DNA from: Halorussus amylolyticus
GTDB lineage: Archaea; Halobacteriota; Halobacteria; Halobacteriales; Haladaptataceae
Direction: 5' to 3'
NCBI RefSeq assembly: GCF_004143485.2
Contig: NZ_RXOB02000022.1
Location: 62,001 to 126,000, forward strand
Length of the DNA: 64,000 nucleotides
Of the stretch, positions 1 through 64,000 are shown in pieces; within the stretch, counting starts at the first letter, position 1, and the number at the start of each line of letters is the position of its first letter. The translations under genes and the position numbers were made by a program. The notes below the pieces were generated by a model, which saw only the letters and a program-made list of their open reading frames with translations, was not told the origin of the DNA and ran no database searches.

Positions 1-95
1 GTCGTTCGACAAGAGGAAACGATGTCTGCACACACAGTTCGACCGCCAGCGTGCGCGCGACCCGAGACGAATCGGCTCGCTTCGGAGGTGCGTCG

Positions 96-1745
96 ATGAC
101 CGACCGGACCGTACTCGTCGGATTCGACGCGCTCGATTTCCGGTATCTCGACGCCTTCGAATCGTCGCTCCCGAACTTCTCGGCGCTCCGCGAGGAGGGG
201 GTCGAGGCCCCGCTTCGCTCGACGTTTCCGCCGTGGACCGGGAGCGCGTGGCCCTCGATGTACACCGGAACCGACCCGAGCCACCACGGCGTCTACGGCT
301 TCTTCCACCACACCGAGGGCTACCCGGACGACGACGAACTCGTGACCCGCAATCGCGTCCGACGCCCGGCTATCTGGAACTACCTCGACGCGACCGACGA
401 CCCCGCGGTCGCGCTCAACGTCCCGGTCACGCATCCCGCCGAGTCCATCGACGGCGCGCTCGTCCCCGGCTACCTCGCCCACGAGGACGACGCCGGACAC
501 CCCGAGGGCGTCCGCGACGAACTCTCGGACGCCATCGGCGAACCCTACACCATCTACTCGCGCGGCGAGACGAGCGACGACAAGGCCGAGAAGCGCGCGG
601 GCTACCTCGACCTCATCGACCTTCGGGCGAGAGCGGCAGAGCACCTGCTCGACGCCTACGACTGGAAAGTCGCGGTCGTGCAGGTCCAGAAGACCGACGC
701 GGTGTTCCACAACTTCGACGACCGCGAGACGTTCCGCGCGGTGTACGAGCGCGCCGACGACCTGCTCGGTCGGGTCCGCGACGTAGTGGACGACGACACG
801 AACGTCGTGGTCTGCTCGGACCACGGCATCGGTCCCGTGGACGGCTACACGGTGTACCTCAACGAGGTCCTCCGCGAGCACGGCTTCGTGGAGACGACGA
901 GCGACGCCTCGAACCCGACGCTCGCCACAGAGAAGTCCGCGCTCACCGGCGAGGGCGGCGGCGGGGAGTCGAGCGCGGACGGGACCGGTACCAAACCGAC
1001 AGCCACTGCGCGCGCGGTCTCGGCCGCGACGACCGCGCTCGGTGCGGTCGGAGTCACGCCCGGTGACGCCTACGGCGTCGCCAAGCGAATCGGCGTGGAC
1101 GACCTGCTCACGAGCGTCCTCCCCGACGAGGCAATCGCGGCGGCGGGCGAGAGCGTCGATTGGACGGCCTCGGCGGCCTACTGCCGAACCGCGGAACTCG
1201 GGGTCCGGATAAATTTGGACGGCAGGGAACCGAACGGCGTCGTTCCGGCCGACGACTACGAGCGAGTCCGCGACGAACTCGTCGAACTCCTCTCGGCGCT
1301 CCGAACCCCCGACGGCGACCCCGTCTTCGAGTGGGTGAAACGCCGCGAGGAGGTGTACGACGGCCCGTTCGCCGAGCACGCGTGCGACGTTCTCTTCCTC
1401 CCGACCGAGATGAACCACGTCGTGAGTCCGTCGCTCATCGGCCAGCGGTTCGTCCCGGTCGCGGACCACGACCACAAACTCGACGGCGCGTTTCTGGCGG
1501 CCGGTCCGGCGTTCGACGCCGACGCCGACCTCGACCGCCTCTCGCTGACCGACGTCGCGCCCGTCGCGCTCGCGTCGGTCGGCCGCGACGTGCCCGAGCG
1601 GATGACCGGGTCGGTTCCCGAGGGTCTGCTCGAACGCGACCACTCGCGGGTCGCGTACGGCGACGTGCCGTTCGGGAGCGACGCCGAGGCGACCGAAGAC
1701 GACGGTTCGGTGGAGGAGCGACTCAGCGACCTCGGCTACCTCTAA
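96..1745 (+). CDS. alkaline phosphatase superfamily phosphodiesterase/nucleotide pyrophosphatase-like protein
   Basis: The 549-residue protein belongs to the type I phosphodiesterase/nucleotide pyrophosphatase branch of the alkaline phosphatase fold. Visible metal-site elements are D11 in VGFDALD, the nucleophile region PPWTGSAWPSMYTG near residue 48 (probable Thr nucleophile) and CSDHG, carrying metal-binding Asp and His, about residue 245. A low-complexity Gly/Ser segment around residues 285-310 looks like a haloarchaeal linker insertion. It has no signal peptide, so it is probably cytoplasmic. A GTG at 51 would lengthen the protein, but ATG at 96 is preferred because GGAGGTG lies six bases upstream. 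The substrate cannot be read from the sequence; haloarchaeal members often lie near surface-glycan genes. The next gene is convergent, 15 bp away. Confidence 0.85.
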   Translation: MTDRTVLVGFDALDFRYLDAFESSLPNFSALREEGVEAPLRSTFPPWTGSAWPSMYTGTDPSHHGVYGFFHHTEGYPDDDELVTRNRVRRPAIWNYLDATDDPAVALNVPVTHPAESIDGALVPGYLAHEDDAGHPEGVRDELSDAIGEPYTIYSRGETSDDKAEKRAGYLDLIDLRARAAEHLLDAYDWKVAVVQVQKTDAVFHNFDDRETFRAVYERADDLLGRVRDVVDDDTNVVVCSDHGIGPVDGYTVYLNEVLREHGFVETTSDASNPTLATEKSALTGEGGGGESSADGTGTKPTATARAVSAATTALGAVGVTPGDAYGVAKRIGVDDLLTSVLPDEAIAAAGESVDWTASAAYCRTAELGVRINLDGREPNGVVPADDYERVRDELVELLSALRTPDGDPVFEWVKRREEVYDGPFAEHACDVLFLPTEMNHVVSPSLIGQRFVPVADHDHKLDGAFLAAGPAFDADADLDRLSLTDVAPVALASVGRDVPERMTGSVPEGLLERDHSRVAYGDVPFGSDAEATEDDGSVEERLSDLGYL

Positions 1746-1760
1746 GCTGACTCGGCCTGA

Positions 1761-3218
1761 TTAACAGGACCCGTTTCTCCGATTTCCGTTGGTTCTCACG
1801 TTCGCGTCTCGGGTGGTAATCGTCCGACCGCTCACGGCGATGAGCGAGTCGCGCACTGCACACCCCTCGGCGTCGGTGACGAACACGCCGTCTCTCGACC
1901 CCGAAGCGTGACGGATGCAGATGTTCTCGAACGTACAGTTGTCGCGCCCGCTCGCCCGAATCGCGGCCCCGCTCGACGCCGACCCCTCGATACGGACGTT
2001 CCGGCAGGTCACGCCCCAGTTCTCGGGGAGGCTGTTCATGCTCGGCATCGTCTGGCCCTCGATGCTATCGACCGGCTTCCGGACGTGTATCGCTCGCGCG
2101 CTGGCGTCGGTCCGAACCCGGGTGTTCTCGACGGTCGCGCTCCCGAACTGCTGGCCGACGACGATGGCTCCCGAGCTGTACGTCCCCGTCAGGTCGGTGA
2201 TGGCAACGTCGCAGTTTCGGATTCGGACGCTCGCGCCCTCCTCCATCCAGATGCCGCGCATGTTGGGCTTGCTGTCGGGTTGTCGGGGGTCGTCCACGCG
2301 AACCGTCACGCCTCGAACGACCGCGCCCGAGGGGCCGCCGCCGACTCGGACCTGGTCGATACCGCAGTTTGCGTAGTAGCCGCCGACGACTTCGAGCGGC
2401 CCGGAGTGGGGCGAGGCGTACAGCCCCTCGGCCCAGTGCTCGACCCGACAGTCCCTGACGACGAGCGTGCCGACGCTCTTGGGGAAGGTGTAGATGGCGT
2501 TCCCGGCGGTCGAGCCGTCGGGGAGCCTCACGTTCTCGAACAGGAGTCGGGAATCGGGGTCGGCGACCGCGATTTCGAATCCCCCGCGCGGGACCTGTCG
2601 GTGGCCCCGAAGCGCCACGTCGCGGACCACGTTGTCGCCGCCGGTCACGGTGATGTAGTTGACCGGCGCGGTCTCTTGGGCGGTGCAGTCGAGCGTGAAC
2701 CCCGTGAAGACGAGGTCTCGAAGCTCGTCCCACATCAGCCAGTAGTCTTGCTTGCCATCCGGCGGGACCAGCACCGCGTCGTCGCCGACGACGCCGACGT
2801 TCCGGTAGTCCACGACCCGCCACCCCCGGAGGCGGTACCGGCCCTCGGGGAAGTAGAACAGGGTGTTGTCGGCGAGGTGCTCGTCGAGGACCGCGTTGAC
2901 GGGGTCGCCGCCCGAGGTGTCAGCGCCCGCATCGGCGACGTTCACGACGTTCTCGAACCGATCGGTGGTCTCGGGGTCGATGTCGTCTTCGCTCTCAGTG
3001 GTTTCTCTGGCCTCGGTCGTGTCCGGGGTCGTGGCGTCCGTCGTCGGAGTCTCGGTCTCTCGGCGGGTGGTTTCGGTCGGGTCGGGGTCGCGACCCCACT
3101 CGCCGCATCCCGCGAGCGTGGCGGCGACGGCGGCCGCGCCGACCGCCCGGAGATACGAGCGTCTCGCGGACGAACTCTCGTCTCGCTTCACGCCCGGCCC
3201 TTGGCACGTCGAAACCAT
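1761..3218 (-). CDS. Tat-exported lipoprotein with right-handed beta-helix (pectate-lyase-like) fold
   Basis: The 485-residue protein starts with a twin-arginine signal: ARRSYLRAVG, a hydrophobic Ala stretch and the lipobox LAGC with Cys at about residue 38. It is therefore exported folded and lipid-anchored outside the membrane. A Thr/Glu/Asp-rich linker (about 45-85) precedes many short beta-rungs such as VVRDVALRGH and FENVRL, the pattern of parallel beta-helix carbohydrate-binding or lyase proteins. No catalytic set is clear, so the role is inferred as surface polysaccharide binding or cleavage. The start is uncertain. ATG at 3218 lies inside the motif CCCATAACAATGG, which resembles promoters elsewhere in this window. 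GTG at 3191 (VKRDESS) would give a leaderless transcript and an equally good Tat signal. Confidence 0.8.
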   Translation of the reverse strand: MVSTCQGPGVKRDESSSARRSYLRAVGAAAVAATLAGCGEWGRDPDPTETTRRETETPTTDATTPDTTEARETTESEDDIDPETTDRFENVVNVADAGADTSGGDPVNAVLDEHLADNTLFYFPEGRYRLRGWRVVDYRNVGVVGDDAVLVPPDGKQDYWLMWDELRDLVFTGFTLDCTAQETAPVNYITVTGGDNVVRDVALRGHRQVPRGGFEIAVADPDSRLLFENVRLPDGSTAGNAIYTFPKSVGTLVVRDCRVEHWAEGLYASPHSGPLEVVGGYYANCGIDQVRVGGGPSGAVVRGVTVRVDDPRQPDSKPNMRGIWMEEGASVRIRNCDVAITDLTGTYSSGAIVVGQQFGSATVENTRVRTDASARAIHVRKPVDSIEGQTMPSMNSLPENWGVTCRNVRIEGSASSGAAIRASGRDNCTFENICIRHASGSRDGVFVTDAEGCAVRDSLIAVSGRTITTRDANVRTNGNRRNGSC

Positions 3219-3262
3219 TGTTATGGGCGTCCTGTTCGGTATAGGCCGGCTCTTCCGGTGGC

Positions 3263-3865
3263 CTACGGCACCTCCTCGTCCGGAACCGACGCCGTTTCGT
3301 CCTGACCACGAGCGAACGCGGTTCGCACGGGCGGCATTCCGTCGAGGACCCAGAGCAGGGCGACCGACGCCAGCAGGCCGAGTTCGACCGCGACGTACGC
3401 CGAGAGCTGTCCGGTCAGGACCTCGTTCAGATACCGGCCGAACAGGTACCCGACCATCTCGACGAACCCGATGCTCGCCTCCGACTCGGGCGCGGGCACC
3501 ACCGGCCAGAACAGGAAGCCGACGTTCGCGCGCCCGCCCAATAGCATCGGGGAGACCACGTCGCCCGGCAAGTGAGCGAGGTAGCCGAATCCGAACGCGA
3601 CACCGACTCGCCGCCGACCGAGCGCGGCCCCGACGACGACCGCGAGGGCCGACGCCGGAACCGCGAAGAACACCGAGTGTGCCAGCGAGTGGCCGCTCGG
3701 TAGGACGCCCAGCGCCCACGCCAGCGGTTTGTCCACGAGGTCAGGGAACTGGGTTCCGACCGCGAGCGCGATGACCGCGGCTCCTCGCGGCGCTCCGGAC
3801 CCGAACGCGCGGGTCGAGAGCGAGTACGCGACGTATCCGACGGCGAGGTGTTCCCAGGGCCACAT
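3263..3865 (-). CDS. membrane-bound metal-dependent hydrolase (YdjM/LexA-binding-like family)
   Basis: A 200-residue integral membrane protein starting MWPWEHLAVGYVAYS. Conserved His and Asp residues near membrane segments (WEH at 3-5, QFPDLVDKPLAW, SGHSLAHS, HLPGD) are typical of the DUF457/YdjM-like putative metal-dependent hydrolases. Four or five hydrophobic stretches are visible. The start at 3865 is chosen because the family begins with this W-x-H element; the upstream extension of the frame is Arg-rich shadow sequence. It lies 32 bp downstream of the DUF1616 gene on the same strand, so the two may be co-transcribed. The substrate is unknown. Confidence 0.8.
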   Translation of the reverse strand: MWPWEHLAVGYVAYSLSTRAFGSGAPRGAAVIALAVGTQFPDLVDKPLAWALGVLPSGHSLAHSVFFAVPASALAVVVGAALGRRRVGVAFGFGYLAHLPGDVVSPMLLGGRANVGFLFWPVVPAPESEASIGFVEMVGYLFGRYLNEVLTGQLSAYVAVELGLLASVALLWVLDGMPPVRTAFARGQDETASVPDEEVP

Positions 3866-3897
3866 GAGAGTTAGCGAGCGCGAGTCACGAGTCCGTG

Positions 3898-4914
3898 CTA
3901 CTCGGTCACGTTCACCCAGACGTGAACGTGTTCGTCGGCGTTCTCGGTGCTCGGGTCGTCGGGCGGATCGCCGTCGTACACCAGGTACGCGAGCCGAAGT
4001 TCCTCGCCGGTCATAGTCGGAGTCACGTCGTGGCGCGTTTGCCACGACTCGTTCGGGCCGACCGTGGGGGTGAACCGCGCGAGGTCGCGGTCCTGTACGA
4101 CGCGCGCGCTCCCGTCGTCGGCCTGCCGCACGCGCTGGAGTTGCGCGACGACGGTGTACTCGACCGTCTCGCCCTCGTGATTGTCGAGACCGACCACGAT
4201 GGGCCTGCTCTCGCTGGTGGTGAAGTTCTGCGGGTAGTCCTCGGCGACCAGTTCGCCCGTCTCGTTCTGCGACAGCAGGTAGGCGTCGGTGTACGACTGG
4301 TCGGGACCGGGTACGGCGACCGCGAAGCCGACCGTCGCGAGCGCGACCACGACCGCGAGCGCGAGACCGACGTTGAGCGCGGATTCGCCGAGCGAGCCGC
4401 CACGAACTCCGCGCCGAGCGTCGGCGACCCACGCCCGGACCGGGAGCGAGAATCGGCGGTCGGCGGGCCGACGCGCCCGCCGAACCGCCGCGACGACCGC
4501 GCACGCGACGACGAGCGCGGCCACCGAAAACAGGACGGTCGCGGGCGCAATCGGCCACGGGGAGGCCGCGAGCGCGATTCCGAGGACGGGCAGGAGCGCG
4601 ACGCTCACCCCGAAACCGAGCGCGGCGCGTTCGACCATGCCGAGACCGTGGCGTGGGGCGTCCGCGAGCGTCCAGTCATCTGGCGCGTCGTCGGGGGTCG
4701 CACCGGGAAACAGCGCCGAGACCAGCGCGTAGCCCGGCGCGAAGAACAGCAGCGGGAGACCCATCGCGACCGCGACCGGGGTCCGGTAGACGCCGGGCTG
4801 AGACAGCACGACGGCGGCGACTGCGACGTAGCTCACCAGCGCCAGCAGGTCGATTGCGACCGCGGGCCGGGTCAGGCGCTCTAGCCACGTCTCGGCGGCG
4901 GTGTCGAGGCTCAT
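3898..4914 (-). CDS. DUF1616-type membrane protein
   Basis: A 338-residue protein with four strongly hydrophobic segments in the first 170 residues, including LLALVSYVAVAAVVL and a segment with FFAPGYALVSALFPG, the Gly/Pro motif characteristic of DUF1616 proteins. A fifth membrane segment near residue 195 is followed by an extracellular beta-rich domain (about 210-338) containing NFTTSE and WVNVTE, possible N-glycosylation sequons. DUF1616 proteins occur in archaea near S-layer and surface-glycan functions; no reaction is known. A promoter-like ATAACAAAG motif lies upstream on this strand near 5041-5054. It probably leads a two-gene transcript with the downstream membrane hydrolase. Confidence 0.8.
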   Translation of the reverse strand: MSLDTAAETWLERLTRPAVAIDLLALVSYVAVAAVVLSQPGVYRTPVAVAMGLPLLFFAPGYALVSALFPGATPDDAPDDWTLADAPRHGLGMVERAALGFGVSVALLPVLGIALAASPWPIAPATVLFSVAALVVACAVVAAVRRARRPADRRFSLPVRAWVADARRGVRGGSLGESALNVGLALAVVVALATVGFAVAVPGPDQSYTDAYLLSQNETGELVAEDYPQNFTTSESRPIVVGLDNHEGETVEYTVVAQLQRVRQADDGSARVVQDRDLARFTPTVGPNESWQTRHDVTPTMTGEELRLAYLVYDGDPPDDPSTENADEHVHVWVNVTE

Positions 4915-5342
4915 CGCGGCGTCGAGTTCTCCCGTCGCAGTGTCCGCGATGGACGCGACGAGGGCGGTGCTACGGCTCCCGTTCGGTGCGAACGCGCGGC
5001 GTCTCGGCGACTCATTGGCGTGGCTATCGAGGGATTGGCACTTTGTTATCGGCCGTCTGTCTCGGGCTACGCCCGGCCTACGACCGGAATCCCGACGCCG
5101 ACGCCGGGGTCGGTCGTCCCCGGAATTTCGCCGACTGTCGCGCTCACACCGGGATTCAGACGCCGCCTACGCTCGGCTCAGCCGCCACATAACAAAGGCC
5201 CGAACGCTGGCATACCGAGAGTAACGTTCGCTCCGGCGGCGCTCCGTCGGGGAGAGCTGGAACAACGCCCGGATACTCCGGGGAAACGTCAGATTACCAT
5301 GGGATTGCACGACAACGCGAGCTTCGACCGGAGGTATCGACC
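4915..5342. promoter_or_regulatory. divergent intergenic region with two ATAACAAAG promoter-like motifs
   Basis: I see no convincing gene in these 428 bases. The motif CCGATAACAAAG reads on the minus strand at 5041-5052, toward the DUF1616 gene. CACATAACAAAGGCC reads on the plus strand at 5187-5201, toward the PGF-CTERM gene. Both resemble motifs upstream of other genes here (3215, 37254, 39471). GGAGGT at 5330-5335 is a good Shine-Dalgarno sequence for the ATG at 5343. Confidence 0.45.
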
Positions 5343-7655
5343 ATGACGAAAACACTCCTGAGCGTCCTGCTGGTGGTGGTGGCCCCCCCCCCCCGGGGGG
5401 GGGGACGGGCGGGCGGGGGGCGGGCCGCCGGCGCGCCCCCCGCCGCCGGGTCGGTGGACGGTCTCCATTCGCTCGACGAGACCACGCACGGAGCGGACGC
5501 GCTCGATGGGTCGAGCGCGTCCGCACAGCCCATCGACGTCAACGATTCGGAGCTTCCGGAGCGGTGGAACGCGACGGTCGGCGGCGACGGCGACGACAAG
5601 CTCACGACCGGCGTCAAGACCGACGGCGGGTATCTCGTGGTGGGCTGGACCGACTCCGGCGCGAGCGACGACGCCGACGACGGCTACGCCGCGATGGTGG
5701 ACGAGAGCGGGCAGACGACGTGGGAACGGAGCTACGGCGGGTCGGGCACCGACCGGCTGTTCGACGTGGAGGAAGTCGAGGACGGCTACGTACTCGCCGG
5801 ATTTACGAGCGGAGGCGACGCCGAGCGCAACGCGTGGACGCTCAAAATCGACGACTCGGGCGACACCGAGTGGGAGCGAACCTACGGCGACGACGACCGC
5901 TCGGCGTTCTGGTCGCTCGAGACGTCGGGCGACTCGATATACGCGGGCGGCTGGCAGAAAGAGGGTAACGCCGAGGCGCTGTTGATGGAACTCGATTCGG
6001 ACGGCGACGAGGAGTGGAGCCAGACGTACGACACGCTCCGGTCGGGGTCCGACGAGTACCTCAACTCCATCTTCGTGACCGACGGCGGCGACCTCCTGCT
6101 CACCGGCACTATCGAGAGCGATACGTACGACCCCTCGGACGGGTGGGTGCTGAAGGTCGATAGCGAGGGCGACGAGAAGTGGAGCGAGGAGTACGGCGGC
6201 ACCGACGTAGACCGGGTCCACGACGCCGCGGCCGCGCCCGACGGCGGCTTCGTCCTCGCGGGCAGAACCGCGAGCCATGCCGACGGCGAGCAGGACGGCT
6301 GGCTCCTCAAAATCGACGGCTCGGGCGAGACTGAGTGGGAGCGGACCTACGGTTCGGACAAGGACGACGCCTTCTACGGCGTGCTGTCGGCCGACGGCGG
6401 CTACGTCCTCACGGGCGCGAAGCACAAACTCGGCGACCGGGGGGCAGACGGCTGGATGGTCCGGACCGACGGCGACGGCAAGAAGCAGTGGGACCGGACG
6501 TTCGGCCAGCAGTACTGGGACAAGTTCTGGCCCGCCATCGACGGCCACGGCGGCGGCTACCTCGCGCTCGGGGACACCACCAGCTACTCCGAGAATCAGG
6601 ACGGCTGGCTCGTCCGGGTCGGCGGCCCCGCCTCGGCCGCGATTCAGGACGCCGACGAGAGCGAATCGGGAACGACCGTCTCGCTCAGGGACTCGCCGGT
6701 CCGGTCGGTGACGCTCCCCGAATCGAACGTCTCGGGCGTCCTCACGGTCTCTGAGCGCGCGGACCTCTCGGACCTCTCGCCGCCCGGCGACCCGGTGTAC
6801 GCCGTGGACGTGACCGGTCCCGAGTCCGCGGCCAACGACTCCGCGACCGTCGAACTCTCGGTGCCGACCGAGGACCGCGACGCCGACGACCTCAGAATCG
6901 CGCGACAGACCGCCGACGACTGGGACGTGCTGGAGACCGAGGTCGTCTCCGAGGACAACGAGACCGCCGTGCTGTCGGCCGAGACCAACGGCACGAGCAC
7001 CCTCGCAGTGACCGAAGTCGCGGCTCCGACCGCCGAAATCGGCGGCGACGAGGTCGTGACGGTCGGCGAGTCGGCGAGTCTGAACGCGGACGAATCGAGT
7101 GCCGAGAACGCGACCCTCGAACGCTACGAGTGGTCCATCGACGGTGAGACCGACGACGGCGAGACGACCGACGTCAGCTTCGACGACCCCGGCGAGCGCG
7201 AGGTGTCGCTGACCGTCACCGACTCGGCGGGTCTGCGCGACACCGCGACCGCGACGCTCGTGGTCAACGACCGGCCCGAAGTCGATGTCGAGACGCCCGA
7301 CTCGCTCGAAGTCGGGAGCGCGGCGACCTTCGCGGCCGACGTGACCGACGAAGTCGGCGAGACGACCGTCACGTGGCGGTTCGGCGACGGCGAAGTCACC
7401 GGCGAGTCGGTCGAACACAGCTTCGGGTCGCCCGGCACCCACACCGTCGAAGTGGTGGTCGAGGACGAGTACGGCGCGACCGCGACCGAAGAACTCTCGG
7501 TCGAAGTCGCGTCGCAGGGCGACGAAGATGCGGAGCCGACCGACACGACGACCGACGACACCGACCAGACGAGCAGTCGGGTGCCCGGATTCGGTGTGAC
7601 CGCCGCAGTCGTCGCGCTCCTCGCGGCCGCGCTCGTCGCGCGACGACTGACGTAG
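5343..7655 (+). CDS. secreted propeller-repeat and PKD-domain surface protein with PGF-CTERM anchor
   Basis: The 770-residue protein has a predicted export signal, about seven repeats of roughly 50 residues (residues about 70-420) with recurring DGWLLKIDGSG and EWERTYG motifs typical of beta-propeller blades, a spacer, two PKD-like immunoglobulin domains (about 560-645 and 645-725), a Thr/Asp-rich linker and a C-terminal VPGFG motif. That motif is followed by a hydrophobic helix and basic end. The tail is a PGF-CTERM signal, processed by archaeosortase A and attached to membrane lipid. GGAGGT just upstream supports this start. The signal peptide looks damaged: after MTKTLLSVLLVVVA the frame runs through a Pro/Arg/Gly-rich stretch encoded by an extreme C/G tract (5383-5450), probably an assembly or sequencing error. 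Confidence 0.85.
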   Translation: MTKTLLSVLLVVVAPPPRGGGRAGGGRAAGAPPAAGSVDGLHSLDETTHGADALDGSSASAQPIDVNDSELPERWNATVGGDGDDKLTTGVKTDGGYLVVGWTDSGASDDADDGYAAMVDESGQTTWERSYGGSGTDRLFDVEEVEDGYVLAGFTSGGDAERNAWTLKIDDSGDTEWERTYGDDDRSAFWSLETSGDSIYAGGWQKEGNAEALLMELDSDGDEEWSQTYDTLRSGSDEYLNSIFVTDGGDLLLTGTIESDTYDPSDGWVLKVDSEGDEKWSEEYGGTDVDRVHDAAAAPDGGFVLAGRTASHADGEQDGWLLKIDGSGETEWERTYGSDKDDAFYGVLSADGGYVLTGAKHKLGDRGADGWMVRTDGDGKKQWDRTFGQQYWDKFWPAIDGHGGGYLALGDTTSYSENQDGWLVRVGGPASAAIQDADESESGTTVSLRDSPVRSVTLPESNVSGVLTVSERADLSDLSPPGDPVYAVDVTGPESAANDSATVELSVPTEDRDADDLRIARQTADDWDVLETEVVSEDNETAVLSAETNGTSTLAVTEVAAPTAEIGGDEVVTVGESASLNADESSAENATLERYEWSIDGETDDGETTDVSFDDPGEREVSLTVTDSAGLRDTATATLVVNDRPEVDVETPDSLEVGSAATFAADVTDEVGETTVTWRFGDGEVTGESVEHSFGSPGTHTVEVVVEDEYGATATEELSVEVASQGDEDAEPTDTTTDDTDQTSSRVPGFGVTAAVVALLAAALVARRLT
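5383..5404. repeat. C12G10 homopolymer tract inside a signal-peptide coding region
   Basis: Twelve C followed by ten G, then a further 45 bases of almost pure G/C. The tract falls where the hydrophobic core of the export signal should continue. It keeps the reading frame open but encodes Pro, Arg and Gly. Nothing else in the window has such composition. Confidence 0.9.
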
Positions 7656-7833
7656 CGAACCGTTCACATTGCACACCGTTTCATCCCGACCTCGCACACC
7701 ATTTCACCTCGTTTCGCGCGCGCAAGCGCCGGGAAACGACGGCTTACGGCCGGGAGGGTACTGAATACTAAATAGCGGTCCGCGACAAGAGACGACCACG
7801 AACCCACGGTAACAGCCTCGGATTGGACTCCCC

Positions 7834-8013
7834 ATGAACTGGACCATCCCACCCGTAGACGACATCGACGAATCGTTCGAAGACGGCGACGTGATGCTCG
7901 CGGTCGACGACGCAGACGACGAACCGACGACCATCATCGCCGACGTGTCGAACGACGAGGCGTGGCTCGCGATGCCCTACGACGAGTCGAACACGCTCTC
8001 GCAGTGGCGGTGA
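7834..8013 (+). CDS. small acidic conserved haloarchaeal protein (DUF7556-like)
   Basis: A 59-residue reading frame starting MNWTIPPVDDIDESFEDGD and ending SNTLSQWR. It has the local codon use (G/C at third positions) and the acidic composition of the surrounding genes. I recall a haloarchaeal DUF7556 family of this size and pattern, but the family name is from memory. It contains no membrane segment and no Cys. It stands alone between the PGF-CTERM gene and an unrelated small gene. The function is unknown. Confidence 0.7.
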   Translation: MNWTIPPVDDIDESFEDGDVMLAVDDADDEPTTIIADVSNDEAWLAMPYDESNTLSQWR

Positions 8014-8057
8014 CCGCGTCACAAATTCAATTTCTGTATTAGCGCAACAAGAATTAG

Positions 8058-8282
8058 ATGCCTCCGGTCAAAGAAACGACTGTGTCTACCGGACGCGGCA
8101 TCCTAACCGACTACGAGAAGGACTGCCTTGCAGGAAAAAACGAAAAGCAACGCGAGTACGAAGCGCGTTCCCGAGTACGTGCACGTATAAAAGGGCCGCT
8201 CGAAGCGGACATCGAGTTCCTGAGAGAGCACGACCCCGAACTGCTCGAAGAACTTCAGGAAGTAGTTCGTGAACAGCAGTAA
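8058..8282 (+). CDS. hypothetical 74-residue charged helical protein
   Basis: The protein begins MPPVKETTVSTGRGILTDYE and is dominated by charged helices, with LLEELQEVVREQQ at the C-terminus likely to form an amphipathic helix or coiled coil. No known catalytic motif is visible. An internal GTG (VSTGRG) is an alternative start. A local AT-rich stretch precedes it (8020-8050). It lies 11 bp upstream of the inverted repeat that precedes the toxin-antitoxin pair, so it could belong to that module, but the 71 bp gap to the HTH gene argues for an independent unit. Confidence 0.65.
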   Translation: MPPVKETTVSTGRGILTDYEKDCLAGKNEKQREYEARSRVRARIKGPLEADIEFLREHDPELLEELQEVVREQQ

Positions 8283-8293
8283 ATCTCGCAGTG

Positions 8294-8320
8294 TGGCGTA
8301 CCCGTATTGGGTACACCACA
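8294..8320. promoter_or_regulatory. candidate operator of the toxin-antitoxin pair (inverted repeat)
   Basis: GTGG-C-GTACCC-GTATT-GGGTAC-A-CCAC is an imperfect palindrome with ten paired positions per arm. It lies 34-60 bp upstream of the HTH gene start, where autoregulatory binding by an antitoxin would be expected. Confidence 0.45.
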
Positions 8321-8353
8321 AGGCGTATCTACTCGGAGGCTTTTGATTTCTCT

Positions 8354-8710
8354 ATGAGCAAAGATGAGCGCGAAGACACCGGCCGATACATCGAGACGGT
8401 TACTCTCGACGACGTACTCGGCGTTTTCGAGACAGTGGACGGGCCAGTAGTCACCTCCGGAGATGTCGGCGAAGCGCTCGATTGTTCTCGAGAAACCGCG
8501 CGACGGAAGCTTCGAACACTCGAAGAGCAGGGACGAGTCGCCAGTCGAAAGACTGCTGGGAGAGTCGTGTGGTGGGTTGTTGACGAACAAGAGGTCGTAC
8601 ATGGCGTCGACCCAGACGACTCCTTCTGGAAGTTCGAACCCGGCGCGTCGGGTGAGTCGGGCGTCTCCGAGAACGTCGATGAAGTCTTGTACGACAAGGA
8701 ATCGGCATGA
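8354..8710 (+). CDS. winged-helix DNA-binding protein, probable antitoxin
   Basis: A 118-residue protein with a helix-turn-helix region at about residues 35-65 (VTSGDVGEALDCSRETARRK) followed by a wing (QGRVASRKTAGRVVWWV). The C-terminal tail (about 80-118) is acidic and flexible, as in antitoxins that wrap a toxin. Its stop codon overlaps the start of the PIN-domain gene (ATGA), indicating translational coupling. By the VapBC logic it should neutralise the PIN nuclease and repress its own promoter; a palindrome lies just upstream. ATG at 8354 is chosen because the upstream frame extension is not conserved-looking. Confidence 0.75.
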   Translation: MSKDEREDTGRYIETVTLDDVLGVFETVDGPVVTSGDVGEALDCSRETARRKLRTLEEQGRVASRKTAGRVVWWVVDEQEVVHGVDPDDSFWKFEPGASGESGVSENVDEVLYDKESA

Positions 8711-9162
8711 GCGGTGTCGGCGCAACACCGGTATTCATCGACACCGGGGCGTTCTATGCTCGGGCCGATGAAGACGACAAACACCACGAGGATGCGGTTC
8801 GTATTTTCCACGGCATCCAGTCCGGTGACATCGCCTACCGGCCAATCTACACGTCTCAGGCCGTTCTCTCCGAGTTTGCGACGCTGGCTCTCTACAAACT
8901 CGGCCACGAAACGGCCACCAGAGCGTTACTTGCGATTCGGGAATCTGATAGCGTAAACGTCCTTTCGGTCGACAAGCCCGCCTTCGAAACCGCGGCAGGG
9001 CAGTTTGTGGACTACGACGACCAGCAAATCTCGTTCGTGGACCACACGACCAGTGTGCTCGCTGCCGAGCGTGACATCGAGCACATTCTCGCCTTCGACA
9101 GTGATTTTCGGACGCTTGGCTTTTCGCTCGTTCCCGCAGATGTAGACCTGTCTGATAACTGA
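8707..9162 (+). CDS. PIN-domain ribonuclease toxin (VapC-like)
   Basis: A 151-residue protein of the size of a single PIN domain. The acidic metal-binding set is complete: D12 in VFIDTGAF, E56 in SEFATL, D112 in SFVDHTT and D131/D133 in AFDSDF. PIN toxins of the VapC group cleave tRNA or rRNA and stop translation. The 4-bp overlap with the preceding HTH gene and the operator-like palindrome upstream fit a type II toxin-antitoxin module. The antitoxin is a winged-helix protein rather than a classical AbrB-type VapB. A housekeeping role in RNA processing cannot be excluded from sequence alone. Confidence 0.85.
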   Translation: MSGVGATPVFIDTGAFYARADEDDKHHEDAVRIFHGIQSGDIAYRPIYTSQAVLSEFATLALYKLGHETATRALLAIRESDSVNVLSVDKPAFETAAGQFVDYDDQQISFVDHTTSVLAAERDIEHILAFDSDFRTLGFSLVPADVDLSDN

Positions 9163-9289
9163 CTGCCGACGGGCCGTTTTTCGGCGGCTGACTCTCCGGC
9201 CGTTTTCCGGTGGTCTGTGTCACCGAGCGCCGCGAGTCGACGCCGCCACGGAGAGAATCGCTTTTGAACTCCGAGACGCGACGTTCGGT

Positions 9290-9490
9290 ATGAACACGAC
9301 GCTCACCCTCCTCGCGCTCCTGACCGGCGCGTTCGTCGGCGCGCTGTTTCAGGTGCTCCAGATTCCGATTCCCGCGCCGCCCGAACTCCCCGGACTGATG
9401 GGCATCGTCGGTATCTACTTCGGCTACAAAATTGCGGCGGAACTCGGCTACACGTTCGACCTGTTGGCGGCGCTCGGTCTGGCCGGGTGA
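9290..9490 (+). CDS. XapX domain small membrane protein
   Basis: A 66-residue protein with two hydrophobic helices joined by the turn IPIPAPPELPGLMGIVGIYF, which is the signature of the XapX (DUF1427) family. The family occurs in bacteria and archaea as small inner-membrane proteins of unknown function. It is monocistronic here, followed by 12-bp tandem repeats and a convergent amidohydrolase gene. Confidence 0.8.
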   Translation: MNTTLTLLALLTGAFVGALFQVLQIPIPAPPELPGLMGIVGIYFGYKIAAELGYTFDLLAALGLAG

Positions 9491-9497
9491 CGCGCTC

Positions 9498-9545
9498 GGC
9501 GATTCGGTCGGCGATTCGGCCGGCGATTCGGCTGGCAATTCAGTC
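9498..9545. repeat. four tandem 12-bp repeats
   Basis: Four units of GGCGATTCGGYC (9498-9509, 9510-9521, 9522-9533, and a degenerate fourth at 9534-9545) fill the gap between two convergent genes. The stop codon of the amidohydrolase (9540-9542, minus strand) lies in the last unit. Confidence 0.85.
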
Positions 9546-10838
9546 GGCGGTCGGCGGGTCGTACGCGCGGGCCTGCCGCTTGATTCGGTCAGCGTTCGCG
9601 GTGACGTGCTCGCCGTCGTCGTAGAGAATTTCGCCGTCTACCATCGTGAACTCCACGTCGTCGCCGTGGGCCGCGAACACGAGGTGTGAGAGCACGTCGT
9701 GAATCGGGGTGGCTCTCGTGAGGTCGGTCGTTAGTCCCACGACGTCGGCCTTCCATCCGGGCGCGAGTCGTCCGACCTGCTCGAAGCCCGCCGCCTTCGC
9801 GCCGTTCACGGTCGCCATCTCGAAGACGGTCCGGGCCGGGAGCGTCGTCGGGTCGAGGTCCTCGACCTTCTGGAGCAGACTCGCTTGGCGCATCTCCGTG
9901 AAGGGGTCGAAGGTGTTGTTGCACGGCGGGCCGTCGTTGCCGAGCGCGACGTTGATGCCCCTGTCGAGGTAGTCCGGAATCGGCGCGATTCCGGACGCGA
10001 GCTTCATGTTCGACGACGGGCAGTAGGTGACGTGGGTGCCGGTCTCGGCCAGAATCTCGCGCTCCGAATCGTCGGTCCAGACGCAGTGGGCCAGCACCAC
10101 GTCCTCGCCCGTGAGACCGACCTCGTCGAGCCAGCGGACGTTCCGCATCCCGGTGTCGGACTCGACTTTCTCGATTTCGTCGCGGTTCTCGCTCGCGTGG
10201 GTGTGGATGCGAACGCCGTCGTACTCGTCGGCCAACTCCCGGACGCCCCGGAGACACTCCTCGGTACAGCTAACCGCGAATCGGGGTGTGAGCGCGTACT
10301 GGATGCGCCCGTTGCGGGTGTCGTGGTACTCCCGAATCAGGCGTTCGCTCTCCGTAAGCGCGGCGTCGGTGTCCTCTATCAGTCCGTCGGGCGAGTCCTT
10401 GTCCATCAGCACCTTCCCGATTCGGCCCCGGATGCCGATGTCGCCCGCGGCGTCGAACGCTTCGTCAGCGTGGCGAACCGAGAGATGGTCGATGACGGTC
10501 GTGACGCCCGATTCGAGTAGTTCGGCGTAGCCCAGTTCGGCCGCGAGTCGCATCTCGTCGGCGTCGAGGTCGGCCTCCATCGGGAGGACGTAGTCGAACA
10601 GCCAGTCCAACAGCGCGGTGTCGTCGGCGATGCCCCGGCCGAGCGACTGGACCGAGTGGACGTGCCCGCCCACGATACCCGGCGCGAGCACGTCGTAGGC
10701 CCGCCGGTCGTGGTCGGGGTACCGCTCGACCAACTCCTCGCGCGCTCCCACCGCGACGATGCGGTCGTCTTCCACGACGAGTGCGCCGTCGTCCACGACC
10801 GTGTCGGCGTCCGCGACGACGGTTCCTTCCAGCAACAT
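9540..10838 (-). CDS. amidohydrolase, 5'-deoxyadenosine / S-adenosylhomocysteine deaminase-like
   Basis: The 432-residue protein has the layout of the MtaD/SAH-deaminase/atrazine-chlorohydrolase branch of the amidohydrolase superfamily. The metal site is HxH in GGHVHSVQS (about residue 60), a His in IHTHASEN, a His in LAHCVW and the Asp in LGNDGPPCNN. It probably deaminates purine nucleosides such as 5'-deoxyadenosine, SAH or methylthioadenosine, products of SAM-dependent reactions. Start 10838 (MLLEGTVV) matches the usual small beta-domain beginning of the family; the upstream extension is not plausible. The exact substrate remains an inference. Confidence 0.85.
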   Translation of the reverse strand: MLLEGTVVADADTVVDDGALVVEDDRIVAVGAREELVERYPDHDRRAYDVLAPGIVGGHVHSVQSLGRGIADDTALLDWLFDYVLPMEADLDADEMRLAAELGYAELLESGVTTVIDHLSVRHADEAFDAAGDIGIRGRIGKVLMDKDSPDGLIEDTDAALTESERLIREYHDTRNGRIQYALTPRFAVSCTEECLRGVRELADEYDGVRIHTHASENRDEIEKVESDTGMRNVRWLDEVGLTGEDVVLAHCVWTDDSEREILAETGTHVTYCPSSNMKLASGIAPIPDYLDRGINVALGNDGPPCNNTFDPFTEMRQASLLQKVEDLDPTTLPARTVFEMATVNGAKAAGFEQVGRLAPGWKADVVGLTTDLTRATPIHDVLSHLVFAAHGDDVEFTMVDGEILYDDGEHVTANADRIKRQARAYDPPTAD

Positions 10839-10970
10839 TCCACAGTGCCAAAATACCGAGACGGGGATATAGTTGGCGATTTCGCGGACGGCGACGGTGG
10901 GAAAACGGGAAACGCGCCACCGCCGTCCGAAAGAGATACGTGTCGAGTGACGCACTCTTTCGAACGCTAC

Positions 10971-11831
10971 ATGGCGACACCCGAAGCGCAGTCGAGCCGC
11001 CGAGAGTCGCGGGCGAGCGGTCGAACGACCGCTCGCCTCCTTCTCGTCGCGAATCTGGTCCCGCTCGCGGGTCTCGCCGTTTTCGGGTGGCGACTGACTC
11101 ACGCGCTGTTCGTCTACTGGGTCGAACTCGGACTGGCGCTCGTCCTCTACTTCGGCGTGGTCCTGTTCGCCCAACGGGAGTCGAAGCCCGACCAAAAACG
11201 CGGCGGGTCGTACCCCGGACCGATACCGTTCCCGCGTCGGTCGGGTTCGATACGGCCGGTCTCGTGGCTGCCGCCGATTCGATATCGGAACGCTCGATAC
11301 GTTCCCGCGGCCTCCGTCATCGTGACCGTCATCTGGCTCCTCAGTTCGCGAGCGTTTCTGGAGTACCCGAACTTCGATGTCGCGCTGGGGGCCCGAGCGT
11401 ACGCCGGGGAGTACGTAGCGTACGTCGTCGCGGCGTACTCGCCCGAGGGACTCGCGCTGGCCGTCGTCCTGTTCGGCGTCCGATTGAGGTTCGTCTCTCG
11501 GGACTTCTTTCGTCGCGGACTGGTCGAGCGCTACTCGGCGGCGATGCTGATGGAGATTCCCTGCCGGGTCGCGCTGTTCTGGTTCGGGGTCCTCGTCGCG
11601 CTCGCCCCGGTCGCGCTACTCGTCGCCGCGACCGGTGCGTATCCGGCGATTGCGGGCGGTCTCATCGCCGCAATCGTCGTCGTCTCGAAGCTGGCGACCG
11701 ACCGGGCGCTCGTCCGGATTCGATACCGAAACGACCCCGGTTGGTTCGCGAGGCTGTTCGCGCCGAACCGCCGCGAGGCCGAACACGGGTCCGAAACCGA
11801 CCGAACGGTCGGCGCGCGACCTCGCGGATAG
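10971..11831 (+). CDS. multi-pass membrane protein, DUF6498-like
   Basis: A 286-residue protein with about six transmembrane helices. Early motifs include the helix ending YWVELGLALVLYFGVVL and RESKP, which resemble DUF6498 membrane proteins common in haloarchaea; this assignment is from memory. A central cytoplasmic or exposed loop (about 75-110) is rich in Pro, Arg and Ser. No transport or enzymatic motif is visible. It is divergent from the amidohydrolase, with 132 bp between starts. Confidence 0.7.
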   Translation: MATPEAQSSRRESRASGRTTARLLLVANLVPLAGLAVFGWRLTHALFVYWVELGLALVLYFGVVLFAQRESKPDQKRGGSYPGPIPFPRRSGSIRPVSWLPPIRYRNARYVPAASVIVTVIWLLSSRAFLEYPNFDVALGARAYAGEYVAYVVAAYSPEGLALAVVLFGVRLRFVSRDFFRRGLVERYSAAMLMEIPCRVALFWFGVLVALAPVALLVAATGAYPAIAGGLIAAIVVVSKLATDRALVRIRYRNDPGWFARLFAPNRREAEHGSETDRTVGARPRG

Positions 11832-11886
11832 CATCCTCGTCCGGAAAGCGAACAGCTTCAAAAGAGTTCGTGCGGTATCGTCACCC

Positions 11887-12285
11887 GTGAAAGACCACGA
11901 CGACGCGGACCTCCGCGACGACTCGGATCTCAATCCCGACACCGACCGCTCGCCCGCCGACGCCGAAATAAACGACACGCCGACCGTCTCGTGCGCCAGA
12001 TGCGACCGCGAGTGGGACCTCGGCTACGAACTCGACGACCTCGGTGTCGGGAATCAGGCGGTCGAGCAGTTCGCGCTTGACCACCAGCGACACACCGGTC
12101 ACTTCCCCGACGGCATCGCGACGTGGCGCGCGGCCTGTCGAAACTGCCCCGAGACGGTCGAGCGCCTCTCGAAGACCGCGGTCCGGCGGTGGGCCGAAAC
12201 CCACGCCCGACACACCCGCCACAGCATCGAACTCCGGCACGCGACCGACGACGAGACGACGGTCGTCGGGGACGGCGACCGCTGA
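11887..12285 (+). CDS. hypothetical Cys/His-rich protein, possible zinc-binding
   Basis: A 132-residue protein with an acidic disordered N-terminus (about 1-35), then CARCDREWDL, HTGH and CRNCPE and several later His residues. Two C-x2-C pairs around 37-40 and 82-85 suggest a zinc-stabilised fold. The start is GTG at 11887; TTCAAAAG about 25 bp upstream could be its TATA element, giving a leaderless transcript. No function is assigned. It is followed by two large hairpins and the convergent sdh operon. Confidence 0.65.
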   Translation: MKDHDDADLRDDSDLNPDTDRSPADAEINDTPTVSCARCDREWDLGYELDDLGVGNQAVEQFALDHQRHTGHFPDGIATWRAACRNCPETVERLSKTAVRRWAETHARHTRHSIELRHATDDETTVVGDGDR

Positions 12286-12394
12286 ACTCCGGCGCTGGCA
12301 AACCCTCGACCGGAAGCGTGCGTTTTCACAGACTAGCGAATTTTCACAGTCCAGCGAACAGTGAGCCTTCGGCTCGCGCACGAGTGATTCTACC

Positions 12395-12445
12395 GCGAGC
12401 GAGGGGCCAAGCGCGGCCTGAGGCCGCGTTTGGCCCCTCGCTCGC
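12395..12445. terminator. long hairpin between convergent genes (24-bp arms)
   Basis: Arms 12395-12418 and 12422-12445 pair with one mismatch and leave a three-base loop (TGA). It is followed by a T-rich run (CTTTTTTGG). It is placed to terminate both the upstream zinc-protein gene and the sdh operon. Confidence 0.65.
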
Positions 12446-12487
12446 GGCTCTTTTTTGGTCCAGATTTTTTCGAGGAGTGGTGCGTTA

Positions 12488-12521
12488 GCAGACCCCGCCG
12501 CCGCGCGGCGGCGGGGTCTGC
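12488..12521. terminator. perfect 34-bp palindrome 3' of sdhA
   Basis: GCAGACCCCGCCGCCGC is immediately followed by its exact reverse complement, with no spacer. It lies 38 bp beyond the sdhA stop and 43 bp from the preceding hairpin. Confidence 0.6.
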
Positions 12522-12558
12522 GCGCACCCGACGAAGAAAAAAGGTGGAAGCGTGGGTT

Positions 12559-14457
12559 CTAGTAGCTACGGACTTTCGGCTCGTAGGTCTTCTCCTCGCC
12601 GTCGAGGATGACCGGCTTGTAGTAGAGGTCGGGCGTGCCGTCGTCCCACGCGAGCATCGTGTGCTTGAGCCACTCGTCGTCCTTGCGCTCCTGGTGTTCC
12701 TGTCGCCAGTGCGCGCCGCGGAACTCGTCGCGCGCGAGTGCACCGAGCGTGATGGCCTCCGCGAGGTCGATGAGGTTCTGCATCTCGATGGTGTGGATGA
12801 GGTCGGTGTTGAACGTCCGCGAGGGGTCGTCCACGTACACGTCTTGGTACGCTTCCCGAACCTCCCGGATGTCTTCGAGCGCCTGTTTCAGGCCCTCCTC
12901 GTTCCGGAAGACGTTGACGTTCTGGGTCATCGACTTCTGGAGCTTCTCGCGGAGTTCGGCCTGCTGGATGCCCTCGTCTTTCTCGATGAGGTATTCGACG
13001 CGGGTGCGCTCGTTCTCGACTGCGCGCCGGACCACATCGTCGGCGGACGCGACAGCGGTTTCTCCGCCGTCGGACCGCGGGTCCGACGAGACTCGCGAAC
13101 CATCGGTTCGCTCACCACCGTCGGCGACCGCACTTTCGTCCTCGCCGCCGTCCGCGACTGCGCCCGGTTCGACCGGCGTGTCGAGGTTGTCCTCGGTCTC
13201 GAACTCGTCGGCCTTCCCGGTCGCGATTTCGGGTTCGCCGAGGTCGGTGCCCGCGGCGTGGCGGCCCGCGCGCGCGCCGAACACGATGAGTTCGGGGAGC
13301 GCGTTGCCGCCGAGTCGGTTCGACCCGTGGACCGAGACACAGGCGCACTCGCCCGCGGCGTACAGGCCGTCGATGCAGGTCTGACCGTGTTCGTTGGTCT
13401 CGACCCCGCCCATCGCGTAGTGCTGGCCGGGCTTGACCGGCATCGGCTCTTCGAGGCCGTCGACGCCCTCGAAGTCGCGCGCGAGGTGGAGGATGTTTTC
13501 GAGGCGGTCGGTGATGCGCTCCTCGCCGAGGTGGCGCATGTCGAGGTAGACGTACTCGTCGTCCACGCCTCGGCCCTCGTTGATTTCGGTGAGTTCGGCG
13601 CGCGAAACCACGTCGCGCGAGGCGAGTTCCCCGGCGTTGTTCGCGTAGCCGTACTCGAACATGAAGCGTTCTCCCTCGGCGTTGTAGAGGATACCGCCCT
13701 CTCCGCGCACGCCCTCCGAAATCAGGACCCCCGTGGAGGGGAGCGTGGTCGGGTGGAACTGGATGAACTCCATGTCTTCGAGCGGCGCGCCCGCCCGATA
13801 CGCCATCGCCGCGCCGTCGCCGGTGTTGGCGACCGCGTTGGTGGTGTGGTCGTACACCTGCCCGAGACCGCCGGTCGCGAGGATGACGCCGTTTCGCGCC
13901 TTGAACCCCTCTATCTGACCGGTCTTGATGTCGTAGGCGACCACGCCGTGACACTGCCGGTCGCTCGGGTCGTCCTCGTCGGTGACCGCGAGACGGCTGA
14001 CGTACCACTCGTCGTACACCTGAATCCCGCGCTTGACGACCTGCTCGTACATCGTGTGGAGCAGGTGGTGGCCGGTCTCGGCCCCGGCGTAGGTGGTTCG
14101 GGGGAACGAGAGGCCGCCGAACGGTCGCTGAGAGACGCGGCCGTCGTCCTCGCGCGAGAACGGCATCCCCCAGTGTTCGAGTTGGACGGTCTCTCCGGGA
14201 CTGTCCTGGGCCAGCGTCTCGATTGCCGGGGCGTCGCCGAGGTAGTCCGACCCCTTCATCGTGTCGTAGGCGTGGAGGTCCCACGAGTCGCCGTCGCGAA
14301 TCGCGGCGTTGATGCCGCCCTCGGCCGCGCCCGTGTGACTTCGGACCGGGTGAAGCTTCGTTACGATGGCAACGTCGGCACCCTCCTCGTGGGCCGCGAT
14401 GGCCGCTCGGAGTCCGGCACCGCCGCCGCCGATGACTAAAACGTCGTGTTCGTGCAT
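12559..14457 (-). CDS. sdhA: succinate dehydrogenase flavoprotein subunit
   Basis: The 632-residue subunit oxidises succinate to fumarate at the membrane. The dinucleotide motif GGGGAGLRAA lies at residues 10-19, the FAD-attachment segment SHTGAAEGG has its His at 41, and the catalytic-region motifs FHPTTL and EGVRGEGG are present. It is longer than the usual 590-610 residues because of an Asp/Gly/Glu/Ser-rich insertion at about residues 430-490 (ADGGEDE repeats), probably a surface loop adapted to high salt. It is the last gene of the sdhC-D-B-A operon, ten bp after sdhB. Confidence 0.95.
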   Translation of the reverse strand: MHEHDVLVIGGGGAGLRAAIAAHEEGADVAIVTKLHPVRSHTGAAEGGINAAIRDGDSWDLHAYDTMKGSDYLGDAPAIETLAQDSPGETVQLEHWGMPFSREDDGRVSQRPFGGLSFPRTTYAGAETGHHLLHTMYEQVVKRGIQVYDEWYVSRLAVTDEDDPSDRQCHGVVAYDIKTGQIEGFKARNGVILATGGLGQVYDHTTNAVANTGDGAAMAYRAGAPLEDMEFIQFHPTTLPSTGVLISEGVRGEGGILYNAEGERFMFEYGYANNAGELASRDVVSRAELTEINEGRGVDDEYVYLDMRHLGEERITDRLENILHLARDFEGVDGLEEPMPVKPGQHYAMGGVETNEHGQTCIDGLYAAGECACVSVHGSNRLGGNALPELIVFGARAGRHAAGTDLGEPEIATGKADEFETEDNLDTPVEPGAVADGGEDESAVADGGERTDGSRVSSDPRSDGGETAVASADDVVRRAVENERTRVEYLIEKDEGIQQAELREKLQKSMTQNVNVFRNEEGLKQALEDIREVREAYQDVYVDDPSRTFNTDLIHTIEMQNLIDLAEAITLGALARDEFRGAHWRQEHQERKDDEWLKHTMLAWDDGTPDLYYKPVILDGEEKTYEPKVRSY

Positions 14458-14467
14458 AGTTGAATTG

Positions 14468-15352
14468 TTACCAGAATTTGAGGTTCTGTTTGACCGCTTC
14501 GCGCTTGAGTTCCTGAATGTGCTCGGTCAGCGGGATGTCCTTCGGACAGACGTTCGTACAGGAGAACTGGGTCTGGCACCGCCAGACGCCGTGTTCCTGG
14601 TCCATGATGTTGAGCCGATGCTGCTTCAAGTCGTCGCCCTCGCGGTCGTCCATCGCGAAGCGATACGCTTTGTTGATGGCCGCCGGGCCGAGGTACTCGT
14701 TGTCGCCCGCCGCGATGTTGCACGACGACATGCACGCGCCACACCAGATACACCGCGTGGACATCTTGATTTTCTCGCGGTTCTCCCGCGACTGGCGCTG
14801 TTCTTCGAGGTCGCCGCTCGGCAGGTCATCCTCCTGGAAGAACGGCTCGACCGCGTGCATCTGGTCGTAGAAGTGCTCCATGTCCACGACGAGGTCCTTC
14901 ACCACGTCCTGATGGGGGAGCGGTTCGACCCGAATCGGGGCTTCGAGGTCCGAGATCTGGGTCTGACACCCGAGTCGCTGGCGGCCGTTGACGAAGAACG
15001 CGTCCGACCCGCACACCGCCTGCCGACACGAGTGGCGGAACGTCAGCGTGGTGTCGTAGTGGTCCCGGGCGTAGATGAGCGCGTCGAGGACGGTCATCCC
15101 CTTCTCGCGGGGGACGTAGAAGTCGTCGAATCGCGGCTCCATCTTGCCTTCGACCTCGGGGTCGTAGCGGAACACCTTGAGTCGGAAGGTGTCGTCGTCC
15201 GCGCGCCCGACCGGTTCGGACCCGACGGCCTGGTCGCTGGCGGTTCGCTTCTCTGCGCGTCGCCGGTCGCCGGGCGATTGGCGCTCGGCGGGAGCGGTCT
15301 CTGCCTCTGTCTCGGTCGGCTCGTCTGCTTCCTCTTGGATTTGCGTACTCAT
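14468..15352 (-). CDS. sdhB: succinate dehydrogenase iron-sulfur subunit
   Basis: The 294-residue subunit carries electrons from flavin to quinone through three clusters. The 2Fe-2S site is SCRQAVCGSD with a later Cys in LGCQTQ; the third ligand is Asp instead of Cys, as in several known SdhB proteins. The 4Fe-4S/3Fe-4S ligands are in CIWCGACMSSC and CQTQFSCTNVCPKD. The first 45 residues are a haloarchaeal acidic Glu/Thr/Arg-rich extension absent from bacterial homologues. It lies between sdhD (one bp gap) and sdhA. Confidence 0.95.
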   Translation of the reverse strand: MSTQIQEEADEPTETEAETAPAERQSPGDRRRAEKRTASDQAVGSEPVGRADDDTFRLKVFRYDPEVEGKMEPRFDDFYVPREKGMTVLDALIYARDHYDTTLTFRHSCRQAVCGSDAFFVNGRQRLGCQTQISDLEAPIRVEPLPHQDVVKDLVVDMEHFYDQMHAVEPFFQEDDLPSGDLEEQRQSRENREKIKMSTRCIWCGACMSSCNIAAGDNEYLGPAAINKAYRFAMDDREGDDLKQHRLNIMDQEHGVWRCQTQFSCTNVCPKDIPLTEHIQELKREAVKQNLKFW

Positions 15353-15353
15353 G

Positions 15354-15719
15354 TTACATCACTCCGGACATCACGAGCGCGACGTAGGTCCCCTGCGCCG
15401 CGAGCGCGAGCGCCGCGACGGCCAGCACGACCTGTACGACGCGCTTTTTCGTGCCGGTGAGTCCCTGATTCAACAGCGCGGCGTAGACGCCGTTGACGCC
15501 GTGGAACGTCGCGGTCAGCAGGAACAGCACCATCGTCAGCAGGTAGCCCCACTCCTCCATCCGCGCGGTGGTCTGAGCGAACGTCACTTCGGAGGCGTGG
15601 TTGACGAAGTGGAGCAGGAAGAAGTGGAACGCGAGCACCACCACGAGGAACGCCGCCGTGACTCGCTGGAGGAACCACGGAAGGCTCCCGCTACTGAACG
15701 AGGAGTAGCGTTCGGCCAT
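15354..15719 (-). CDS. sdhD: succinate dehydrogenase membrane anchor subunit
   Basis: A 121-residue protein with three transmembrane helices, the first containing VLAFHFFLLHFVNH, whose His residues are candidate haem ligands. It anchors the SdhAB dimer with SdhC and helps form the quinone site. Its start directly abuts the sdhC stop and its end is one bp from the sdhB start, so the four genes form one transcript. Confidence 0.9.
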   Translation of the reverse strand: MAERYSSFSSGSLPWFLQRVTAAFLVVVLAFHFFLLHFVNHASEVTFAQTTARMEEWGYLLTMVLFLLTATFHGVNGVYAALLNQGLTGTKKRVVQVVLAVAALALAAQGTYVALVMSGVM

Positions 15720-16112
15720 TTAAAACGCCCCCTCCAGGAACGTCGGAATCGACGCTAACACGATGACGGCGGTCACGACGAGCGATGCGTAGAAGCTCTT
15801 GTCCTGGGCTTCGAGTCCGACGCCGAGGTCCACGAACAGCAGGCGGACCCCGTTCAGGATGTGGAAGACGGCGACCGCGAGCAGTCCGACTTCCATGACG
15901 CGGACGAGAAGCAGGCTTTCGAGCCCCTGAAGCGTGTTGGTGTAGGCGTTGGCACCGGAGAGCGCGGTACTCAGCACGGCGATGTGGGTGAACAGATAGC
16001 CGATGAGTACCCACCCGGTGAATTTGTGAAGTATCCAGGCCCACATCCCGGCCGTGAACTCCCGCCACCGGCCGAAATCTTCGATGAGGCCCCGATTGTA
16101 CGATTGACTCAT
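15720..16112 (-). CDS. sdhC: succinate dehydrogenase cytochrome b556 subunit
   Basis: A 130-residue membrane protein with three helices. The segment [20 protein letters not shown] is diagnostic of SdhC and supplies a haem-ligand His. ATG at 16112 (MSQSYNRG) is preferred over one 33 bases upstream, since the family starts with a short Asn/Arg-rich leader before the first helix. It is the first gene of the operon. The 140 bp upstream contain CTTCTATTTG on the minus strand, a possible TATA element. Confidence 0.9.
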
Positions 16113-16252
16113 ACTTGTCCGTTCGGGAAGTTGGACCGTGGGCAAATAGAAGTTACGAGAAACGCGCCGCCTCGATACGTTGGAAATCCGCGAGGACGAC
16201 GCGCGATTTCGGCCGCCGCCGTCGCGTCCCTCCCAATATCACGTACTCGACA

Positions 16253-17317
16253 CTACCGCGTCTCGGGCGGCGGCGACACGTCGCCGTCGCCCTCCCGGTC
16301 GTTTCTCGCCCGGTCGCGTTTCAGGGCGCGTCGGGTGTCGGCCGCGAGTTCGACCATGTGACACAGCGGATTCCCCGGATACACGACCGGATTTTCGAGG
16401 ACGCCGACGAGCAGTCCCGTGAAGGGCGCGCGAACGCGCTCGCTGTCGGTCTTGAACGGGTTCGTGATGGTGCAGATGACGTCACCCTCGTAGACGAGCG
16501 ACCCGCGGTCGTGGTGCATCTCCACGATGCCGCCCACGTCGGCCCGGAGCCACGTCTTCTCCTTGTCGTCGTCGATGATGGTGCGCCACCCCGGCCACTT
16601 GACCGCGTCGGTGCGGTGGACGCCGAACTCCGCGAGGACGCTCTCGACGCCTTCGAGGCCCCGGTCGATGAACTCGCGTTGGAAGCGGTGGGCCTCGCCC
16701 ATCTCGATGGTGATGGTCGGCGTCCCGTACTCGCTGGCTTCCCGGCGGAGCGCGCCGGTCGGCCCCTCCGAGGAGATGATGACGTTCGACCCGAACGCCT
16801 TGGCGACTCGCGCGACTTCGGGGTCGTTCATGTCCGCGCGAGCGTGGAGCATGTTCGTTCGCCCGCGCGTGGAGGTGTGAAAGTCGAGGCCCACGTCGCA
16901 CGGGGCGACGAAGTTCCGGAATATCTGGTGGGCCATTCGCTTCGCGCTGGTCGAGTCGGGACTCCCCGGGAACGACCGATTCAGGTCGCGGTCGTAGATG
17001 GGGAGGTAGCGCTCCTGGGCGATGAAGCCCGGGACGTTCAGCACGGGGAGACAGACCAGCGTGCCACAGAGGTCGTCGTGGTTCCACTCGTGGGCGACTT
17101 CCCGAACGACCTCGATGCCGTTGAGTTCGTCGCCGTGGGCCGCCGCCGAGAGGAACACGGTAGGTCCCGGTTCGGCACCGTTGACGATGGTGACGGGAAT
17201 GCGAACCGGGTCGCCGAGATACGTCTCGCTGATGCCGTACCGAATGTTCTGCGTCTCGCCCGGTTTGACGATGCCGCCGTTGTAGGTGAATGCGTCGTCG
17301 TCGTCCGACCCGGTCAT
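16253..17317 (-). CDS. succinylglutamate desuccinylase / aspartoacylase family zinc hydrolase
   Basis: The 354-residue protein belongs to the M14-like AstE/AspA family. Zinc ligands are H61 and E64 in AAHGDELNG and H147 in LDFHTS; the motif DLNRSFPG is also typical. A C-terminal domain (about 250-330, VRAPFTGLLVGVLENPVVYPG) resembles the lipoyl-like barrel of this family. Known members hydrolyse N-acyl bonds of glutamate or aspartate. No arginine-succinylation genes are nearby. Instead it is divergent from the RimK/RimB fusion, which suggests a substrate connected to glutamylation. A TATA-like TTATATA lies 22-29 bp before the ATG, so the transcript is probably leaderless. Confidence 0.85.
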   Translation of the reverse strand: MTGSDDDDAFTYNGGIVKPGETQNIRYGISETYLGDPVRIPVTIVNGAEPGPTVFLSAAAHGDELNGIEVVREVAHEWNHDDLCGTLVCLPVLNVPGFIAQERYLPIYDRDLNRSFPGSPDSTSAKRMAHQIFRNFVAPCDVGLDFHTSTRGRTNMLHARADMNDPEVARVAKAFGSNVIISSEGPTGALRREASEYGTPTITIEMGEAHRFQREFIDRGLEGVESVLAEFGVHRTDAVKWPGWRTIIDDDKEKTWLRADVGGIVEMHHDRGSLVYEGDVICTITNPFKTDSERVRAPFTGLLVGVLENPVVYPGNPLCHMVELAADTRRALKRDRARNDREGDGDVSPPPETR

Positions 17318-17338
17318 ATCACCCTCTCGGACCGCGCC

Positions 17339-17348
17339 GTATATAACA
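17339..17348 (-). promoter_or_regulatory. TATA-like element of the aspartoacylase-family gene
   Basis: On the minus strand TGTTATATAC is centred about 26 bp before the ATG at 17317, the spacing expected for a leaderless haloarchaeal transcript. Confidence 0.5.
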
Positions 17349-17439
17349 GATTGGAACTCGAAAAGTCGTCGGCGCGACCCGGCCGCCGCCGGAGAGATGT
17401 GATTCGACACCGATTCACACCGAACGTTCGATACCCTCC

Positions 17440-17447
17440 TTTTTAAG
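17440..17447 (+). promoter_or_regulatory. TATA-like element of the RimK/RimB fusion gene
   Basis: TTTTTAAG lies 27-34 bp before the ATG at 17474. A second AT-rich stretch, ATAATATATG, is closer (17458-17467). Confidence 0.5.
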
Positions 17448-17473
17448 ATGGGCCGCATAATATATGTACACCA

Positions 17474-18820
17474 ATGAGTGACGACGGTTCTGGCGTGCGC
17501 GTGGGTGTGCTGAGTCTACACAACAGTAAGGAAACCAAGGCGATTCTGAACGCAATCGAAGACCTCGGTCACGACCCCCACTGGCTTCGTGAAGAGAACA
17601 CCGCGGTCCGAATCGAGGACGGGACCGTCCACCTCGAACCCGAAATCGACGTGGTGGCGAACCGACTCCTGCTGTCGAACACCGAACAGCCCTCCGAGGC
17701 GCTCGGACTCGCGAAAATCTACGATTCGCTGGTCCCGGTCCTCAACGGACCGAGTTCGGTGATGACCGCGATTCACAAATTCTCGACCGCGACCGCACTG
17801 AGCGACGCCGGAATCCCGGTGCCCGACGCGCTCCTCGCGCTGTCGAACGACCGCCTCAACGACGGCCGGGCCGACTTCGGCGAGGAGGCCGTCTACAAGA
17901 CCGCCATCGGCACCCACGGCGGCGGCACGTGGAAGGTCGGGCCGGACGAACTCGTGAACCCCCGCGTCGGCGACCGGCAGGCGTTCCTGCAGGAACTCAT
18001 CGAGCGCGACGAGGGCGAACACCGCGACCTTCGCGTGTACGTGGTCGGCGACCGCATCGTCGGCGCGATGAACCGCTACGCGCCCGACAACGACTGGCGG
18101 ACCAACGTCGCGCTCGGCGGCGCGGTCGAGGACGCGACCGATAGACTCCCGAAGGAGGTCGCCGAAATCGCGCGCGACGCCACCGAAACCATCGGTCTCG
18201 ACTGCGCGGGCGTGGACCTCATCGAGGGTCACGACGGCTGGCACGTCCTCGAAGTCAACCCCACGGCGGGGTTCAAGGGGCTGTTCAAGGCCACCGGCCG
18301 GAGCGCCGCACCCTACATCGCCCAGCTCGCCATCGAGCGCGGCGGCGGTACCGTGGACGAGCGCCGGGTCGAAGACCTGAGCGCGACCCTCGACGACTCG
18401 GTGCCCGCGTGCAAGCCCATCCCCAGAGAGACCGCGCCGGGCGAACCGGTCGTCATCGGCTACACCGAGGAGGTCGTCCTGAGCGGCACGAGCGGGTCGG
18501 AAACCGTCCTCGCCAAGTCCGACACCGGCGCGACCCGGACGAGCATCGACACCAAGCTCGCGGCCAAAATCGGCGCGGGACCCATCAAGTCCATCGCTCG
18601 CGTCAAGTCCGGCTCCAGCAAGTCGAGTCGGTCCCGGCCGGTCGTGGACGTGGTGGTCGGCGTCGGCGGCAATCGGCACACCGTGACCGCGAGCATCGAG
18701 GACCGGGGCCACATGGACTACCCGGTCCTGCTCGGCCGCGACATTTTGAAACACTACCAAGTGAACGTCCAGCGGCGCGTGGACCGCGACGAGAGCGAGA
18801 CCGAAGAAGAAGAGGAGTGA
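17474..18820 (+). CDS. RimK-type glutamate ligase fused to RimB-like retropepsin protease
   Basis: The 448-residue protein has two domains. Residues about 1-290 are a RimK-type ATP-grasp ligase: ATP-binding YKTAIGTHGGGTW (141-153), Asp in GVDLIEG and EVNPTAGFKG (260-269). Residues about 310-435 are a RimB/DUF785-type aspartic protease domain with the retropepsin motif KSDTGATRTSID (D350) and the closing motif PVLLGRDIL. RimK adds glutamates to the C-terminus of a protein (ribosomal protein S6 in bacteria). In gammaproteobacteria RimB is a separate protease encoded with RimK. Here they are fused and divergent from an acyl-glutamate hydrolase family gene. The archaeal target is unknown. Confidence 0.88.
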   Translation: MSDDGSGVRVGVLSLHNSKETKAILNAIEDLGHDPHWLREENTAVRIEDGTVHLEPEIDVVANRLLLSNTEQPSEALGLAKIYDSLVPVLNGPSSVMTAIHKFSTATALSDAGIPVPDALLALSNDRLNDGRADFGEEAVYKTAIGTHGGGTWKVGPDELVNPRVGDRQAFLQELIERDEGEHRDLRVYVVGDRIVGAMNRYAPDNDWRTNVALGGAVEDATDRLPKEVAEIARDATETIGLDCAGVDLIEGHDGWHVLEVNPTAGFKGLFKATGRSAAPYIAQLAIERGGGTVDERRVEDLSATLDDSVPACKPIPRETAPGEPVVIGYTEEVVLSGTSGSETVLAKSDTGATRTSIDTKLAAKIGAGPIKSIARVKSGSSKSSRSRPVVDVVVGVGGNRHTVTASIEDRGHMDYPVLLGRDILKHYQVNVQRRVDRDESETEEEEE

Positions 18821-18930
18821 GCGCCGACGCGTTCCACGCGTAGCGCGGTCTAAGTTCCGCGCGTCGTCGAGTTCGGCGTGGTCGCCGAGTCGCACAAAGC
18901 CTTTATCATTTCATTCGACAAACTACTTCG

Positions 18931-19494
18931 ATGGCTTCCCGCCTCGCCCTTCCAGTCCTCCTCGTACTGGTCGTGCTCGCTGGCTGTGTCGGCGTCGGAC
19001 CGACCGGCGACGAGCCCGCGACCGAGACGACGGAGGTGTCGCAGGCCACGACCGAAGCGCCACAGACCACCGTCGAGACGCCGCCGCCGACCGACTGCGG
19101 CGACCTCTGGGTCTCGTTCTACGCGGTCGGCGGTGACGTACAAGACAGGACGTGGAGTCCCGACGCGGTCAGCATCGGCTACACGGTCCCCGGAAACGCG
19201 AGCGTCTTCTTCGTCGCCTACGAGGGCACGAGTCACGAGAACGGGACTGTCCTCGGGGCCAGACACGTTCAGCACGACACGGGCTACCCGGTCACGGCCG
19301 ACGGAGCGCGCGTCTCGTTCGACTCCGCGCTGTCGGGCGACCACACCGTTCGGGTCGTGGCCCACACCGACGCCGACGGGGACGGCGAGTTCGACCGCAC
19401 CGAAGACCCAGCGTGTCTGAGCGACGGGTCGCTCGCGCAAACGGAGGCGGAGACGTTCGACTTCGACGACTTCGCGGAGACTACCGAGGAGTGA
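18931..19494 (+). CDS. hypothetical secreted lipoprotein
   Basis: A 187-residue protein with a Sec-type signal and lipobox LAGC (Cys at about residue 17), a Thr/Glu-rich linker (about 25-55) and a compact beta-rich domain containing NASVFFVAYEGTSHENGTV. The fold looks similar to haloarchaeal lipoproteins with a DUF7282-like or cupredoxin-like domain, but I cannot name it with confidence. AAACTACTTCG before the ATG shows no Shine-Dalgarno, so a leaderless transcript is likely. Confidence 0.7.
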   Translation: MASRLALPVLLVLVVLAGCVGVGPTGDEPATETTEVSQATTEAPQTTVETPPPTDCGDLWVSFYAVGGDVQDRTWSPDAVSIGYTVPGNASVFFVAYEGTSHENGTVLGARHVQHDTGYPVTADGARVSFDSALSGDHTVRVVAHTDADGDGEFDRTEDPACLSDGSLAQTEAETFDFDDFAETTEE

Positions 19495-19553
19495 GAACCG
19501 CCCGTTCGAGCCGACACCCGCACTTCTTTACGTCCGCCCGCGGAAAGGAGGGT

Positions 19554-19853
19554 ATGAGCGATACGAGCGATGTCGAGACGGCGACCTACACAATCGAATC
19601 ACCCGACGGCGAGACCGAGGAACTCACCGTGCCGACCGGTCTCGTGGACATGCTCCGCGAGGAGGGCGACGAGCGCACCGAGGTCCTCGCCGACCTGGCG
19701 ATGCTGTCGCTGGCCCAGCAGGCCCACGCGGTGGTCCACCACGGCCACGGCGACACCGACCCGGAGGCCGAGGCCTACGAACAGCGCACGATGGAACTGT
19801 TCGAGGAGCGCTTCGGAACGACGTTCGGCGAGATGACCGGCCACTCGCACTGA
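19554..19853 (+). CDS. small helical haloarchaeal protein (DUF7545-like)
   Basis: A 99-residue protein with a short beta-strand N-terminus (YTIESPDGETEELTVPTGLV) followed by helices and a His-rich segment (AVVHHGHGD) and ending TGHSH. AAAGGAGGGT immediately before the ATG is a strong Shine-Dalgarno sequence. The His residues could bind metal. I recall a DUF7545 family with this pattern, uncertainly. Function unknown; it converges on the riboflavin-pathway reductase. Confidence 0.7.
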   Translation: MSDTSDVETATYTIESPDGETEELTVPTGLVDMLREEGDERTEVLADLAMLSLAQQAHAVVHHGHGDTDPEAEAYEQRTMELFEERFGTTFGEMTGHSH

Positions 19854-19899
19854 CGATTACGGTTCGGAGTGCCGATTCCTTTTCGCGCTGAAAACTACG

Positions 19900-20577
19900 C
19901 TACGACTCGTTTTCTTCGACCGCGTAGCCGAGAAGCACGCCGTCGTCGATTCGGTCCACGCCCCGGAGTTCCAGTTCGGGAAAGTCCGCGACGAAGCCCT
20001 CGCCGTCGGCGAGGGTGGGGGCGTCCCGACCGCCGAGTATCTTCGACCCGACGTACACCCGGAGTTCGTCCACCAAGTCGGCTTCGAACAGCGAGAAGAT
20101 GAGTTCGCCGCCGCCCTCGACCATCAACTGCTCGACGCCCTCGTCCGCGAGTTCCGAGAGACCCCGAGCTAAATCGACGCGCGAGTCGTCGCCCGCGGCG
20201 ACGACTCGCGCGCCCGCTTGCTCCAATTTCTCGACGCGCTCTTCGGGGGCGGCCTCGGAGACGAGAAGGTAGGTCGTCGCGGCGTCGTCCAGAATCCGGG
20301 CGTCGGTCGGGGTGCGCGCTCGCGAGTCGGCGACCACGCGCGCCGGGTGGTCGGGGTCGCCTCGTTCACGCCGGGTCGCCCGTCGGTCGGCGTCGTCGAG
20401 CGTGAGATGCGGGTCGTCGGCCAGCACCGTTCCGACTCCGACCATCACCGCGTCGCTGTCGGCCCGCAAGGCGTCCATCCGGTCGAAATCTTCCGGGCCG
20501 CTGATGGCGATTTGCTCGCGCCGACGCGACGAGAGCTTTCCGTCGGCGCTCATCGCGGCGTTGACGACCACGTGCAT
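19900..20577 (-). CDS. 2,5-diamino-6-ribosylaminopyrimidinone 5'-phosphate reductase (riboflavin pathway)
   Basis: The 225-residue protein is the archaeal RibD C-terminal reductase type. It starts MHVVVNAAMSADGKLSSRRR, the family's substrate-binding beginning, and contains VMVGVGTVLADDPHLT and the NADPH-binding segment VEGGGELIFSLFEADLVDEL. It reduces the ribosyl group of the GTP-derived intermediate in riboflavin and F420 precursor synthesis, NADPH-dependent, in the cytoplasm. Residue number and motif order match stand-alone archaeal enzymes. Start 20577 is fixed by the conserved first strand. No other riboflavin genes are adjacent. Confidence 0.9.
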   Translation of the reverse strand: MHVVVNAAMSADGKLSSRRREQIAISGPEDFDRMDALRADSDAVMVGVGTVLADDPHLTLDDADRRATRRERGDPDHPARVVADSRARTPTDARILDDAATTYLLVSEAAPEERVEKLEQAGARVVAAGDDSRVDLARGLSELADEGVEQLMVEGGGELIFSLFEADLVDELRVYVGSKILGGRDAPTLADGEGFVADFPELELRGVDRIDDGVLLGYAVEENES

Positions 20578-20689
20578 GGGCGGTGGTAGTCGTCGGGCGC
20601 GAAAACCGTTTTCGATGGCGGTGTCCGACCGTGGTCCGCAGACGTATTCGCGGCGATTTTTCCGAGCGTGGAAAGTAAAGACGCCAGAT

Positions 20690-20705
20690 ATATAAAAATT
20701 AATCA
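20690..20705 (+). promoter_or_regulatory. AT-rich promoter region of a lipoprotein gene
   Basis: ATATATAAAAATTAATC stands out sharply from the GC-rich surroundings, 55-70 bp before the ATG at 20758. Confidence 0.4.
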
Positions 20706-20757
20706 AAAGAGCGTATTTCGGAGAAAGCATTTACCGAACACCGAAGAATGTGGGGGT

Positions 20758-21561
20758 ATGGACCGCCGCCGTCTCCTGAAACTCCTTCCGCTTACCGCCG
20801 GGCTCGCCGGGTGTACGAGCGAGTCCAATCCGAACGAATCGGCCACCGAATCGACCAAATCTCCCGCCAGCACGTCCACGAAAGCGACAACAAAAGAGCC
20901 CTCGTCAGTTCTAGTACAGTTTCGTTCGTCGTATCGGTACGCAGTGAACGACGATGGCATCGGTGTACTATCGCCCGAACACGACCAGTTCGTATTCATC
21001 AGTCCGCCAGTCACGGACGAGGAACCGGACACCGATGCGTTTCGACTCGCACTTGGCGACGAACAGTTCGAAGCCGTGTCGTCGGTCCCGGGCTTTGCCT
21101 CTTTGACTCCCGGCATCGAGGCGGTGTACACTGAAGACAGCAAGTCCGGAACGCTCATGTTCGACGTTCCAACAACCGAGACGGACGCCGCCGCACTGGT
21201 GTATGACGGTACGAGCCATCCGCTCGCTGACGACGGGAGCGAACGGCTAGCCACGGCCCCCGACTTCTCCCTGAAGGAAGTCTCGGTCCCCGAATCGGTC
21301 ACACCCGGCGATTTCATCGAGTTGAGCGTTGCGGTCGAAAACGAGGGCACCTCCGGAGGTACGTATCTCGCGGGATTCAGAACGGGCGGGTATCCGAAAG
21401 AGGTCGATATCTTCGTCGAACCCGGCGAAGAAGGAACTGAAACGGTCACGTATGAGGCGTACGACGGTAGCGAAGCGATGTACTTCCAGTTCGACTATCC
21501 CGGCGGTGACAGAAGCTACGAAGTCGCTATCGAGTCCGAGACGACGACTGAGACCGAGTAG
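20758..21561 (+). CDS. hypothetical lipoprotein with CARDB-like domain
   Basis: The 267-residue protein begins MDRRRLLKLLPLTAGLAGC, a twin-arginine-like signal ending in a lipobox, then a Ser/Thr/Glu linker. The C-terminal 85 residues (SVPESVTPGDFIELSVAVEN, then EGTETVTY) have the pattern of a CARDB/cell-adhesion immunoglobulin-like domain. It is probably membrane-anchored on the outer face. The codon use is slightly more AT-rich than its neighbours. No enzymatic motif is visible. Confidence 0.7.
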   Translation: MDRRRLLKLLPLTAGLAGCTSESNPNESATESTKSPASTSTKATTKEPSSVLVQFRSSYRYAVNDDGIGVLSPEHDQFVFISPPVTDEEPDTDAFRLALGDEQFEAVSSVPGFASLTPGIEAVYTEDSKSGTLMFDVPTTETDAAALVYDGTSHPLADDGSERLATAPDFSLKEVSVPESVTPGDFIELSVAVENEGTSGGTYLAGFRTGGYPKEVDIFVEPGEEGTETVTYEAYDGSEAMYFQFDYPGGDRSYEVAIESETTTETE

Positions 21562-21661
21562 AAACTCCGGCACGGTCGAACACCGCGGCGGTCGCCGACC
21601 AAGAATTTCGACGTTTCCCTTCCGGTCGATTTATGTCGCCGTTGCTGTATTTTCTCTCACG

Positions 21662-22993
21662 ATGCGTCGTCACCGAGTCGTCTTCGCGGCGGTCCTCGTC
21701 GCCTGCACGCTCGCGCTCGTCCACGGGTTCGTCACTTCGCCCACGAGCGCCGCGCTCGACTCCTACGAGCGACAGGCCTCGCTCGCGCCCGACGAGCGCG
21801 AGCAGGTCGTTCCTCCGCGCGAGAACGTCACCGTCGTCGCGGGACACGGCGCTGAGGGCGAATCCGCCGCGCTGGTCGCGTTCGACGCCGACGGCGAGGT
21901 GCTGTACTACAACGACTCCCATCAGGGCTACTTCGACGTGGACTCGACCGACGAGGGTCGGACGACCGTCGAGTACACCGCCGAGCGGGCGTACGAAAGC
22001 CCGCACTGCAACGCGAAGTGTACGGTCTCGGTGGTCGAACGCGTGAACCTCACGACCGGCGAACTCACGCGAATCCACTCGGAAATCATCCCACAGGACC
22101 GGGGCGCGAACTGGCACGACGTGGACCGGGTCGGCGACTCCGAACTCCTCGTCGGTGACATTCACCGCGACGGGATGTACGTCGTCAACACCACCGCCGA
22201 CCTGAAGACGTGGGAGTGGTCGGCCAAGACCGACTTCCCGCTGTCGGGCGGCGGCGAGTACCCCGCCGACTGGTCGCACCTCAACGACGTGGAGGCGCTG
22301 GACGACGGCCGGTACATGACCAGCCTCAGGAATCAGGACGCGGTGGCGTTCGTGGACCCCGAGACCGGTCTCGAAGAGAACTGGACGCTCGGGAGCGACG
22401 GCGAGTACGGCGTCCTCTACGAACAGCACAACCCCGATTACATTCCAGAGGAGCGCGGCGGCCCGGCGGTTATCGTCGCCGACTCGCTCAACGACCGACT
22501 CGTGGAGTACCGGCGCGAGAACGGCGAGTGGAAGGAGTCGTGGGTCTGGTCGGACGAGGAGATGCTGTGGCCCCGCGACGCCGACCGCCTCCCGAACGGT
22601 CACACCCTCGTCGCGGACACCAACGCCCACCGCGTGGTGGAGGTGGACGAGTCGGGCGAGGTCGTCTGGAGCATCGACGCCTACTCGCCCTACGACGTGG
22701 AGCGACTCGGCACGGGCGACGAGAGCGCGGGCGGACCGAGCGCCGAGGCCGCGAACCTCGACTCGCGCCACACCGGCCAGAACCTCGGGGCCGACGAGAC
22801 GCTCGAAATCGCGGGGTTCACCCCTCGAAAAATCATCAACAGCATCTCGTTCGTGCTGCCCGTCTGGATGGGGTTCGGCCACGTCGCAATCGGCGTCGTC
22901 GGGGGGGTGACTGCGTTCGCGTGGTTCGTAGTCGAACTCCGGGCGTCGTCGGTCGCGGTGTCGCTCCGGTGGCCGATTCGGTTCTCGCGGTAG
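21662..22993 (+). CDS. arylsulfotransferase-family membrane-anchored propeller protein
   Basis: The 443-residue protein has a N-terminal membrane helix (about 5-28), a large extracellular domain with WHDVDRVGDSELLVGDIHRD, LNDVEALDDGRYMTSLRNQD and PNGHTLVADTNAHRV, all typical of ASST-type beta-propeller blades, and a C-terminal membrane helix (about 400-425). The catalytic His of bacterial arylsulfate sulfotransferases cannot be assigned with confidence, so a binding role is possible. It ends at a large hairpin shared with the convergent helicase gene. Confidence 0.78.
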   Translation: MRRHRVVFAAVLVACTLALVHGFVTSPTSAALDSYERQASLAPDEREQVVPPRENVTVVAGHGAEGESAALVAFDADGEVLYYNDSHQGYFDVDSTDEGRTTVEYTAERAYESPHCNAKCTVSVVERVNLTTGELTRIHSEIIPQDRGANWHDVDRVGDSELLVGDIHRDGMYVVNTTADLKTWEWSAKTDFPLSGGGEYPADWSHLNDVEALDDGRYMTSLRNQDAVAFVDPETGLEENWTLGSDGEYGVLYEQHNPDYIPEERGGPAVIVADSLNDRLVEYRRENGEWKESWVWSDEEMLWPRDADRLPNGHTLVADTNAHRVVEVDESGEVVWSIDAYSPYDVERLGTGDESAGGPSAEAANLDSRHTGQNLGADETLEIAGFTPRKIINSISFVLPVWMGFGHVAIGVVGGVTAFAWFVVELRASSVAVSLRWPIRFSR

Positions 22994-23012
22994 CATCCGA
23001 GGGAACTCTCTC

Positions 23013-23043
23013 GGGATTGAACCGTCGGAGACGGTTCAATCCC
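23013..23043. terminator. perfect 14-bp hairpin between convergent genes
   Basis: GGGATTGAACCGTC (23013-23026), loop GGA, then the exact complement (23030-23043). The right arm contains the stop codon of the helicase gene (23036-23038), so it is both coding and a candidate terminator for the opposite gene. Confidence 0.6.
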
Positions 23044-25885
23044 AAAACGACTGCGTGCGGGCGTACTGGCGCTCTTGGGCCAAAATGTCGCGATAGAAGT
23101 CGTCCTCGTCCTCCCTGAGTTTGGCGATGATTCGGGCGGCGTTCTGCGGGCCGACCCCGCGGGCCGCCAGCGCGATGACCGCGCGCTTGCCGTGGCTCTG
23201 GACCAGACTCGCCGCCTTGTACGCCCGTCGGGTCATCTTCTCCTGTTCGTCGTCCTTCTCGTTCGCTCGAACCGCCTTCACCACCTCGTCGGCCCACGGA
23301 TTCAGCGCCGCGATTCTGGTCGAACCGCACTCGGGGCACTCCGGCCGGTCGGCCACGCGCCGGACCGGCTTCTTGCGCTTCCAATCGGTGCAGTGGAGAC
23401 ACAGCAGGATGACCCGGTCGTTCTCGATTCGCTCTCTCACGGTCTTGATGACGCTCGCGTCGGCGTTCTCGGGCGCGAGAAGCTCTCTTCCCGACGAGCG
23501 ACCGCCCGACCCGACCGGGGTGCGCCCGCCCGTGGTCACCACCTCGATGTCGCCCGACCGAATCCGGTCGAGGACCTCGCTCGCGCGCTCGACCGCGAGG
23601 TCGTCGTGGAACACCTCGCGGACCGCCTCGTCGTACATCGGCGTGTCTTCGAGCGCGCCGAGGAGTCGCGAGATGTTCGGCCCGCCCGACCCCTGCCACG
23701 ACCGGAGCGCGCCGAACTTCGCGGCGACCTGCGAGAGCTTGAATTTGAGCGAATCTGAGTGCTTCAGACTGAGTTCGATGATGGCCGCGACGTGGTCGGG
23801 GTCGGTCTCGCGCAGGACTTCGACCACCTCGGGACCCGTGACTTTCGGCGGTACGTCCAACTCGATTCGGTAGGGGTCGGCGTCCATCCCGACCGACGAC
23901 CCGGTTCGCTGGCCGACCAGCGACGAGAGGACCCGGCCGAGCGTCTCGTTGGTCTTGTGGCCGAAACACGAATTCACGACTACCTTCTTGGCGGCGTACT
24001 CGACCACGATTCGGTCGGCCGTGGGTATCGGCGCGCCCGCCTCGGCCTGCTTGTCGAGTTGGTCCAGCGCCTCGCTCGCGGTGTGCTGGTCGGTCGGATA
24101 GCGGTTCGTGAACTCCCGTGCGACTCCCGAACGGGGCGCGCCGCGCTCGAACTGCGGCCCGGCGACCGCCCGCATCTCGCCGACCTCCTGGGCCACGTCG
24201 TAGGGCACCGGAATCTCCTCGCCGACCCACGACGGAATCTCGCCGCCGGGGTCCTCTATCGGCGACACCTTCACCGTCTCCTCGTCGTCGTCGATTTCGG
24301 TGATGCGCCACATCTCGCCGCGCTGGACGAACACCTCGCCGGGCGCGCCGAAGTTGACGACGAACCGCTCGTCCAGCGTGCCGACCTGCGACCCGGAGGC
24401 GATGTCCTCGACGGTGTACTTTTGCTCGTCGGGAATCATCGAGAGGTTCGCGTAGAAGTACTGCCACGTCTGCGAGGATTTCTCGATGCGGTCCTCGGCT
24501 TCGTCGAGCCAAATCAGGCGATTCCCCTTCAGTTCCCGAAGGACGGCTTTGAACTCGGACTCCGAGAGGTCCCGGAAGGGGTACGCGCGGGTCACGATGT
24601 CGTAGGCGGCCATTGCCGAGAGGTCGCCGAAGTCCATCACGAGTCCCACGACCTGATTCGCCACGGTGTCGAGGCTCCCGTCGTGAATCTCGGCGTCCTC
24701 CACGTCGCCGTCTTTCGCGCGCCGGGCGATGGCGAGGGCTTCGAGCGTGTCGTCAGGGTGCTTGGTGATGATTGTCCCGTAGGACACCTCGTCGCTCCGG
24801 TGGCCCGCGCGTCCGACGCGCTGGAGCAGGCGCGCGACCTCTCGCGGACTCGTGTACTGGACCACGTGGTCGATTCGGCCCACGTCGATGCCGAGTTCCA
24901 TCGAGGAGGTACAGAGCAGGGCGTCCAACCGCCCGGCCTTGAAGCGGTCCTCCACGTCGATTCGGGCCTCCTTCGACAGCGACCCGTGGTGGACGCCGAC
25001 GTTGGCGTCGAGCGTCTTGAACCGCGAGCCGAGCGCCTCGGCGGTCTGGCGGGTGTTGACGAAAATCAGGGTCGAGTCGTGGTCGGCCACGATGTCGAGA
25101 ATCGCGCGGACGTGGCTCGCGTACTCGACTTCGGTCGCCAGCTCCCCGGCGAGCGTCTCGTCTTCCTCGGTGATTTCGGGTTCGCGGACCTCGAACTCTA
25201 CCTTGCTCCCCACGTCTACCTCCGCGATTTCACAGCCCCGGTCGCCGGTCAGAAATCGCCCGACTTCCTCGGGGTCGCCGACGGTCGCCGACAGGCCGAT
25301 TCGTTGGAACTCCCCCGCCAGTTCGCCCAGTCGCTCCAATCCAATCGTCAACTGCGCGCCCCGCTTCGCGCTCGCGAGTTCGTGAACTTCGTCCACGACG
25401 ACGTGATGCACGTCTTCGAGGGCTTTCCGGAGTTTCGACCCGGTGAGCATCGCCTGCAGGGTCTCGGGCGTCGTCACCAGCACGTCGGGCGGGTCGTTGG
25501 CCTGCTTCTGGCGCTGGTAGTCGGTCGTGTCGCCGTGGCGCACGTCCACCTCGATGTCGAGTTCCTCGCCCCACCACTCCAGTCGCTCGCGCATGTCTCG
25601 ATTCAGAGCGCGGAGCGGCGTGATGTAGAGCGCGGAGATGCCGAATCTGGGGCCGTTCTCGGCTTGCGCTTCTGCTATGTCATCGAAAACGGGAAGCATC
25701 GCGGTCTCAGTTTTGCCGGTCCCGGTGGGCGCGATGACCAGCGCGTGTTCGCCCCGAGCCAACGGCGGGATGGCGCGGCGCTGTGGCTCGGTGGGCGTCG
25801 AGAAGCCCCGTTCGGAGAGCGCGCCCCGCACCTGCTCGCCGAGTCGCGCGAAGACCGCAGAACTCGCGGCCGCTCGGTCGCTCAT
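23036..25885 (-). CDS. Lhr-type superfamily 2 ATP-dependent helicase
   Basis: The 949-residue protein carries Walker A APTGTGKTE (52-60), Walker B VVDEVHE, motif III LSATVGD and motif VI QRVGRAGHRSDE. After two RecA domains come a winged-helix region and the Lhr-specific beta-barrel (VFVQRGEMWRITEID). A zinc-ribbon-like segment (LCLHCTDW and CPECGSTRIAAL) lies near residue 860. Lhr helicases translocate 3' to 5' on single-stranded DNA or RNA-DNA hybrids and act in repair or recombination. Start 25885 (MSDRAAAS) is chosen; the frame upstream encodes no recognisable domain. It is monocistronic. Confidence 0.88.
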   Translation of the reverse strand: MSDRAAASSAVFARLGEQVRGALSERGFSTPTEPQRRAIPPLARGEHALVIAPTGTGKTETAMLPVFDDIAEAQAENGPRFGISALYITPLRALNRDMRERLEWWGEELDIEVDVRHGDTTDYQRQKQANDPPDVLVTTPETLQAMLTGSKLRKALEDVHHVVVDEVHELASAKRGAQLTIGLERLGELAGEFQRIGLSATVGDPEEVGRFLTGDRGCEIAEVDVGSKVEFEVREPEITEEDETLAGELATEVEYASHVRAILDIVADHDSTLIFVNTRQTAEALGSRFKTLDANVGVHHGSLSKEARIDVEDRFKAGRLDALLCTSSMELGIDVGRIDHVVQYTSPREVARLLQRVGRAGHRSDEVSYGTIITKHPDDTLEALAIARRAKDGDVEDAEIHDGSLDTVANQVVGLVMDFGDLSAMAAYDIVTRAYPFRDLSESEFKAVLRELKGNRLIWLDEAEDRIEKSSQTWQYFYANLSMIPDEQKYTVEDIASGSQVGTLDERFVVNFGAPGEVFVQRGEMWRITEIDDDEETVKVSPIEDPGGEIPSWVGEEIPVPYDVAQEVGEMRAVAGPQFERGAPRSGVAREFTNRYPTDQHTASEALDQLDKQAEAGAPIPTADRIVVEYAAKKVVVNSCFGHKTNETLGRVLSSLVGQRTGSSVGMDADPYRIELDVPPKVTGPEVVEVLRETDPDHVAAIIELSLKHSDSLKFKLSQVAAKFGALRSWQGSGGPNISRLLGALEDTPMYDEAVREVFHDDLAVERASEVLDRIRSGDIEVVTTGGRTPVGSGGRSSGRELLAPENADASVIKTVRERIENDRVILLCLHCTDWKRKKPVRRVADRPECPECGSTRIAALNPWADEVVKAVRANEKDDEQEKMTRRAYKAASLVQSHGKRAVIALAARGVGPQNAARIIAKLREDEDDFYRDILAQERQYARTQSFWD

Positions 25886-26048
25886 CGGACTCGGCTTGGG
25901 ACGCGAGGGGATTAAGCGCACCGCTAGGCAGGGGCACGCGTACCACGAACCTCCCCTCGGTGACGACGGCGCTCGACACGATTGGTGCCGACGGCGCTCG
26001 ACGCGGTCGGCGACAACTGACTTGGCCTCGCCGGGCGAATTCCCCCTC

Positions 26049-26522
26049 ATGGAGACCGAAGTCAGATTTCGAGAGGTCCAGCAGTTTCGCCAGCCGTGGC
26101 TGTGGGGACTGCTCGGCGCGCAGGCGCTCCTCGTCGCCGTCAGTCTCGTTCGAGGACGGCGGTCGGCGCGCGCGACCGCGCGCCGACTCCTCGTACTGGG
26201 GGGTGTCGCGCTGTTCTTCCGGTCGGCGACCCTCTACACCGAGGTCCGGGACGAGGGCGTGTACGTCAAGTTCGCGCCGCTCCACCGGTCGTTCCGCCGG
26301 ATTCCGTTCTCGGCGCTCGCCGACGTGCAGGCGACGGGGTACAGTCCGCTCCGGTACGGCGGGTGGGGCGTCCGGTGGAGTCCGAGCGGCGTGGCCTACA
26401 CGGTCAGCGGGCGGAGCGGGGTTCGACTGGAGCGCGCGAACGGCCGGTCGGTGTTCGTCGGGTCGGACAGGCCGGACGAACTGCTGGCGGCGGTGCAGGA
26501 CACGACGCGTCGGGAGGTGTAG
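26049..26522 (+). CDS. membrane protein with PH-like domain (DUF6141-like)
   Basis: A 157-residue protein beginning METEVRFREVQQFRQPWLWG, with two transmembrane helices (about 18-37 and 45-60) and a cytoplasmic beta-rich domain. The segment YTVSGRSGVRLERANG ends in the pattern of bacterial PH-like domains (FVGSDRPDELLAAV). The FREVQ-x-FRQ-x-WLW start recalls DUF6141 proteins. The role is unknown. It is divergent from the helicase (163 bp between starts). Confidence 0.7.
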   Translation: METEVRFREVQQFRQPWLWGLLGAQALLVAVSLVRGRRSARATARRLLVLGGVALFFRSATLYTEVRDEGVYVKFAPLHRSFRRIPFSALADVQATGYSPLRYGGWGVRWSPSGVAYTVSGRSGVRLERANGRSVFVGSDRPDELLAAVQDTTRREV

Positions 26523-26608
26523 GCTAGATCCAATCGCGAATCTGCTATCTCGGTAGTCAAAACATTCAAGCCGTGGGAGTGAGAGTCGGAAACAAACTGG
26601 TGAGGCCC

Positions 26609-27238
26609 GTGAGCCAAAACGATGTCCTCGACGACGCCCTCGATGATTCCCCCGACGACTCCCCGGACGACTCGACCGACGAGGATGCCCTGACCGATAT
26701 CCGCTTCGTCGGCCCGGCGACAGCGGCGGTGCTGGCCGACGCCCCGTTCGACGCGACCGGCATCCCCGACAAGACGGTCTCCTACGAGATGCTCGTCGAG
26801 GCCGGTGTGAACCCCGGCGTCGCCACCCGCCTCCGGCGCGAGCACTCGCTGTCGTGGTCGTTCGGTGGCGGCGAGGACTCGCTCGAACGACGCTCCTCGA
26901 AGGTCAGGGGGCTTCAGGACGGCGAGCGCGAGTGGGTCGCCGCGAGCAGCGGCGACTGGAAATCGGCGGACGCCTCGGCGGCCGAGACCGCCGAGGCGTC
27001 CGCCGACGGGAGCGGCGCGGCCGAGGCCGCCGAGGCCGCGTGGCGCGAGCGGAGCAAGCCCGACCCAGTGACCGACGTTCCGGCGGTGGACGAAGCCACC
27101 GCCGAGACGCTCGCGGAGGGCGGCATCACGTCGGTTCGGAGCCTCGCCACCGCCGACCCCGAGCACGTCGCCGACTCGCTCGAACTCGACCGCGAAGCGG
27201 TCGCGGCGTGGCGCGCCGCCGCGCGCGACCGGTCGTAA
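26609..27238 (+). CDS. helix-hairpin-helix-like protein (DUF7409-like)
   Basis: A 209-residue protein with an acidic Asp-rich start, then DIRFVGPATAAVLADAPFDA, a helix-hairpin-helix-like module, and NPGVATRLRREHSLSWSF. A long Ala/Glu linker leads to a second module (VPAVDEATAETLAEGGITSV) resembling the helix-hairpin-helix of RNA polymerase alpha and Rad51-type proteins. Such repeats usually bind DNA non-specifically. GTG at 26609 (VSQNDV) is preferred; an in-frame start at 26573 is possible. The name DUF7409 is from memory. Confidence 0.68.
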   Translation: MSQNDVLDDALDDSPDDSPDDSTDEDALTDIRFVGPATAAVLADAPFDATGIPDKTVSYEMLVEAGVNPGVATRLRREHSLSWSFGGGEDSLERRSSKVRGLQDGEREWVAASSGDWKSADASAAETAEASADGSGAAEAAEAAWRERSKPDPVTDVPAVDEATAETLAEGGITSVRSLATADPEHVADSLELDREAVAAWRAAARDRS

Positions 27239-27383
27239 ATTTACTATTCGAGTAGTAAGTCTGTATTTTCGGGGAATCCGGATTTCGGCGCTCGAATCGC
27301 CGAAAAACGACGGCTGTGTCGGAGTGGCAAACTCGGCGCGTGACCATTAGACTCTTATGGAAGGTTATCGGAGTGTGGAACGA

Positions 27384-28178
27384 ATGATTTCGCTCGACAA
27401 CTCCCCGGTAACGCGCGACGGGAAGTCGCTCATCCTCGCCTACGACCACGGTCTCGAACACGGTCCCTCGGCGGACTTCGGGTCGGTGCCCGAGACGCTC
27501 GATCCCGCGACGGTGTTCGACATCGCGACCCACGACGCGGTCACGGCGTTCGCGGTCCAGAAGGGGGTCGCCGAGACGTACTACCCCTCCTACGACGACA
27601 GCGTGAATCTGCTCGCCAAACTCAACGGCACGAGCAACCTCTGGATGGGCGAACCCCACTCGCCGCAGAACTGGTCGGTCGAGTACGCCGCCGAACTCGG
27701 CGCGGACGCGGTGGGCTACACCGTCTACTCGGGTTCGAACAACGAGAAGGCGATGTACGAGGACTTCCGCGACGTGCAGGAGGAGGCCCACTCCGAGTAC
27801 GACCTCCCGGTCGTGATGTGGTCGTACCCGCGCGGGCAGGGTCTCAAGAACGACACCAAAGAGAGCGTCATCGCCTACGCCACCCGAATCGCGCTCGAAA
27901 TCGGCGCGGACATGGCGAAGGTCAAGTACCCCGGGAGCCGCGAGTCGATGGAGTGGGCGGTCCAGTCGGCGGGCGACATGCCGGTCGTCATGTCCGGCGG
28001 GTCGAAGGTCAGCGACTACGAGTTCCTCTCCAGCGTCGAGGCCGTGATGGACGCGGGCGGGTCGGGGCTGGCGGTCGGCCGAAACGTCTGGCAGCGCGAC
28101 GACCCCGAGTCCATCCTCGACGCGCTCGAAAAGGTCATCTTCGAGGACGCGACGGCCGACGAAGCCATCGAAGAATGA
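27384..28178 (+). CDS. class I fructose-bisphosphate aldolase (archaeal type)
   Basis: The 264-residue DeoC/FbaB-type aldolase interconverts fructose 1,6-bisphosphate with glyceraldehyde 3-phosphate and dihydroxyacetone phosphate. The start [14 protein letters not shown] is the family's phosphate/active-site strand. The Schiff-base Lys lies in the segment [11 protein letters not shown], and GGSKVSD and AVGRNVWQ close the barrel. The ATG at 27384 gives the usual length; an upstream ATG at 27357 would add nine residues. Its stop overlaps the start of the fructose bisphosphatase gene, so the two are translationally coupled for gluconeogenesis. Confidence 0.92.
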
Positions 28179-29047
28179 GCGGTCGAGACGCCGACGCCGT
28201 CTCGAAAATCGTCGAAACGGTCGCCCGGACAGCCCCCGAAATCCGTGGCGGACTCGCGGGCCGCAGGCGGAAAGCTGACGAGGAGAATCCGAGCGGCGAG
28301 ACCCAACTCGCTGCCGACGTGTGGGCCGACGAACTCCTCGAAAGACGACTCGCCGCCATCGACGGCGTGAGCCAGTACGCGAGCGAGGAGCGCGCGGAAA
28401 TCGTCGAGTGCGGTGACTCGGGGGGCTACTCGGTCGCGGTGGACCCCCTCGACGGCTCCTCGAACCTGAAATCGAACAACTCGATGGGGACCATCCTCGG
28501 CGTCTACGACGCAGAACTTCCCGCGAAAGGCCGGGACCTCGTGGCGGCGGCGTACGTCCTCTACGGCCCAATCACGACGATGGTGGTCGCGCGTGAGGGC
28601 GAGGTGACCGAGTACGTAATCGAGAGCGAAGACGGCGAACTCGCCGAACGCCGCGCGGTTCGCGAGGACCTCGCGCTCCCGGACGACCCGACAGTTTACG
28701 GCTTCGGCGGGCGCGTCCCGGACTGGACCGACCGATTCGCGGCGTACGCCCGCGACATCGAAACCGAACTCAAACTCCGGTACGGCGGCGCGATGATAGG
28801 CGACGTGAACCAAGTGCTGACCTACGGCGGCGTCTTCGCGTACCCCGAACTGGAGTCGCGGCCCGAGGGCAAACTTCGACTTCAGTTCGAGTGTAACCCG
28901 ATTGCCTACATCGTGGAGTCGGCAGGTGGAGGGTCTTCGAACGGTGGGGGGTCGATTCTCGACGCCGACCCGGACGGGCTTCACGATCGAACGCCGGTGT
29001 ACGTCGGGAACGCGGAGTTAATCGAGCGATTGGAGTCGATGTTCTGA
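28175..29047 (+). CDS. fbp: class I fructose-1,6-bisphosphatase
   Basis: The 290-residue enzyme removes the 1-phosphate of fructose 1,6-bisphosphate, an irreversible step of gluconeogenesis. The metal-binding motif [14 protein letters not shown] (about 89-102) and a second region [17 protein letters not shown] are those of FBPase/inositol monophosphatase enzymes. A start at 28175 overlaps the aldolase stop by four bases (ATGA). The aldolase-phosphatase pairing puts two consecutive reactions under one control. An Asn/Gly/Ser insertion ([12 protein letters not shown]) lies near residue 255. Confidence 0.9.
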
Positions 29048-29101
29048 CGGCACGGAAGACAATCAGAACACTGAACACGTTCTCCGGGTGTCAGCGTACG
29101 T

Positions 29102-29653
29102 ATGTCCGGTGACTCCGAGGCGTTCGTCGGGAAGATTACCCAGAAAGCGATTCTGTTCGGGCCTGATGGCGACGTGCTGGTGACGAGGGTGGACGACCAC
29201 TGGGAACCGCCCGGTGGGAGGTTCGAGTTCGGGGAAACCCTCGTCGGGGGTCTCCGGCGCGAACTCCGAGAGGAACTCGACCTCGACGCCACGGTTGGTC
29301 CGCCGGTCGAGGCGGCGTACGGCGGGTGGATAGACGGCGAGACGGGAACTCCGATGGTGACGCTCGTCTATCGGTGCGAAACCGACGAGACGGCGGTCAG
29401 CCTCAACGACGAACACGACGACTACGAGTGGGTCGCTCCCGAGACGGCGGCCGAGCGCTTGGCGGAGACGTTCGGCGAACGGTTCGCCCGTACAGTCGAA
29501 CGCGCGGTCGCGCTCGACTGTTCGGAACCGTTCTCGGCCGTAAAAGACCCGTACGCCGACAGCGAAGCCACCAGCGAGGAGATACTGGAACAGCTTTCGG
29601 CAATTCGGGCCGCAGACGACCCGGAGAAACTGCTCGACGATAGCCCGAACTGA
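29102..29653 (+). CDS. NUDIX hydrolase
   Basis: The 183-residue protein has a complete Nudix box: G-x5-E-x7-RELREEL-D-L in GRFEFGETLVGGLRRELREE. It hydrolyses a nucleoside diphosphate linked to another group; the exact substrate is not predictable. A C-terminal extension of about 40 residues after the Nudix fold is acidic and includes EEILEQLSAIRAADDPEKLL. It starts 55 bp after the phosphatase gene and might be the third gene of that transcript. It is convergent with a membrane-protein gene, only five bp apart. Confidence 0.85.
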   Translation: MSGDSEAFVGKITQKAILFGPDGDVLVTRVDDHWEPPGGRFEFGETLVGGLRRELREELDLDATVGPPVEAAYGGWIDGETGTPMVTLVYRCETDETAVSLNDEHDDYEWVAPETAAERLAETFGERFARTVERAVALDCSEPFSAVKDPYADSEATSEEILEQLSAIRAADDPEKLLDDSPN

Positions 29654-29658
29654 TGCAC

Positions 29659-30093
29659 TTACCTACCGTCTCGAAAGTGCGCCACGGACGCGCCCGCGAG
29701 ACCGACTAGTCCGATAGAGACGGCCTTCGTCACAGCGTCGTAGCTCACGACGACGGCGGAGAACAGCCACGAATCGGCGACCGGTGCGGGCGACGTGACC
29801 AGCAGTACCGCGCCGACCCCGAGCAGGAAGCCCACACCACTGGCGACACCGGCCACCGAACCGAACCGGGCGTACTCGTCGGGCAGTTTCGCCCACCGGT
29901 TCGCCCGGTAGCCGAGCGCGGCGGCCGCGAGTGTCGAGACGGCGAACCCGACGGCTCCGAACGCGAGGAAGGCGTACTGCAGCATCTCTGTTGACGGGTA
30001 CGAGAGGAGTTCCGGGAGCGCGTTCCGGAATTGGTGGGCGATTCCGGCGAGGATACCGAGGAGAGCGAAGGATACGGGGACTTCGGGGTCCAT
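29659..30093 (-). CDS. four-helix membrane protein of unknown function
   Basis: A 144-residue protein with four hydrophobic helices: VSFALLGILAGIAHQF, LAFGAVGFAVSTLAAAALG, VASGVGFLLGVGAVLLV and AVSIGLVGLAGASVA. Start 30093 is the last Met before the first helix. It follows the sugar dehydrogenase gene on the same strand with a 44 bp gap and could be co-transcribed. No family is recognised. Confidence 0.65.
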   Translation of the reverse strand: MDPEVPVSFALLGILAGIAHQFRNALPELLSYPSTEMLQYAFLAFGAVGFAVSTLAAAALGYRANRWAKLPDEYARFGSVAGVASGVGFLLGVGAVLLVTSPAPVADSWLFSAVVVSYDAVTKAVSIGLVGLAGASVAHFRDGR

Positions 30094-30137
30094 GCCCTCA
30101 GCGTGTTCTCGAAGTGTGTAAAAACTCACTAATCTCG

Positions 30138-31220
30138 CTATCGGTCCTCGATTCTGACTTCGACACTCTGTCCCGTCTCCGCCGACTCGTAAATCGCTTC
30201 GACGGTCTCCATGTCGGCCACGCTGTCCCACCCGTCGGGTTCGGGCGTCGTGTCGGTCGCCGCGCAGTGGGCGAAGTAGTCGAACTCCTCGGCGACCTCG
30301 TTGACGAATTTTCCTTCGAACTCAAATCGTTCACTGCCGACTTCGACGGTGAGGGTCGGATTTCGCTCGGCGTCGAACGCGGGGTCGATGGACGCCCGTC
30401 CGTCGGTGCCGACGATAGTGAGTCGGTCGTCGAAGTGGGCGCGATAGCTCGCACCGCAAGAGGCGGTGACGCTCCCGGGGAACTCCAACTGGAACGCGAC
30501 GTGCTCCTCGACTCGGTCGAAGGCGGGGTCGGGCGCGGAGGTGGTCGCCTGGGCGGCCACTGGGTCCGAATCGAGCAGGTGTCGGCTCGCGTTCAACGGG
30601 TAGACGCCCACGTCCACCATCGCGCCGCCGCCCGCGAGGTCGGGGTCGAGTCGCCACTGGTCGGGGTCGGGGTCGTACCCGAGGACGATGCCCGTGAACC
30701 ACGCGTGAATCTGGACGGGGTCGCCGAGTACTCCGTCGTGAATCATCTCCTGGAGCCGTCGCATTCCGGGTTCGACCCGGGGCCGATACGCGACCATCAG
30801 GGTCACGCCCGCCGACTCGCAGACCTCGGTCATCTCGCGGGCGCGGTCGGCGCTCGTCTCGATGGGCTTCTCGCAGAGGACGTGCTTGCCGTGGTCCGCG
30901 GCGGCCCGCGCGTAGTCGAGGTGGAGCGCGTTCGGCCCGCCGACGTACACGGCGTCGTAGGCGTCGGTCGCCTCGCCCCGCTCGAACGCGTCGTAGCCGA
31001 TGACGTGGTCGGCCCCGTACTCGTCGGCGAGTCGGCGAGCCTTCTCGGGCGACCCGCTGACGAGGGTCGTCACCTCGCAGAAGTCGGTCTCGGCCATCGC
31101 TGGCAGGACGTTCCGGCGCACGAACTGCCCGAGTCCGACGAGGGCAAAACGGAGTCGCACGTCGTCGGTCGTCTGCCAGTCGCGCGCGGTGAAGTCCTCG
31201 AAGTACGCGTCGAGGTTCAT
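30138..31220 (-). CDS. Gfo/Idh/MocA oxidoreductase, D-xylose 1-dehydrogenase-like
   Basis: The 360-residue protein has an N-terminal Rossmann fold (RFALVGLGQFVRRNVLPA) with EKPIETS carrying the catalytic Lys and the C-terminal motif GGGAMVDVGVYPLN. The start MNLDAYFEDFTARDWQ closely resembles the haloarchaeal D-xylose dehydrogenase (Gfo6/XacA) beginning, so the likely reaction is NADP-dependent oxidation of D-xylose to xylonolactone. Without the rest of a pentose pathway nearby, another aldose is possible. ATG at 31226 (two residues longer) is an alternative. Upstream lies the convergent pair of structured-RNA elements. Confidence 0.8.
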   Translation of the reverse strand: MNLDAYFEDFTARDWQTTDDVRLRFALVGLGQFVRRNVLPAMAETDFCEVTTLVSGSPEKARRLADEYGADHVIGYDAFERGEATDAYDAVYVGGPNALHLDYARAAADHGKHVLCEKPIETSADRAREMTEVCESAGVTLMVAYRPRVEPGMRRLQEMIHDGVLGDPVQIHAWFTGIVLGYDPDPDQWRLDPDLAGGGAMVDVGVYPLNASRHLLDSDPVAAQATTSAPDPAFDRVEEHVAFQLEFPGSVTASCGASYRAHFDDRLTIVGTDGRASIDPAFDAERNPTLTVEVGSERFEFEGKFVNEVAEEFDYFAHCAATDTTPEPDGWDSVADMETVEAIYESAETGQSVEVRIEDR

Positions 31221-31356
31221 CGCCATGTCGGTTGGTTCGGTGTAAGTGAGTTTCAGTCTGTGGGGTAGTTTCGGGTGGGCGAGTGACTGAAGAGAGATAT
31301 TTCTGGGGAACGTTGAATGTTCCAAGGAAGTCGTTTCGGAGGCTACACGTTCTCCT

Positions 31357-31523
31357 CGGCGCGCGCTGGCGCAACGCCGCGATTTGGCGTTGCGCCCAAA
31401 GCGTGCGAGGGACGAGGACCGCAACGCCGAACGAAGTGAGGCGTGAGGACCACAGTCGGTTGGGGAGGACGTGGCGTTCGCGGTTGCGGTGCGGTCCTCC
31501 TAGGTGACGTGCGAGCAGAACGC
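31357..31523 (+). ncRNA. structured RNA element, copy A
   Basis: This is noncoding DNA with two hairpins and three long blocks shared with two other copies in the window. Hairpin I pairs GGCGCAACGCC (31368-31378) with GGCGTTGCGCC (31386-31396). Hairpin II is ACGCC-loop-GGCGT (31424-31444) with loop GAACGAAGTGA. Conserved blocks are GCGAGGGACGAGGACCGCAA, CAGTCGGTTGGGGAGG and GTGACGTGCGAGCAG. A long-range pairing of GAGGACCGCA with TGCGGTCCTC closes the molecule. ATATTTCT about 60 bp upstream could be a TATA element. I do not recognise it as a known RNA class. Confidence 0.7.
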
Positions 31524-31578
31524 GATAGGGATTGCAGTAAGACGAACTGCGAACACGAATCGAACGACCAGCACCGAA

Positions 31579-31790
31579 GCTTCCTGCTCGCACGTCACAA
31601 CTGAGAAACCGCACAGCACCGCGACGGCCACACCCTCCCCAACCGACTGCGCTTCTCACTCGTCGCACCGGAAGACAAACCGCGTCTTCCGAGCCTTCGT
31701 TCGCTTCGCTCACGAAGACTCCGCTCCTCGTTGCGATGCTCATCCCTCGCGCGGATTGTCGCACCCACTTCGGGGTGCGACCCCACACGC
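31579..31790 (-). ncRNA. structured RNA element, copy C (inverted)
   Basis: Read on the minus strand it has hairpin I GTCGCACCC/GGGTGCGAC, then GCGAGGGATGAGCATCGCAA, hairpin II CTTCGT-GAGCGAAGCGA-ACGAAG, an extra hairpin CGGAAGAC/GTCTTCCG (31669-31691), then CAGTCGGTTGGGGAGG and GTGACGTGCGAGCAG. It faces copy A with about 55 bp between their 3' ends. Hairpin II keeps the loop of copy B while the stem is entirely different. Confidence 0.65.
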
Positions 31791-31854
31791 CGGGGAGAAT
31801 GGTCGGATTTGAAACAATCGGTGCTATCAATGTCGAACCGGCCGACTCAGAATC

Positions 31855-32691
31855 TCAGTTCTCCGGGGGCGCGTCCCAGTCGTCACCACAGTCTTGGGGG
31901 TCGTAGCCGATGACTTCCTTGGCGTGGTCGATGTCGAACCATCGCCGGTCGGGGTCGTTGTCGCTCGCGCCATAGAAGATGTCGAACTCGACCGTCTCGT
32001 CGTCGAGACAGCACGCGACCATGTGGGCGAAGTCCCGGCGGGACTGCCACATCGCCTTCATTCGGGCGACCATGTTCTCGTACTCCTCGCTCCCGCGCTC
32101 GAAGCGGCCGTCGTCCACGCCGCGCTCGGCATCGCCGTAGGGGTGGTCGTACTTCGGGTCGCGGATGCTACAGATTCGGAGCGCGTAGAATCGGATGTCG
32201 TGATTCTCGGCGTAGTAGCGCCCGAACCCCTCGTCGGCCACTTTCGACGCGCCGTAGGGCGAGTCGGGTCTGACGGGGACCGTGTGGTCTACCGTCAGGT
32301 CGAAGTCGCGGGAGTAGATGTCGGGCGCGTCGTCGATTTCGTACATCCCGACGGTGTGGTTCGTAGAGGCGAACACGAACGTCTCGACGCCCGCGTCGGC
32401 GGCGGCTTCGAGCGCGGTCTGCGTGCCGATGACGTTGTTCTGCATCACGTCGTCCCACGAGGCGTCCGTGCTCGGCTGGCCCGCGAGGTGGATGACCGCG
32501 TCCTGTCCGTCGAACGCCGGGCGGATGGCGTCGTAGTCGGTCACGTCCGCGACCACTGTCTCGTAGTCCTCGGTATCGGGTGATTCCTCGCGGTCGAGGA
32601 GGGTAAATTCGTAGTCGGACTCCTCGTCGCCGAGGTGGTCGGTGACGGCCGTTCCCACGGTGCCGTGTGCGCCGGTCAACAGAACTCGCAT
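31855..32691 (-). CDS. extended SDR NAD(P)-dependent sugar dehydrogenase/epimerase
   Basis: The 278-residue protein starts MRVLLTGAHGTVGTAV, a Rossmann motif of the extended short-chain dehydrogenase family, and has the catalytic pair YGASK (about residue 143) with a Ser/Thr in FASTNHTVGMYE. This last motif and the length resemble the haloarchaeal NAD-dependent glucose-6-phosphate dehydrogenase (Azf) and uronate dehydrogenases; a sugar-phosphate or uronate substrate is therefore likely. It lies downstream of no other gene on its strand and is divergent from the acyl-CoA carboxylase gene. Confidence 0.75.
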   Translation of the reverse strand: MRVLLTGAHGTVGTAVTDHLGDEESDYEFTLLDREESPDTEDYETVVADVTDYDAIRPAFDGQDAVIHLAGQPSTDASWDDVMQNNVIGTQTALEAAADAGVETFVFASTNHTVGMYEIDDAPDIYSRDFDLTVDHTVPVRPDSPYGASKVADEGFGRYYAENHDIRFYALRICSIRDPKYDHPYGDAERGVDDGRFERGSEEYENMVARMKAMWQSRRDFAHMVACCLDDETVEFDIFYGASDNDPDRRWFDIDHAKEVIGYDPQDCGDDWDAPPEN

Positions 32692-32787
32692 ACGCCGAAG
32701 ACGAACGAAGTCGTCTTAAGTCGCCCGGCGTTTCTTGCCGCGGCCGAAAGGGAAAACTGTTTGAAATTCGGCCTCGGATTTCGACGC

Positions 32788-34569
32788 ATGAAAGTACGCA
32801 TCAGCGAGGGGGCGACCGACGAGGAGGCCGCTGCCATCGCGGAGGCGCTCGCCCAGCACGTCCGCGACGAGGTGGCGGTGTACGTGGGCGACGCCGACGA
32901 CCCCGCCGTTGTCTGCGACCGCCCCGTCTCTGAATCCGGTTCGCCGCCGGAGTCCGGCGGCGAACCGGCCGCGAGCGACGACGACCTCGGGCCGACCGAG
33001 CGCGAGGAGGCCCTCTGGAAGGAAATCGAGGACATCGAACTCGGCGGTCCCGAGAAGTACAAAGACCGCCTCGAAGACCAAGGAAAGCTGTTCGTCCGCG
33101 ACAGACTCGACCTCTGGTTCGGGGAGGACGGAATGCTCTTCGAGGACGGGAAGTTCGCCAACTTCGACGGCTGGCACCCCGACAGTCCGGAGGTAGATGC
33201 CGAGGACAGCGACGACCGACTCCCCGGCGACGGCCTCCTGACGGGCGCGGCCGAATTCGAGGGCCGCGAGGTCCACTTCATGGCGAACGACTTCACGGTC
33301 AAGGCCGGGTCGATGGCCGAGAAAGGAGTGGAAAAATTCCTCCGGATGCAACAGCGCGCGCTCAAGTCGGGCAAGCCCGTCCTCTACCTGATGGATTCGT
33401 CGGGCGGCCGCATCGACCAGCAGACCGGCTTCTTCGCCAATCGCGAGGGCATCGGGAAGTACTACTACAACCACTCGATGCTGTCGGGCCGGGTGCCCCA
33501 AATCTGTGTACTCTACGGTCCGTGCATCGCGGGCGCGGCCTACACCCCCGTCTTCGCCGACTTCACCATCATGGTCCGGGGCATGTCCGCGATGGCAATC
33601 GCAAGCCCGCGGATGGTCCAGATGGTGACGGGCGAGGACATCGAGATGCAGGACCTCGGCGGCCCGGACGTTCACGCCAAGCACTCCGGAAGCGCCGACC
33701 TCGTGGCCGACGACGAGGAGCACGCCCGCGAACTGGTCGCGAATCTCGTCTCCTACCTTCCCGACAGCGCCGACGAGAAGCCCCCGAAGACCGAGGGGAA
33801 GGCTCCCGCGAAATCTCCGGACGGCATCGACTCTATCGTCCCCCAAGAGCCGAACAAGGGCTACGACATGACCGACCTCATCGACCGCGTGGTGGACGAG
33901 GGGTCGTACTTCGAACTCAAACCCGAGTACGGCCAGGAAATCATCACCGCGTTCGCGCGTATCGACGGCCGCCCGGTCGGAATCGTCGCAAATCAGCCAG
34001 CGCATCGCGCGGGGGCCATCTTCCCCGACGCCGCCGAGAAGGCCGCGGAGTTCATCTGGACCTGTGACGCCTACGACGTTCCCCTGCTGTATCTGTGCGA
34101 CACGCCGGGGTTCATGGCCGGTTCGGGCGTCGAGAAGGACGCCATCTTGGAGAAGGGCAAGAAGTTCATCTACGCCACCTCGTCGGCCACGGTGCCCAAG
34201 CAGACCGTCGTCGTCCGGAAGGCCTACGGCGCGGGCATCTACGCGATGGGCGGCCCGGCCTACGACCCCGAGAGCATCATCGGTCTTCCCTCCGGTGAAA
34301 TCGCCATCATGGGACCGGAAGCCGCAATCAACGCGGTGTACGCCCGGAAGCTCTCGGCAATCGAGGACGACGACGAGCGCGCCGAGATGGAGCGACAACT
34401 CCGCGAGGAGTACCGCGAGGACATCGACATCCACCGGATGGCGAGCGAGGTCGTCGTGGACGAAATCGTGCCGCCGAGCACGCTCCGAACCGAACTCGAA
34501 AATCGGTTCGCGTTCTACGAGGGCGTCGAGAAGGACCTGCCCGACAAGAAGCACGGGACGATTCTCTGA
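32788..34569 (+). CDS. acyl-CoA carboxylase carboxyltransferase beta subunit with N-terminal epsilon-like domain
   Basis: The 593-residue protein is the carboxyltransferase that moves CO2 from biotin to propionyl-CoA or acetyl-CoA. Motifs include GGRIDQQTGFFANREG, the oxyanion-hole turn GPCIAGAAYTPVF, CDTPGFMAGSGVEK and AGIYAMGGPAYDPES. The first 60 or so residues (VRISEGATDEEAAAIAEAL) look like the small acyl-CoA carboxylase epsilon subunit, which in Haloferax-type propionyl-CoA carboxylase is a separate protein (PccX). A disordered acidic linker (about 65-85) joins it to the core. No alpha (biotin) subunit is adjacent. A hairpin follows the stop. Confidence 0.85.
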   Translation: MKVRISEGATDEEAAAIAEALAQHVRDEVAVYVGDADDPAVVCDRPVSESGSPPESGGEPAASDDDLGPTEREEALWKEIEDIELGGPEKYKDRLEDQGKLFVRDRLDLWFGEDGMLFEDGKFANFDGWHPDSPEVDAEDSDDRLPGDGLLTGAAEFEGREVHFMANDFTVKAGSMAEKGVEKFLRMQQRALKSGKPVLYLMDSSGGRIDQQTGFFANREGIGKYYYNHSMLSGRVPQICVLYGPCIAGAAYTPVFADFTIMVRGMSAMAIASPRMVQMVTGEDIEMQDLGGPDVHAKHSGSADLVADDEEHARELVANLVSYLPDSADEKPPKTEGKAPAKSPDGIDSIVPQEPNKGYDMTDLIDRVVDEGSYFELKPEYGQEIITAFARIDGRPVGIVANQPAHRAGAIFPDAAEKAAEFIWTCDAYDVPLLYLCDTPGFMAGSGVEKDAILEKGKKFIYATSSATVPKQTVVVRKAYGAGIYAMGGPAYDPESIIGLPSGEIAIMGPEAAINAVYARKLSAIEDDDERAEMERQLREEYREDIDIHRMASEVVVDEIVPPSTLRTELENRFAFYEGVEKDLPDKKHGTIL

Positions 34570-34580
34570 ACCGGGAGGCC

Positions 34581-34612
34581 CCGCGCGGCGACCGGTCTCG
34601 GTCGCCGCGCGG
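34581..34612. terminator. perfect 14-bp hairpin after the carboxylase gene
   Basis: CCGCGCGGCGACCG (34581-34594), four-base loop GTCT, then its exact complement (34599-34612). It starts 11 bp after the carboxylase stop codon, between convergent genes. Confidence 0.65.
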
Positions 34613-34691
34613 TCGTCGCCCTGAGAAGTCGCTATCTCCGTCTACACCGCGTTCGAGTCCGAAAAATAGGTGACAGAACTGACCTGCGAAC

Positions 34692-36020
34692 TCAGGAGTC
34701 GAACTTCTCTATCATGCCGCGACCGAGGTAGCCGAGTTCCGAGTAGCAGTTCGCGAGGTCCTTGTACACGTTGTACTTCGTGGAGTAGTCCCACGTGCCG
34801 TAGTCGCGTTCGCTCTCGTTTTCGAGGATTTCGTAGTAGATGTCGCTGGCGTACTGAGTCGAGGTCTCGGCCATGTTCTCGGCGGCGGTCTTCGGGTAGA
34901 CGTAGCCCGCGGTGTCGCTGTCGCGCATAATCTGCTCCATCGACTTCGTCTCGCTGGAGAAGTTGGGGTCTTCGTCCCAGAAGTCACGCAGTAGGTCTTC
35001 GAAGCCGTAGTGGAGCCATCTCTTGGGGTTCTTTTCGGGGCCGGACCACGTCATCTCGAAGCCAGCCTGCTCGATGCCCATCCCGGTGTGGAGCGGTTGG
35101 GCCATGTCCTGAAGGTAGTGGAGCGCCCAGCCGAACGTCTTGCCGTCGTCGTCCGAACTGGCGGCGTAGTAGAAGGTGTTGGTCGCGTCCGGGGCCTTTC
35201 CGAGTCCGGCCGGAATATCGACGGAGCCGAACGGACCGAACGAAATCGACGCGATGCTCGGGTCGTAGTACTGGGCGTAGTTCGTGTGGAACACGTCGAG
35301 CGCGCTGGCGACGATATCGCACGCCTTGTCCTTGTAGCCGTCGAGCGCGCCAGCGTCGATTTGGTCGCAGATGCCCTCGACTTCGCCGCGGGCCTCCTCG
35401 CCGAATTCGTCCGGGTCGTCCGAGGCCTGCACGATGGGGTACTCGTAGAGGCTCGCGTCCGCGCTGTCGAGGAGCACTTCGGTGATGTCTTTGTGATGGT
35501 TCTTGTCCCACTGGGGAGTCACGTCGGCGTCGCTCTCTGCGTGGTCGTCCGACGCCTCGCCGGAGAACACCCGAATCGCGTTCCGGTGACGGCGCTGGGC
35601 CTCGGCGTCGTCTTTCGCCGGGTAAATCGGCTCGGTCTTCGCCTCCGGGGCCAGTTCGATGACCGTGTCGTCGCCGTCCGAGACGTGCTCTACGGGGTAG
35701 TCCTTCCGGAGGTCGAGGACGTACTGGAGCGCCCGGCCGTAGTCCTTCCCGGAGAGGTTCGAGGATTTGAAGTGGCGCTTGACGGCCTTCTTCGACACCG
35801 CGAGCAGTTCGGGATGGGAGGTGACGCTCCGGAGCGACGGTCCGAATCGGGTCGTCGTCTTGTCCGGATACGGTCGCTCGAAGTCGTCGTACGGAATCTC
35901 CTCCTCGGACTCCGCGGCGGCGACACCGGTCCCGCCGACGGCGAGGCCGACACCGACAGCGGACATCCGCTTGAGTGCGCTTCTACGGCTGATACTTTCG
36001 AGACGGAATCTCTCTGACAT
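34692..36020 (-). CDS. Tat-exported zinc-dependent phospholipase C-like protein
   Basis: The 442-residue protein has a twin-arginine signal (SRRSALKRMSAVGVGLAVGG, cleavage near VAAAES). The mature part contains WDKNHHKDITE and the zinc-dependent phospholipase C / S1-P1 nuclease motif LHYLQDMAQPLHTG with a later HYGFED, all potential zinc ligands. It should act outside the cell; archaeal lipids are ether-linked, so phosphodiesterase activity on a different substrate (for example extracellular nucleic acid or foreign lipid) is as likely as phospholipase activity. The upstream region is AT-rich. Confidence 0.78.
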   Translation of the reverse strand: MSERFRLESISRRSALKRMSAVGVGLAVGGTGVAAAESEEEIPYDDFERPYPDKTTTRFGPSLRSVTSHPELLAVSKKAVKRHFKSSNLSGKDYGRALQYVLDLRKDYPVEHVSDGDDTVIELAPEAKTEPIYPAKDDAEAQRRHRNAIRVFSGEASDDHAESDADVTPQWDKNHHKDITEVLLDSADASLYEYPIVQASDDPDEFGEEARGEVEGICDQIDAGALDGYKDKACDIVASALDVFHTNYAQYYDPSIASISFGPFGSVDIPAGLGKAPDATNTFYYAASSDDDGKTFGWALHYLQDMAQPLHTGMGIEQAGFEMTWSGPEKNPKRWLHYGFEDLLRDFWDEDPNFSSETKSMEQIMRDSDTAGYVYPKTAAENMAETSTQYASDIYYEILENESERDYGTWDYSTKYNVYKDLANCYSELGYLGRGMIEKFDS

Positions 36021-36124
36021 CGGGGAAATATATTATACGTAGCAGTATAAATCTTATCTATTAAGTATACTAAATTTATATAGAAACACAAGAGGCTTAT
36101 CCTTCCGCGCGATTCGATAATTCG
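36021..36124. promoter_or_regulatory. AT-rich divergent promoter region
   Basis: About 100 bases of strong AT content, with TATTATACG, TATAAATC and TATACTAAATTTATATAG, serve the divergent phospholipase-like and lipoprotein genes. Confidence 0.55.
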
Positions 36125-37135
36125 ATGACTTCGACTCGTTCGCGCCGAACGTTCCTCGTCGGGGTCGCCACCGGAGTCGGAACGGCGCTCGCTGGCTGTT
36201 CCGGTGACACCGGTCTCACGTCCCGATTCCGGACGTTCCCCGTGGGCGAGAGTCTCGACGCGGTGGCCGACGCCTACCTGCTCGACGACCTCGCCGAGAC
36301 GACGGCCCAGTACGCCGTCGATTACCCGACCGCGCACAAGCGGTCGGTAATCGAGACCCTGTTCGAGTCGGGGTCGGTCACGACCGACGGACTCCAGTTC
36401 ACCGGTCGGGCCGAGTTCGGCACGACGACGAGGGTGTTTCCGCGATTCGCGAGACGAGACGGGACGATTTATCAAATCGTGCCGACCGACCGCTCGGAGA
36501 CGACCGCGACCCGGTGGGTGTTCTACCTGGACCTGACCGACGAGGAACCCGACTCGTCGGCGACCGTCGTCTCCGAACCGCCGTCGTCGCTGTCGGAGAC
36601 CGACCGGACGATAGTCGAGCAGGCGATGGAGCGCACCGCGGCGTCGCGGTCGTCGCCGCTCGACGCCGACGATTCGGAGTTCCCCTACCGCGGTGTCCAG
36701 TTCCACGAGGGGTTGGACCCCTCCGAGAGCGACCTGATTCCGAATCCGCCGTTCGACTACGTCGAGCGCAACGACAACCGCTTCGCCGCGCTCGCCGAGC
36801 GCGGGACGGTGACGGTGACCGAGTACTCCTTCGAAGCGCGCGCAGTCGGCACGTCGGCCGAGGAACTGGTGTCGTACCTCGACGAGGAGGTCGTCGATGC
36901 GCGCTTCGACCGCGAGCAACTGTCGGCCGAGGCGACCGACGTGCTCGACACCGCGACCGCGACCGAATCAGGTCGCCTCTACACCGAGGAGGGTCGGCTG
37001 TCGGACGGTCTGCGAACCGTCGCCGACCGACTCGGCATGGGCGAGCACATGCCGAGTCGGTCGGCGGCGTCGTTCGACCAGTCGCTGTGTCGGTACGGCG
37101 GGGAGTGGTACGAGGCGAGACTGACCATCCGCTAA
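36125..37135 (+). CDS. hypothetical Tat lipoprotein
   Basis: A 336-residue protein starting MTSTRSRRTFLVGVATGVG and ending its signal at LAGC (Cys about residue 25). The mature region is an alpha/beta domain with EFGTTTRVFPRFARRDGTIY and RYGGEWYEARLTI. No known domain is recognised. It faces away from the secreted phospholipase-like gene and shares its promoter region, so both may respond to the same signal. The function is unknown. Confidence 0.7.
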   Translation: MTSTRSRRTFLVGVATGVGTALAGCSGDTGLTSRFRTFPVGESLDAVADAYLLDDLAETTAQYAVDYPTAHKRSVIETLFESGSVTTDGLQFTGRAEFGTTTRVFPRFARRDGTIYQIVPTDRSETTATRWVFYLDLTDEEPDSSATVVSEPPSSLSETDRTIVEQAMERTAASRSSPLDADDSEFPYRGVQFHEGLDPSESDLIPNPPFDYVERNDNRFAALAERGTVTVTEYSFEARAVGTSAEELVSYLDEEVVDARFDREQLSAEATDVLDTATATESGRLYTEEGRLSDGLRTVADRLGMGEHMPSRSAASFDQSLCRYGGEWYEARLTIR

Positions 37136-37318
37136 TCGGGGTTTACCGCGGCGCATTCCGCTGTCTTTCTCGGTCGCGTCTCCGACTCGGGCGACCGCCG
37201 CGACGCCGCGCCGACGCGGTCGGTAATCCCGCATGTCATCCGCGAAGGAGCCGTATAACAATGGGTGGTCTCGTCGTTGGTCGGTTGCGAGGCGCTCGCG
37301 CGCCCGCTTCTGATACCT

Positions 37319-37690
37319 ATGACCTCGGACGGACGCTACTGGCCGACGCTGACTCGCACCCGAAATCACGCGACCGCCACGCTCTCGGGCGTGGGTCGCG
37401 TCGAGCGGGCGCTGTGGGTGCTCGTCGCGGTCGGACTCGTGGGCGACCTGCTCACGACGTACTACGGACTTCGACTCGGTCTCACCGAGTCGAATCCGGT
37501 GGCTCGGGCCGCGATGGGCCAGTTCGGGTTCGCGGCGATGGTTGCGCTCAAGCTGTTCGCGGTCGGCGTCGGCGTGGCGTGTCGTCAACTGCTCTCGGAG
37601 CGCCACGGTCCGCTCGTGCCCGCGGGACTGGCGGTGCCGTGGCTGGCCGCGACCGGAATCAATCTCTCGCTGTACGCGGCCGTGGTGTAG
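37319..37690 (+). CDS. DUF5658 membrane protein
   Basis: A 123-residue protein with a basic N-terminus and three transmembrane helices. The segments LVGDLLTTYYGLRLGLTESN and VALKLFAVGVGV match the DUF5658 pattern (Asp-Thr-Thr turn, ESNP). The family is widespread in haloarchaea and of unknown function. GCCGTATAACAATGGG about 65 bp upstream resembles the recurring promoter motif. Confidence 0.78.
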   Translation: MTSDGRYWPTLTRTRNHATATLSGVGRVERALWVLVAVGLVGDLLTTYYGLRLGLTESNPVARAAMGQFGFAAMVALKLFAVGVGVACRQLLSERHGPLVPAGLAVPWLAATGINLSLYAAVV

Positions 37691-37782
37691 CCGCGAATCG
37701 CACCGGGAACCGACTCCGGTTTCGGTTCGTCGTCGCACTGCTCCGACGAAAGGAATTTAACGGGTTCGTGTGACGCGCACGT

Positions 37783-38838
37783 ATGCCCCCGGTTTCACGA
37801 CGACGCTATCTCGAAACCGCCTCGGTTCTCGGCGCGACGGCGCTCGCGGGATGCGGCGGACAGGTGTTGGAACGCGGCGACTCCGAGGAGGAAGCCGAAC
37901 TCCGCGAGCGCGTCGAGACGCTCGAAACCCAGAACGACAACCTCCGAGCCAAACTCGACCGTCAAAACGAGACGGTCGAAACCTCGACGACCGAACGCGA
38001 GCGACTCGAAACGAGGCTGGCCGAGGAGCGAAACGAGACCCGGCAACTTCGACAGCAACTCGAAAATCGGACCGGGGAGGTCGAGGCGCTCCGGGCGCGA
38101 ATCGAGTCCCAGGAGGAGCGAATCACCCAACTCCAGGAGACCATCTCGGTCCTCCAAGCCGACAGCGACGAGAGCCGATTCGACGAGGCGACTCGGGACG
38201 CCGCGCTCGAACTCGGCGAGCAGGTCCGCGAATCGGTCGTCTTTCTCGAAATGCGTCACGAAGGCAGGCGGAGTCAGGGAACCGGCTTTTTCATCGGTCA
38301 CGACCGAATCGTGACGAACAGCCACGTCGTTGGGCAGGCGACCGACATCACCTGCTGGACGCTCGGTGGCGACACGCTCGGAGTCGAGGTGGTCGGTCGC
38401 GTCGAGAGCGCCGACCCCGACGTGGCGCTGCTCGCCGTGACCGACGGCGAGGGCGACCCCCTGGAGACCGGTGACTCCCGGACGCTCTCGGCCGACCAGC
38501 CGCTCGTGCAGGTCGGCCATCCGGGGTCATTCGGCAACTGGGTCATCTCGCTCGGGACGTTCGTGCGCCGGGAGACCTACCGGAGCGCCGACGGCGGCAC
38601 CCACACCGAACTCAAGACGCTGGTGCCGACCATCCCCGGAAACAGCGGGTCGCCGCTGTTGACTCTCGACGGCGACGTGGTCGGCCTCACCTACGCGGGC
38701 GTTCCCCAGACGTACCGACCGCCCGACGAGGCACCCCAGCCCGCGCCCTCGGCGGTGTACGAAGCCGTCGCGCCACAGACGTACACCCTCCACGAGACGA
38801 TAGAGCGGGTCCAGCGACAGCTCGGCGAGTGGGAGTAA
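37783..38838 (+). CDS. lipoprotein S1C-type serine protease with coiled-coil stalk
   Basis: The 351-residue protein begins MPPVSRRRYLETASVLGATA (Tat-type), lipobox LAGC, Cys about residue 24. Residues about 35-125 are a continuous coiled coil (heptads of Leu/Ile and Glu/Arg). Residues about 145-335 are a trypsin-like/HtrA protease domain with His in VTNSHVVG, Asp in DPDVALLAV and Ser in IPGNSGSPLL. No PDZ domain follows. The coiled coil could lift the protease off the membrane and oligomerise it. Likely role: extracellular quality control or processing of surface proteins. Confidence 0.82.
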   Translation: MPPVSRRRYLETASVLGATALAGCGGQVLERGDSEEEAELRERVETLETQNDNLRAKLDRQNETVETSTTERERLETRLAEERNETRQLRQQLENRTGEVEALRARIESQEERITQLQETISVLQADSDESRFDEATRDAALELGEQVRESVVFLEMRHEGRRSQGTGFFIGHDRIVTNSHVVGQATDITCWTLGGDTLGVEVVGRVESADPDVALLAVTDGEGDPLETGDSRTLSADQPLVQVGHPGSFGNWVISLGTFVRRETYRSADGGTHTELKTLVPTIPGNSGSPLLTLDGDVVGLTYAGVPQTYRPPDEAPQPAPSAVYEAVAPQTYTLHETIERVQRQLGEWE

Positions 38839-38856
38839 ACTGCCTCGAACCGATAC

Positions 38857-39360
38857 TTACTCTTCGTCGCGCTTGAGCGCCAGCACGGTCCTGTCGAACT
38901 CGCAGACGAGGGTTTCGTCGGTCTCGGTCTCGGTCTCGTTCGCGTCTTCTGTTCCCTTGCCGTCCCCGCCGACTTTGAACGCCTCGACGTGCATCGTCAC
39001 GACGCCGCGCTCGCCGTCGGAGGTCTCGCGCTTGTCGGTCACGGTCGATTGGGCGCGGACGGTGTCGCCGTGGAACACCGGGTTCGGATGCTCGACGCCG
39101 TCGTAGCTGAGGTTGGCGACGATGGTGCCGTCGGTGGTGTCGGGAATCGAGAGGCCGACCGCGAGGCTCATCGTGTAGAGACCGTTGACCAGTCGGTCGC
39201 CGAACTGGGTGTCGGCCGCGAAGTCGGCGTCGAGGTGGAGCGGCTGTTGGTTCATCGTCATGTCACAGAAGCGCTGATTGTCGCTCTCGCTGATGGTGCG
39301 GCGCTTCTCGTGGGCTATCGTCTCGCCCACCTCGAACTCCTCGTAGTAGAGACCCGTCAT
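38857..39360 (-). CDS. MaoC-family hotdog dehydratase
   Basis: A 167-residue single-hotdog protein with YYEEFEVGETIAHEKRRTIS and the hydratase 2 motif MNQQPLHLDADFA followed by FGDRLVNGLYTMSL. The Asp and His in this region are the expected catalytic residues for hydration of enoyl-CoA. An acidic Thr/Glu insertion (GKGTEDANETETETDE) lies near residue 145. With the CitE-like lyase 1.4 kb downstream it might act on C4-C5 dicarboxyl-CoA intermediates (methylaspartate-cycle type chemistry), an inference from context only. Confidence 0.8.
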   Translation of the reverse strand: MTGLYYEEFEVGETIAHEKRRTISESDNQRFCDMTMNQQPLHLDADFAADTQFGDRLVNGLYTMSLAVGLSIPDTTDGTIVANLSYDGVEHPNPVFHGDTVRAQSTVTDKRETSDGERGVVTMHVEAFKVGGDGKGTEDANETETETDETLVCEFDRTVLALKRDEE

Positions 39361-39469
39361 ATCTCGTCGGTCGGCACGACACCGCAAAAATCCCGCGGAT
39401 TCGGGGCCGAGACGGGGTTCGGGGACCGAGACGACGGGGAGTACGCGCTGCCTACCCTCCCGGTAATCG

Positions 39470-39481
39470 GCCCATAACAAA
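39470..39481 (+). promoter_or_regulatory. ATAACAAAG promoter-like motif
   Basis: CCCATAACAAAGGG is located about 55 bp before the ATG at 39532, comparable to sites before 5343 and 37319. Confidence 0.4.
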
Positions 39482-39531
39482 GGGTACGACCGGAATAACT
39501 TGGTTCGCAGTCAGTCACAGTCGAGGTATCC

Positions 39532-40713
39532 ATGTCCGAGAACACACGCCGGTTCGAGTGGGCGCAACCACGAGGGGAATGTGAGCGCGTCGGCTCCGCC
39601 GCCGGGAACGAGGTCGCTCCGCGAACGACGCCGAGCGACCCGTCTGTCCCCGGCGGCCGGTCGGACGCACGCGAGCGGCGCGGACCGCGCCGCTCGCGTG
39701 AGCGTCCGTCGAACGCCGACGCCGACATCCGGCGCGAAGCTTCGGACGACATCCGGGAGCGATTCCGGTTTCGAGCGGGCGGTTCGCTCGATACGCCGCC
39801 CGTCGTACGCGACGGACGCGTGTACCTCGGCTGTGCGGACGGCTGCACGTACGCACTCGACTCCGACGGCTCCGAGCGCTGGACCGCCCGAATCGGCGGG
39901 CGGCTCACGGCCCCCGCGCTCGGTGACGGTCTCGTCTACGTCGGGCGCGACGACGGAGTCGTCGTCGCGCTCGACGCCGTCACCGGCGAACGTCGGTGGC
40001 GGGCCGCGCCGGTCGGCGGGCTTCAGGCCGCGCCGGTCGTCGCCGACGCGACCGTGTACGCGGCGGGCGACAGCGGCCGGGTCGCGGCCCTCGACGCCCG
40101 AGACGGCGGTCGCGTCGGGACGTTCCGAAACGCCGCCCGCGCCGTCTGTTCCCTCGCTGTCCGCGACGAACGGCTCCTCCTCGCGAGCCTCGACGGCGGC
40201 GCGTTCGCCCATGACCGAACCGACGGCCGGGAGCGGTGGCGGTTCGCGCCTGGCGTCGCAGTTCGGGGCGCGCCAGCGGTCGCCGACGACACCGCCTACC
40301 TCGGAACCGTGGACGGCGGCCGAGTCCATGCCGTCTCGTCCGTCACCGGACGCGAACAGTGGCGCGTCGAGACCGGCGGGGGCGTGTGGGCCTCGCCGAC
40401 GGTCGCAGACGGAGCCGTCTTCGTCGGGAGCGCCGACGGCTTCGTCTACGCGCTCGACGCCGCCGACGGGTCGGTCCGGTGGCGCGTCGAAACCGGTGCG
40501 CGGATTTGGGCGTCGGCGACCGTCGCCGGGGACCTCGTCCTCGTCGGGAACGACGCCGGGGCGGTGTACGCGATAGACCGGGCGGAGGGGACCGTTCGGT
40601 GGTGTTTCCGGGCGCAGGGGGCGGTCGTCGCTCCGGTCGCGGTCGCGGATTCGACGGTGTACGTCGCCGACCGGGGCGGACGGATTTACGGACTGCCGAA
40701 GGACCCGGATTGA
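39532..40713 (+). CDS. PQQ-like beta-propeller repeat protein
   Basis: A 393-residue protein without signal peptide. After a charged, poorly conserved N-terminal 80 residues there are seven or eight repeats of about 38-40 residues of the form DGxVYVGxxDGxVYALDAxxGxxRW (for example FVGSADGFVYALDAADGSV). This is the PQQ enzyme-like beta-propeller fold. No metal-cofactor site is evident, so it is probably a scaffold or binding protein. It is cytoplasmic unless translated from another start. It precedes the CitE-like gene by 26 bp and may form an operon with it. Confidence 0.8.
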   Translation: MSENTRRFEWAQPRGECERVGSAAGNEVAPRTTPSDPSVPGGRSDARERRGPRRSRERPSNADADIRREASDDIRERFRFRAGGSLDTPPVVRDGRVYLGCADGCTYALDSDGSERWTARIGGRLTAPALGDGLVYVGRDDGVVVALDAVTGERRWRAAPVGGLQAAPVVADATVYAAGDSGRVAALDARDGGRVGTFRNAARAVCSLAVRDERLLLASLDGGAFAHDRTDGRERWRFAPGVAVRGAPAVADDTAYLGTVDGGRVHAVSSVTGREQWRVETGGGVWASPTVADGAVFVGSADGFVYALDAADGSVRWRVETGARIWASATVAGDLVLVGNDAGAVYAIDRAEGTVRWCFRAQGAVVAPVAVADSTVYVADRGGRIYGLPKDPD

Positions 40714-40739
40714 AACCCTCGGGGGTCGTCGGTCCGGGT

Positions 40740-41597
40740 ATGGCTCGCAGAAGTCTCATGTTCACGCCGGGCGACCGCCCGGAGATGCTTCGCAAGGCCC
40801 CGAGCGCGGGTGCCGACGTGATTATCTTCGACCTTGAGGACGCGGTCGCGCCCGGCCGAAAGGCCGAAGCGCGCGAAGTGGTCAACGACGTTCTCGCCGA
40901 CCCCGATTTCGACCCCGACTGCGAGGTCTGCGTGCGACTCAACCCCGCCGGAATCGCGGCCGACGACGACCTCCGGGGAGTCCTCGGCGACGGCGCGGCC
41001 GACTCGCTCGACGCCGTCATGGCACCCATGACCGAGTCGCCCGACGACGTGGAGACGCTCGCGCGAATCCTGGCCGAACGCGGGTGTCGAGTCCCTATCT
41101 TCGCGCTGGTCGAGACCGCGACCGGGATTCTCCGGGCCGAGGAAATCGCCCGCGTCTCGGAGGTCGATGCGCTCGTCTTCGGCGCGGAGGACCTCGCGGC
41201 CGACATCGGCGCGACCCGGACGGACGAAGGGACGGAAGTCCTCCACGCGCGCGAGCACGTCGTCCTCGCGGCGAGCGCCGCGGGCGTGGACGCGCTCGAC
41301 ACCGTCTTCACTGACATCGAGGACATCGACGGACTCGCCGACGACGCCGCGTTCGCGGTCCAGTTGGGCTACGACGGCAAGATGGCGATTCACCCCGCGC
41401 AGGTGTCGGTCATCAACGACGCGTTCACCCCTGCCCCCGAACGGGTCGAGTGGGCCGAGCGCGTGTTCGAGGCGAAGGAGGACGCCGACGCCGAGGGTCG
41501 CGGCGTCTTCCGGGTGGACGGCGAGATGATAGACGCGCCGCTCATCGCGCAGGCCGAACGGGTGCTTGAGTACGCGGACGCCGCGGGCGAGCGGTAG
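40740..41597 (+). CDS. HpcH/HpaI aldolase, CitE-like CoA lyase
   Basis: The 285-residue TIM-barrel protein has the CitE family signatures: RRSLMFTPGDRPEML, FDLEDAVAPGRK (metal-binding Asp/Glu), FALVETATGILRAE and VFGAEDLAADIG, plus GYDGKMAIHPAQV. Enzymes of this group cleave malyl-CoA, methylmalyl-CoA or citramalyl-CoA. In haloarchaea the methylaspartate cycle uses such a lyase. The nearby MaoC-family gene on the opposite strand could supply the corresponding hydratase. The substrate is not proven by sequence. Confidence 0.85.
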   Translation: MARRSLMFTPGDRPEMLRKAPSAGADVIIFDLEDAVAPGRKAEAREVVNDVLADPDFDPDCEVCVRLNPAGIAADDDLRGVLGDGAADSLDAVMAPMTESPDDVETLARILAERGCRVPIFALVETATGILRAEEIARVSEVDALVFGAEDLAADIGATRTDEGTEVLHAREHVVLAASAAGVDALDTVFTDIEDIDGLADDAAFAVQLGYDGKMAIHPAQVSVINDAFTPAPERVEWAERVFEAKEDADAEGRGVFRVDGEMIDAPLIAQAERVLEYADAAGER

Positions 41598-41721
41598 CAA
41601 CTTCGGCGCTGTTGAGATATGCAGCAGTCGATGGGAACAGTCGGGGAACCAGAGAGCGCATAGTTAGCGCCCGAGGTCGCCGGCCGAAATGCGTGGGCAG
41701 TGATTAGTACGGACTAGAATG

Positions 41722-42897
41722 TCATCGGGAAGTCTCCGACTGCCGGTGTTCGCTGGCCTTCGACGTTGGCCGACTTCGCTCATGACTGATGACGACGAAA
41801 TGGTCCGAGTTTTCTTGGTCGAAGCACCTGATGTGGACTTCTACGGGGAACGTCGAGCCGTCACGGCATTGATAGGTGCTTTCCAGTTTCTGAGACTCAC
41901 CGGGACTCATCTCCTTCCAGATCGACGTCGCTTCGTCGGCATCGATTTCCTTATCGAGGTCCCAAACGGCCATGTCGGTTAATTCTGCTTCGCTATAGCC
42001 AGTCCGTTCACAGAGACGGGGGTTCGGGTCGATAATCCGGCCGTCCGAATCGTGGAAATTAATCATATCTGGGGATTGATCGAAGAGGGCCCGGAGTCGA
42101 GCCGAGGTTTGCTGTAGCCGGTCCTCACGTTCTTTTCGTTCGGTGATGTCCTGGACGACGCCCAAGGCCTTTGTCGGCGAGCCGGTGTCGTCAACCGTGA
42201 CCTCGGCCCGTTCACGGATCCATCGCGTCTCGCCGTCTTCAGTCACGATACGGTGTTCGATGTCGTACTCTTCCCCGTCGAGGGCGGCACTCCACGCCGC
42301 ATCGACGGCCGCCCTGTCCGCCGGATGGACGTAGTCGAGAAACTGATCGTGGTCTATGCACGTCTCACTGTCGTCGATGCGGAAGATGTCGTAGACCGTA
42401 TCCGACCAGTATATCTTGTCGGCAAAAATATCATTCTCCCAACTCCCGAGGTCTGCTATCAATTGCGCCTGCTGGAGGTGTGACTTTCGCTCTTCGAGCT
42501 CACGTTGTGCGTGGGCTCGTTCGACGTTGTTCACAATGCGATTTGCCAGGATTTCGTACTGTTCTGTGCGAGCCTGTTTCTGGAGGTAGTCCGAGACGCC
42601 AGCGGAGATGGCCTTACTGGCCACTTCTTCAGACCCTTTTCCAGTAAAGAGAATAAACGGGAGGTCGGGATACGACTCTCGAACGGATTTGAGAAATTCG
42701 ATGCCGTTCTTTTCCGGCATGTCGTGGTCGGAGACGATGCAGTCGACCTCGGTATCGTCGAGCCGTTTTATTCCTTCCACTGGATTCGCTTCGGTGTCCA
42801 CGTCGAGACGGTCGTTCTCCCGTTCAAGAAACTCCGCAGTGAGCTCTGCAATATTTTCGTCATCTTCGACATGTAACACGCGAATGGTGGCGTCCAT
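41722..42897 (-). CDS. response regulator with two PAS domains, probably truncated sensor
   Basis: The 391-residue protein starts with a receiver domain: phosphoacceptor Asp in DCIVSDHDMPEKNG and Lys in LFTGKGSE. Two PAS domains follow at about 145-265 (SWENDIFADKIYWSDTVYDI; PAC region ERAEVTVDDTGSP) and 270-370 (SPDMINFHDSDGRIIDPNPR). It ends soon after VVISHE, where related haloarchaeal proteins continue into a histidine kinase; no H-box, N-box or G-box follows in any frame over the 120 bases downstream. The gene is visibly less GC-rich than its neighbours, suggesting transfer. It may act only as a phosphorelay receiver. Confidence 0.78.
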   Translation of the reverse strand: MDATIRVLHVEDDENIAELTAEFLERENDRLDVDTEANPVEGIKRLDDTEVDCIVSDHDMPEKNGIEFLKSVRESYPDLPFILFTGKGSEEVASKAISAGVSDYLQKQARTEQYEILANRIVNNVERAHAQRELEERKSHLQQAQLIADLGSWENDIFADKIYWSDTVYDIFRIDDSETCIDHDQFLDYVHPADRAAVDAAWSAALDGEEYDIEHRIVTEDGETRWIRERAEVTVDDTGSPTKALGVVQDITERKEREDRLQQTSARLRALFDQSPDMINFHDSDGRIIDPNPRLCERTGYSEAELTDMAVWDLDKEIDADEATSIWKEMSPGESQKLESTYQCRDGSTFPVEVHIRCFDQENSDHFVVISHERSRPTSKASEHRQSETSR

Positions 42898-42971
42898 ACT
42901 CAGAGCTTAATTATGACTTTGTATAATAATTATCATAATTTTCGCACACGTTCATCTCAAATAGGGAACTG

Positions 42972-43069
42972 TTCGGCAGGCCGAAAGAGCAAGTGATTCA
43001 GCAGACAACTGCTGAAAGAAACGGAGTCGTTGCACCGAACTCACACCCTGTATTCAGCACAGTGCTGAA
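42972..43069. promoter_or_regulatory. cluster of three related inverted repeats
   Basis: TTCGGC-AG-GCCGAA (42972-42985), TTCAGCAG-ACAA-CTGCTGAA (42997-43016) and TTCAGCAC-A-GTGCTGAA (43053-43069) share the half-site TTCRGC. They lie after the gdhB stop and 75-172 bp upstream of the response regulator gene (minus strand). Confidence 0.5.
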
Positions 43070-43111
43070 ACCTATCCCCGAAAAACGGTTTCAACAAAGC
43101 CGAAACGCCGT

Positions 43112-44410
43112 CTAGGGCCAGAGACCCCGGACGCTCTTGGCCTCGGCGATGCGACCGAGCGCGACGACGTAGGCGGCGTCGCGCCAGCTGATTCCTCGGG
43201 ACTCGACTTCTTGGCGAACGTCGTCCCACGCCGAGAGCATGTGGTCTTCGAGCTCCTCGTTGACGCGTTCGAGCGACCACTGGCGGCGGTTGATGTCCTG
43301 TAGCCACTCGAAGTACGAGACGGTCACGCCGCCCGCGTTCGCGAGGATGTCGGGAACGACGTGGATACCCTTCTCTTCGAGGATTGCGTCGGCCGCGAAC
43401 GTCGTCGGGCCGTTCGCGCCCTCGATGACGAGGTCGGCCTGCACGTCGCCCGCGTTGTCGGCGGTGATGACGTTGCCGATGGCCGCCGGGACGAGCACGT
43501 CCACGTCGAGTTCGAGAATCTTCTCGTTCGAGAGCTTCTCTGGCGCGTCGTAGGTCATGACGGCTTCGGGTTCCTCACCGTGGGAGGGAACGTCGTGCGT
43601 GTCGAGACCGTCAGGGTCGTAAATCGCGCCGTTGACGTCGCTGACGGCGACGACGTTCGCGCCCCAGTCGTCGAGCGCGCGGGCGGCGTTCGCGCCCACG
43701 CTCCCGAACCCTTGGACCGCGACCGTCGTCTCTTCGAGGTCGTAGTCGTAGTAGTCGATGGCCTCGCGGGCGATGATGGCGACGCTCCGGCCGGGCGCGG
43801 CCTCGCGGCCGTAGCTCCCCCCGATGACCGGCGGCTTGCCCGTGACCACGCCGGGAATCGTCTCGCCCTCCTGCATGGAGTAGGCGTCCATGAACCACGC
43901 CATCGTCTGGGCGTCGGTGCCCATGTCGGGCGCGGGAATGTCGCTTTTCGGTCCGATGAACGGTCGAAGCTCCTCGGCGAACCGTCGGGTGAGTCGCTCC
44001 TTCTCGTCGTGGCTGAGTTCCTTGGGATTCACGACGATGCCGCCCTTCCCGCCGCCGAAGGGCAGGTCCATCACCGCGCACTTCCACGTCATCCACATCG
44101 AGAGGCCGACGCACTCCTCCTCGCTGACGTGGGGGTGGAATCGAAGGCCGCCCTTGTACGGCCCGCGAACGTCGTCGTGCTGGGCGCGGTAGCCCGTGAA
44201 CACCTCGACGTTCCCGTCGTCACGCTTGAGCGGCACCGCGACTCGGTGGACCTTCGTCGGGTGTTTGAGTCGCTCGATGACCCCCTCGTCAACGTCGAGG
44301 TGGGCCGCAGCGTGCTGGAGTTGGCGGCGCGCGGTTTCGAGCGCCGACTCCGGTTCCTCGATTTCGTCGCTACTCTCCGACTCGGTGGGTTCGGCTGTTT
44401 CTGTAGACAT
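43112..44410 (-). CDS. gdhB: glutamate dehydrogenase (GdhB type)
   Basis: The 432-residue enzyme interconverts glutamate with 2-oxoglutarate and ammonia using NAD(P). An acidic Glu/Ser-rich N-terminus (about 1-30) precedes the conserved [22 protein letters not shown], the catalytic Lys region [11 protein letters not shown], and the Rossmann motif [15 protein letters not shown]. The N-terminus and body resemble the haloarchaeal GdhB subfamily. It is divergent from a second paralogue 323 bp away. Confidence 0.9.
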
Positions 44411-44733
44411 GCTGTCGTCCTATCAGTTCCCGCCGGAGCGGTCCCGGTCGTTCGCTCGTCTCCCCCACGGTTCGAATCGTGCGGAGCTGACACCGGGATA
44501 TCGCGCCTCGACGAGACATCGTCGGAAGTGGACCCGCACGAGTACAAAATATTACTGCTATTGTTCCGACTTAGGACCTTATACACATTTATATGTCTCT
44601 GCACTGATGAGGTGGTGATTAATCAAAAGCGCCGTTCTTCGCGGGTAGCAGGTCCGAGATGTGCGTTTCGGTTCCGGAAACTGTATCAATCGTTGTGGAG
44701 AAATTTGCTGACGACGGTAGACTCTACCAGACC
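44411..44733. promoter_or_regulatory. divergent promoter region of two glutamate dehydrogenases
   Basis: No gene is seen. AT-rich TATACACATTTATATG (44579-44594) and GTGATTAATC (44612-44621) are possible TATA elements for the plus-strand gene. Confidence 0.45.
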
Positions 44734-45990
44734 ATGTCCGAGCAAGCAAATCCCTTCGAAAGCCTACAAGAACAGATAGACGACGCGTCGGCCTACATGG
44801 ACGTGTCCGACGACGTGCTGGAGCGACTCAAACACCCCGAGCGAGTCCTCGAAACGAATCTCTCGGTCGAGATGGACGACGGTTCGGTCGAGGTGTTCAA
44901 GGCGTTCCGGTCGCAGTTCAACGGCGACCGCGGCCCGTACAAGGGCGGCATCCGGTATCACCCAGGCGTCTCGCGCGACGAAGTCAAGGCGCTGTCGGGA
45001 TGGATGGTCTACAAGACCGCCATCGTGGACATTCCCTACGGCGGCGGGAAGGGCGGCATCGTCATCGACCCCGACGACTACAGTGAGTCCGAACTCGAAC
45101 GCATCACTCGGTCGTTCGCCAAGGAACTCCGCCCGTTCGTCGGCGAGGACCGCGACATCCCCGCGCCCGACGTGAACACCGGCCAGCGCGAGATGAACTG
45201 GATTAAGGACACGTACGAGACCCTCGAAAACACGACCGAACCCGGCGTCATTACCGGGAAGGCGCTCGACAGCGGCGGGAGCGAGGGCCGCGTCGAGGCG
45301 ACGGGTCGGTCCACGATGCTGACCGCGCGCGAGGCGTTCGACTACCTCGACCGCGAGATGGAAGGCGCGAGCGTGGCCGTACAGGGGTACGGCAACGCCG
45401 GATGGATTGCGGCGAAGCTCATCCACGAACTCGGCGCGAACGTCGTCGCTGTCAGTGACTCCAGCGGAGCTATCTACAACGACGACGGCTTCGACCCGCG
45501 CGACGTGAAAGACCACAAGAACGAGACCGGGAGCGTCTCGGGCTACCCCGGTGCGGACGAGGAGTTCTCGAACGACGACCTGCTCACGCTCGACGTGGAC
45601 CTGCTCGTGCCCGCGGCGCTCGAAAACGCCATCGACGGCGACCTCGCCGGGGACGTGAAAGCCGACGTGGTAGTCGAGGCCGCGAACGGGCCGCTCACGC
45701 CCGAGGCCGACGACGTGCTCGCCGACTCGGACACCTACGTCTTCCCCGACATCCTCACGAACGCGGGCGGCGTGACGGTGTCGTACTTCGAGTGGGTCCA
45801 GAACCGCCAGCGGTTCTACTGGACCGAAGAGCGCGTCAACGAGGAACTCGAACGCATCATCACCGACGCGTTCGACGAACTGGTCGAAACGTACGAGGAG
45901 ACCGGCGCGCCGAACATGCGAACCGCCGCGTACGTCGTCGCCATCCAGCGCGTCGTCGATGCCTACGAGGAGAGCGGCAACTGGCCCTGA
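44734..45990 (+). CDS. Glu/Leu/Phe/Val dehydrogenase (GdhA type)
   Basis: The 418-residue paralogue has [20 protein letters not shown], the catalytic [15 protein letters not shown], and the dinucleotide motif [20 protein letters not shown]. It starts [18 protein letters not shown], which is the usual haloarchaeal beginning; the 25 residues upstream in the same frame (from 44659) are not family-like. It probably uses glutamate and could have the opposite cofactor preference or direction to the divergent GdhB. Confidence 0.88.
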
Positions 45991-46148
45991 CGAGAGATAT
46001 TCCGGTTCGTCGCCGTTTTCTTCCGAGGTAACACCTATGACCTCTCTCGAAACGCCCTAGCTAGAGAGCGCGGTTAGAGGGTCTGTATCCCTCGAAAATC
46101 TCTCTTCCGTCTTGCTTCTCATCTCTGATAATGGTATCGGGGTTTTAT

Positions 46149-46165
46149 GTTCTCGGTCCGAGAAC
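46149..46165. promoter_or_regulatory. palindromic candidate operator upstream of the archaellin gene
   Basis: GTTCTCGG-T-CCGAGAAC is a perfect 17-bp palindrome, adjacent to a TATA-like GGTTTTATG (46141-46149) and 20 bp before the ATG at 46185. Confidence 0.5.
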
Positions 46166-46184
46166 AGTCGGTCAGAAGAGAACT

Positions 46185-46772
46185 ATGTTCGACACCGAGA
46201 ACTGGCCGACTGACCGCGGTCAGGTGGGGATCGGCACGCTCATCGTGTTCATCGCGATGGTGCTGGTCGCCGCAATCGCCGCGGGCGTACTCATCAACAC
46301 TGCCGGATTCCTCCAGACTAAGTCCGAGCAGACCGGCGAGGAGTCCAGCGCGCAGGTGACCGACCGGGTCAACGTCGTGAGTACGTACGGCGACGTCGGC
46401 AACGACGAAACCGTGGAGACGGTCAATCTGACGGTGATGAAAAGCTCCGGCGCGGGCGACATCAATCTCTCGACCGCGACCGTCGAGTGGTTAGGTCCCG
46501 ACCAAGGAACCATCCTCACGAACGGATCGGACGCCGACGAAGAACACTTCACGGTTGACGCCATCAAGGACGTCGACGACACGCTCCCCGTCCTCGTGAA
46601 GCAAGAAGATAGATTCCGCATCAGTATCGACTCGGCGGCGCTCTCCGACAACGGATTGGGACTCGACGAGGGCGACGATTTCACCATCAAGGTCGTCACC
46701 TCGTCCGGTGCGGTCACCTACGAACACAGCGTCCCGCAGACGCTGAGCGGCGAACAGGCCGTCGAACTCTAA
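46185..46772 (+). CDS. archaellin (major archaellum filament protein)
   Basis: The 195-residue protein has the class III signal peptide processed by prepilin peptidase: [20 protein letters not shown], where cleavage after the Gly leaves the hydrophobic N-terminal helix that packs the filament core. The segment [18 protein letters not shown] is typical of haloarchaeal archaellins. The C-terminal domain is a beta-sandwich with NLTVMKSSG and TEPNG-like sequons. It is a single gene, far from any arl/fla motor genes in this window. Start 46185 is chosen by the short leader before RGQ. Confidence 0.85.
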
Positions 46773-46789
46773 TCGACGGCTTCTCGCGG

Positions 46790-46818
46790 GCGGACTCGCG
46801 GCGGAGCCGCGAGTCCGC
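46790..46818. terminator. 13-bp perfect hairpin 3' of the archaellin gene
   Basis: GCGGACTCGCGGC, loop GGA, GCCGCGAGTCCGC; starts 17 bp after the archaellin stop codon. Confidence 0.6.
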
Positions 46819-46969
46819 TGCGGTACGGCCGACGAATCCCTACTCTCGGTTTTCCGAGGTCGGTCTCGCCGACGCTGCGAGCGGAGCGTCGGCCGAACGC
46901 GAGGCCAGTTCTCGAACGTCTCTTCTTACACACTCGGTCAGTTCTCGACGCCGCTCCCGTCTTGTTTAC

Positions 46970-47000
46970 GGAGATGCGGCGGCAGAGCCGCCGCATCTCC
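46970..47000. terminator. 14-bp perfect hairpin 3' of the acyl-CoA dehydrogenase gene
   Basis: GGAGATGCGGCGGC, loop AGA, GCCGCCGCATCTCC; lies 57 bp beyond the acyl-CoA dehydrogenase stop on the minus strand. Confidence 0.6.
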
Positions 47001-47056
47001 GTCGTCCAGTGGCTCGTCCGGCGCGGTCCTCGAAGTGAAAAACGCGGCCGAGTCGG

Positions 47057-48196
47057 CTACAGCCCCAACTCCCGTCCGATGACGAGATGTTGAATCTCGC
47101 TGGTGCCCTCGCCGATTTCCATCAGCTTCGCGTCCCGGAGGAACCGCTGGGGCGCGAAGTCGGTGGTGTAGCCGTAGCCGCCGAGAACCTGGACCGCGTC
47201 CTCGGCCACCTCGCGGGCGGCCTCGCTTGCGTCGAGTTTCGCGAGCGCGCTCTCGTGGGAGACGCCCTTGCCCTCGTCGTAGCGACACGCCGCCTTGTGG
47301 GTCAGCAGGCGCGCGCGCTCGACCTTGCGGTCCATCGAGACGACCTTGTTCCGGATGGCATCGAACTTCGAGATGGGTTGGCCGAACTGCTCGCGCTCCT
47401 TGCTGTACTCCTTGGCGGCCTCGAACGCACCTTGGGCGAGACCGGTCGAGAGCGCCGCGATGGAGATGCGGCCGCCGTCGAGCGTCTTTTTCGTCTGGTC
47501 CCAGCCCTCGCCCTCCGCGCCGAGCAGGCGGTCCTCGGGCAGGCGCACGTCGCTCAACTGGATTTCGCAGGTCGGCGAGGCGTTGAGTCCCATCTTGTCC
47601 CAGAGGGTCGTGACCTCGAAGCCGTCGTCGTCGGGGTCCACGATGAACGTCGAGATGCCGTCGTAGCCCGCGCCGGGGTCCGTGACCGCCTTCACGAGGA
47701 CCGACCCCGCCTCGCTCGCGTTGGTGATGAACTGCTTCGTGCCGTTCAGCACCCACTCGTCGCCCTCCTTTTCCGCGGTGGTGTCCATGTCGCTGGCGTC
47801 CGACCCCGACCCGGGTTCGGTCAGCGCCCACGACCCGAGGTACTCGCCCTCTGCAAGTGGACGGAGCCACCGTTCCTTCTGGTCGTCGGTGCCGAACAGT
47901 TCGATGGGCTTGCTCGCGAGCGAGACGTGCGCGGCGTACGAGAGGCCGATGGACCCCGAGACGCGCCCCAACTCCTCGGTCACGAGCGCGTACATGAGTT
48001 GGTCGCCGCCGAGTCCGCCGTACTCCTCGCTGACGGGCACGCCCATCATGTCGAGGTCCGCGAGTTGGTCGAAGATTTCGGCCGGGAAGCGGTGTTCGTC
48101 CTCGATGTCCTGCGCGATGGGTTCGATTTCCTCGTCGCAGAACTCTCGGACGGTGTCCCGAACCATTCGATGCTCGTCGGGAAGGCTGAAGTCCAT
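47057..48196 (-). CDS. acyl-CoA dehydrogenase
   Basis: The 379-residue flavoenzyme removes hydrogens from the C2-C3 bond of an acyl-CoA. The FAD/substrate motifs WALTEPGSGSDAS, NGTKQFITNAS and GGYGYTTDFAPQR are present, and the C-terminal EIGEGTSEIQ contains the Glu found as the catalytic base in isovaleryl- and glutaryl-type branches or its neighbour. It is the usual length for the family. Start 48196 (MDFSLPDEHRM) is the conserved family start. It faces the RNA element copy B across a 121 bp promoter region. Confidence 0.9.
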   Translation of the reverse strand: MDFSLPDEHRMVRDTVREFCDEEIEPIAQDIEDEHRFPAEIFDQLADLDMMGVPVSEEYGGLGGDQLMYALVTEELGRVSGSIGLSYAAHVSLASKPIELFGTDDQKERWLRPLAEGEYLGSWALTEPGSGSDASDMDTTAEKEGDEWVLNGTKQFITNASEAGSVLVKAVTDPGAGYDGISTFIVDPDDDGFEVTTLWDKMGLNASPTCEIQLSDVRLPEDRLLGAEGEGWDQTKKTLDGGRISIAALSTGLAQGAFEAAKEYSKEREQFGQPISKFDAIRNKVVSMDRKVERARLLTHKAACRYDEGKGVSHESALAKLDASEAAREVAEDAVQVLGGYGYTTDFAPQRFLRDAKLMEIGEGTSEIQHLVIGRELGL

Positions 48197-48317
48197 AGGC
48201 AAAATTTGCGCGAGAGCCACCTTAAAAACAGCGAACGGTCGCCGAGGTGAGGGGTCGGTTCGGAACGATGCATATTTCTTCAATCCACGGATTTCTCGCG
48301 TTCGTTTTTTTCAAAAT

Positions 48318-48514
48318 CGGCGCGCGCTGGCGCGACCCAGCTGTTTTGGGTCGCGCCCAAAGCGCGCGAGGGATGAGGACCGCAAGCACGAGCGAAGCGA
48401 GTGGTGAGGACCGCAGTCGGTTGGGGAGGCGTGTGGCCGTCGCGGGTGCGGTGCGATGCAATACATCGTATTGCATCGCAATGCGGTCTCAGAGGTGACG
48501 TGCGAGCAGGACGC
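48318..48514 (+). ncRNA. structured RNA element, copy B
   Basis: Hairpin I GGCGCGACCCA (48329-48339) with TGGGTCGCGCC (48347-48357) and loop GCTGTTT. Hairpin II CAC-GAGCGAAGCGA-GTG (48387-48403). Blocks GCGAGGGATGAGGACCGCAA, CAGTCGGTTGGGGAGG and GTGACGTGCGAGCAG are shared with copies A and C. An extra perfect hairpin GATGCAATAC/GTATTGCATC (48455-48477) is inserted near the 3' end. ATATTTCT about 50 bp upstream could be its TATA element. The short open frames here do not show haloarchaeal codon use. Confidence 0.7.
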
Positions 48515-48618
48515 TTCGCGGAGGAAAATACGACTGTCGGCGAAAGTGCGGCGGTGACAATTCACCCGGTGTTTCTCGGCGGATGCCTTTTTAAACCGAG
48601 ACCGCTAACCGATAGCCG

Positions 48619-49428
48619 ATGAGTATTCGGCGGTTAGTCCGTGGCACCATCGAGTGGGAGCGACTCGAAGCGGTCTTCAGACAGGTCGCCCGCCGGTACG
48701 ACCGCTCGGAAGTGCGCGTGGCGTTTCTCGACGCCGACAACTGGCTCTCGACGCCCGCGGTCGTGGACGAGAAGTGGTTCGTGAAAATCGTGACCGGCCA
48801 GAACTCGCTAGTCCACGCCCTCTTTACGGGGGCGCGCAACCTCGGCGTGTTCTCGTCGGGCACCGAGGGGTTTTTCGAACACTTCTCGGACCCGATGGAG
48901 ATGGCCAAACACGAACTCGAAGCCACCCGTCGGATGCGCGACATCGGCGTGAACGCCCCCGCGCCGATAGAGGTGTTTGAGGTGGACGGCATGGGCGTCC
49001 TCGTGATGGAGTACCTGCCGGAGTTCGAGACGTTCGACGACCTGCCCGCCGAGGCGGTCGAACGCCACGCGCCCGAGGTGTTCGAGGCGCTATCGGTGAT
49101 GCACGACCACGGACTCGCCCACGGCGACTTGCGGGGCGAGAACGTCCTCGTCTACCGGGACGAGGTGTACTTTATCGACGCGACCAACGTCCGCGAGGAC
49201 GGTCTCGCGGAGGCGCGGTCGTACGACCTCGCGTGCGCGCTCGCGGCGCTCGAACCGCTCATCGGCGCGCGGGCGTCGGTCGCGGCCGCCACCGAGCGGT
49301 ACTCGTCCGCCGAACTCCTCGCGGCGCGTGAGTTCCTCGATTTCGTGAACATGCGCCCGGACCACGACTTCGACGCGGTGGAAGTTCGGGCGGAAATCGA
49401 AAAGCTGGCAGGGAGCGAAGGCGAGTAG
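48619..49428 (+). CDS. RIO-type atypical protein kinase/ATPase
   Basis: A 269-residue protein with a winged-helix-like N-terminus (IRRLVRGTIEWERLEAVFRQ), a P-loop replacement region (DEKWFVKIVTGQNSL), the hinge VLVMEYL and the catalytic loop HGDLRGENVL followed by FIDATN in place of DFG. These are RIO family features. Rio kinases act in ribosome maturation; this smaller form is closer to Rio-like regulators than to Rio1/Rio2. It is monocistronic downstream of the structured RNA copy B. Confidence 0.82.
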   Translation: MSIRRLVRGTIEWERLEAVFRQVARRYDRSEVRVAFLDADNWLSTPAVVDEKWFVKIVTGQNSLVHALFTGARNLGVFSSGTEGFFEHFSDPMEMAKHELEATRRMRDIGVNAPAPIEVFEVDGMGVLVMEYLPEFETFDDLPAEAVERHAPEVFEALSVMHDHGLAHGDLRGENVLVYRDEVYFIDATNVREDGLAEARSYDLACALAALEPLIGARASVAAATERYSSAELLAAREFLDFVNMRPDHDFDAVEVRAEIEKLAGSEGE

Positions 49429-49559
49429 CTCGACGCGTTTCGGGCGACCGATTTCTGTCAGGATGTATCGTCGCTCTTTGTTTCGAACCATTGGCTGTCC
49501 GAACGTGGACTACAATTGGGTGGCTTTTTTAGCGATGCCGACTCAGGTTCCCTCATAGC

Positions 49560-51098
49560 ATGAGCCAGCAAGCTAGCGAGCAGACCTATCAGCACTACAT
49601 CGGCGGCGAGTGGACCGAGGGCGCGGGCGACGAGACGTTCGAGAGCGTCAATCCCGCGAACCAGGAGTCGCTCGGCGAGTTCCACCGCGGCGTCCCCGAA
49701 GACGTGGACGCGGCGCTTTCGGCGGCCGAGGAAGCAGAAGACGAGTGGGCCGACCTCTCGTACATCGACCGCGCGGAGTACCTCTGGGACATCTACCACG
49801 AACTCAAAGACCGGACCGAGGAACTCGGCGAGGTCATCGCCAAGGAGTGCGGCAAGGAGATTTCGGAAGGGAAGGCCGACGTTGTCGAGGCCGCCCACAT
49901 GGTCGAGTGGGCCGCGGGCAACGCCCGCCACCCTCACGGCGACGTGGTTCCCTCCGAGATTCCGAGCAAGGACGCCTACATGCGCCGCAAGCCGCGGGGC
50001 ATCATCGGCTGTATCACCCCGTGGAACTTCCCGGTCGCCATCCCGTTCTGGCACATGGCGCTCGCGCTGGTCGAGGGCAACACCGTCGTCTGGAAGCCCG
50101 CCGAGCAGACGCCGTGGTGCGGCCAGATAATCGCGGAGATGTTCGAGGACGTCGGCGTCCCCGAGGGCGTGTTCAACATGGTCCAAGGCTTCGGTGACGC
50201 CGGAAACGCCATCGTCGAGGACGAGCGCGTGGACACGGTCCTGTTCACCGGTTCGTCGGAAGTCGGCCACAAAATCGCGGGTAAGGTCGGCGGCGAACCC
50301 GGCAAACTCGCGGCGTGCGAGATGGGCGGCAAGAACGGCATCGTCGTGACCGAGAACGCCGACCTCGACGTGGCGGTCCACTCGGCCATCATGTCCTCGT
50401 TCAAGACCACCGGCCAGCGGTGTGTCTCCTCCGAGCGCCTCATCGTCCACGAGGACGTGTACGACGAGTTCAAGGAGCGCTACGTCGACCTCGCAGAGGA
50501 CGTGTCGGTCGGCGACCCGCTCGACGAGAACACCTTCATGGGTCCGATGGTCAACGAAGAGCAGGTCGAGAAGTTCGGCAAGTACAACGACCTCGCCCGC
50601 CAGGAAGGCGCGAACGTCCTCGTGGACCGTGAGGAACTCGACGCCGACGAACTCCCCGAGGGCCACGAGGACGGCTACTGGGTCGGCCCGTTCGTCTACG
50701 AGGTCGATTACGACCCGGACCTCCGGTGCATCAAGGAGGAGGTCTTCGGTCCCCACGTCGCGCTGATGAGCTACTCCGGCGACATCGAGGAGGCCGTCGA
50801 CATCCACAACGACACTCCGTACGGACTCGCTGGCGCGGTCATCTCCGAGGACTACCGCCAAATCAACTACTTCCGCGACAACGCCGAAATCGGACTGGCC
50901 TACGCCAACCTCCCGTGCATCGGCGCGGAAGTTCAGCTCCCGTTCGGCGGCGTCAAGAAGTCGGGTAACGGCTACCCGAGTGCGCGCGAGGCCATCGAGG
51001 CCGTCACCGAGCGCACCGCGTGGACGCTCAACAACAGCAAGGACATCCAGATGGCGCAGGGGCTGTCGGCGGACATCAAGACCGAGAGTGACGACTGA
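49560..51098 (+). CDS. NAD(P)-dependent aldehyde dehydrogenase
   Basis: The 512-residue enzyme oxidises an aldehyde to its acid. The cofactor-binding motif FTGSSEVGHKIAG, the Glu in ACEMGGKN and the catalytic Cys in GQRCVSSERLIVHED are complete; the end PFGGVKKSGNGYPSAREA is typical. The substrate could be a semialdehyde in sugar-acid or amino-acid breakdown (2-oxoglutarate semialdehyde or aminoadipate type), but this is not fixed by sequence. The GC content is slightly lower than that of its neighbours but the codon use is native. Confidence 0.9.
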   Translation: MSQQASEQTYQHYIGGEWTEGAGDETFESVNPANQESLGEFHRGVPEDVDAALSAAEEAEDEWADLSYIDRAEYLWDIYHELKDRTEELGEVIAKECGKEISEGKADVVEAAHMVEWAAGNARHPHGDVVPSEIPSKDAYMRRKPRGIIGCITPWNFPVAIPFWHMALALVEGNTVVWKPAEQTPWCGQIIAEMFEDVGVPEGVFNMVQGFGDAGNAIVEDERVDTVLFTGSSEVGHKIAGKVGGEPGKLAACEMGGKNGIVVTENADLDVAVHSAIMSSFKTTGQRCVSSERLIVHEDVYDEFKERYVDLAEDVSVGDPLDENTFMGPMVNEEQVEKFGKYNDLARQEGANVLVDREELDADELPEGHEDGYWVGPFVYEVDYDPDLRCIKEEVFGPHVALMSYSGDIEEAVDIHNDTPYGLAGAVISEDYRQINYFRDNAEIGLAYANLPCIGAEVQLPFGGVKKSGNGYPSAREAIEAVTERTAWTLNNSKDIQMAQGLSADIKTESDD

Positions 51099-51235
51099 GC
51101 TGTGAGGCCCTCGTGGCCGAACACACGTAGTCTCGCTTTCGCAGAAAGCGACGACTGAGACGTAGAACGCACCTACACCGCTTTCCGACTTTCTACCTTT
51201 CGCGGAGTTTCTGATTCTCACCGAGCGACCCTCGC

Positions 51236-51270
51236 GCGCGGAGGCCGCGCCGGAGGCGCGGCCTCCGCGC
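51236..51270. terminator. 16-bp perfect hairpin between convergent genes
   Basis: GCGCGGAGGCCGCGCC, loop GGA, then its exact complement (51255-51270), between the aldehyde dehydrogenase and the DUF7344 gene. Confidence 0.65.
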
Positions 51271-51360
51271 GTCGAACGCTCGCAAAAACTCCCAATCGGG
51301 CGACGAGACGACCGGTACTTCCGGGCAGTAACTGCAAAAGAACCGTACTCCGCGAATCGA

Positions 51361-51945
51361 CTACTGGCCGATTTTCCGGAGCAGTTTCTCGCCCTCGACC
51401 GCCATCACGAACGAGACGCTGAGCATCATGAACGCCACCGTGAGCAGTCCGTAGAGGCTCTCGGTGGTGATGCTGTCGGCGGGCGTGGTGCCGAGCCAGT
51501 GGCCCGCGATGACCGCGCTCCCGACCACCGCGGTCCAGAGGAAGTAGCGACTCCACTTCCGGGGACAGCTTCGCTGTTCGGTGTCGCCCACGTCGAGAAA
51601 GCTTCTGAGTCGGTCGGGGTCCCCGGTGAGTTCGACCACGCGGTCGTCGGTGTGGTACTCGACCAGTCCGTGTTCGCTGAGTCGCGGGAGGTGGGTCTGA
51701 TAGAGCGAGGAGTACACCTGCTTGCGCTCGCGCGAGGACACCTCGTGGACCGTCGTGTCGTTCTCCCACGCCGCGATGCGGCCGCTCAGATTCGTGAGCG
51801 TGACGGCCGAGTCGTTCAGCAGGTGACGCAGGACCCGTCGCCGCCGGGCGTTCCCGAGCAGGTCGAACATCGCCTCTCGGGAGGGGTGGCTCGCGCCGTC
51901 TTCTCGCGGGTCGGCGGTGTCGATACCGGTTTTCGCCCGAGACAT
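51361..51945 (-). CDS. DUF7344-type winged-helix protein with membrane tail
   Basis: The 194-residue protein has a winged-helix domain (about 22-115) with MFDLLGNARRRRVLRHLLN and YSSLYQTHLPRLSEHGLVEY, the DUF7344 pattern found in many haloarchaeal regulators. Two transmembrane helices (about 135-155 and 165-185) anchor it, suggesting a membrane-tethered transcription regulator. The target is unknown. It lies next to the nitrilase gene on the same strand (65 bp gap). Confidence 0.75.
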   Translation of the reverse strand: MSRAKTGIDTADPREDGASHPSREAMFDLLGNARRRRVLRHLLNDSAVTLTNLSGRIAAWENDTTVHEVSSRERKQVYSSLYQTHLPRLSEHGLVEYHTDDRVVELTGDPDRLRSFLDVGDTEQRSCPRKWSRYFLWTAVVGSAVIAGHWLGTTPADSITTESLYGLLTVAFMMLSVSFVMAVEGEKLLRKIGQ

Positions 51946-52010
51946 TTCTCTGGTATCGTACAATTCTCGCGAGTCGTAATTAAAATTCGGATTTCGGGAA
52001 CGAGCTTCGT

Positions 52011-52865
52011 TCAGCGTCGTCTGTCGTGCCACGCCGGGAACTCTTCGCGCACGCGCTCGACTCGCCCGAGGTCCGCGTCGGTCGTCACGATGTCGGGGTC
52101 GTCGCCCGTGCTGGCGAGCGCGGTTCCCCACGGGTCGTACACCGTCGAGCGTCCGAGCAGGGTCGCGTCGTCCGCCGACCCCGACCCGTTGATTGCGGCG
52201 ACGAACAACTGATTCTCGACCGCGCGCGCACGCGGCAGGAGTTTCCAGTGTTCGACGCGGGGGTAGGGCCACGCGCTCGGAACCAGAATCAGGTCCGCGC
52301 CCGCCGCCGCGATGTCGCGGTAGAGTTCGGGGAATCGGAGGTCGTAGCACGTCGTCATGCCGACGGTCGCGTTGACCGAACGCTCCGGCGTTCGGTCGCT
52401 CGCCGAGGCTCCCTCGGCGGTGACTTCGAACGCCGCGATGCCGAGGCGCTCGCCCGGAACGAGCATCTGGGCTTCGGCCGACTCGTAGCCGAACAGGTGG
52501 TGTTTGCGGTAGAACGCGAGTCGCGACCCGTCGCGGTCGAACAGGACCGAGGTGTTCGCCAGTCCCTCGTCGGCGGGCGTCGGAACCGACTCGGTCTCGG
52601 CGAGGTCCTCCACGATGCTCCCCGCGAGGACGCCGATGTCGTGTTCGCTGGCGGCGTCGGAAATCGCCGAGAGAGTCGGTCCGTCGATGGGTTCGGCGGC
52701 GCGCTGGTAGGAGCCGAACGCGAAGTAGCCCACGTTGAAGATTTCGGGAAGCGCGACGAGGTCCGCGCCTCGGTCGGCGGCCTCGGCGACGGCATCGACG
52801 GCGCGCTCGCGGTTGGTCTCGACCGCGCCGCTCTCGATTTCGAGTTGGGCGAGCGCGAGTTTCAC
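52011..52865 (-). CDS. nitrilase/carbon-nitrogen hydrolase (omega-amidase type)
   Basis: The 284-residue enzyme hydrolyses an amide or nitrile. The catalytic triad is E41 in ALPEIF, K121 in FYRKHHLF and C173 in TTCYDLRFPE. The starting motif KLALAQLEIESG is typical of deaminated-glutathione amidase or omega-amidase groups. A Ser/Arg/Ala insert (EGASASDRTPERS) lies near residue 155. The last codons overlap by four bases the SRPBCC gene that precedes it on this strand. Confidence 0.88.
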   Translation of the reverse strand: MKLALAQLEIESGAVETNRERAVDAVAEAADRGADLVALPEIFNVGYFAFGSYQRAAEPIDGPTLSAISDAASEHDIGVLAGSIVEDLAETESVPTPADEGLANTSVLFDRDGSRLAFYRKHHLFGYESAEAQMLVPGERLGIAAFEVTAEGASASDRTPERSVNATVGMTTCYDLRFPELYRDIAAAGADLILVPSAWPYPRVEHWKLLPRARAVENQLFVAAINGSGSADDATLLGRSTVYDPWGTALASTGDDPDIVTTDADLGRVERVREEFPAWHDRRR

Positions 52866-53284
52866 GAGAGGCCCTCCGCTTCGAGCGCGTCTTCGAGGTT
52901 GTCGAGTTCCCTGTCGAGATTCTTCTTGAAGTAGCGCTCGATGCCGGGGACTCGGCCCTCGACCACGAACTTGTTCACGAGCTTACTCCCCGTTTCGGTC
53001 TCTCGAATTTCGTGTTCGCCCGTCACCCGAAGCGCCGACGACCGACCCACGAACTTGACGTATCGCGGCGGGTCGCGCGTCACGTCCTCGGTTTCGACCG
53101 GAACGGTCGTGTCGAGAAACGGAATCGGGACCGAGATGTGCCAGATAGAGGTCGTCTCACCGGTTCGCTCGTAGTCGGCGACGACGCTAATCGCGTTAGC
53201 TCGCTTCTCCGGGTCGGAGATGAACTCCCAAACTGTCTCCGGTGGGACCGAAAGCTCGAACGTCCGCTCCACCCGAACTGTCAT
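52862..53284 (-). CDS. SRPBCC/CoxG-like lipid- or ligand-binding protein
   Basis: A 140-residue protein with VRVERTFELSVPPETVWEFI and PRYVKFVGRSSAL, the START/SRPBCC helix-grip fold. It probably binds a hydrophobic ligand. Its end overlaps the nitrilase start by four bases (ATGA), so the two are translationally coupled, although a functional link is not apparent. Confidence 0.82.
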   Translation of the reverse strand: MTVRVERTFELSVPPETVWEFISDPEKRANAISVVADYERTGETTSIWHISVPIPFLDTTVPVETEDVTRDPPRYVKFVGRSSALRVTGEHEIRETETGSKLVNKFVVEGRVPGIERYFKKNLDRELDNLEDALEAEGLS

Positions 53285-53375
53285 ACCTCAATTTCGACCC
53301 GCGATGCCAAAAAGCCGCCGGACCAGTCTCGGAGACGCTGTTCCGATGTCACGTTTCCTCCCGCAATGTCACTTC

Positions 53376-53600
53376 CTATCCCGGCGTCACTTTCCACGTC
53401 GTGGAGCGCGCGCGACCCCACTTCTCGATGTCGACTTCCTCGGCCTTCTCGGCGAGGCGCGGAAGCCTGACGCCGACCTGCTTCGAGGAGAGGCCGAGCT
53501 GCTCGGCGATGTTCTTCGCGCGGAAGTAGCGCTCGCCGCCCGAGACGCTCTCGCGGAGGTACGCGAGGATGCGTCGTTCCTCGTCGGTGTAGTCGGTCAT
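53376..53600 (-). CDS. small winged-helix protein (DUF7123-like)
   Basis: A 74-residue protein consisting of a single helix-turn-helix (EERRILAYLRESVS and AKNIAEQLGLSSKQVGVRLP). The tail ERRSTTWKVTPG-like strand completes a small wing. Similar haloarchaeal proteins are catalogued as DUF7123, from memory. Probably a DNA-binding protein, monocistronic. Confidence 0.75.
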   Translation of the reverse strand: MTDYTDEERRILAYLRESVSGGERYFRAKNIAEQLGLSSKQVGVRLPRLAEKAEEVDIEKWGRARSTTWKVTPG

Positions 53601-53701
53601 CCTGATACGGTAGTAAGGCGTTCGTACCCTTAACGATTTCCCGCGGGAAATCGTTCAGTTCTCTTACTCGTTCGCGGTCGGAGATTCGGTCGGCGGTGTC
53701 C

Positions 53702-53890
53702 CTACCGCCAGTAGAGGTGGACCGCCGAGACCGCGAGCACGCCAGCCACCATCGCGACCGCGAACCCCCACGCGGCGAGTTCGGTTCCCGGCGCGGCGAA
53801 CATCGCCACCGCGGCGACTGTCGCCAGCAGCGTGAACATCGTGGCGAGTCCGATACCCTTGTCCGTCGAAACCGTCCCGTGTTCGGTCAT
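53702..53890 (-). CDS. small two-helix membrane protein (DUF7525-like)
   Basis: A 62-residue protein with two transmembrane helices (GLATMFTLLATVAAVAMFAA and GFAVAMVAGVLAVSAVHLYW). Short haloarchaeal proteins of this pattern are catalogued as DUF7525, from memory. Unknown function. Confidence 0.7.
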   Translation of the reverse strand: MTEHGTVSTDKGIGLATMFTLLATVAAVAMFAAPGTELAAWGFAVAMVAGVLAVSAVHLYWR

Positions 53891-53982
53891 GTCTCGGAGT
53901 TTCGGCGGCCGGAACTTAGTTCATTCTACTCGGTGGCAGGTGCCGATACACTTTAGCCGGTGGCGTGTTGGCACCGAGTACG

Positions 53983-55131
53983 ATGGGAATCCTCAAGTCG
54001 GTCTTACTCGGGAGTAAGCTCAAAATACTGCTGACAGCCGTCCTCGCGCTCGGAATCACCGTCGCCGGGGCGTTCTCGCTCGGCGTCCTCGGCGCGCCGA
54101 GCGTCGGCGGTGTTCAGAACTCCTTCGGCAACGTGACCGACGAGACAACCGAGATAAAGAGCGACCTCGTGGTCAACAATCCGAACCCCGTCGGCGCGAA
54201 CCTCGGGAGCGTGTCGGTGACGTACAACGTGACGATGAACGAGGTCGCGATGGCGAACGGAACGAAGAGGGGCATCTCAATCGGCGCGGGCAACAGCACG
54301 GTCGGATTCAGCACCGAGATGCGAAACGACCGCATCCCGGTGTGGTGGGCCAGTCACGTCCGAAACGGCGAACAGACGACGCTCCGCGTCGATGCCTCGG
54401 TTCGGGAGGGGACGCTCGACCGGACCTTCGACGCACCGCCCATCGAGCGCCAAATCTCGACCGACATCATCTCGCAGTTCAATTCGAGCGAGACCCGCCC
54501 GGTCAACGCGAACCAGCCTCTCGTCTCGGACCCGGTCGCCTACGTCAACGAGACCAGCGCGAACTGGGGCGACGTGACCGACGACGAGACGCCAATCGAG
54601 ATGCGGTTCGAGGTGTACAACGCCAAGACGATGCCGATGGCGATTACCGAAATCGGATACAACATCACGATGAACGACGTGAACGTGGGGAGCGGGACGA
54701 CTGACCGCGAACACGTCATCGAAGGCAAGACGAGCGAGACCGTCGAGGCCGAGACCGCAATCGAAAACGACCGCCTCGACGAGTGGTGGGTCACCCACCT
54801 CGAAAACAATCAGGTGACCGACCTCCGCATCGACTTCTACGCGAAGATAGAAATCGGCGGCGAGACGTTCCGCGTGGACCTCGAAGAGATGTCCTACGAG
54901 AAGACCATCGAGACCGACGTCTTCGGCACGAAGGGCGAGACCGACGCCGAGAGTTCGGTCGATGGAAGCGACGAGACCACCGAAACCGACGACGCCGCCC
55001 CGACCGAGACCACGACCGACGACTCGGAGACGACCGACGAAGCCGACGACTCCGACGAAGGAAGCGACTCCGGCGAAGACACCGCGACCGAGGGCGAGAA
55101 TACGACGACTGAGGACGACGGACTGCTGTGA
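53983..55131 (+). CDS. LEA-type membrane-anchored protein with two WHy domains
   Basis: The 382-residue protein has an N-terminal membrane anchor (LKILLTAVLALGITVAGAF, about 13-31) and two tandem WHy/LEA-14-like domains (about 35-165 and 185-315). The first shows SDLVVNNPNPVGANLGSVSV and NVTMNEVAMANG, the second MRFEVYNAKTMPMAITEIGY. The C-terminal 70 residues are Glu/Thr/Asp/Ser repeats (TTDDSE, DEADDSD), probably disordered. LEA/WHy proteins protect against desiccation and osmotic stress; a role in surface stability is inferred. Start 53983 is the ATG just before the membrane helix. Confidence 0.82.
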   Translation: MGILKSVLLGSKLKILLTAVLALGITVAGAFSLGVLGAPSVGGVQNSFGNVTDETTEIKSDLVVNNPNPVGANLGSVSVTYNVTMNEVAMANGTKRGISIGAGNSTVGFSTEMRNDRIPVWWASHVRNGEQTTLRVDASVREGTLDRTFDAPPIERQISTDIISQFNSSETRPVNANQPLVSDPVAYVNETSANWGDVTDDETPIEMRFEVYNAKTMPMAITEIGYNITMNDVNVGSGTTDREHVIEGKTSETVEAETAIENDRLDEWWVTHLENNQVTDLRIDFYAKIEIGGETFRVDLEEMSYEKTIETDVFGTKGETDAESSVDGSDETTETDDAAPTETTTDDSETTDEADDSDEGSDSGEDTATEGENTTTEDDGLL

Positions 55132-55222
55132 TTCGTCGGCGACGACCCGACTCGAAGTAAGGTTTGCAGTCGCCGGTAGAGTTTTTACCCCGGAGTAGAT
55201 AGGTAGAGGTGTATGACACGGA

Positions 55223-55717
55223 GTGTTCAGGCTCCTGATCGAGTTCTTCTCGGGCGATGAGAACGACGTATCGGTACGACGAGACGGTGAATCGATAGTT
55301 CTGGCGGTCGGCGACCGCGACTACGAACTGACTAGAGACGAGGCCACGGACCTCCAGGAGGCGGTCGGGGCGGCCCTGACCGAGCGCCGGGAGTTCTTCC
55401 GGACCGAGGGCGTCCACCGCGAGGACGGCACCTACGAGGTGTCCCGGCGGGGCGCGGACTCGGCGGGCAACTCGAAGGTGTTCGAGAGCTTCGAGGCGCT
55501 GACCCGGATGTTCGACCGACTCCCCGACGAGTTCACGGCCGACGACGTCGGCCGGACCGGAATCACGGGGTCGCGCCGACACATGCTGGTGCGCCACTTC
55601 GCCGAGCATCCGCAGTTCGACTGCGGCATCTCGCACCGGAATCCCCTGACGGCCGAAAAGACGTGCGAGGAGCGGGCGAGCGACGACGCCGAACTCGTGG
55701 ACGCTATCGCAGATTGA
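55223..55717 (+). CDS. hypothetical haloarchaeal protein (DUF7528-like)
   Basis: A 164-residue protein starting at a GTG with MFRLLIEFFSGDENDVSVRR. The N-terminal 55 residues contain alternating beta-strands and Asp/Glu-rich helices; the later segment VFESFEALTRMFDRLPDEFT is helical, and two Cys (DCGISHR, KTCEER) are near the end. It resembles proteins named DUF7528 in haloarchaea, from memory. There is no known function. Confidence 0.65.
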   Translation: MFRLLIEFFSGDENDVSVRRDGESIVLAVGDRDYELTRDEATDLQEAVGAALTERREFFRTEGVHREDGTYEVSRRGADSAGNSKVFESFEALTRMFDRLPDEFTADDVGRTGITGSRRHMLVRHFAEHPQFDCGISHRNPLTAEKTCEERASDDAELVDAIAD

Positions 55718-55784
55718 GGTTCGGCGTACGCCCTCGCCGCGCGATTTTCGAGAAAAGTCGAGAGAACCACGAGGGACGCGACCG

Positions 55785-56813
55785 CTACTTAATCGTCGTG
55801 TGCTCGCTCTCTTCGTTGAGCGCGAGGTTCGCCGCGATTTCGGCGTTCCGCATGGCGTACTGGGCGGTCTGCTGGAGGCTCACCAGCACCTCACGTACCG
55901 CGAGCAGACTCTCGTTGCTCATCTCGGGCAGGTCGGCCAGAATTTCGCTCTCGCGGTCGCCGATTTCGTGGAACAGCGCCCGGACTTCGAGGGTCATGTC
56001 GTAGTCGCGCTCGACCGCGGCTTGGACCGCCTTCGCGGTAATCTCGTCCACTTGGTCGGTGAACTCCCGAATGCGCCGGAGGACCGCGGCGTCCACGTCG
56101 AGGGTGTGGCCCTCGGATTCGAGCGTGATTTCGGCGATGTCCTCGGCGTTGTCCGCGATGAGTTCGAGGTTCTTCGCGATGGACCGGTAGCCGATGAGCG
56201 GGAAGCCGCTGTCCAAGTCCACGGCGCGCGCGAGCGTGGGGTTCTGGTACGCGGTGAAGATGAGTCTGAGCAGGAGGACGAAAATCTTGTTCGCCTGCCG
56301 CTCGCGGTTGAGCGCGCGCTGGGCGAGGTCGGCGTTGCCGTGTGCGAGCGCCTTCACGGCCTCGCCGCGCATCGTGGACCCGGTGTTTTCGAGGCGTTCG
56401 AGCAGATTGTCGAGGCTGAAGTCCTCGGGGTCCACCGAACACCGGATGGCGATGCTGTCGGGCGTCTCCTCGACCACGCCGAGTCCCATGAGTTGGGTCT
56501 CGGCTTTGTAGACCGCGTTGATGTGGGCGCTGTCGAGGGTGTCCTCGCTCTCGACGTGGATGACCCGCCGCCCGAGGACGTACTGGGCCACGATGGCGCG
56601 CTCGACCGCGTCGGCGTCGAGGTTCTCGGCGTGGATGATGGCCTCGGACTCCTCGGTGTGGGCCGACTCGGGGAGGACCGTCAGCGTCCCCTTCCCGCCC
56701 ATCCGAAGCGAGACCTCGTCACCCTTCTCGACGTTGTTCTCCTTGGCCCACTCCGCCGGAAGCGTCATCGCCAGCGTCGAGGGGCCCAGCCGCTGAACTT
56801 TCCGCGTCTCCAT
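55785..56813 (-). CDS. phoU: phosphate uptake regulator PhoU with AbrB-type N-terminus
   Basis: The 342-residue protein joins an AbrB/SpoVT-like DNA-binding hairpin (RKVQRLGPSTLAMTLPAEWA, about 3-45) to two PhoU helical repeats (about 110-210 and 225-330) with RSIAKNLELIADNAEDIAE and LTHKAA-like helices. Such fusions in haloarchaea are thought to couple phosphate-transport control to transcription. No pst transport genes are in this window. TTAAGG about 30 bp upstream is a possible TATA element. Confidence 0.85.
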   Translation of the reverse strand: METRKVQRLGPSTLAMTLPAEWAKENNVEKGDEVSLRMGGKGTLTVLPESAHTEESEAIIHAENLDADAVERAIVAQYVLGRRVIHVESEDTLDSAHINAVYKAETQLMGLGVVEETPDSIAIRCSVDPEDFSLDNLLERLENTGSTMRGEAVKALAHGNADLAQRALNRERQANKIFVLLLRLIFTAYQNPTLARAVDLDSGFPLIGYRSIAKNLELIADNAEDIAEITLESEGHTLDVDAAVLRRIREFTDQVDEITAKAVQAAVERDYDMTLEVRALFHEIGDRESEILADLPEMSNESLLAVREVLVSLQQTAQYAMRNAEIAANLALNEESEHTTIK

Positions 56814-56879
56814 ACGCGACTAGTTCGCCACCGAGTACCTTAAGCTTCCCTAGATGCCAATTATTGTCCCTTCCTCACT

Positions 56880-58010
56880 CTACACGACCTTCATCATCCG
56901 GCGCTCGAACCGACCGACCCGGACCTTCCGCCACCCGCGGAGCGACTCGTCCGCCTCGTCGTCGCCGGTATCGACCCGGAGAACCCCGATGTCGTCGAGC
57001 TTTCGCTTCGAGGCGACGATTTCGATTTCGGATTCGCGAATCACGGCGGGCGAAATCTGGTCGTTGCCCCGGCCGAACACGAACCCCTGGCCGCCGATGG
57101 GCGACACCACGACGACGTTTCTGTCTCCGAGGTTCGCCAGAATTTCGTCGGCGGTCGCATCCCGGACCAGCACCTCACCGTCTCGCCACACGTCCACGCC
57201 GAGCGGCGACCCCCTGAAGCCGAGCTCGTCCTTTATCGCGCCGACGGTGCCGCCCGGGCCGAGGACGTAGGTCGCCGACGCATCTTCGGCGGTTTCACCG
57301 CCTCCGTCTCGTTGCCTCTCCGAGGCAACGCGCGCGTCGTCGGCGACTCCCGCCGCGAGACTCTCGACGGTCCCGCCGCCGACCTGCTTGCTCGATTGGA
57401 GGTCCTCGGCGACCGGCACCTCGGCGAGTGCCCTGAGTTCGGCCCGGACCTCGCCCTCTCGGTAGGCCGCCTCGTCGATGTCGTTGACTTCGCGGGTCTC
57501 GGTCCGGTCGAAGTCGGCGGCGACTCTGCCCGCGGCCTCGGGCGAAACCGCGAACACCGCCGAGTACACTTTCACTCCCGCTGGAACGCCGAGAATCGGA
57601 ATCTCGGCGTCGAGGTCGTCGAGCGTTTCGGCCACGTCCACCGCCGTTCCGTCGCCGCCGACGAACAGAATCAAGTCGGCGTCGGCCTCGGCGAAGGCTC
57701 GGACCGCCGCGCGGGTGTCCTCGGCGGTCGTCGCCTCGCCCGCGGGCGAGGCGACGACCGCGGGGTCGAACCCGGCCTCGCGGGTCTCGGTCTCGCCCAT
57801 CTCGCCGCCCGCGGTCAGCATTTCGACGTCGAGGTCGCCGCGCGCGCTCGCGCGCTCTGCGAGCGCCGCGAGCGCGGCGACCGCCCGGTCGGGCGCGCGC
57901 GGCTCCGCCCCGCGTTCGCGCGCTTCCTCGACCTTCCCGTCGGTGCCCTTGAGTCCCACTCGGCCGCCCATCCCCGCGATGGGGTTGACTACCACGCCGA
58001 TACGTCGCAT
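56880..58010 (-). CDS. ATP-NAD kinase family protein
   Basis: The 376-residue protein starts RRIGVVVNPIAGMGGRVGLK and contains ADLILFVGGDGTAVDVAE, the GGDG nucleotide-binding motif of the NAD/diacylglycerol kinase superfamily, and a later conserved VYSAVFAVSPEAAG. It is longer than bacterial NadK and has an Arg/Glu insertion (about 230-250), as seen in the archaeal ATP-NAD kinase-like group. Phosphorylation of NAD or a related substrate is likely. It is 66 bp upstream of PhoU on the same strand. Confidence 0.8.
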   Translation of the reverse strand: MRRIGVVVNPIAGMGGRVGLKGTDGKVEEARERGAEPRAPDRAVAALAALAERASARGDLDVEMLTAGGEMGETETREAGFDPAVVASPAGEATTAEDTRAAVRAFAEADADLILFVGGDGTAVDVAETLDDLDAEIPILGVPAGVKVYSAVFAVSPEAAGRVAADFDRTETREVNDIDEAAYREGEVRAELRALAEVPVAEDLQSSKQVGGGTVESLAAGVADDARVASERQRDGGGETAEDASATYVLGPGGTVGAIKDELGFRGSPLGVDVWRDGEVLVRDATADEILANLGDRNVVVVSPIGGQGFVFGRGNDQISPAVIRESEIEIVASKRKLDDIGVLRVDTGDDEADESLRGWRKVRVGRFERRMMKVV

Positions 58011-58089
58011 AACCGTGGCTACGGAAGTCGAGCGCAAAAACCGTCCGGTCCTCCCAAAAAAGTGGTCTCGACGTCAGTCGGGTCTCGGC

Positions 58090-58857
58090 TCAGTACGACG
58101 TCTGACTACCCTGACTCTGCGGCTGAAACTGCTGGCCCTGCGGCTGCTGGGACTGCTGACCCGTCTGACCCTGCGGCTGCTGGGACTGCTGGCCCTGCGA
58201 CTGCTGAGTCATCTCCTGAATGCCCTGCATCCCCTGCTGCTGGCCGCTAATCGAACTCAGGAGCTTGTTGGTCGAATCGACCGCGTAGGTAACCGCCTGT
58301 AGCGTCTCCTGGACGTGGGGCGACTGCTGGTGCTGCTGGAGAATCGGAAGCCCGTGCTGGGCGACCCGAAGGAACGTCTCGGCGACCTCCGGGCCGTTGA
58401 TGGAGTCGCGCGCGATGAGCTTCTCGTTTAGCTCTGCCAACTCCGCGAGGTCGTCGCAGAGTCGAGCGCACTCTGCCATCTGCGGCCCGGACTCGATGCA
58501 CTTGTCGGCGCACCACGACGCGATTTCGACCACGCGGTCGAACGCTTCGAGCGACTCGTTGAGTTCGGGCGTGAGTTCGGATTCGAACTGCTGGCCGACC
58601 TTCTGGTGCGTGGTCTGGTGGGCCGACCCGGTCTGGACCCCTCCCTGTTGGGACTTCATCTGCCCGCCGAACTGCTGGCCTTGCCCGCCGGACTGCTGGC
58701 CCTGCATGCCTTGACCCATCGACTGGGGCTGTTGCTGACCCGACTGGCCCATCTGCGGTTGCTGCTGGCTCATCTGGCCCTGCGGCTGTTGCTGGCTCTG
58801 TCCACCGTACGTCTGCTGGCCGGTGCTTCCCGTGGATTGCTGAGGCTGTTGTGACAT
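58090..58857 (-). CDS. glutamine-rich low-complexity protein with Cys four-helix core (Csp/DUF326-like)
   Basis: The 255-residue protein has Gln/Gly/Pro/Ser repeats at both ends (QQPQGQ, GQQSQQ; about 1-70 and 205-255) and a helical centre. The centre contains ASWCADKCIESG and CARLCDDLAEL, two C-x3-C pairs typical of DUF326/copper storage protein (Csp) helices. In Csp proteins such Cys pairs line a four-helix bundle that binds many copper(I) ions; here only two pairs are seen, so binding capacity would be small. Gln-rich low complexity is unusual in a halophile proteome dominated by Asp/Glu. No signal peptide. Confidence 0.8.
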   Translation of the reverse strand: MSQQPQQSTGSTGQQTYGGQSQQQPQGQMSQQQPQMGQSGQQQPQSMGQGMQGQQSGGQGQQFGGQMKSQQGGVQTGSAHQTTHQKVGQQFESELTPELNESLEAFDRVVEIASWCADKCIESGPQMAECARLCDDLAELAELNEKLIARDSINGPEVAETFLRVAQHGLPILQQHQQSPHVQETLQAVTYAVDSTNKLLSSISGQQQGMQGIQEMTQQSQGQQSQQPQGQTGQQSQQPQGQQFQPQSQGSQTSY

Positions 58858-59218
58858 TGTTCTCTCCTGTCCGCGTAGGCGCATCTTAACCCTCGATGCG
58901 CCCCCCGCGGGCGTCCACCGATTCACCGGAATCGCAGATAAACGGGTCCGACTGTTGGCGACCGTTCACCCGAGCAACGAACTGTTTCCGTCGCGGCCGG
59001 GTGCGTGCGTCGAGTTCACAATCCGCGTCCCGCCCGCGATTTACGCCGACGTTACGTCATCGTTCGCGCGAGCAATATCGGATTTTTCCCGGCGCGATCG
59101 TCGGCGCGCTCGCGAGCGCGAGCGCGCCGACCACGAACGCGGCGAACCGGAACGAACCCGGTCACGGCCGCCGAGGTGCTTGGTAAGCGTTAAGGGAGCG
59201 CCCGCAGAACCCTCGGGC
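58858..59218. promoter_or_regulatory. 361-base divergent gap with a strong hairpin
   Basis: I see no protein gene. A perfect hairpin GTCGGCGCGCTCGC-GAGC-GCGAGCGCGCCGAC (59100-59131) stands out. AT-rich stretches are few. Confidence 0.5.
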
Positions 59219-59329
59219 ATGTTCGTACTCGCAGAATCCGCGTCGATTCCGGCGAACGCGTCGGGAATCGTCGTCAGCGTCGTCGGCATCCTGCTCACGG
59301 TCGCGTGGGTCGCGTACCTCTACCGTTGA
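59219..59329 (+). CDS. 36-residue single-helix membrane protein
   Basis: MFVLAESASIPANASGIVVS is followed by a hydrophobic helix ending WVAYLYR. The length and the Tyr-Leu-Tyr-Arg end, with native codon use, suggest a real small membrane protein; similar sequences seem to occur in other haloarchaea (from memory). It ends nine bases before the convergent CinA-like gene. Confidence 0.55.
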   Translation: MFVLAESASIPANASGIVVSVVGILLTVAWVAYLYR

Positions 59330-59338
59330 ACTGCTCCG

Positions 59339-60031
59339 CTACTGTGAAACGTTCTCGACTCGTTCGCGGAGCCACGCCGCGGCGCGGTCGAGTTCCGCTT
59401 CGTCGGCGCTCTGGAGTTTGACCCGGACGTGGTCGCCCGGGTAGCTCCCGACCGTCACGTCGAATCGCTCGCGTAGCTCCGCGAATCGGCCGACGAGCGC
59501 GCTCTCGGGTTCGTCGGCTTCGACGGTTCTGACGTGCCTGTACTCGCCAGCGAACTCGTCGGCGACGCGCTCGAACATCGCCTTCATCTCGGTCGGGACG
59601 CCCGGAAGGACGTAGATTCCCTCGATGGCGCATCCCGGCGCGACTCCCTCGTCGTTGGGGAGCAGGCGCGCACCCTTCGGGAGGTGAGTCGTGCCGTCCA
59701 CGAGGTCGGCGTGCGAGTAGTCGCTGTGGTCGGCTATCCACGCGACGGCTTCGGGGTGTTCTTCGACCGGAACGCCGACCGCGGCCGCGACTCCCTCCAT
59801 CGTCAGGTCGTCGTGAGTCGGGCCGAGACCGCCCGTGACGAGGACCGCGTCGTACTCCGCGCGAAGTTCGTTGACGGTTCGGGCGATGTCGGTGACTCTG
59901 TCGGGGAGCACCACCACGCGCTCGACGCTCGCGCCGCGCTCGGCGAGGCGCTCGCCGAGCCACGCCGCGTTCGTGTTGACGGTGTCGCCCGCCAGCAGTT
60001 CGTCGCCGACGGTGACGAGGGCTACCTGCAT
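59339..60031 (-). CDS. CinA-like molybdopterin-binding domain protein
   Basis: The 230-residue protein is the MoaB/Mog-like domain of competence/damage-inducible CinA: VALVTVGDELLAGDTVNTNA, the substrate motif TGGLGPTHDDLT and VLPGVPTEMKAMF. It lacks the C-terminal amidohydrolase half of bacterial CinA. Likely a nucleotide- or pterin-binding enzyme (for example FAD/ADP-ribose pyrophosphatase activity reported for CinA-type proteins). It is alone on the minus strand, upstream of the DUF5803 gene. Confidence 0.82.
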   Translation of the reverse strand: MQVALVTVGDELLAGDTVNTNAAWLGERLAERGASVERVVVLPDRVTDIARTVNELRAEYDAVLVTGGLGPTHDDLTMEGVAAAVGVPVEEHPEAVAWIADHSDYSHADLVDGTTHLPKGARLLPNDEGVAPGCAIEGIYVLPGVPTEMKAMFERVADEFAGEYRHVRTVEADEPESALVGRFAELRERFDVTVGSYPGDHVRVKLQSADEAELDRAAAWLRERVENVSQ

Positions 60032-60107
60032 GGGAGGGGGTAGTGGTCGCGAGAGTAAAAAGAGGCGGTTCGGTCAGCTCGGCGAGACGGTTCGGTGACC
60101 GAGCGAC

Positions 60108-60875
60108 CTACCGCATCCCCGGCGGCGGTCCCTTGTCGAACTCGTCGTCGCCGGTATCGACGTTCAGCCCCAGTTCCTCGCGCTCGCGTTCGAGCCGTCG
60201 AATCTGGAGCCGGTAGTACGCCAGTCCGAACAGTCCGACGAAGACCGCGCCGACGATGACGGCGAGGAAAATCGTGCGGTCGCGTTCGAGGTAGTACCGG
60301 ACGGTCACGGTGTCGGCGGTCATGTCCGTCCACGTGATGTGGACGCGGCCGTCGCGCTGGTCGGTGACGTAGTCGCCGGGCCGGACCTGACTCAACAGGA
60401 AGGTCCCGACTCGCATCCCTCGCGGCAGAATCACCTCGTAGGAGCCTTCGACCGGCGCGGGCATGGTGAACGTCTTGCCTCTGTGGGGCGCGGAGTACGC
60501 CAGCTTTCCGTCGTCGCTCGGCGTCCGAATCACCGTCCGCGAGTCCTGTTTCTCGACGTCGAGGCGGTCTGCGGTCACGACCGTCCCGTTCGGATACCGG
60601 AACTGGACCGCCGACACTTCGACCGGGTCTTCCTCGCCGAGTGCGGCGCGCTGGAACGTCCGAATCTCGGAGCGGTTCGAGAGGTCGTAGACGATTCGGT
60701 ACTCGTCGCTGGTGACGTTGATGGTAACGTCGGTCGAGGTGTCCCAGTCGTACTCGGCGTCCTGTGACAACTGCTCGTCGCTGAACTCTCCCGACCCGAA
60801 CATGCCGCCCATACAACCCGCAGAGACCGCGAGCAGGGCGAGCGCCGCGAACCCGAGTAGGAGCCGTCGGTTCAT
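60108..60875 (-). CDS. DUF5803 membrane-anchored lipoprotein
   Basis: A 255-residue protein with a lipoprotein signal (LALLAVSAGC, Cys about residue 21), an extracellular beta domain (about 30-180; RNRSEIRTFQRAALGEED-like strands) and a C-terminal membrane helix (about 205-225) with a charged tail. This matches the DUF5803 family, whose genes commonly follow DUF2110 and tfe in haloarchaea. Overlap of four bases with the DUF2110 gene. Confidence 0.82.
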   Translation of the reverse strand: MNRRLLLGFAALALLAVSAGCMGGMFGSGEFSDEQLSQDAEYDWDTSTDVTINVTSDEYRIVYDLSNRSEIRTFQRAALGEEDPVEVSAVQFRYPNGTVVTADRLDVEKQDSRTVIRTPSDDGKLAYSAPHRGKTFTMPAPVEGSYEVILPRGMRVGTFLLSQVRPGDYVTDQRDGRVHITWTDMTADTVTVRYYLERDRTIFLAVIVGAVFVGLFGLAYYRLQIRRLEREREELGLNVDTGDDEFDKGPPPGMR

Positions 60876-61543
60876 GGAATGACGCAACGAAGCTCCGCGG
60901 GCAGATAGCCGCCGATGGCCGCGAGCAGACCCGGTGGGTCGGTTTCGTCCTTGCAGACGATGCTCTGTTCGAGGAGGCCGAGTCGCTCGACCGTTACGAT
61001 GTCGCGGGCGTGACCCGCGCGGTTGACCGTCGCGCGCACCTCGCCGCGGGTCGAACTGTTGACGTTGACTCGGCCCGCGCCGCGAGTCCAGTCGTAGAGT
61101 CGGTCGCGCTCCTCGTCTGCGAGGCGGTTGGGTTCGTCGCCGCCGTAGACGAACGCAAGGGGCATGTGCTGGACCAGTCCGAACCGCTCGACGATTTGGA
61201 TGGGCGTCCCCTGCCCGAGTCCGAGTTCGCCCGCGGGAATCGAGACGTCTTCGCCCGCTTCGAGCACGAACCCGTCCTCGTCCCACGATTCGAGCGTGCC
61301 GACGTACGTCTCGCCAGCGACCATGTCCGAAGTTATCTCGCCCCACTCCTCGCGGAGGAGGTTGCGCGCGATGACTTCGTCGTCGCCCTCGATGGTCACG
61401 ACCGCGAAGTCGTCGTGGCGCACGCCGACGGTGTACTCGACGTCGAGTTCGCCAATCGTGTTGTTCACGAGCGACTGGAGGCCGTCGAGCGCGCGCTCGC
61501 GGGCGTCGCCCTGCACGTACACTTTGGTTGCGAGGACGACCAT
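60872..61543 (-). CDS. DUF2110 archaeal conserved protein
   Basis: The 223-residue protein begins VVLATKVYVQGDARERALDG and contains a PUA/OB-like beta-rich middle (GTLESWDEDGFVLEAGEDV). DUF2110 proteins are conserved across archaea and of unknown function. Its start shares one base with the tfe stop and its end overlaps the next gene by four bases, so the three are translated together. Association with TFE hints at a transcription or RNA-related role. Confidence 0.85.
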   Translation of the reverse strand: MVVLATKVYVQGDARERALDGLQSLVNNTIGELDVEYTVGVRHDDFAVVTIEGDDEVIARNLLREEWGEITSDMVAGETYVGTLESWDEDGFVLEAGEDVSIPAGELGLGQGTPIQIVERFGLVQHMPLAFVYGGDEPNRLADEERDRLYDWTRGAGRVNVNSSTRGEVRATVNRAGHARDIVTVERLGLLEQSIVCKDETDPPGLLAAIGGYLPAELRCVIP

Positions 61544-62079
61544 TACGCCTCGGCCTCTTCGCGGTGTTCGACGTTGAGTTCGTCGCGGAGTTCCGCGATG
61601 CGTTCGCGCATCGACTCGACGAGTCGGCCGTTCTCCATCGATTCGAGCGGCGACCCGCACTCGGGGCACTCGAAGCCGAAGTCCATCGCCTCGCCGAACT
61701 CGAACCGAATCGAGCACACCTCACACAGGTAGAACTCGTGGTGGCGCTCGTACTCCTGGCGCTGTTCGAGCGCGTCGAGCAGGCGGTGCATCTCCTCTTC
61801 TAAGTTGCCGGGGATGTTGTCGTACTCGAACGTCCAGAGGTACGTCAGCCACCCGGAGTCCTCGTCGCGGAGCCGTCGATAGGTCGCGAGGTCGTTCTCG
61901 TAGAGGATGAACAGCGCGCGCCGGACGTCGTTGAGTTCGAGGTCGAGGTCCTCCGCGAGTTCCTCGTCGGTGACCTCGCCGTCCGGCGGCGCCGCCGCGA
62001 CCGGCATTCCTTTCGGACCGACCAATTCGTGAAGATACTTCTGAATTACCGGGTCCTCCAGTAAGTCCTCAAAAGCCAT
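61543..62079 (-). CDS. tfe: transcription factor E (TFE alpha)
   Basis: The 178-residue protein helps RNA polymerase open promoters together with TBP and TFB. It has the winged-helix domain (about 1-85: LLEDPVIQKYLHELVG, DLELNDVRRALFILYENDL) and a C-terminal zinc ribbon with C119, C122, C138 and C141 (CEVCSIRFEF and CPECGS). The start MAFEDLLEDP is family-like. It leads the tfe-DUF2110-DUF5803 operon. Confidence 0.95.
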   Translation of the reverse strand: MAFEDLLEDPVIQKYLHELVGPKGMPVAAAPPDGEVTDEELAEDLDLELNDVRRALFILYENDLATYRRLRDEDSGWLTYLWTFEYDNIPGNLEEEMHRLLDALEQRQEYERHHEFYLCEVCSIRFEFGEAMDFGFECPECGSPLESMENGRLVESMRERIAELRDELNVEHREEAEA

Positions 62080-62157
62080 TATCGTACATGGGGGCGTTCA
62101 GCCGTTTAAAACCATCGGGGCGGATTCGTTCGCCACTCCTTCGGAAGAATCCAAGTC

Positions 62158-63042
62158 TCACTCCCGATTCCGGAGGTAGTGAAACACGTACGTCTGGGCG
62201 TATCCGGCGTACTCGCCGCCGAACGCCCGGCGAATCGCCCGCGAGGTCTCGGCGTACGACCCCCGCTCGCAGTCGGGATAGTGGTCCTCGATGGCGGTCT
62301 GAATCCAGGTGTCGAGCGGGACGGCCTCCAGAAAGCCGAGCGAGAACAGCAACACGCAGTCGGCAACTTTGTCGCCGACGCCTACGAACGCCTGGAGGGC
62401 GTCTCGGGCGTCCTCGTACTCCATCTCGCGGACGGCCGCGGGCGAGACCTCGCCCGCGGCCGCCAACTCCGCCGACCGCTGGACGTAGGGCGCGCGGTAG
62501 CCCAACCCTAACTCGCGCAACTCCGCTTCGGTCGCCTCGGCGAGACGCTCGGGCGTCGGGAAGGCGTGGTACGTCTCGCCGTCGAATCCGACGGTCTCGC
62601 CGAACTCGCGGGCCAGCGCGGTCCCCATCGCGTGGATGCGCTCGACTCGCATCTGGGCCGAGCAGATGAACGAGACGAGACACGGGAAGAACGGGTCGTT
62701 CACGATTCGCATGCCGGGGTACGCCTCGCGCGCGTCGGCGACCAGCGAGTCGTCGGTCCCCTCGAAGATTTCCGGGAGGTCGTCGTCGAGGCGGAGTCGC
62801 TCTTCGAGCAGGGGTTCGGCGTCGGTGGTCGCCTCCCATTCCAGTCGTCCGTCGCGCTGGCGCGCGCGGACGACCTCGCCCTCGGCGACGGTGTAGTACC
62901 ACGCCGACCCGCCGTGTGCGGCGGTCTCCTCGTACGCTCGGCCGTCCTCGCGCCGCCAGAGGAACGTCTGGCCGCTTTCGAGCGTCGATTGCAAGTCGAG
63001 GCCGCCCGATGCGTCGGTCAGCGGTATCGAACCCGATTCCAT
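62158..63042 (-). CDS. ogg: 8-oxoguanine DNA glycosylase / AP lyase (OGG family)
   Basis: The 294-residue protein has the OGG1 layout: an N-terminal beta domain (LESGQTFLWRRED), then a helix-hairpin-helix-GPD domain. The catalytic Lys and Asp are in VGDKVADCVLLFSLGFLEAV and VPLDTWI. It removes 8-oxoguanine and nicks the DNA backbone. It is a single gene, starting 128 bp from the UPF0212 gene. Confidence 0.9.
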   Translation of the reverse strand: MESGSIPLTDASGGLDLQSTLESGQTFLWRREDGRAYEETAAHGGSAWYYTVAEGEVVRARQRDGRLEWEATTDAEPLLEERLRLDDDLPEIFEGTDDSLVADAREAYPGMRIVNDPFFPCLVSFICSAQMRVERIHAMGTALAREFGETVGFDGETYHAFPTPERLAEATEAELRELGLGYRAPYVQRSAELAAAGEVSPAAVREMEYEDARDALQAFVGVGDKVADCVLLFSLGFLEAVPLDTWIQTAIEDHYPDCERGSYAETSRAIRRAFGGEYAGYAQTYVFHYLRNRE

Positions 63043-63170
63043 CGACCGTCGGGAGGTGCCCGAGCGGGGGAAAGCTTTCGTTTCGGAACGGGCAGGGCGC
63101 AGCGACCGAGAATGGCGGTTTTTCGGAGGGCTAACCTTGATACTGTTGGCGCTACAACTTCTATGCGACT

Positions 63171-63620
63171 ATGAACTGCAGAGTTGTCGTGGAGGCCGCA
63201 GTTCCGGTCTACGACGTGGAGACGCCGGACGAGGCCGTTCGAATCGCCATCTCCAAGACCGGCGAGTTGCTCAATCCCGACCTCAACTACGTCGAGATAA
63301 ACATGGGCGAGCGGGCGTGTCCCCACTGCGACGAGGAACTCGACCCCGCGTTCATCGCGGCCGACGAGAGCCTCGTCGCGCTCGAACTGGAGATGACCGT
63401 CTTCAACGTCGAACGCGAGGAACACGCCTCCCGCATCGCTCGGAAGGAAATCGGCCAGCGCCTCGAAAGCATCCCGCTGACCGTCCTCGAAGTCGAAGTC
63501 ATCGAGGACGACGAGGACGAAGACGAAAGTTCGGAAGGGGACGCCGACGACGCCACCGACGAGTCGGACGAAGCCGACGACGACGAAGTACTACCGGAGT
63601 TCGAAGACCTCATCGAGTGA
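63171..63620 (+). CDS. UPF0212/DUF555 conserved archaeal protein
   Basis: A 149-residue protein beginning RVVVEAAVPVYDVETPDEAV, with GERACPHCDEELDPAF (one C-x2-C) and a Glu/Asp-rich tail (about 110-149). It matches the UPF0212 family, conserved in halophilic and other archaea, of unknown function. TAACCTTGATACTG upstream may hold a promoter. Confidence 0.85.
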   Translation: MNCRVVVEAAVPVYDVETPDEAVRIAISKTGELLNPDLNYVEINMGERACPHCDEELDPAFIAADESLVALELEMTVFNVEREEHASRIARKEIGQRLESIPLTVLEVEVIEDDEDEDESSEGDADDATDESDEADDDEVLPEFEDLIE

Positions 63621-63797
63621 GACTCGAATCGGTTGCGCGACCGCCACGACGCCGAGGAGTCGCGGTATCGCCGAGACCCGTCCGACACAGACCACGATTC
63701 TCTGCCGTTTCGACCGTTCCGCGAGCGTTGCATCCGGTCCGATAGCCGAGGCTGTCCGGTTCGCTGTTTCGTGAGGAGTAGGTCCGTCGCTGTGAGG

Positions 63798-64000
63798 TCA
63801 GTCGGCTTTGGCGGCGACTTTTTCGCTCGCCTCGACCGCGGTCATTTCGGATGTAATTGCCTTTGCCATCGCAAACACCGCTGCCTTGTGGTCAGTTTTC
63901 GACTTGTGAATAGAAGTTGGTCGTACGCCAAGGGATTCGTAGTCGTCAAGGTTCACATCGGTGCTGTGCTCTTCTTCGTAGTAGTTCCCGACCTCCGCAA
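63798..64000 (-). CDS. partial gene, C-terminal 66 residues only
   Basis: An open frame runs off the right end of the window and stops at 63798-63800. The visible C-terminus reads NYYEEEHSTDVNLDDYES and, later, KTDHKAAVFAMAKAITSEMT, predicted helical with an Ala/Lys-rich end. No family is recognised. The start lies outside the window. Confidence 0.6.
   Translation of the reverse strand, partial: AEVGNYYEEEHSTDVNLDDYESLGVRPTSIHKSKTDHKAAVFAMAKAITSEMTAVEASEKVAAKAD

Follow-up and report, generated by a model that had tools for sequence, protein, structure and literature searches.

A haloarchaeal RimK-RimB fusion and its divergent AstE-like hydrolase: a candidate poly-alpha-glutamate module with an equivalent operon in bacteria and other archaea

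What does a glutamate ligase of the RimK type do when it carries a RimB-type retropepsin on the same polypeptide and stands back to back with a zinc hydrolase? This arrangement occurs in Halorussus amylolyticus, within the 64,000-nucleotide stretch of DNA analyzed here (the window). In bacteria, glutamate is added by RimK; RimB both cleaves polyglutamate and stimulates the ligase (PMC11957791). A preliminary description of the window had joined both activities in one protein, and Pfam profiles for the ligase (PF08443) and the retropepsin (PF05618) indeed match a single reading frame at 17474..18820 on the forward strand. The encoded protein has 448 residues, arranged as an N-terminal pre-ATP-grasp domain, a RimK ATP-grasp ligase, a C-terminal retropepsin, and a genome-encoded glutamate tail. 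The divergent partner (16253..17317, reverse strand) encodes 354 residues. Translation most probably begins at the ATG at 17317 and not at position 17458, the start given in the list of open reading frames, since the shorter form fits the numbering of its metal ligands, agrees with the starts of same-genus orthologues, and places a TATA-like box about 25 nt upstream. The intergenic region of 156 bp (17318..17473), aligned between the window and five relatives, contains two such boxes, one for the hydrolase (17340-17346) and one for the fusion (17440-17447), each approximately 25-30 nt from the ATG. Directly downstream of the hydrolase lies sdhCDBA (12559..16145, reverse strand), which is placed outside the proposed system. 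The same-strand order from 12559 to 17317 would permit co-transcription of hydrolase and sdhCDBA.

The ligase half of the fusion belongs to the RimK family. Residues 101-282 (17774..18319, forward strand) match PF08443 with 80.2 bits against a cut-off of 21 (E 1.9e-22), and TIGR00768 gives 149 bits against a cut-off of 143.4. The ATP-grasp metal and ATP residues D248, E260, and N262 are invariant in 35 sequences, and the predicted structure of this half resembles RimK and LysX structures. Five of the seven polyglutamate contacts of RimK (S7, R64, S68, R189, and N262) are kept as S14, R64, S68, R187, and N262 of the fusion, and the other two are changed (R8 to L15 and S14 to E20). Identity to bacterial RimK reaches only 27-33%, and the equivalog model for the S6 ligase, that is, RimK proper, scores 65.6 bits against a required 331. 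These two values and the two changed contacts count against the functional proposal made below, as does the low confidence of the modeled retropepsin.

The retropepsin half occupies about residues 325-436 (18446..18781, forward strand). It matches PF05618 at residues 370-436 (38.4 bits, cut-off 27) and PF13650 at residues 342-423. The catalytic aspartate of the DTGA motif is residue 350 (codon 18521-18523, forward strand), as described earlier, and is kept in 34 of 35 sequences. In RloA of Pseudomonas aeruginosa, polyglutamate is bound by K46, R114, and R137, and D48 is catalytic (PMC12239564). Alignment to the structures 9g58, 9g59, and 2pma places K348, R388, R411, and D350 of the fusion at these four positions, and all four are invariant across 22 fusion orthologues. 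The retropepsin part of the fusion model has a pLDDT of about 30.

The divergent partner is an AstE/AspA-type zinc hydrolase (PF24827, 170.8 bits against a cut-off of 25, E 3.3e-50). Its metal site consists of H61 (17135-17137), E64 (17126-17128), and H147 (16877-16879), all on the reverse strand and all as first proposed. The accompanying suggestion of kinship to cytosolic carboxypeptidases did not hold, as PF24827 was the only profile matched and carboxypeptidases are weak fold matches with a TM-score of about 0.4. The metal ligands, the NR motif (N113, R114), and the catalytic E205 are invariant and are common to DoeB and other relatives. More distinctive is a second set of nine residues, Y104, R110, R153, N155, R160, R191, E208, R211, and R258. 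This signature is complete in 26 of 27 haloarchaeal and RimK-linked hydrolases, archaeal and bacterial alike, and DoeB lacks it. Only L176 departs from it, a plasmid-borne copy that has no RimK neighbor. The extra arginines would suit a highly anionic substrate. In a phylogenetic tree, the haloarchaeal hydrolases group with the RimK-linked ones at a support of 92/83, a placement to be read with caution for long branches. The nearest non-haloarchaeal relatives in plasmid records, from Salinivibrio and Vibrio, share 37-38% identity, compared with about 31% or less for DoeB. The group is currently annotated only as succinylglutamate desuccinylase-like protein.

Conservation of the gene pair, one of the checks that the preliminary description had called for, was surveyed in 194 Halobacteria genomes, calling the fusion at E below 1e-40 and a close hydrolase orthologue at E below 1e-140. 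The fusion is present in 176 genomes, and every one of these also has the hydrolase orthologue; no case of a fusion without hydrolase occurs among the 194. Both are missing from 15 of the 18 fusion-less genomes, which contain only a distant hydrolase paralogue (E 1e-33 to 1e-42). Fisher's test gives 9e-20 for this co-occurrence, with phylogeny ignored. The neighborhood is conserved as well. Among 136 genomes with both positions listed, 84 have divergent genes separated by 94-283 bp (median 143), 44 have divergent genes with an insert of 1-4.7 kb, and in the remaining eight the genes lie apart or are otherwise arranged. The RimB-type domain is also found in Haloferax volcanii, which is genetically tractable. 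Divergent fusion copies occur on large haloarchaeal plasmids (L066-L072); several of these adjoin universal stress proteins, and some have no hydrolase neighbor.

The pair is not only kept together but also lost together. At least five double losses fall inside genera (g5, g9, g23, g26, and g30) whose other members retain both genes. In family f4 (L160, L161, L168, L170, and L175), a GNAT-DUF5816 gene and a MatE/polysaccharide-export-type gene normally lie between the two. One genome, G052, lacks the hydrolase and the fusion, and the two intervening genes and sdhCDBA are still present, which constitutes a joint loss of non-adjacent genes. Since this genome keeps both intervening genes, they were rejected as extra components. 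Three further genomes hold remnants: a 71-residue hydrolase piece with no fusion in G114, and an intact hydrolase beside a fusion remnant of 65 residues in G110 and of 33 residues in G183. In these remnants, few as they are, the fusion decays first and the hydrolase later, the order to be expected of a hydrolase that clears the fusion product. A DUF6517 gene lies between the hydrolase and sdhC in fusion-less genomes of genus g32 (L158, 6173-6916; L159, 5990-6634).

The same activities are also encountered together outside Halobacteria. In Salinivibrio, the hydrolase is the third gene of a tight rimB-rimK-hydrolase operon, and the haloarchaeal enzyme shares 38% identity with the hydrolase of the bacterial operon. 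Among the best 80 hydrolase loci in species genomes, rimK adjoins the hydrolase in 56, and rimB together with rimK in 51. Where the hydrolase stands alone, rimK and rimB were located elsewhere in all 17 genomes tested, both genes being common in such bacteria. A mechanosensitive channel gene was dismissed as a common neighbor, with 4 occurrences in 80 loci. On a conjugative plasmid of Vibrio nigripulchritudo (L231), the three genes stand in the order rimK-hydrolase-rimB, and a gene for such a channel follows them. Linkage was also measured in an even sample of 143 genomes of Gammaproteobacteria, the class to which the marine bacterium G398 belongs. An AstE-like gene is present in 41 of these, and RimK in 39 of the 41 compared with 21 of the other 102 (Fisher 2e-17). 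The rimK gene lies directly upstream of the AstE-like gene in 36 of the 41, and all three genes are clustered in 32. The three activities are genetically linked, with the hydrolase bearing the arginine signature.

In the same phylum, those RimB domains that were detected outside Halobacteria stand alone. In one archaeal family, f12, the whole operon is present in all four sampled genomes with strong RimB domains (L220, L221, L222, and L223); the operon is missing from seven other sampled genomes, in which PF05618 matches are weak. The f12 RimK is 73-77% identical to its gammaproteobacterial counterpart, suggesting that the operon recently crossed between domains as a whole. The recurrence of the same three activities in Halobacteria, many marine bacteria, and family f12 of the archaea makes them look like one widespread system.

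On this basis, the two haloarchaeal genes are read, with confidence a little above even, as a three-activity poly-alpha-glutamate module: synthesis by RimK, cleavage by RimB, and recycling by the AstE-like enzyme. The ATP-grasp half would use ATP to make alpha-linked glutamate chains, and the fused retropepsin half would cut these chains internally. The AstE-like zinc enzyme would then liberate free glutamate, working either on the oligoglutamates so released or on glutamates at the C-terminal end of the chain, much as CphZ does on cyanophycin dipeptides. Glutamate as the amino acid and oligoglutamate as the hydrolase substrate are putative assignments. The chain itself would be either free or attached to the Glu-ending tail of the fusion, and not to a ribosomal protein. 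The preliminary description suggested that the two genes might add glutamates to, and remove them from, the C-terminus of a target protein. Addition and removal survive as the best reading, given the conserved pair and the equivalent operon in bacteria and archaea; the known RimK target, ribosomal protein S6, does not, for it is absent from the genome.

The alternative that fares best retains a protein target. A reversible modification switch would have the fusion glutamylate the C-terminus of an archaeal protein other than itself, and the retropepsin and the AstE-like enzyme remove the addition. Bacterial RimK modifies S6 in this manner and RimB reverses the reaction (PMC11957791), and the conserved pairing in Halobacteria would be expected of such a switch. 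However, a profile search for S6 (PF01250) in the window's own genome found none, and its absence rules out S6 as the target here. Some bacteria with the same operon also have an S6 whose last residue is other than glutamate (the terminal residue is Glu in 14 of 21 S6 sequences read from operon-bearing bacteria), and no conserved neighbor points to another target. Such a switch is therefore unlikely, if still worth keeping in mind.

Two further readings concern the C-terminal tail of the fusion, which in the window is EEEEE (residues 444-448, 18803..18817, forward strand). Among 43 distinct fusion relatives, a terminal Glu is present in 41 and a terminal Glu-Glu in 33, although the tail otherwise varies in sequence and in length (6 to 24 residues). 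Shuffling letters within the tails in 5000 trials gave maxima of 25 Glu and 13 Glu-Glu ends (means 13.8 and 4.2), so that the observed values exceed every trial. Of 103 other haloarchaeal reading frames at the same loci, 21 have a terminal Glu and 8 a terminal Glu-Glu, and none of 26 hydrolases ends in Glu-Glu. Such a tail is missing from the RimK and RimB proteins of the bacterial operon. Operon-type RimK (L078, L091, L097, L129, L138, and L220-L223) mostly ends in a conserved basic TRGKG, opposite in charge to the haloarchaeal tail. Retention of the terminal Glu in nearly all relatives makes the fusion's own tail a candidate acceptor, and its role as a primer or self-acceptor is put forward as a hypothesis. 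RloA cleaved eight glutamates and not six (PMC12239564). Most encoded tails are shorter than the cleavable length, so a tail would survive unless extended.

The fuller of the two tail readings makes the fusion a self-priming poly-alpha-glutamate synthase, which would extend its own Glu-Glu terminus and cut the chain, leaving the pieces to the AstE-like enzyme for recycling. This elaboration of the module is improbable. If true, it would define a glutamate-polymer cycle analogous to that of cyanophycin, conserved in Halobacteria and encoded by an operon common to bacteria and other archaea. The narrower reading is self-modification, where the fusion lengthens its own tail, as a polyglutamate primer or an activity switch, and the retropepsin half trims it back. 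The terminal Glu counts and the tail-less bacterial enzymes speak for it. Against it, the counts come from related sequences and are not independent, and GAG/GAA repeat slippage or halophilic acidity could also enrich glutamate. Self-modification of this kind is accordingly regarded as doubtful.

The hydrolase might instead be an N-acyl amino acid deacylase that merely adjoins the fusion, releasing, for example, succinate beside succinate dehydrogenase. Since the gene borders sdhCDBA, some probability attaches to a succinate-related role. The sdhCDBA genes follow the hydrolase in most relatives examined, including those in which the fusion is no longer nearby, and the fold is closest to that of DoeB (model pLDDT 82; best PDB match 6twm, TM-score 0.69 by query and 0.75 by target). 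However, the equivalog scores lie far below their cut-offs, with 23.9 against 305.65 bits for AstE and 102 against 402.7 bits for DoeB, and DoeB lacks the arginine signature. A plain DoeB or AstE deacylase was rejected as first choice on these grounds. In addition, the gene follows rimK in bacteria, and in Halobacteria it is lost along with the fusion and not with sdh. Deacylation unconnected to the fusion is thus very unlikely. Least probable of all is a small-molecule glutamate adduct, such as an MptN- or CofF-type cofactor tail trimmed by the other domains: the MptN and LysX models (121.5 and 113.5 bits) do outscore the S6-ligase model, but every score for LysX of lysine biosynthesis or for the cofactor ligases MptN and CofF falls below its cut-off, RimB/RloA enzymes are polyglutamate-specific (PMC12239564), and bacterial operons pair the hydrolase with a typical RimK.

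Should the module reading prove correct, the Rim system would become a three-enzyme glutamate-chain cycle of both prokaryotic domains and not a two-enzyme bacterial ribosome modifier. It would also provide a first function for a gene pair that some nine tenths of the sampled Halobacteria retain. Moreover, because the genome encodes no S6, RimK-type ligases would have a role independent of it. The third, AstE-like enzyme has no function assigned in the literature examined. The RimB paper (PMC11957791) and two other Rim papers do not mention it, and the literature search found no paper on an operon of rimK and a desuccinylase/aspartoacylase gene; an earlier mention of the three-gene neighborhood may nonetheless exist.

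Several known systems share parts of this organization. DoeB (N-acetyl-L-2,4-diaminobutyrate deacetylase) provides the closest solved structures (6twm and 3na6) and has the same catalytic residues as the hydrolase. It differs in that the hydrolase scores far below the DoeB cut-off, the nine signature residues are missing in DoeB, and DoeB has a doeA gene context. RloABC of P. aeruginosa, composed of a retropepsin, an inactive transglutaminase, and an ATP-grasp protein, likewise places a polyglutamate-binding retropepsin beside an ATP-grasp protein (PMC12239564). Unlike the fusion, RloA is secreted and partnered with a membrane transglutaminase-like protein, and an AstE-like partner has not been described.

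Related in composition are RimABK (RimA-RimB-RimK of Pseudomonas) and the RimBK hybrid of Desulfotalea, in which a RimK ATP-grasp ligase and a RimB retropepsin likewise act together. As that bacterial hybrid is published (PMC11957791), a RimK-RimB fusion is not in itself new. Its order is opposite, however, with RimB preceding RimK in Desulfotalea and RimK preceding RimB in the haloarchaeal protein. The haloarchaeal system further departs from RimABK and RimBK in a host without S6, in its AstE-like partner, and in the encoded glutamate tail. The cyanophycin cycle of CphA, cyanophycinase, and CphZ offers a parallel in operation, combining an ATP-grasp polymerase, a polymer cutter, and a finishing hydrolase of the AstE/M14 fold (PMC10206079). 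It involves a different polymer and an unrelated cutting enzyme. Identity is only 14-15%, and the likeness is an analogy of working and not one of membership. CphZ is nevertheless among the fold matches of the hydrolase model, and members of its family also bear desuccinylase/aspartoacylase or M14 annotations (PMC10206079). By analogy, CphZ sets a precedent for an AstE fold that could serve as the recycling enzyme of a polymer cycle.
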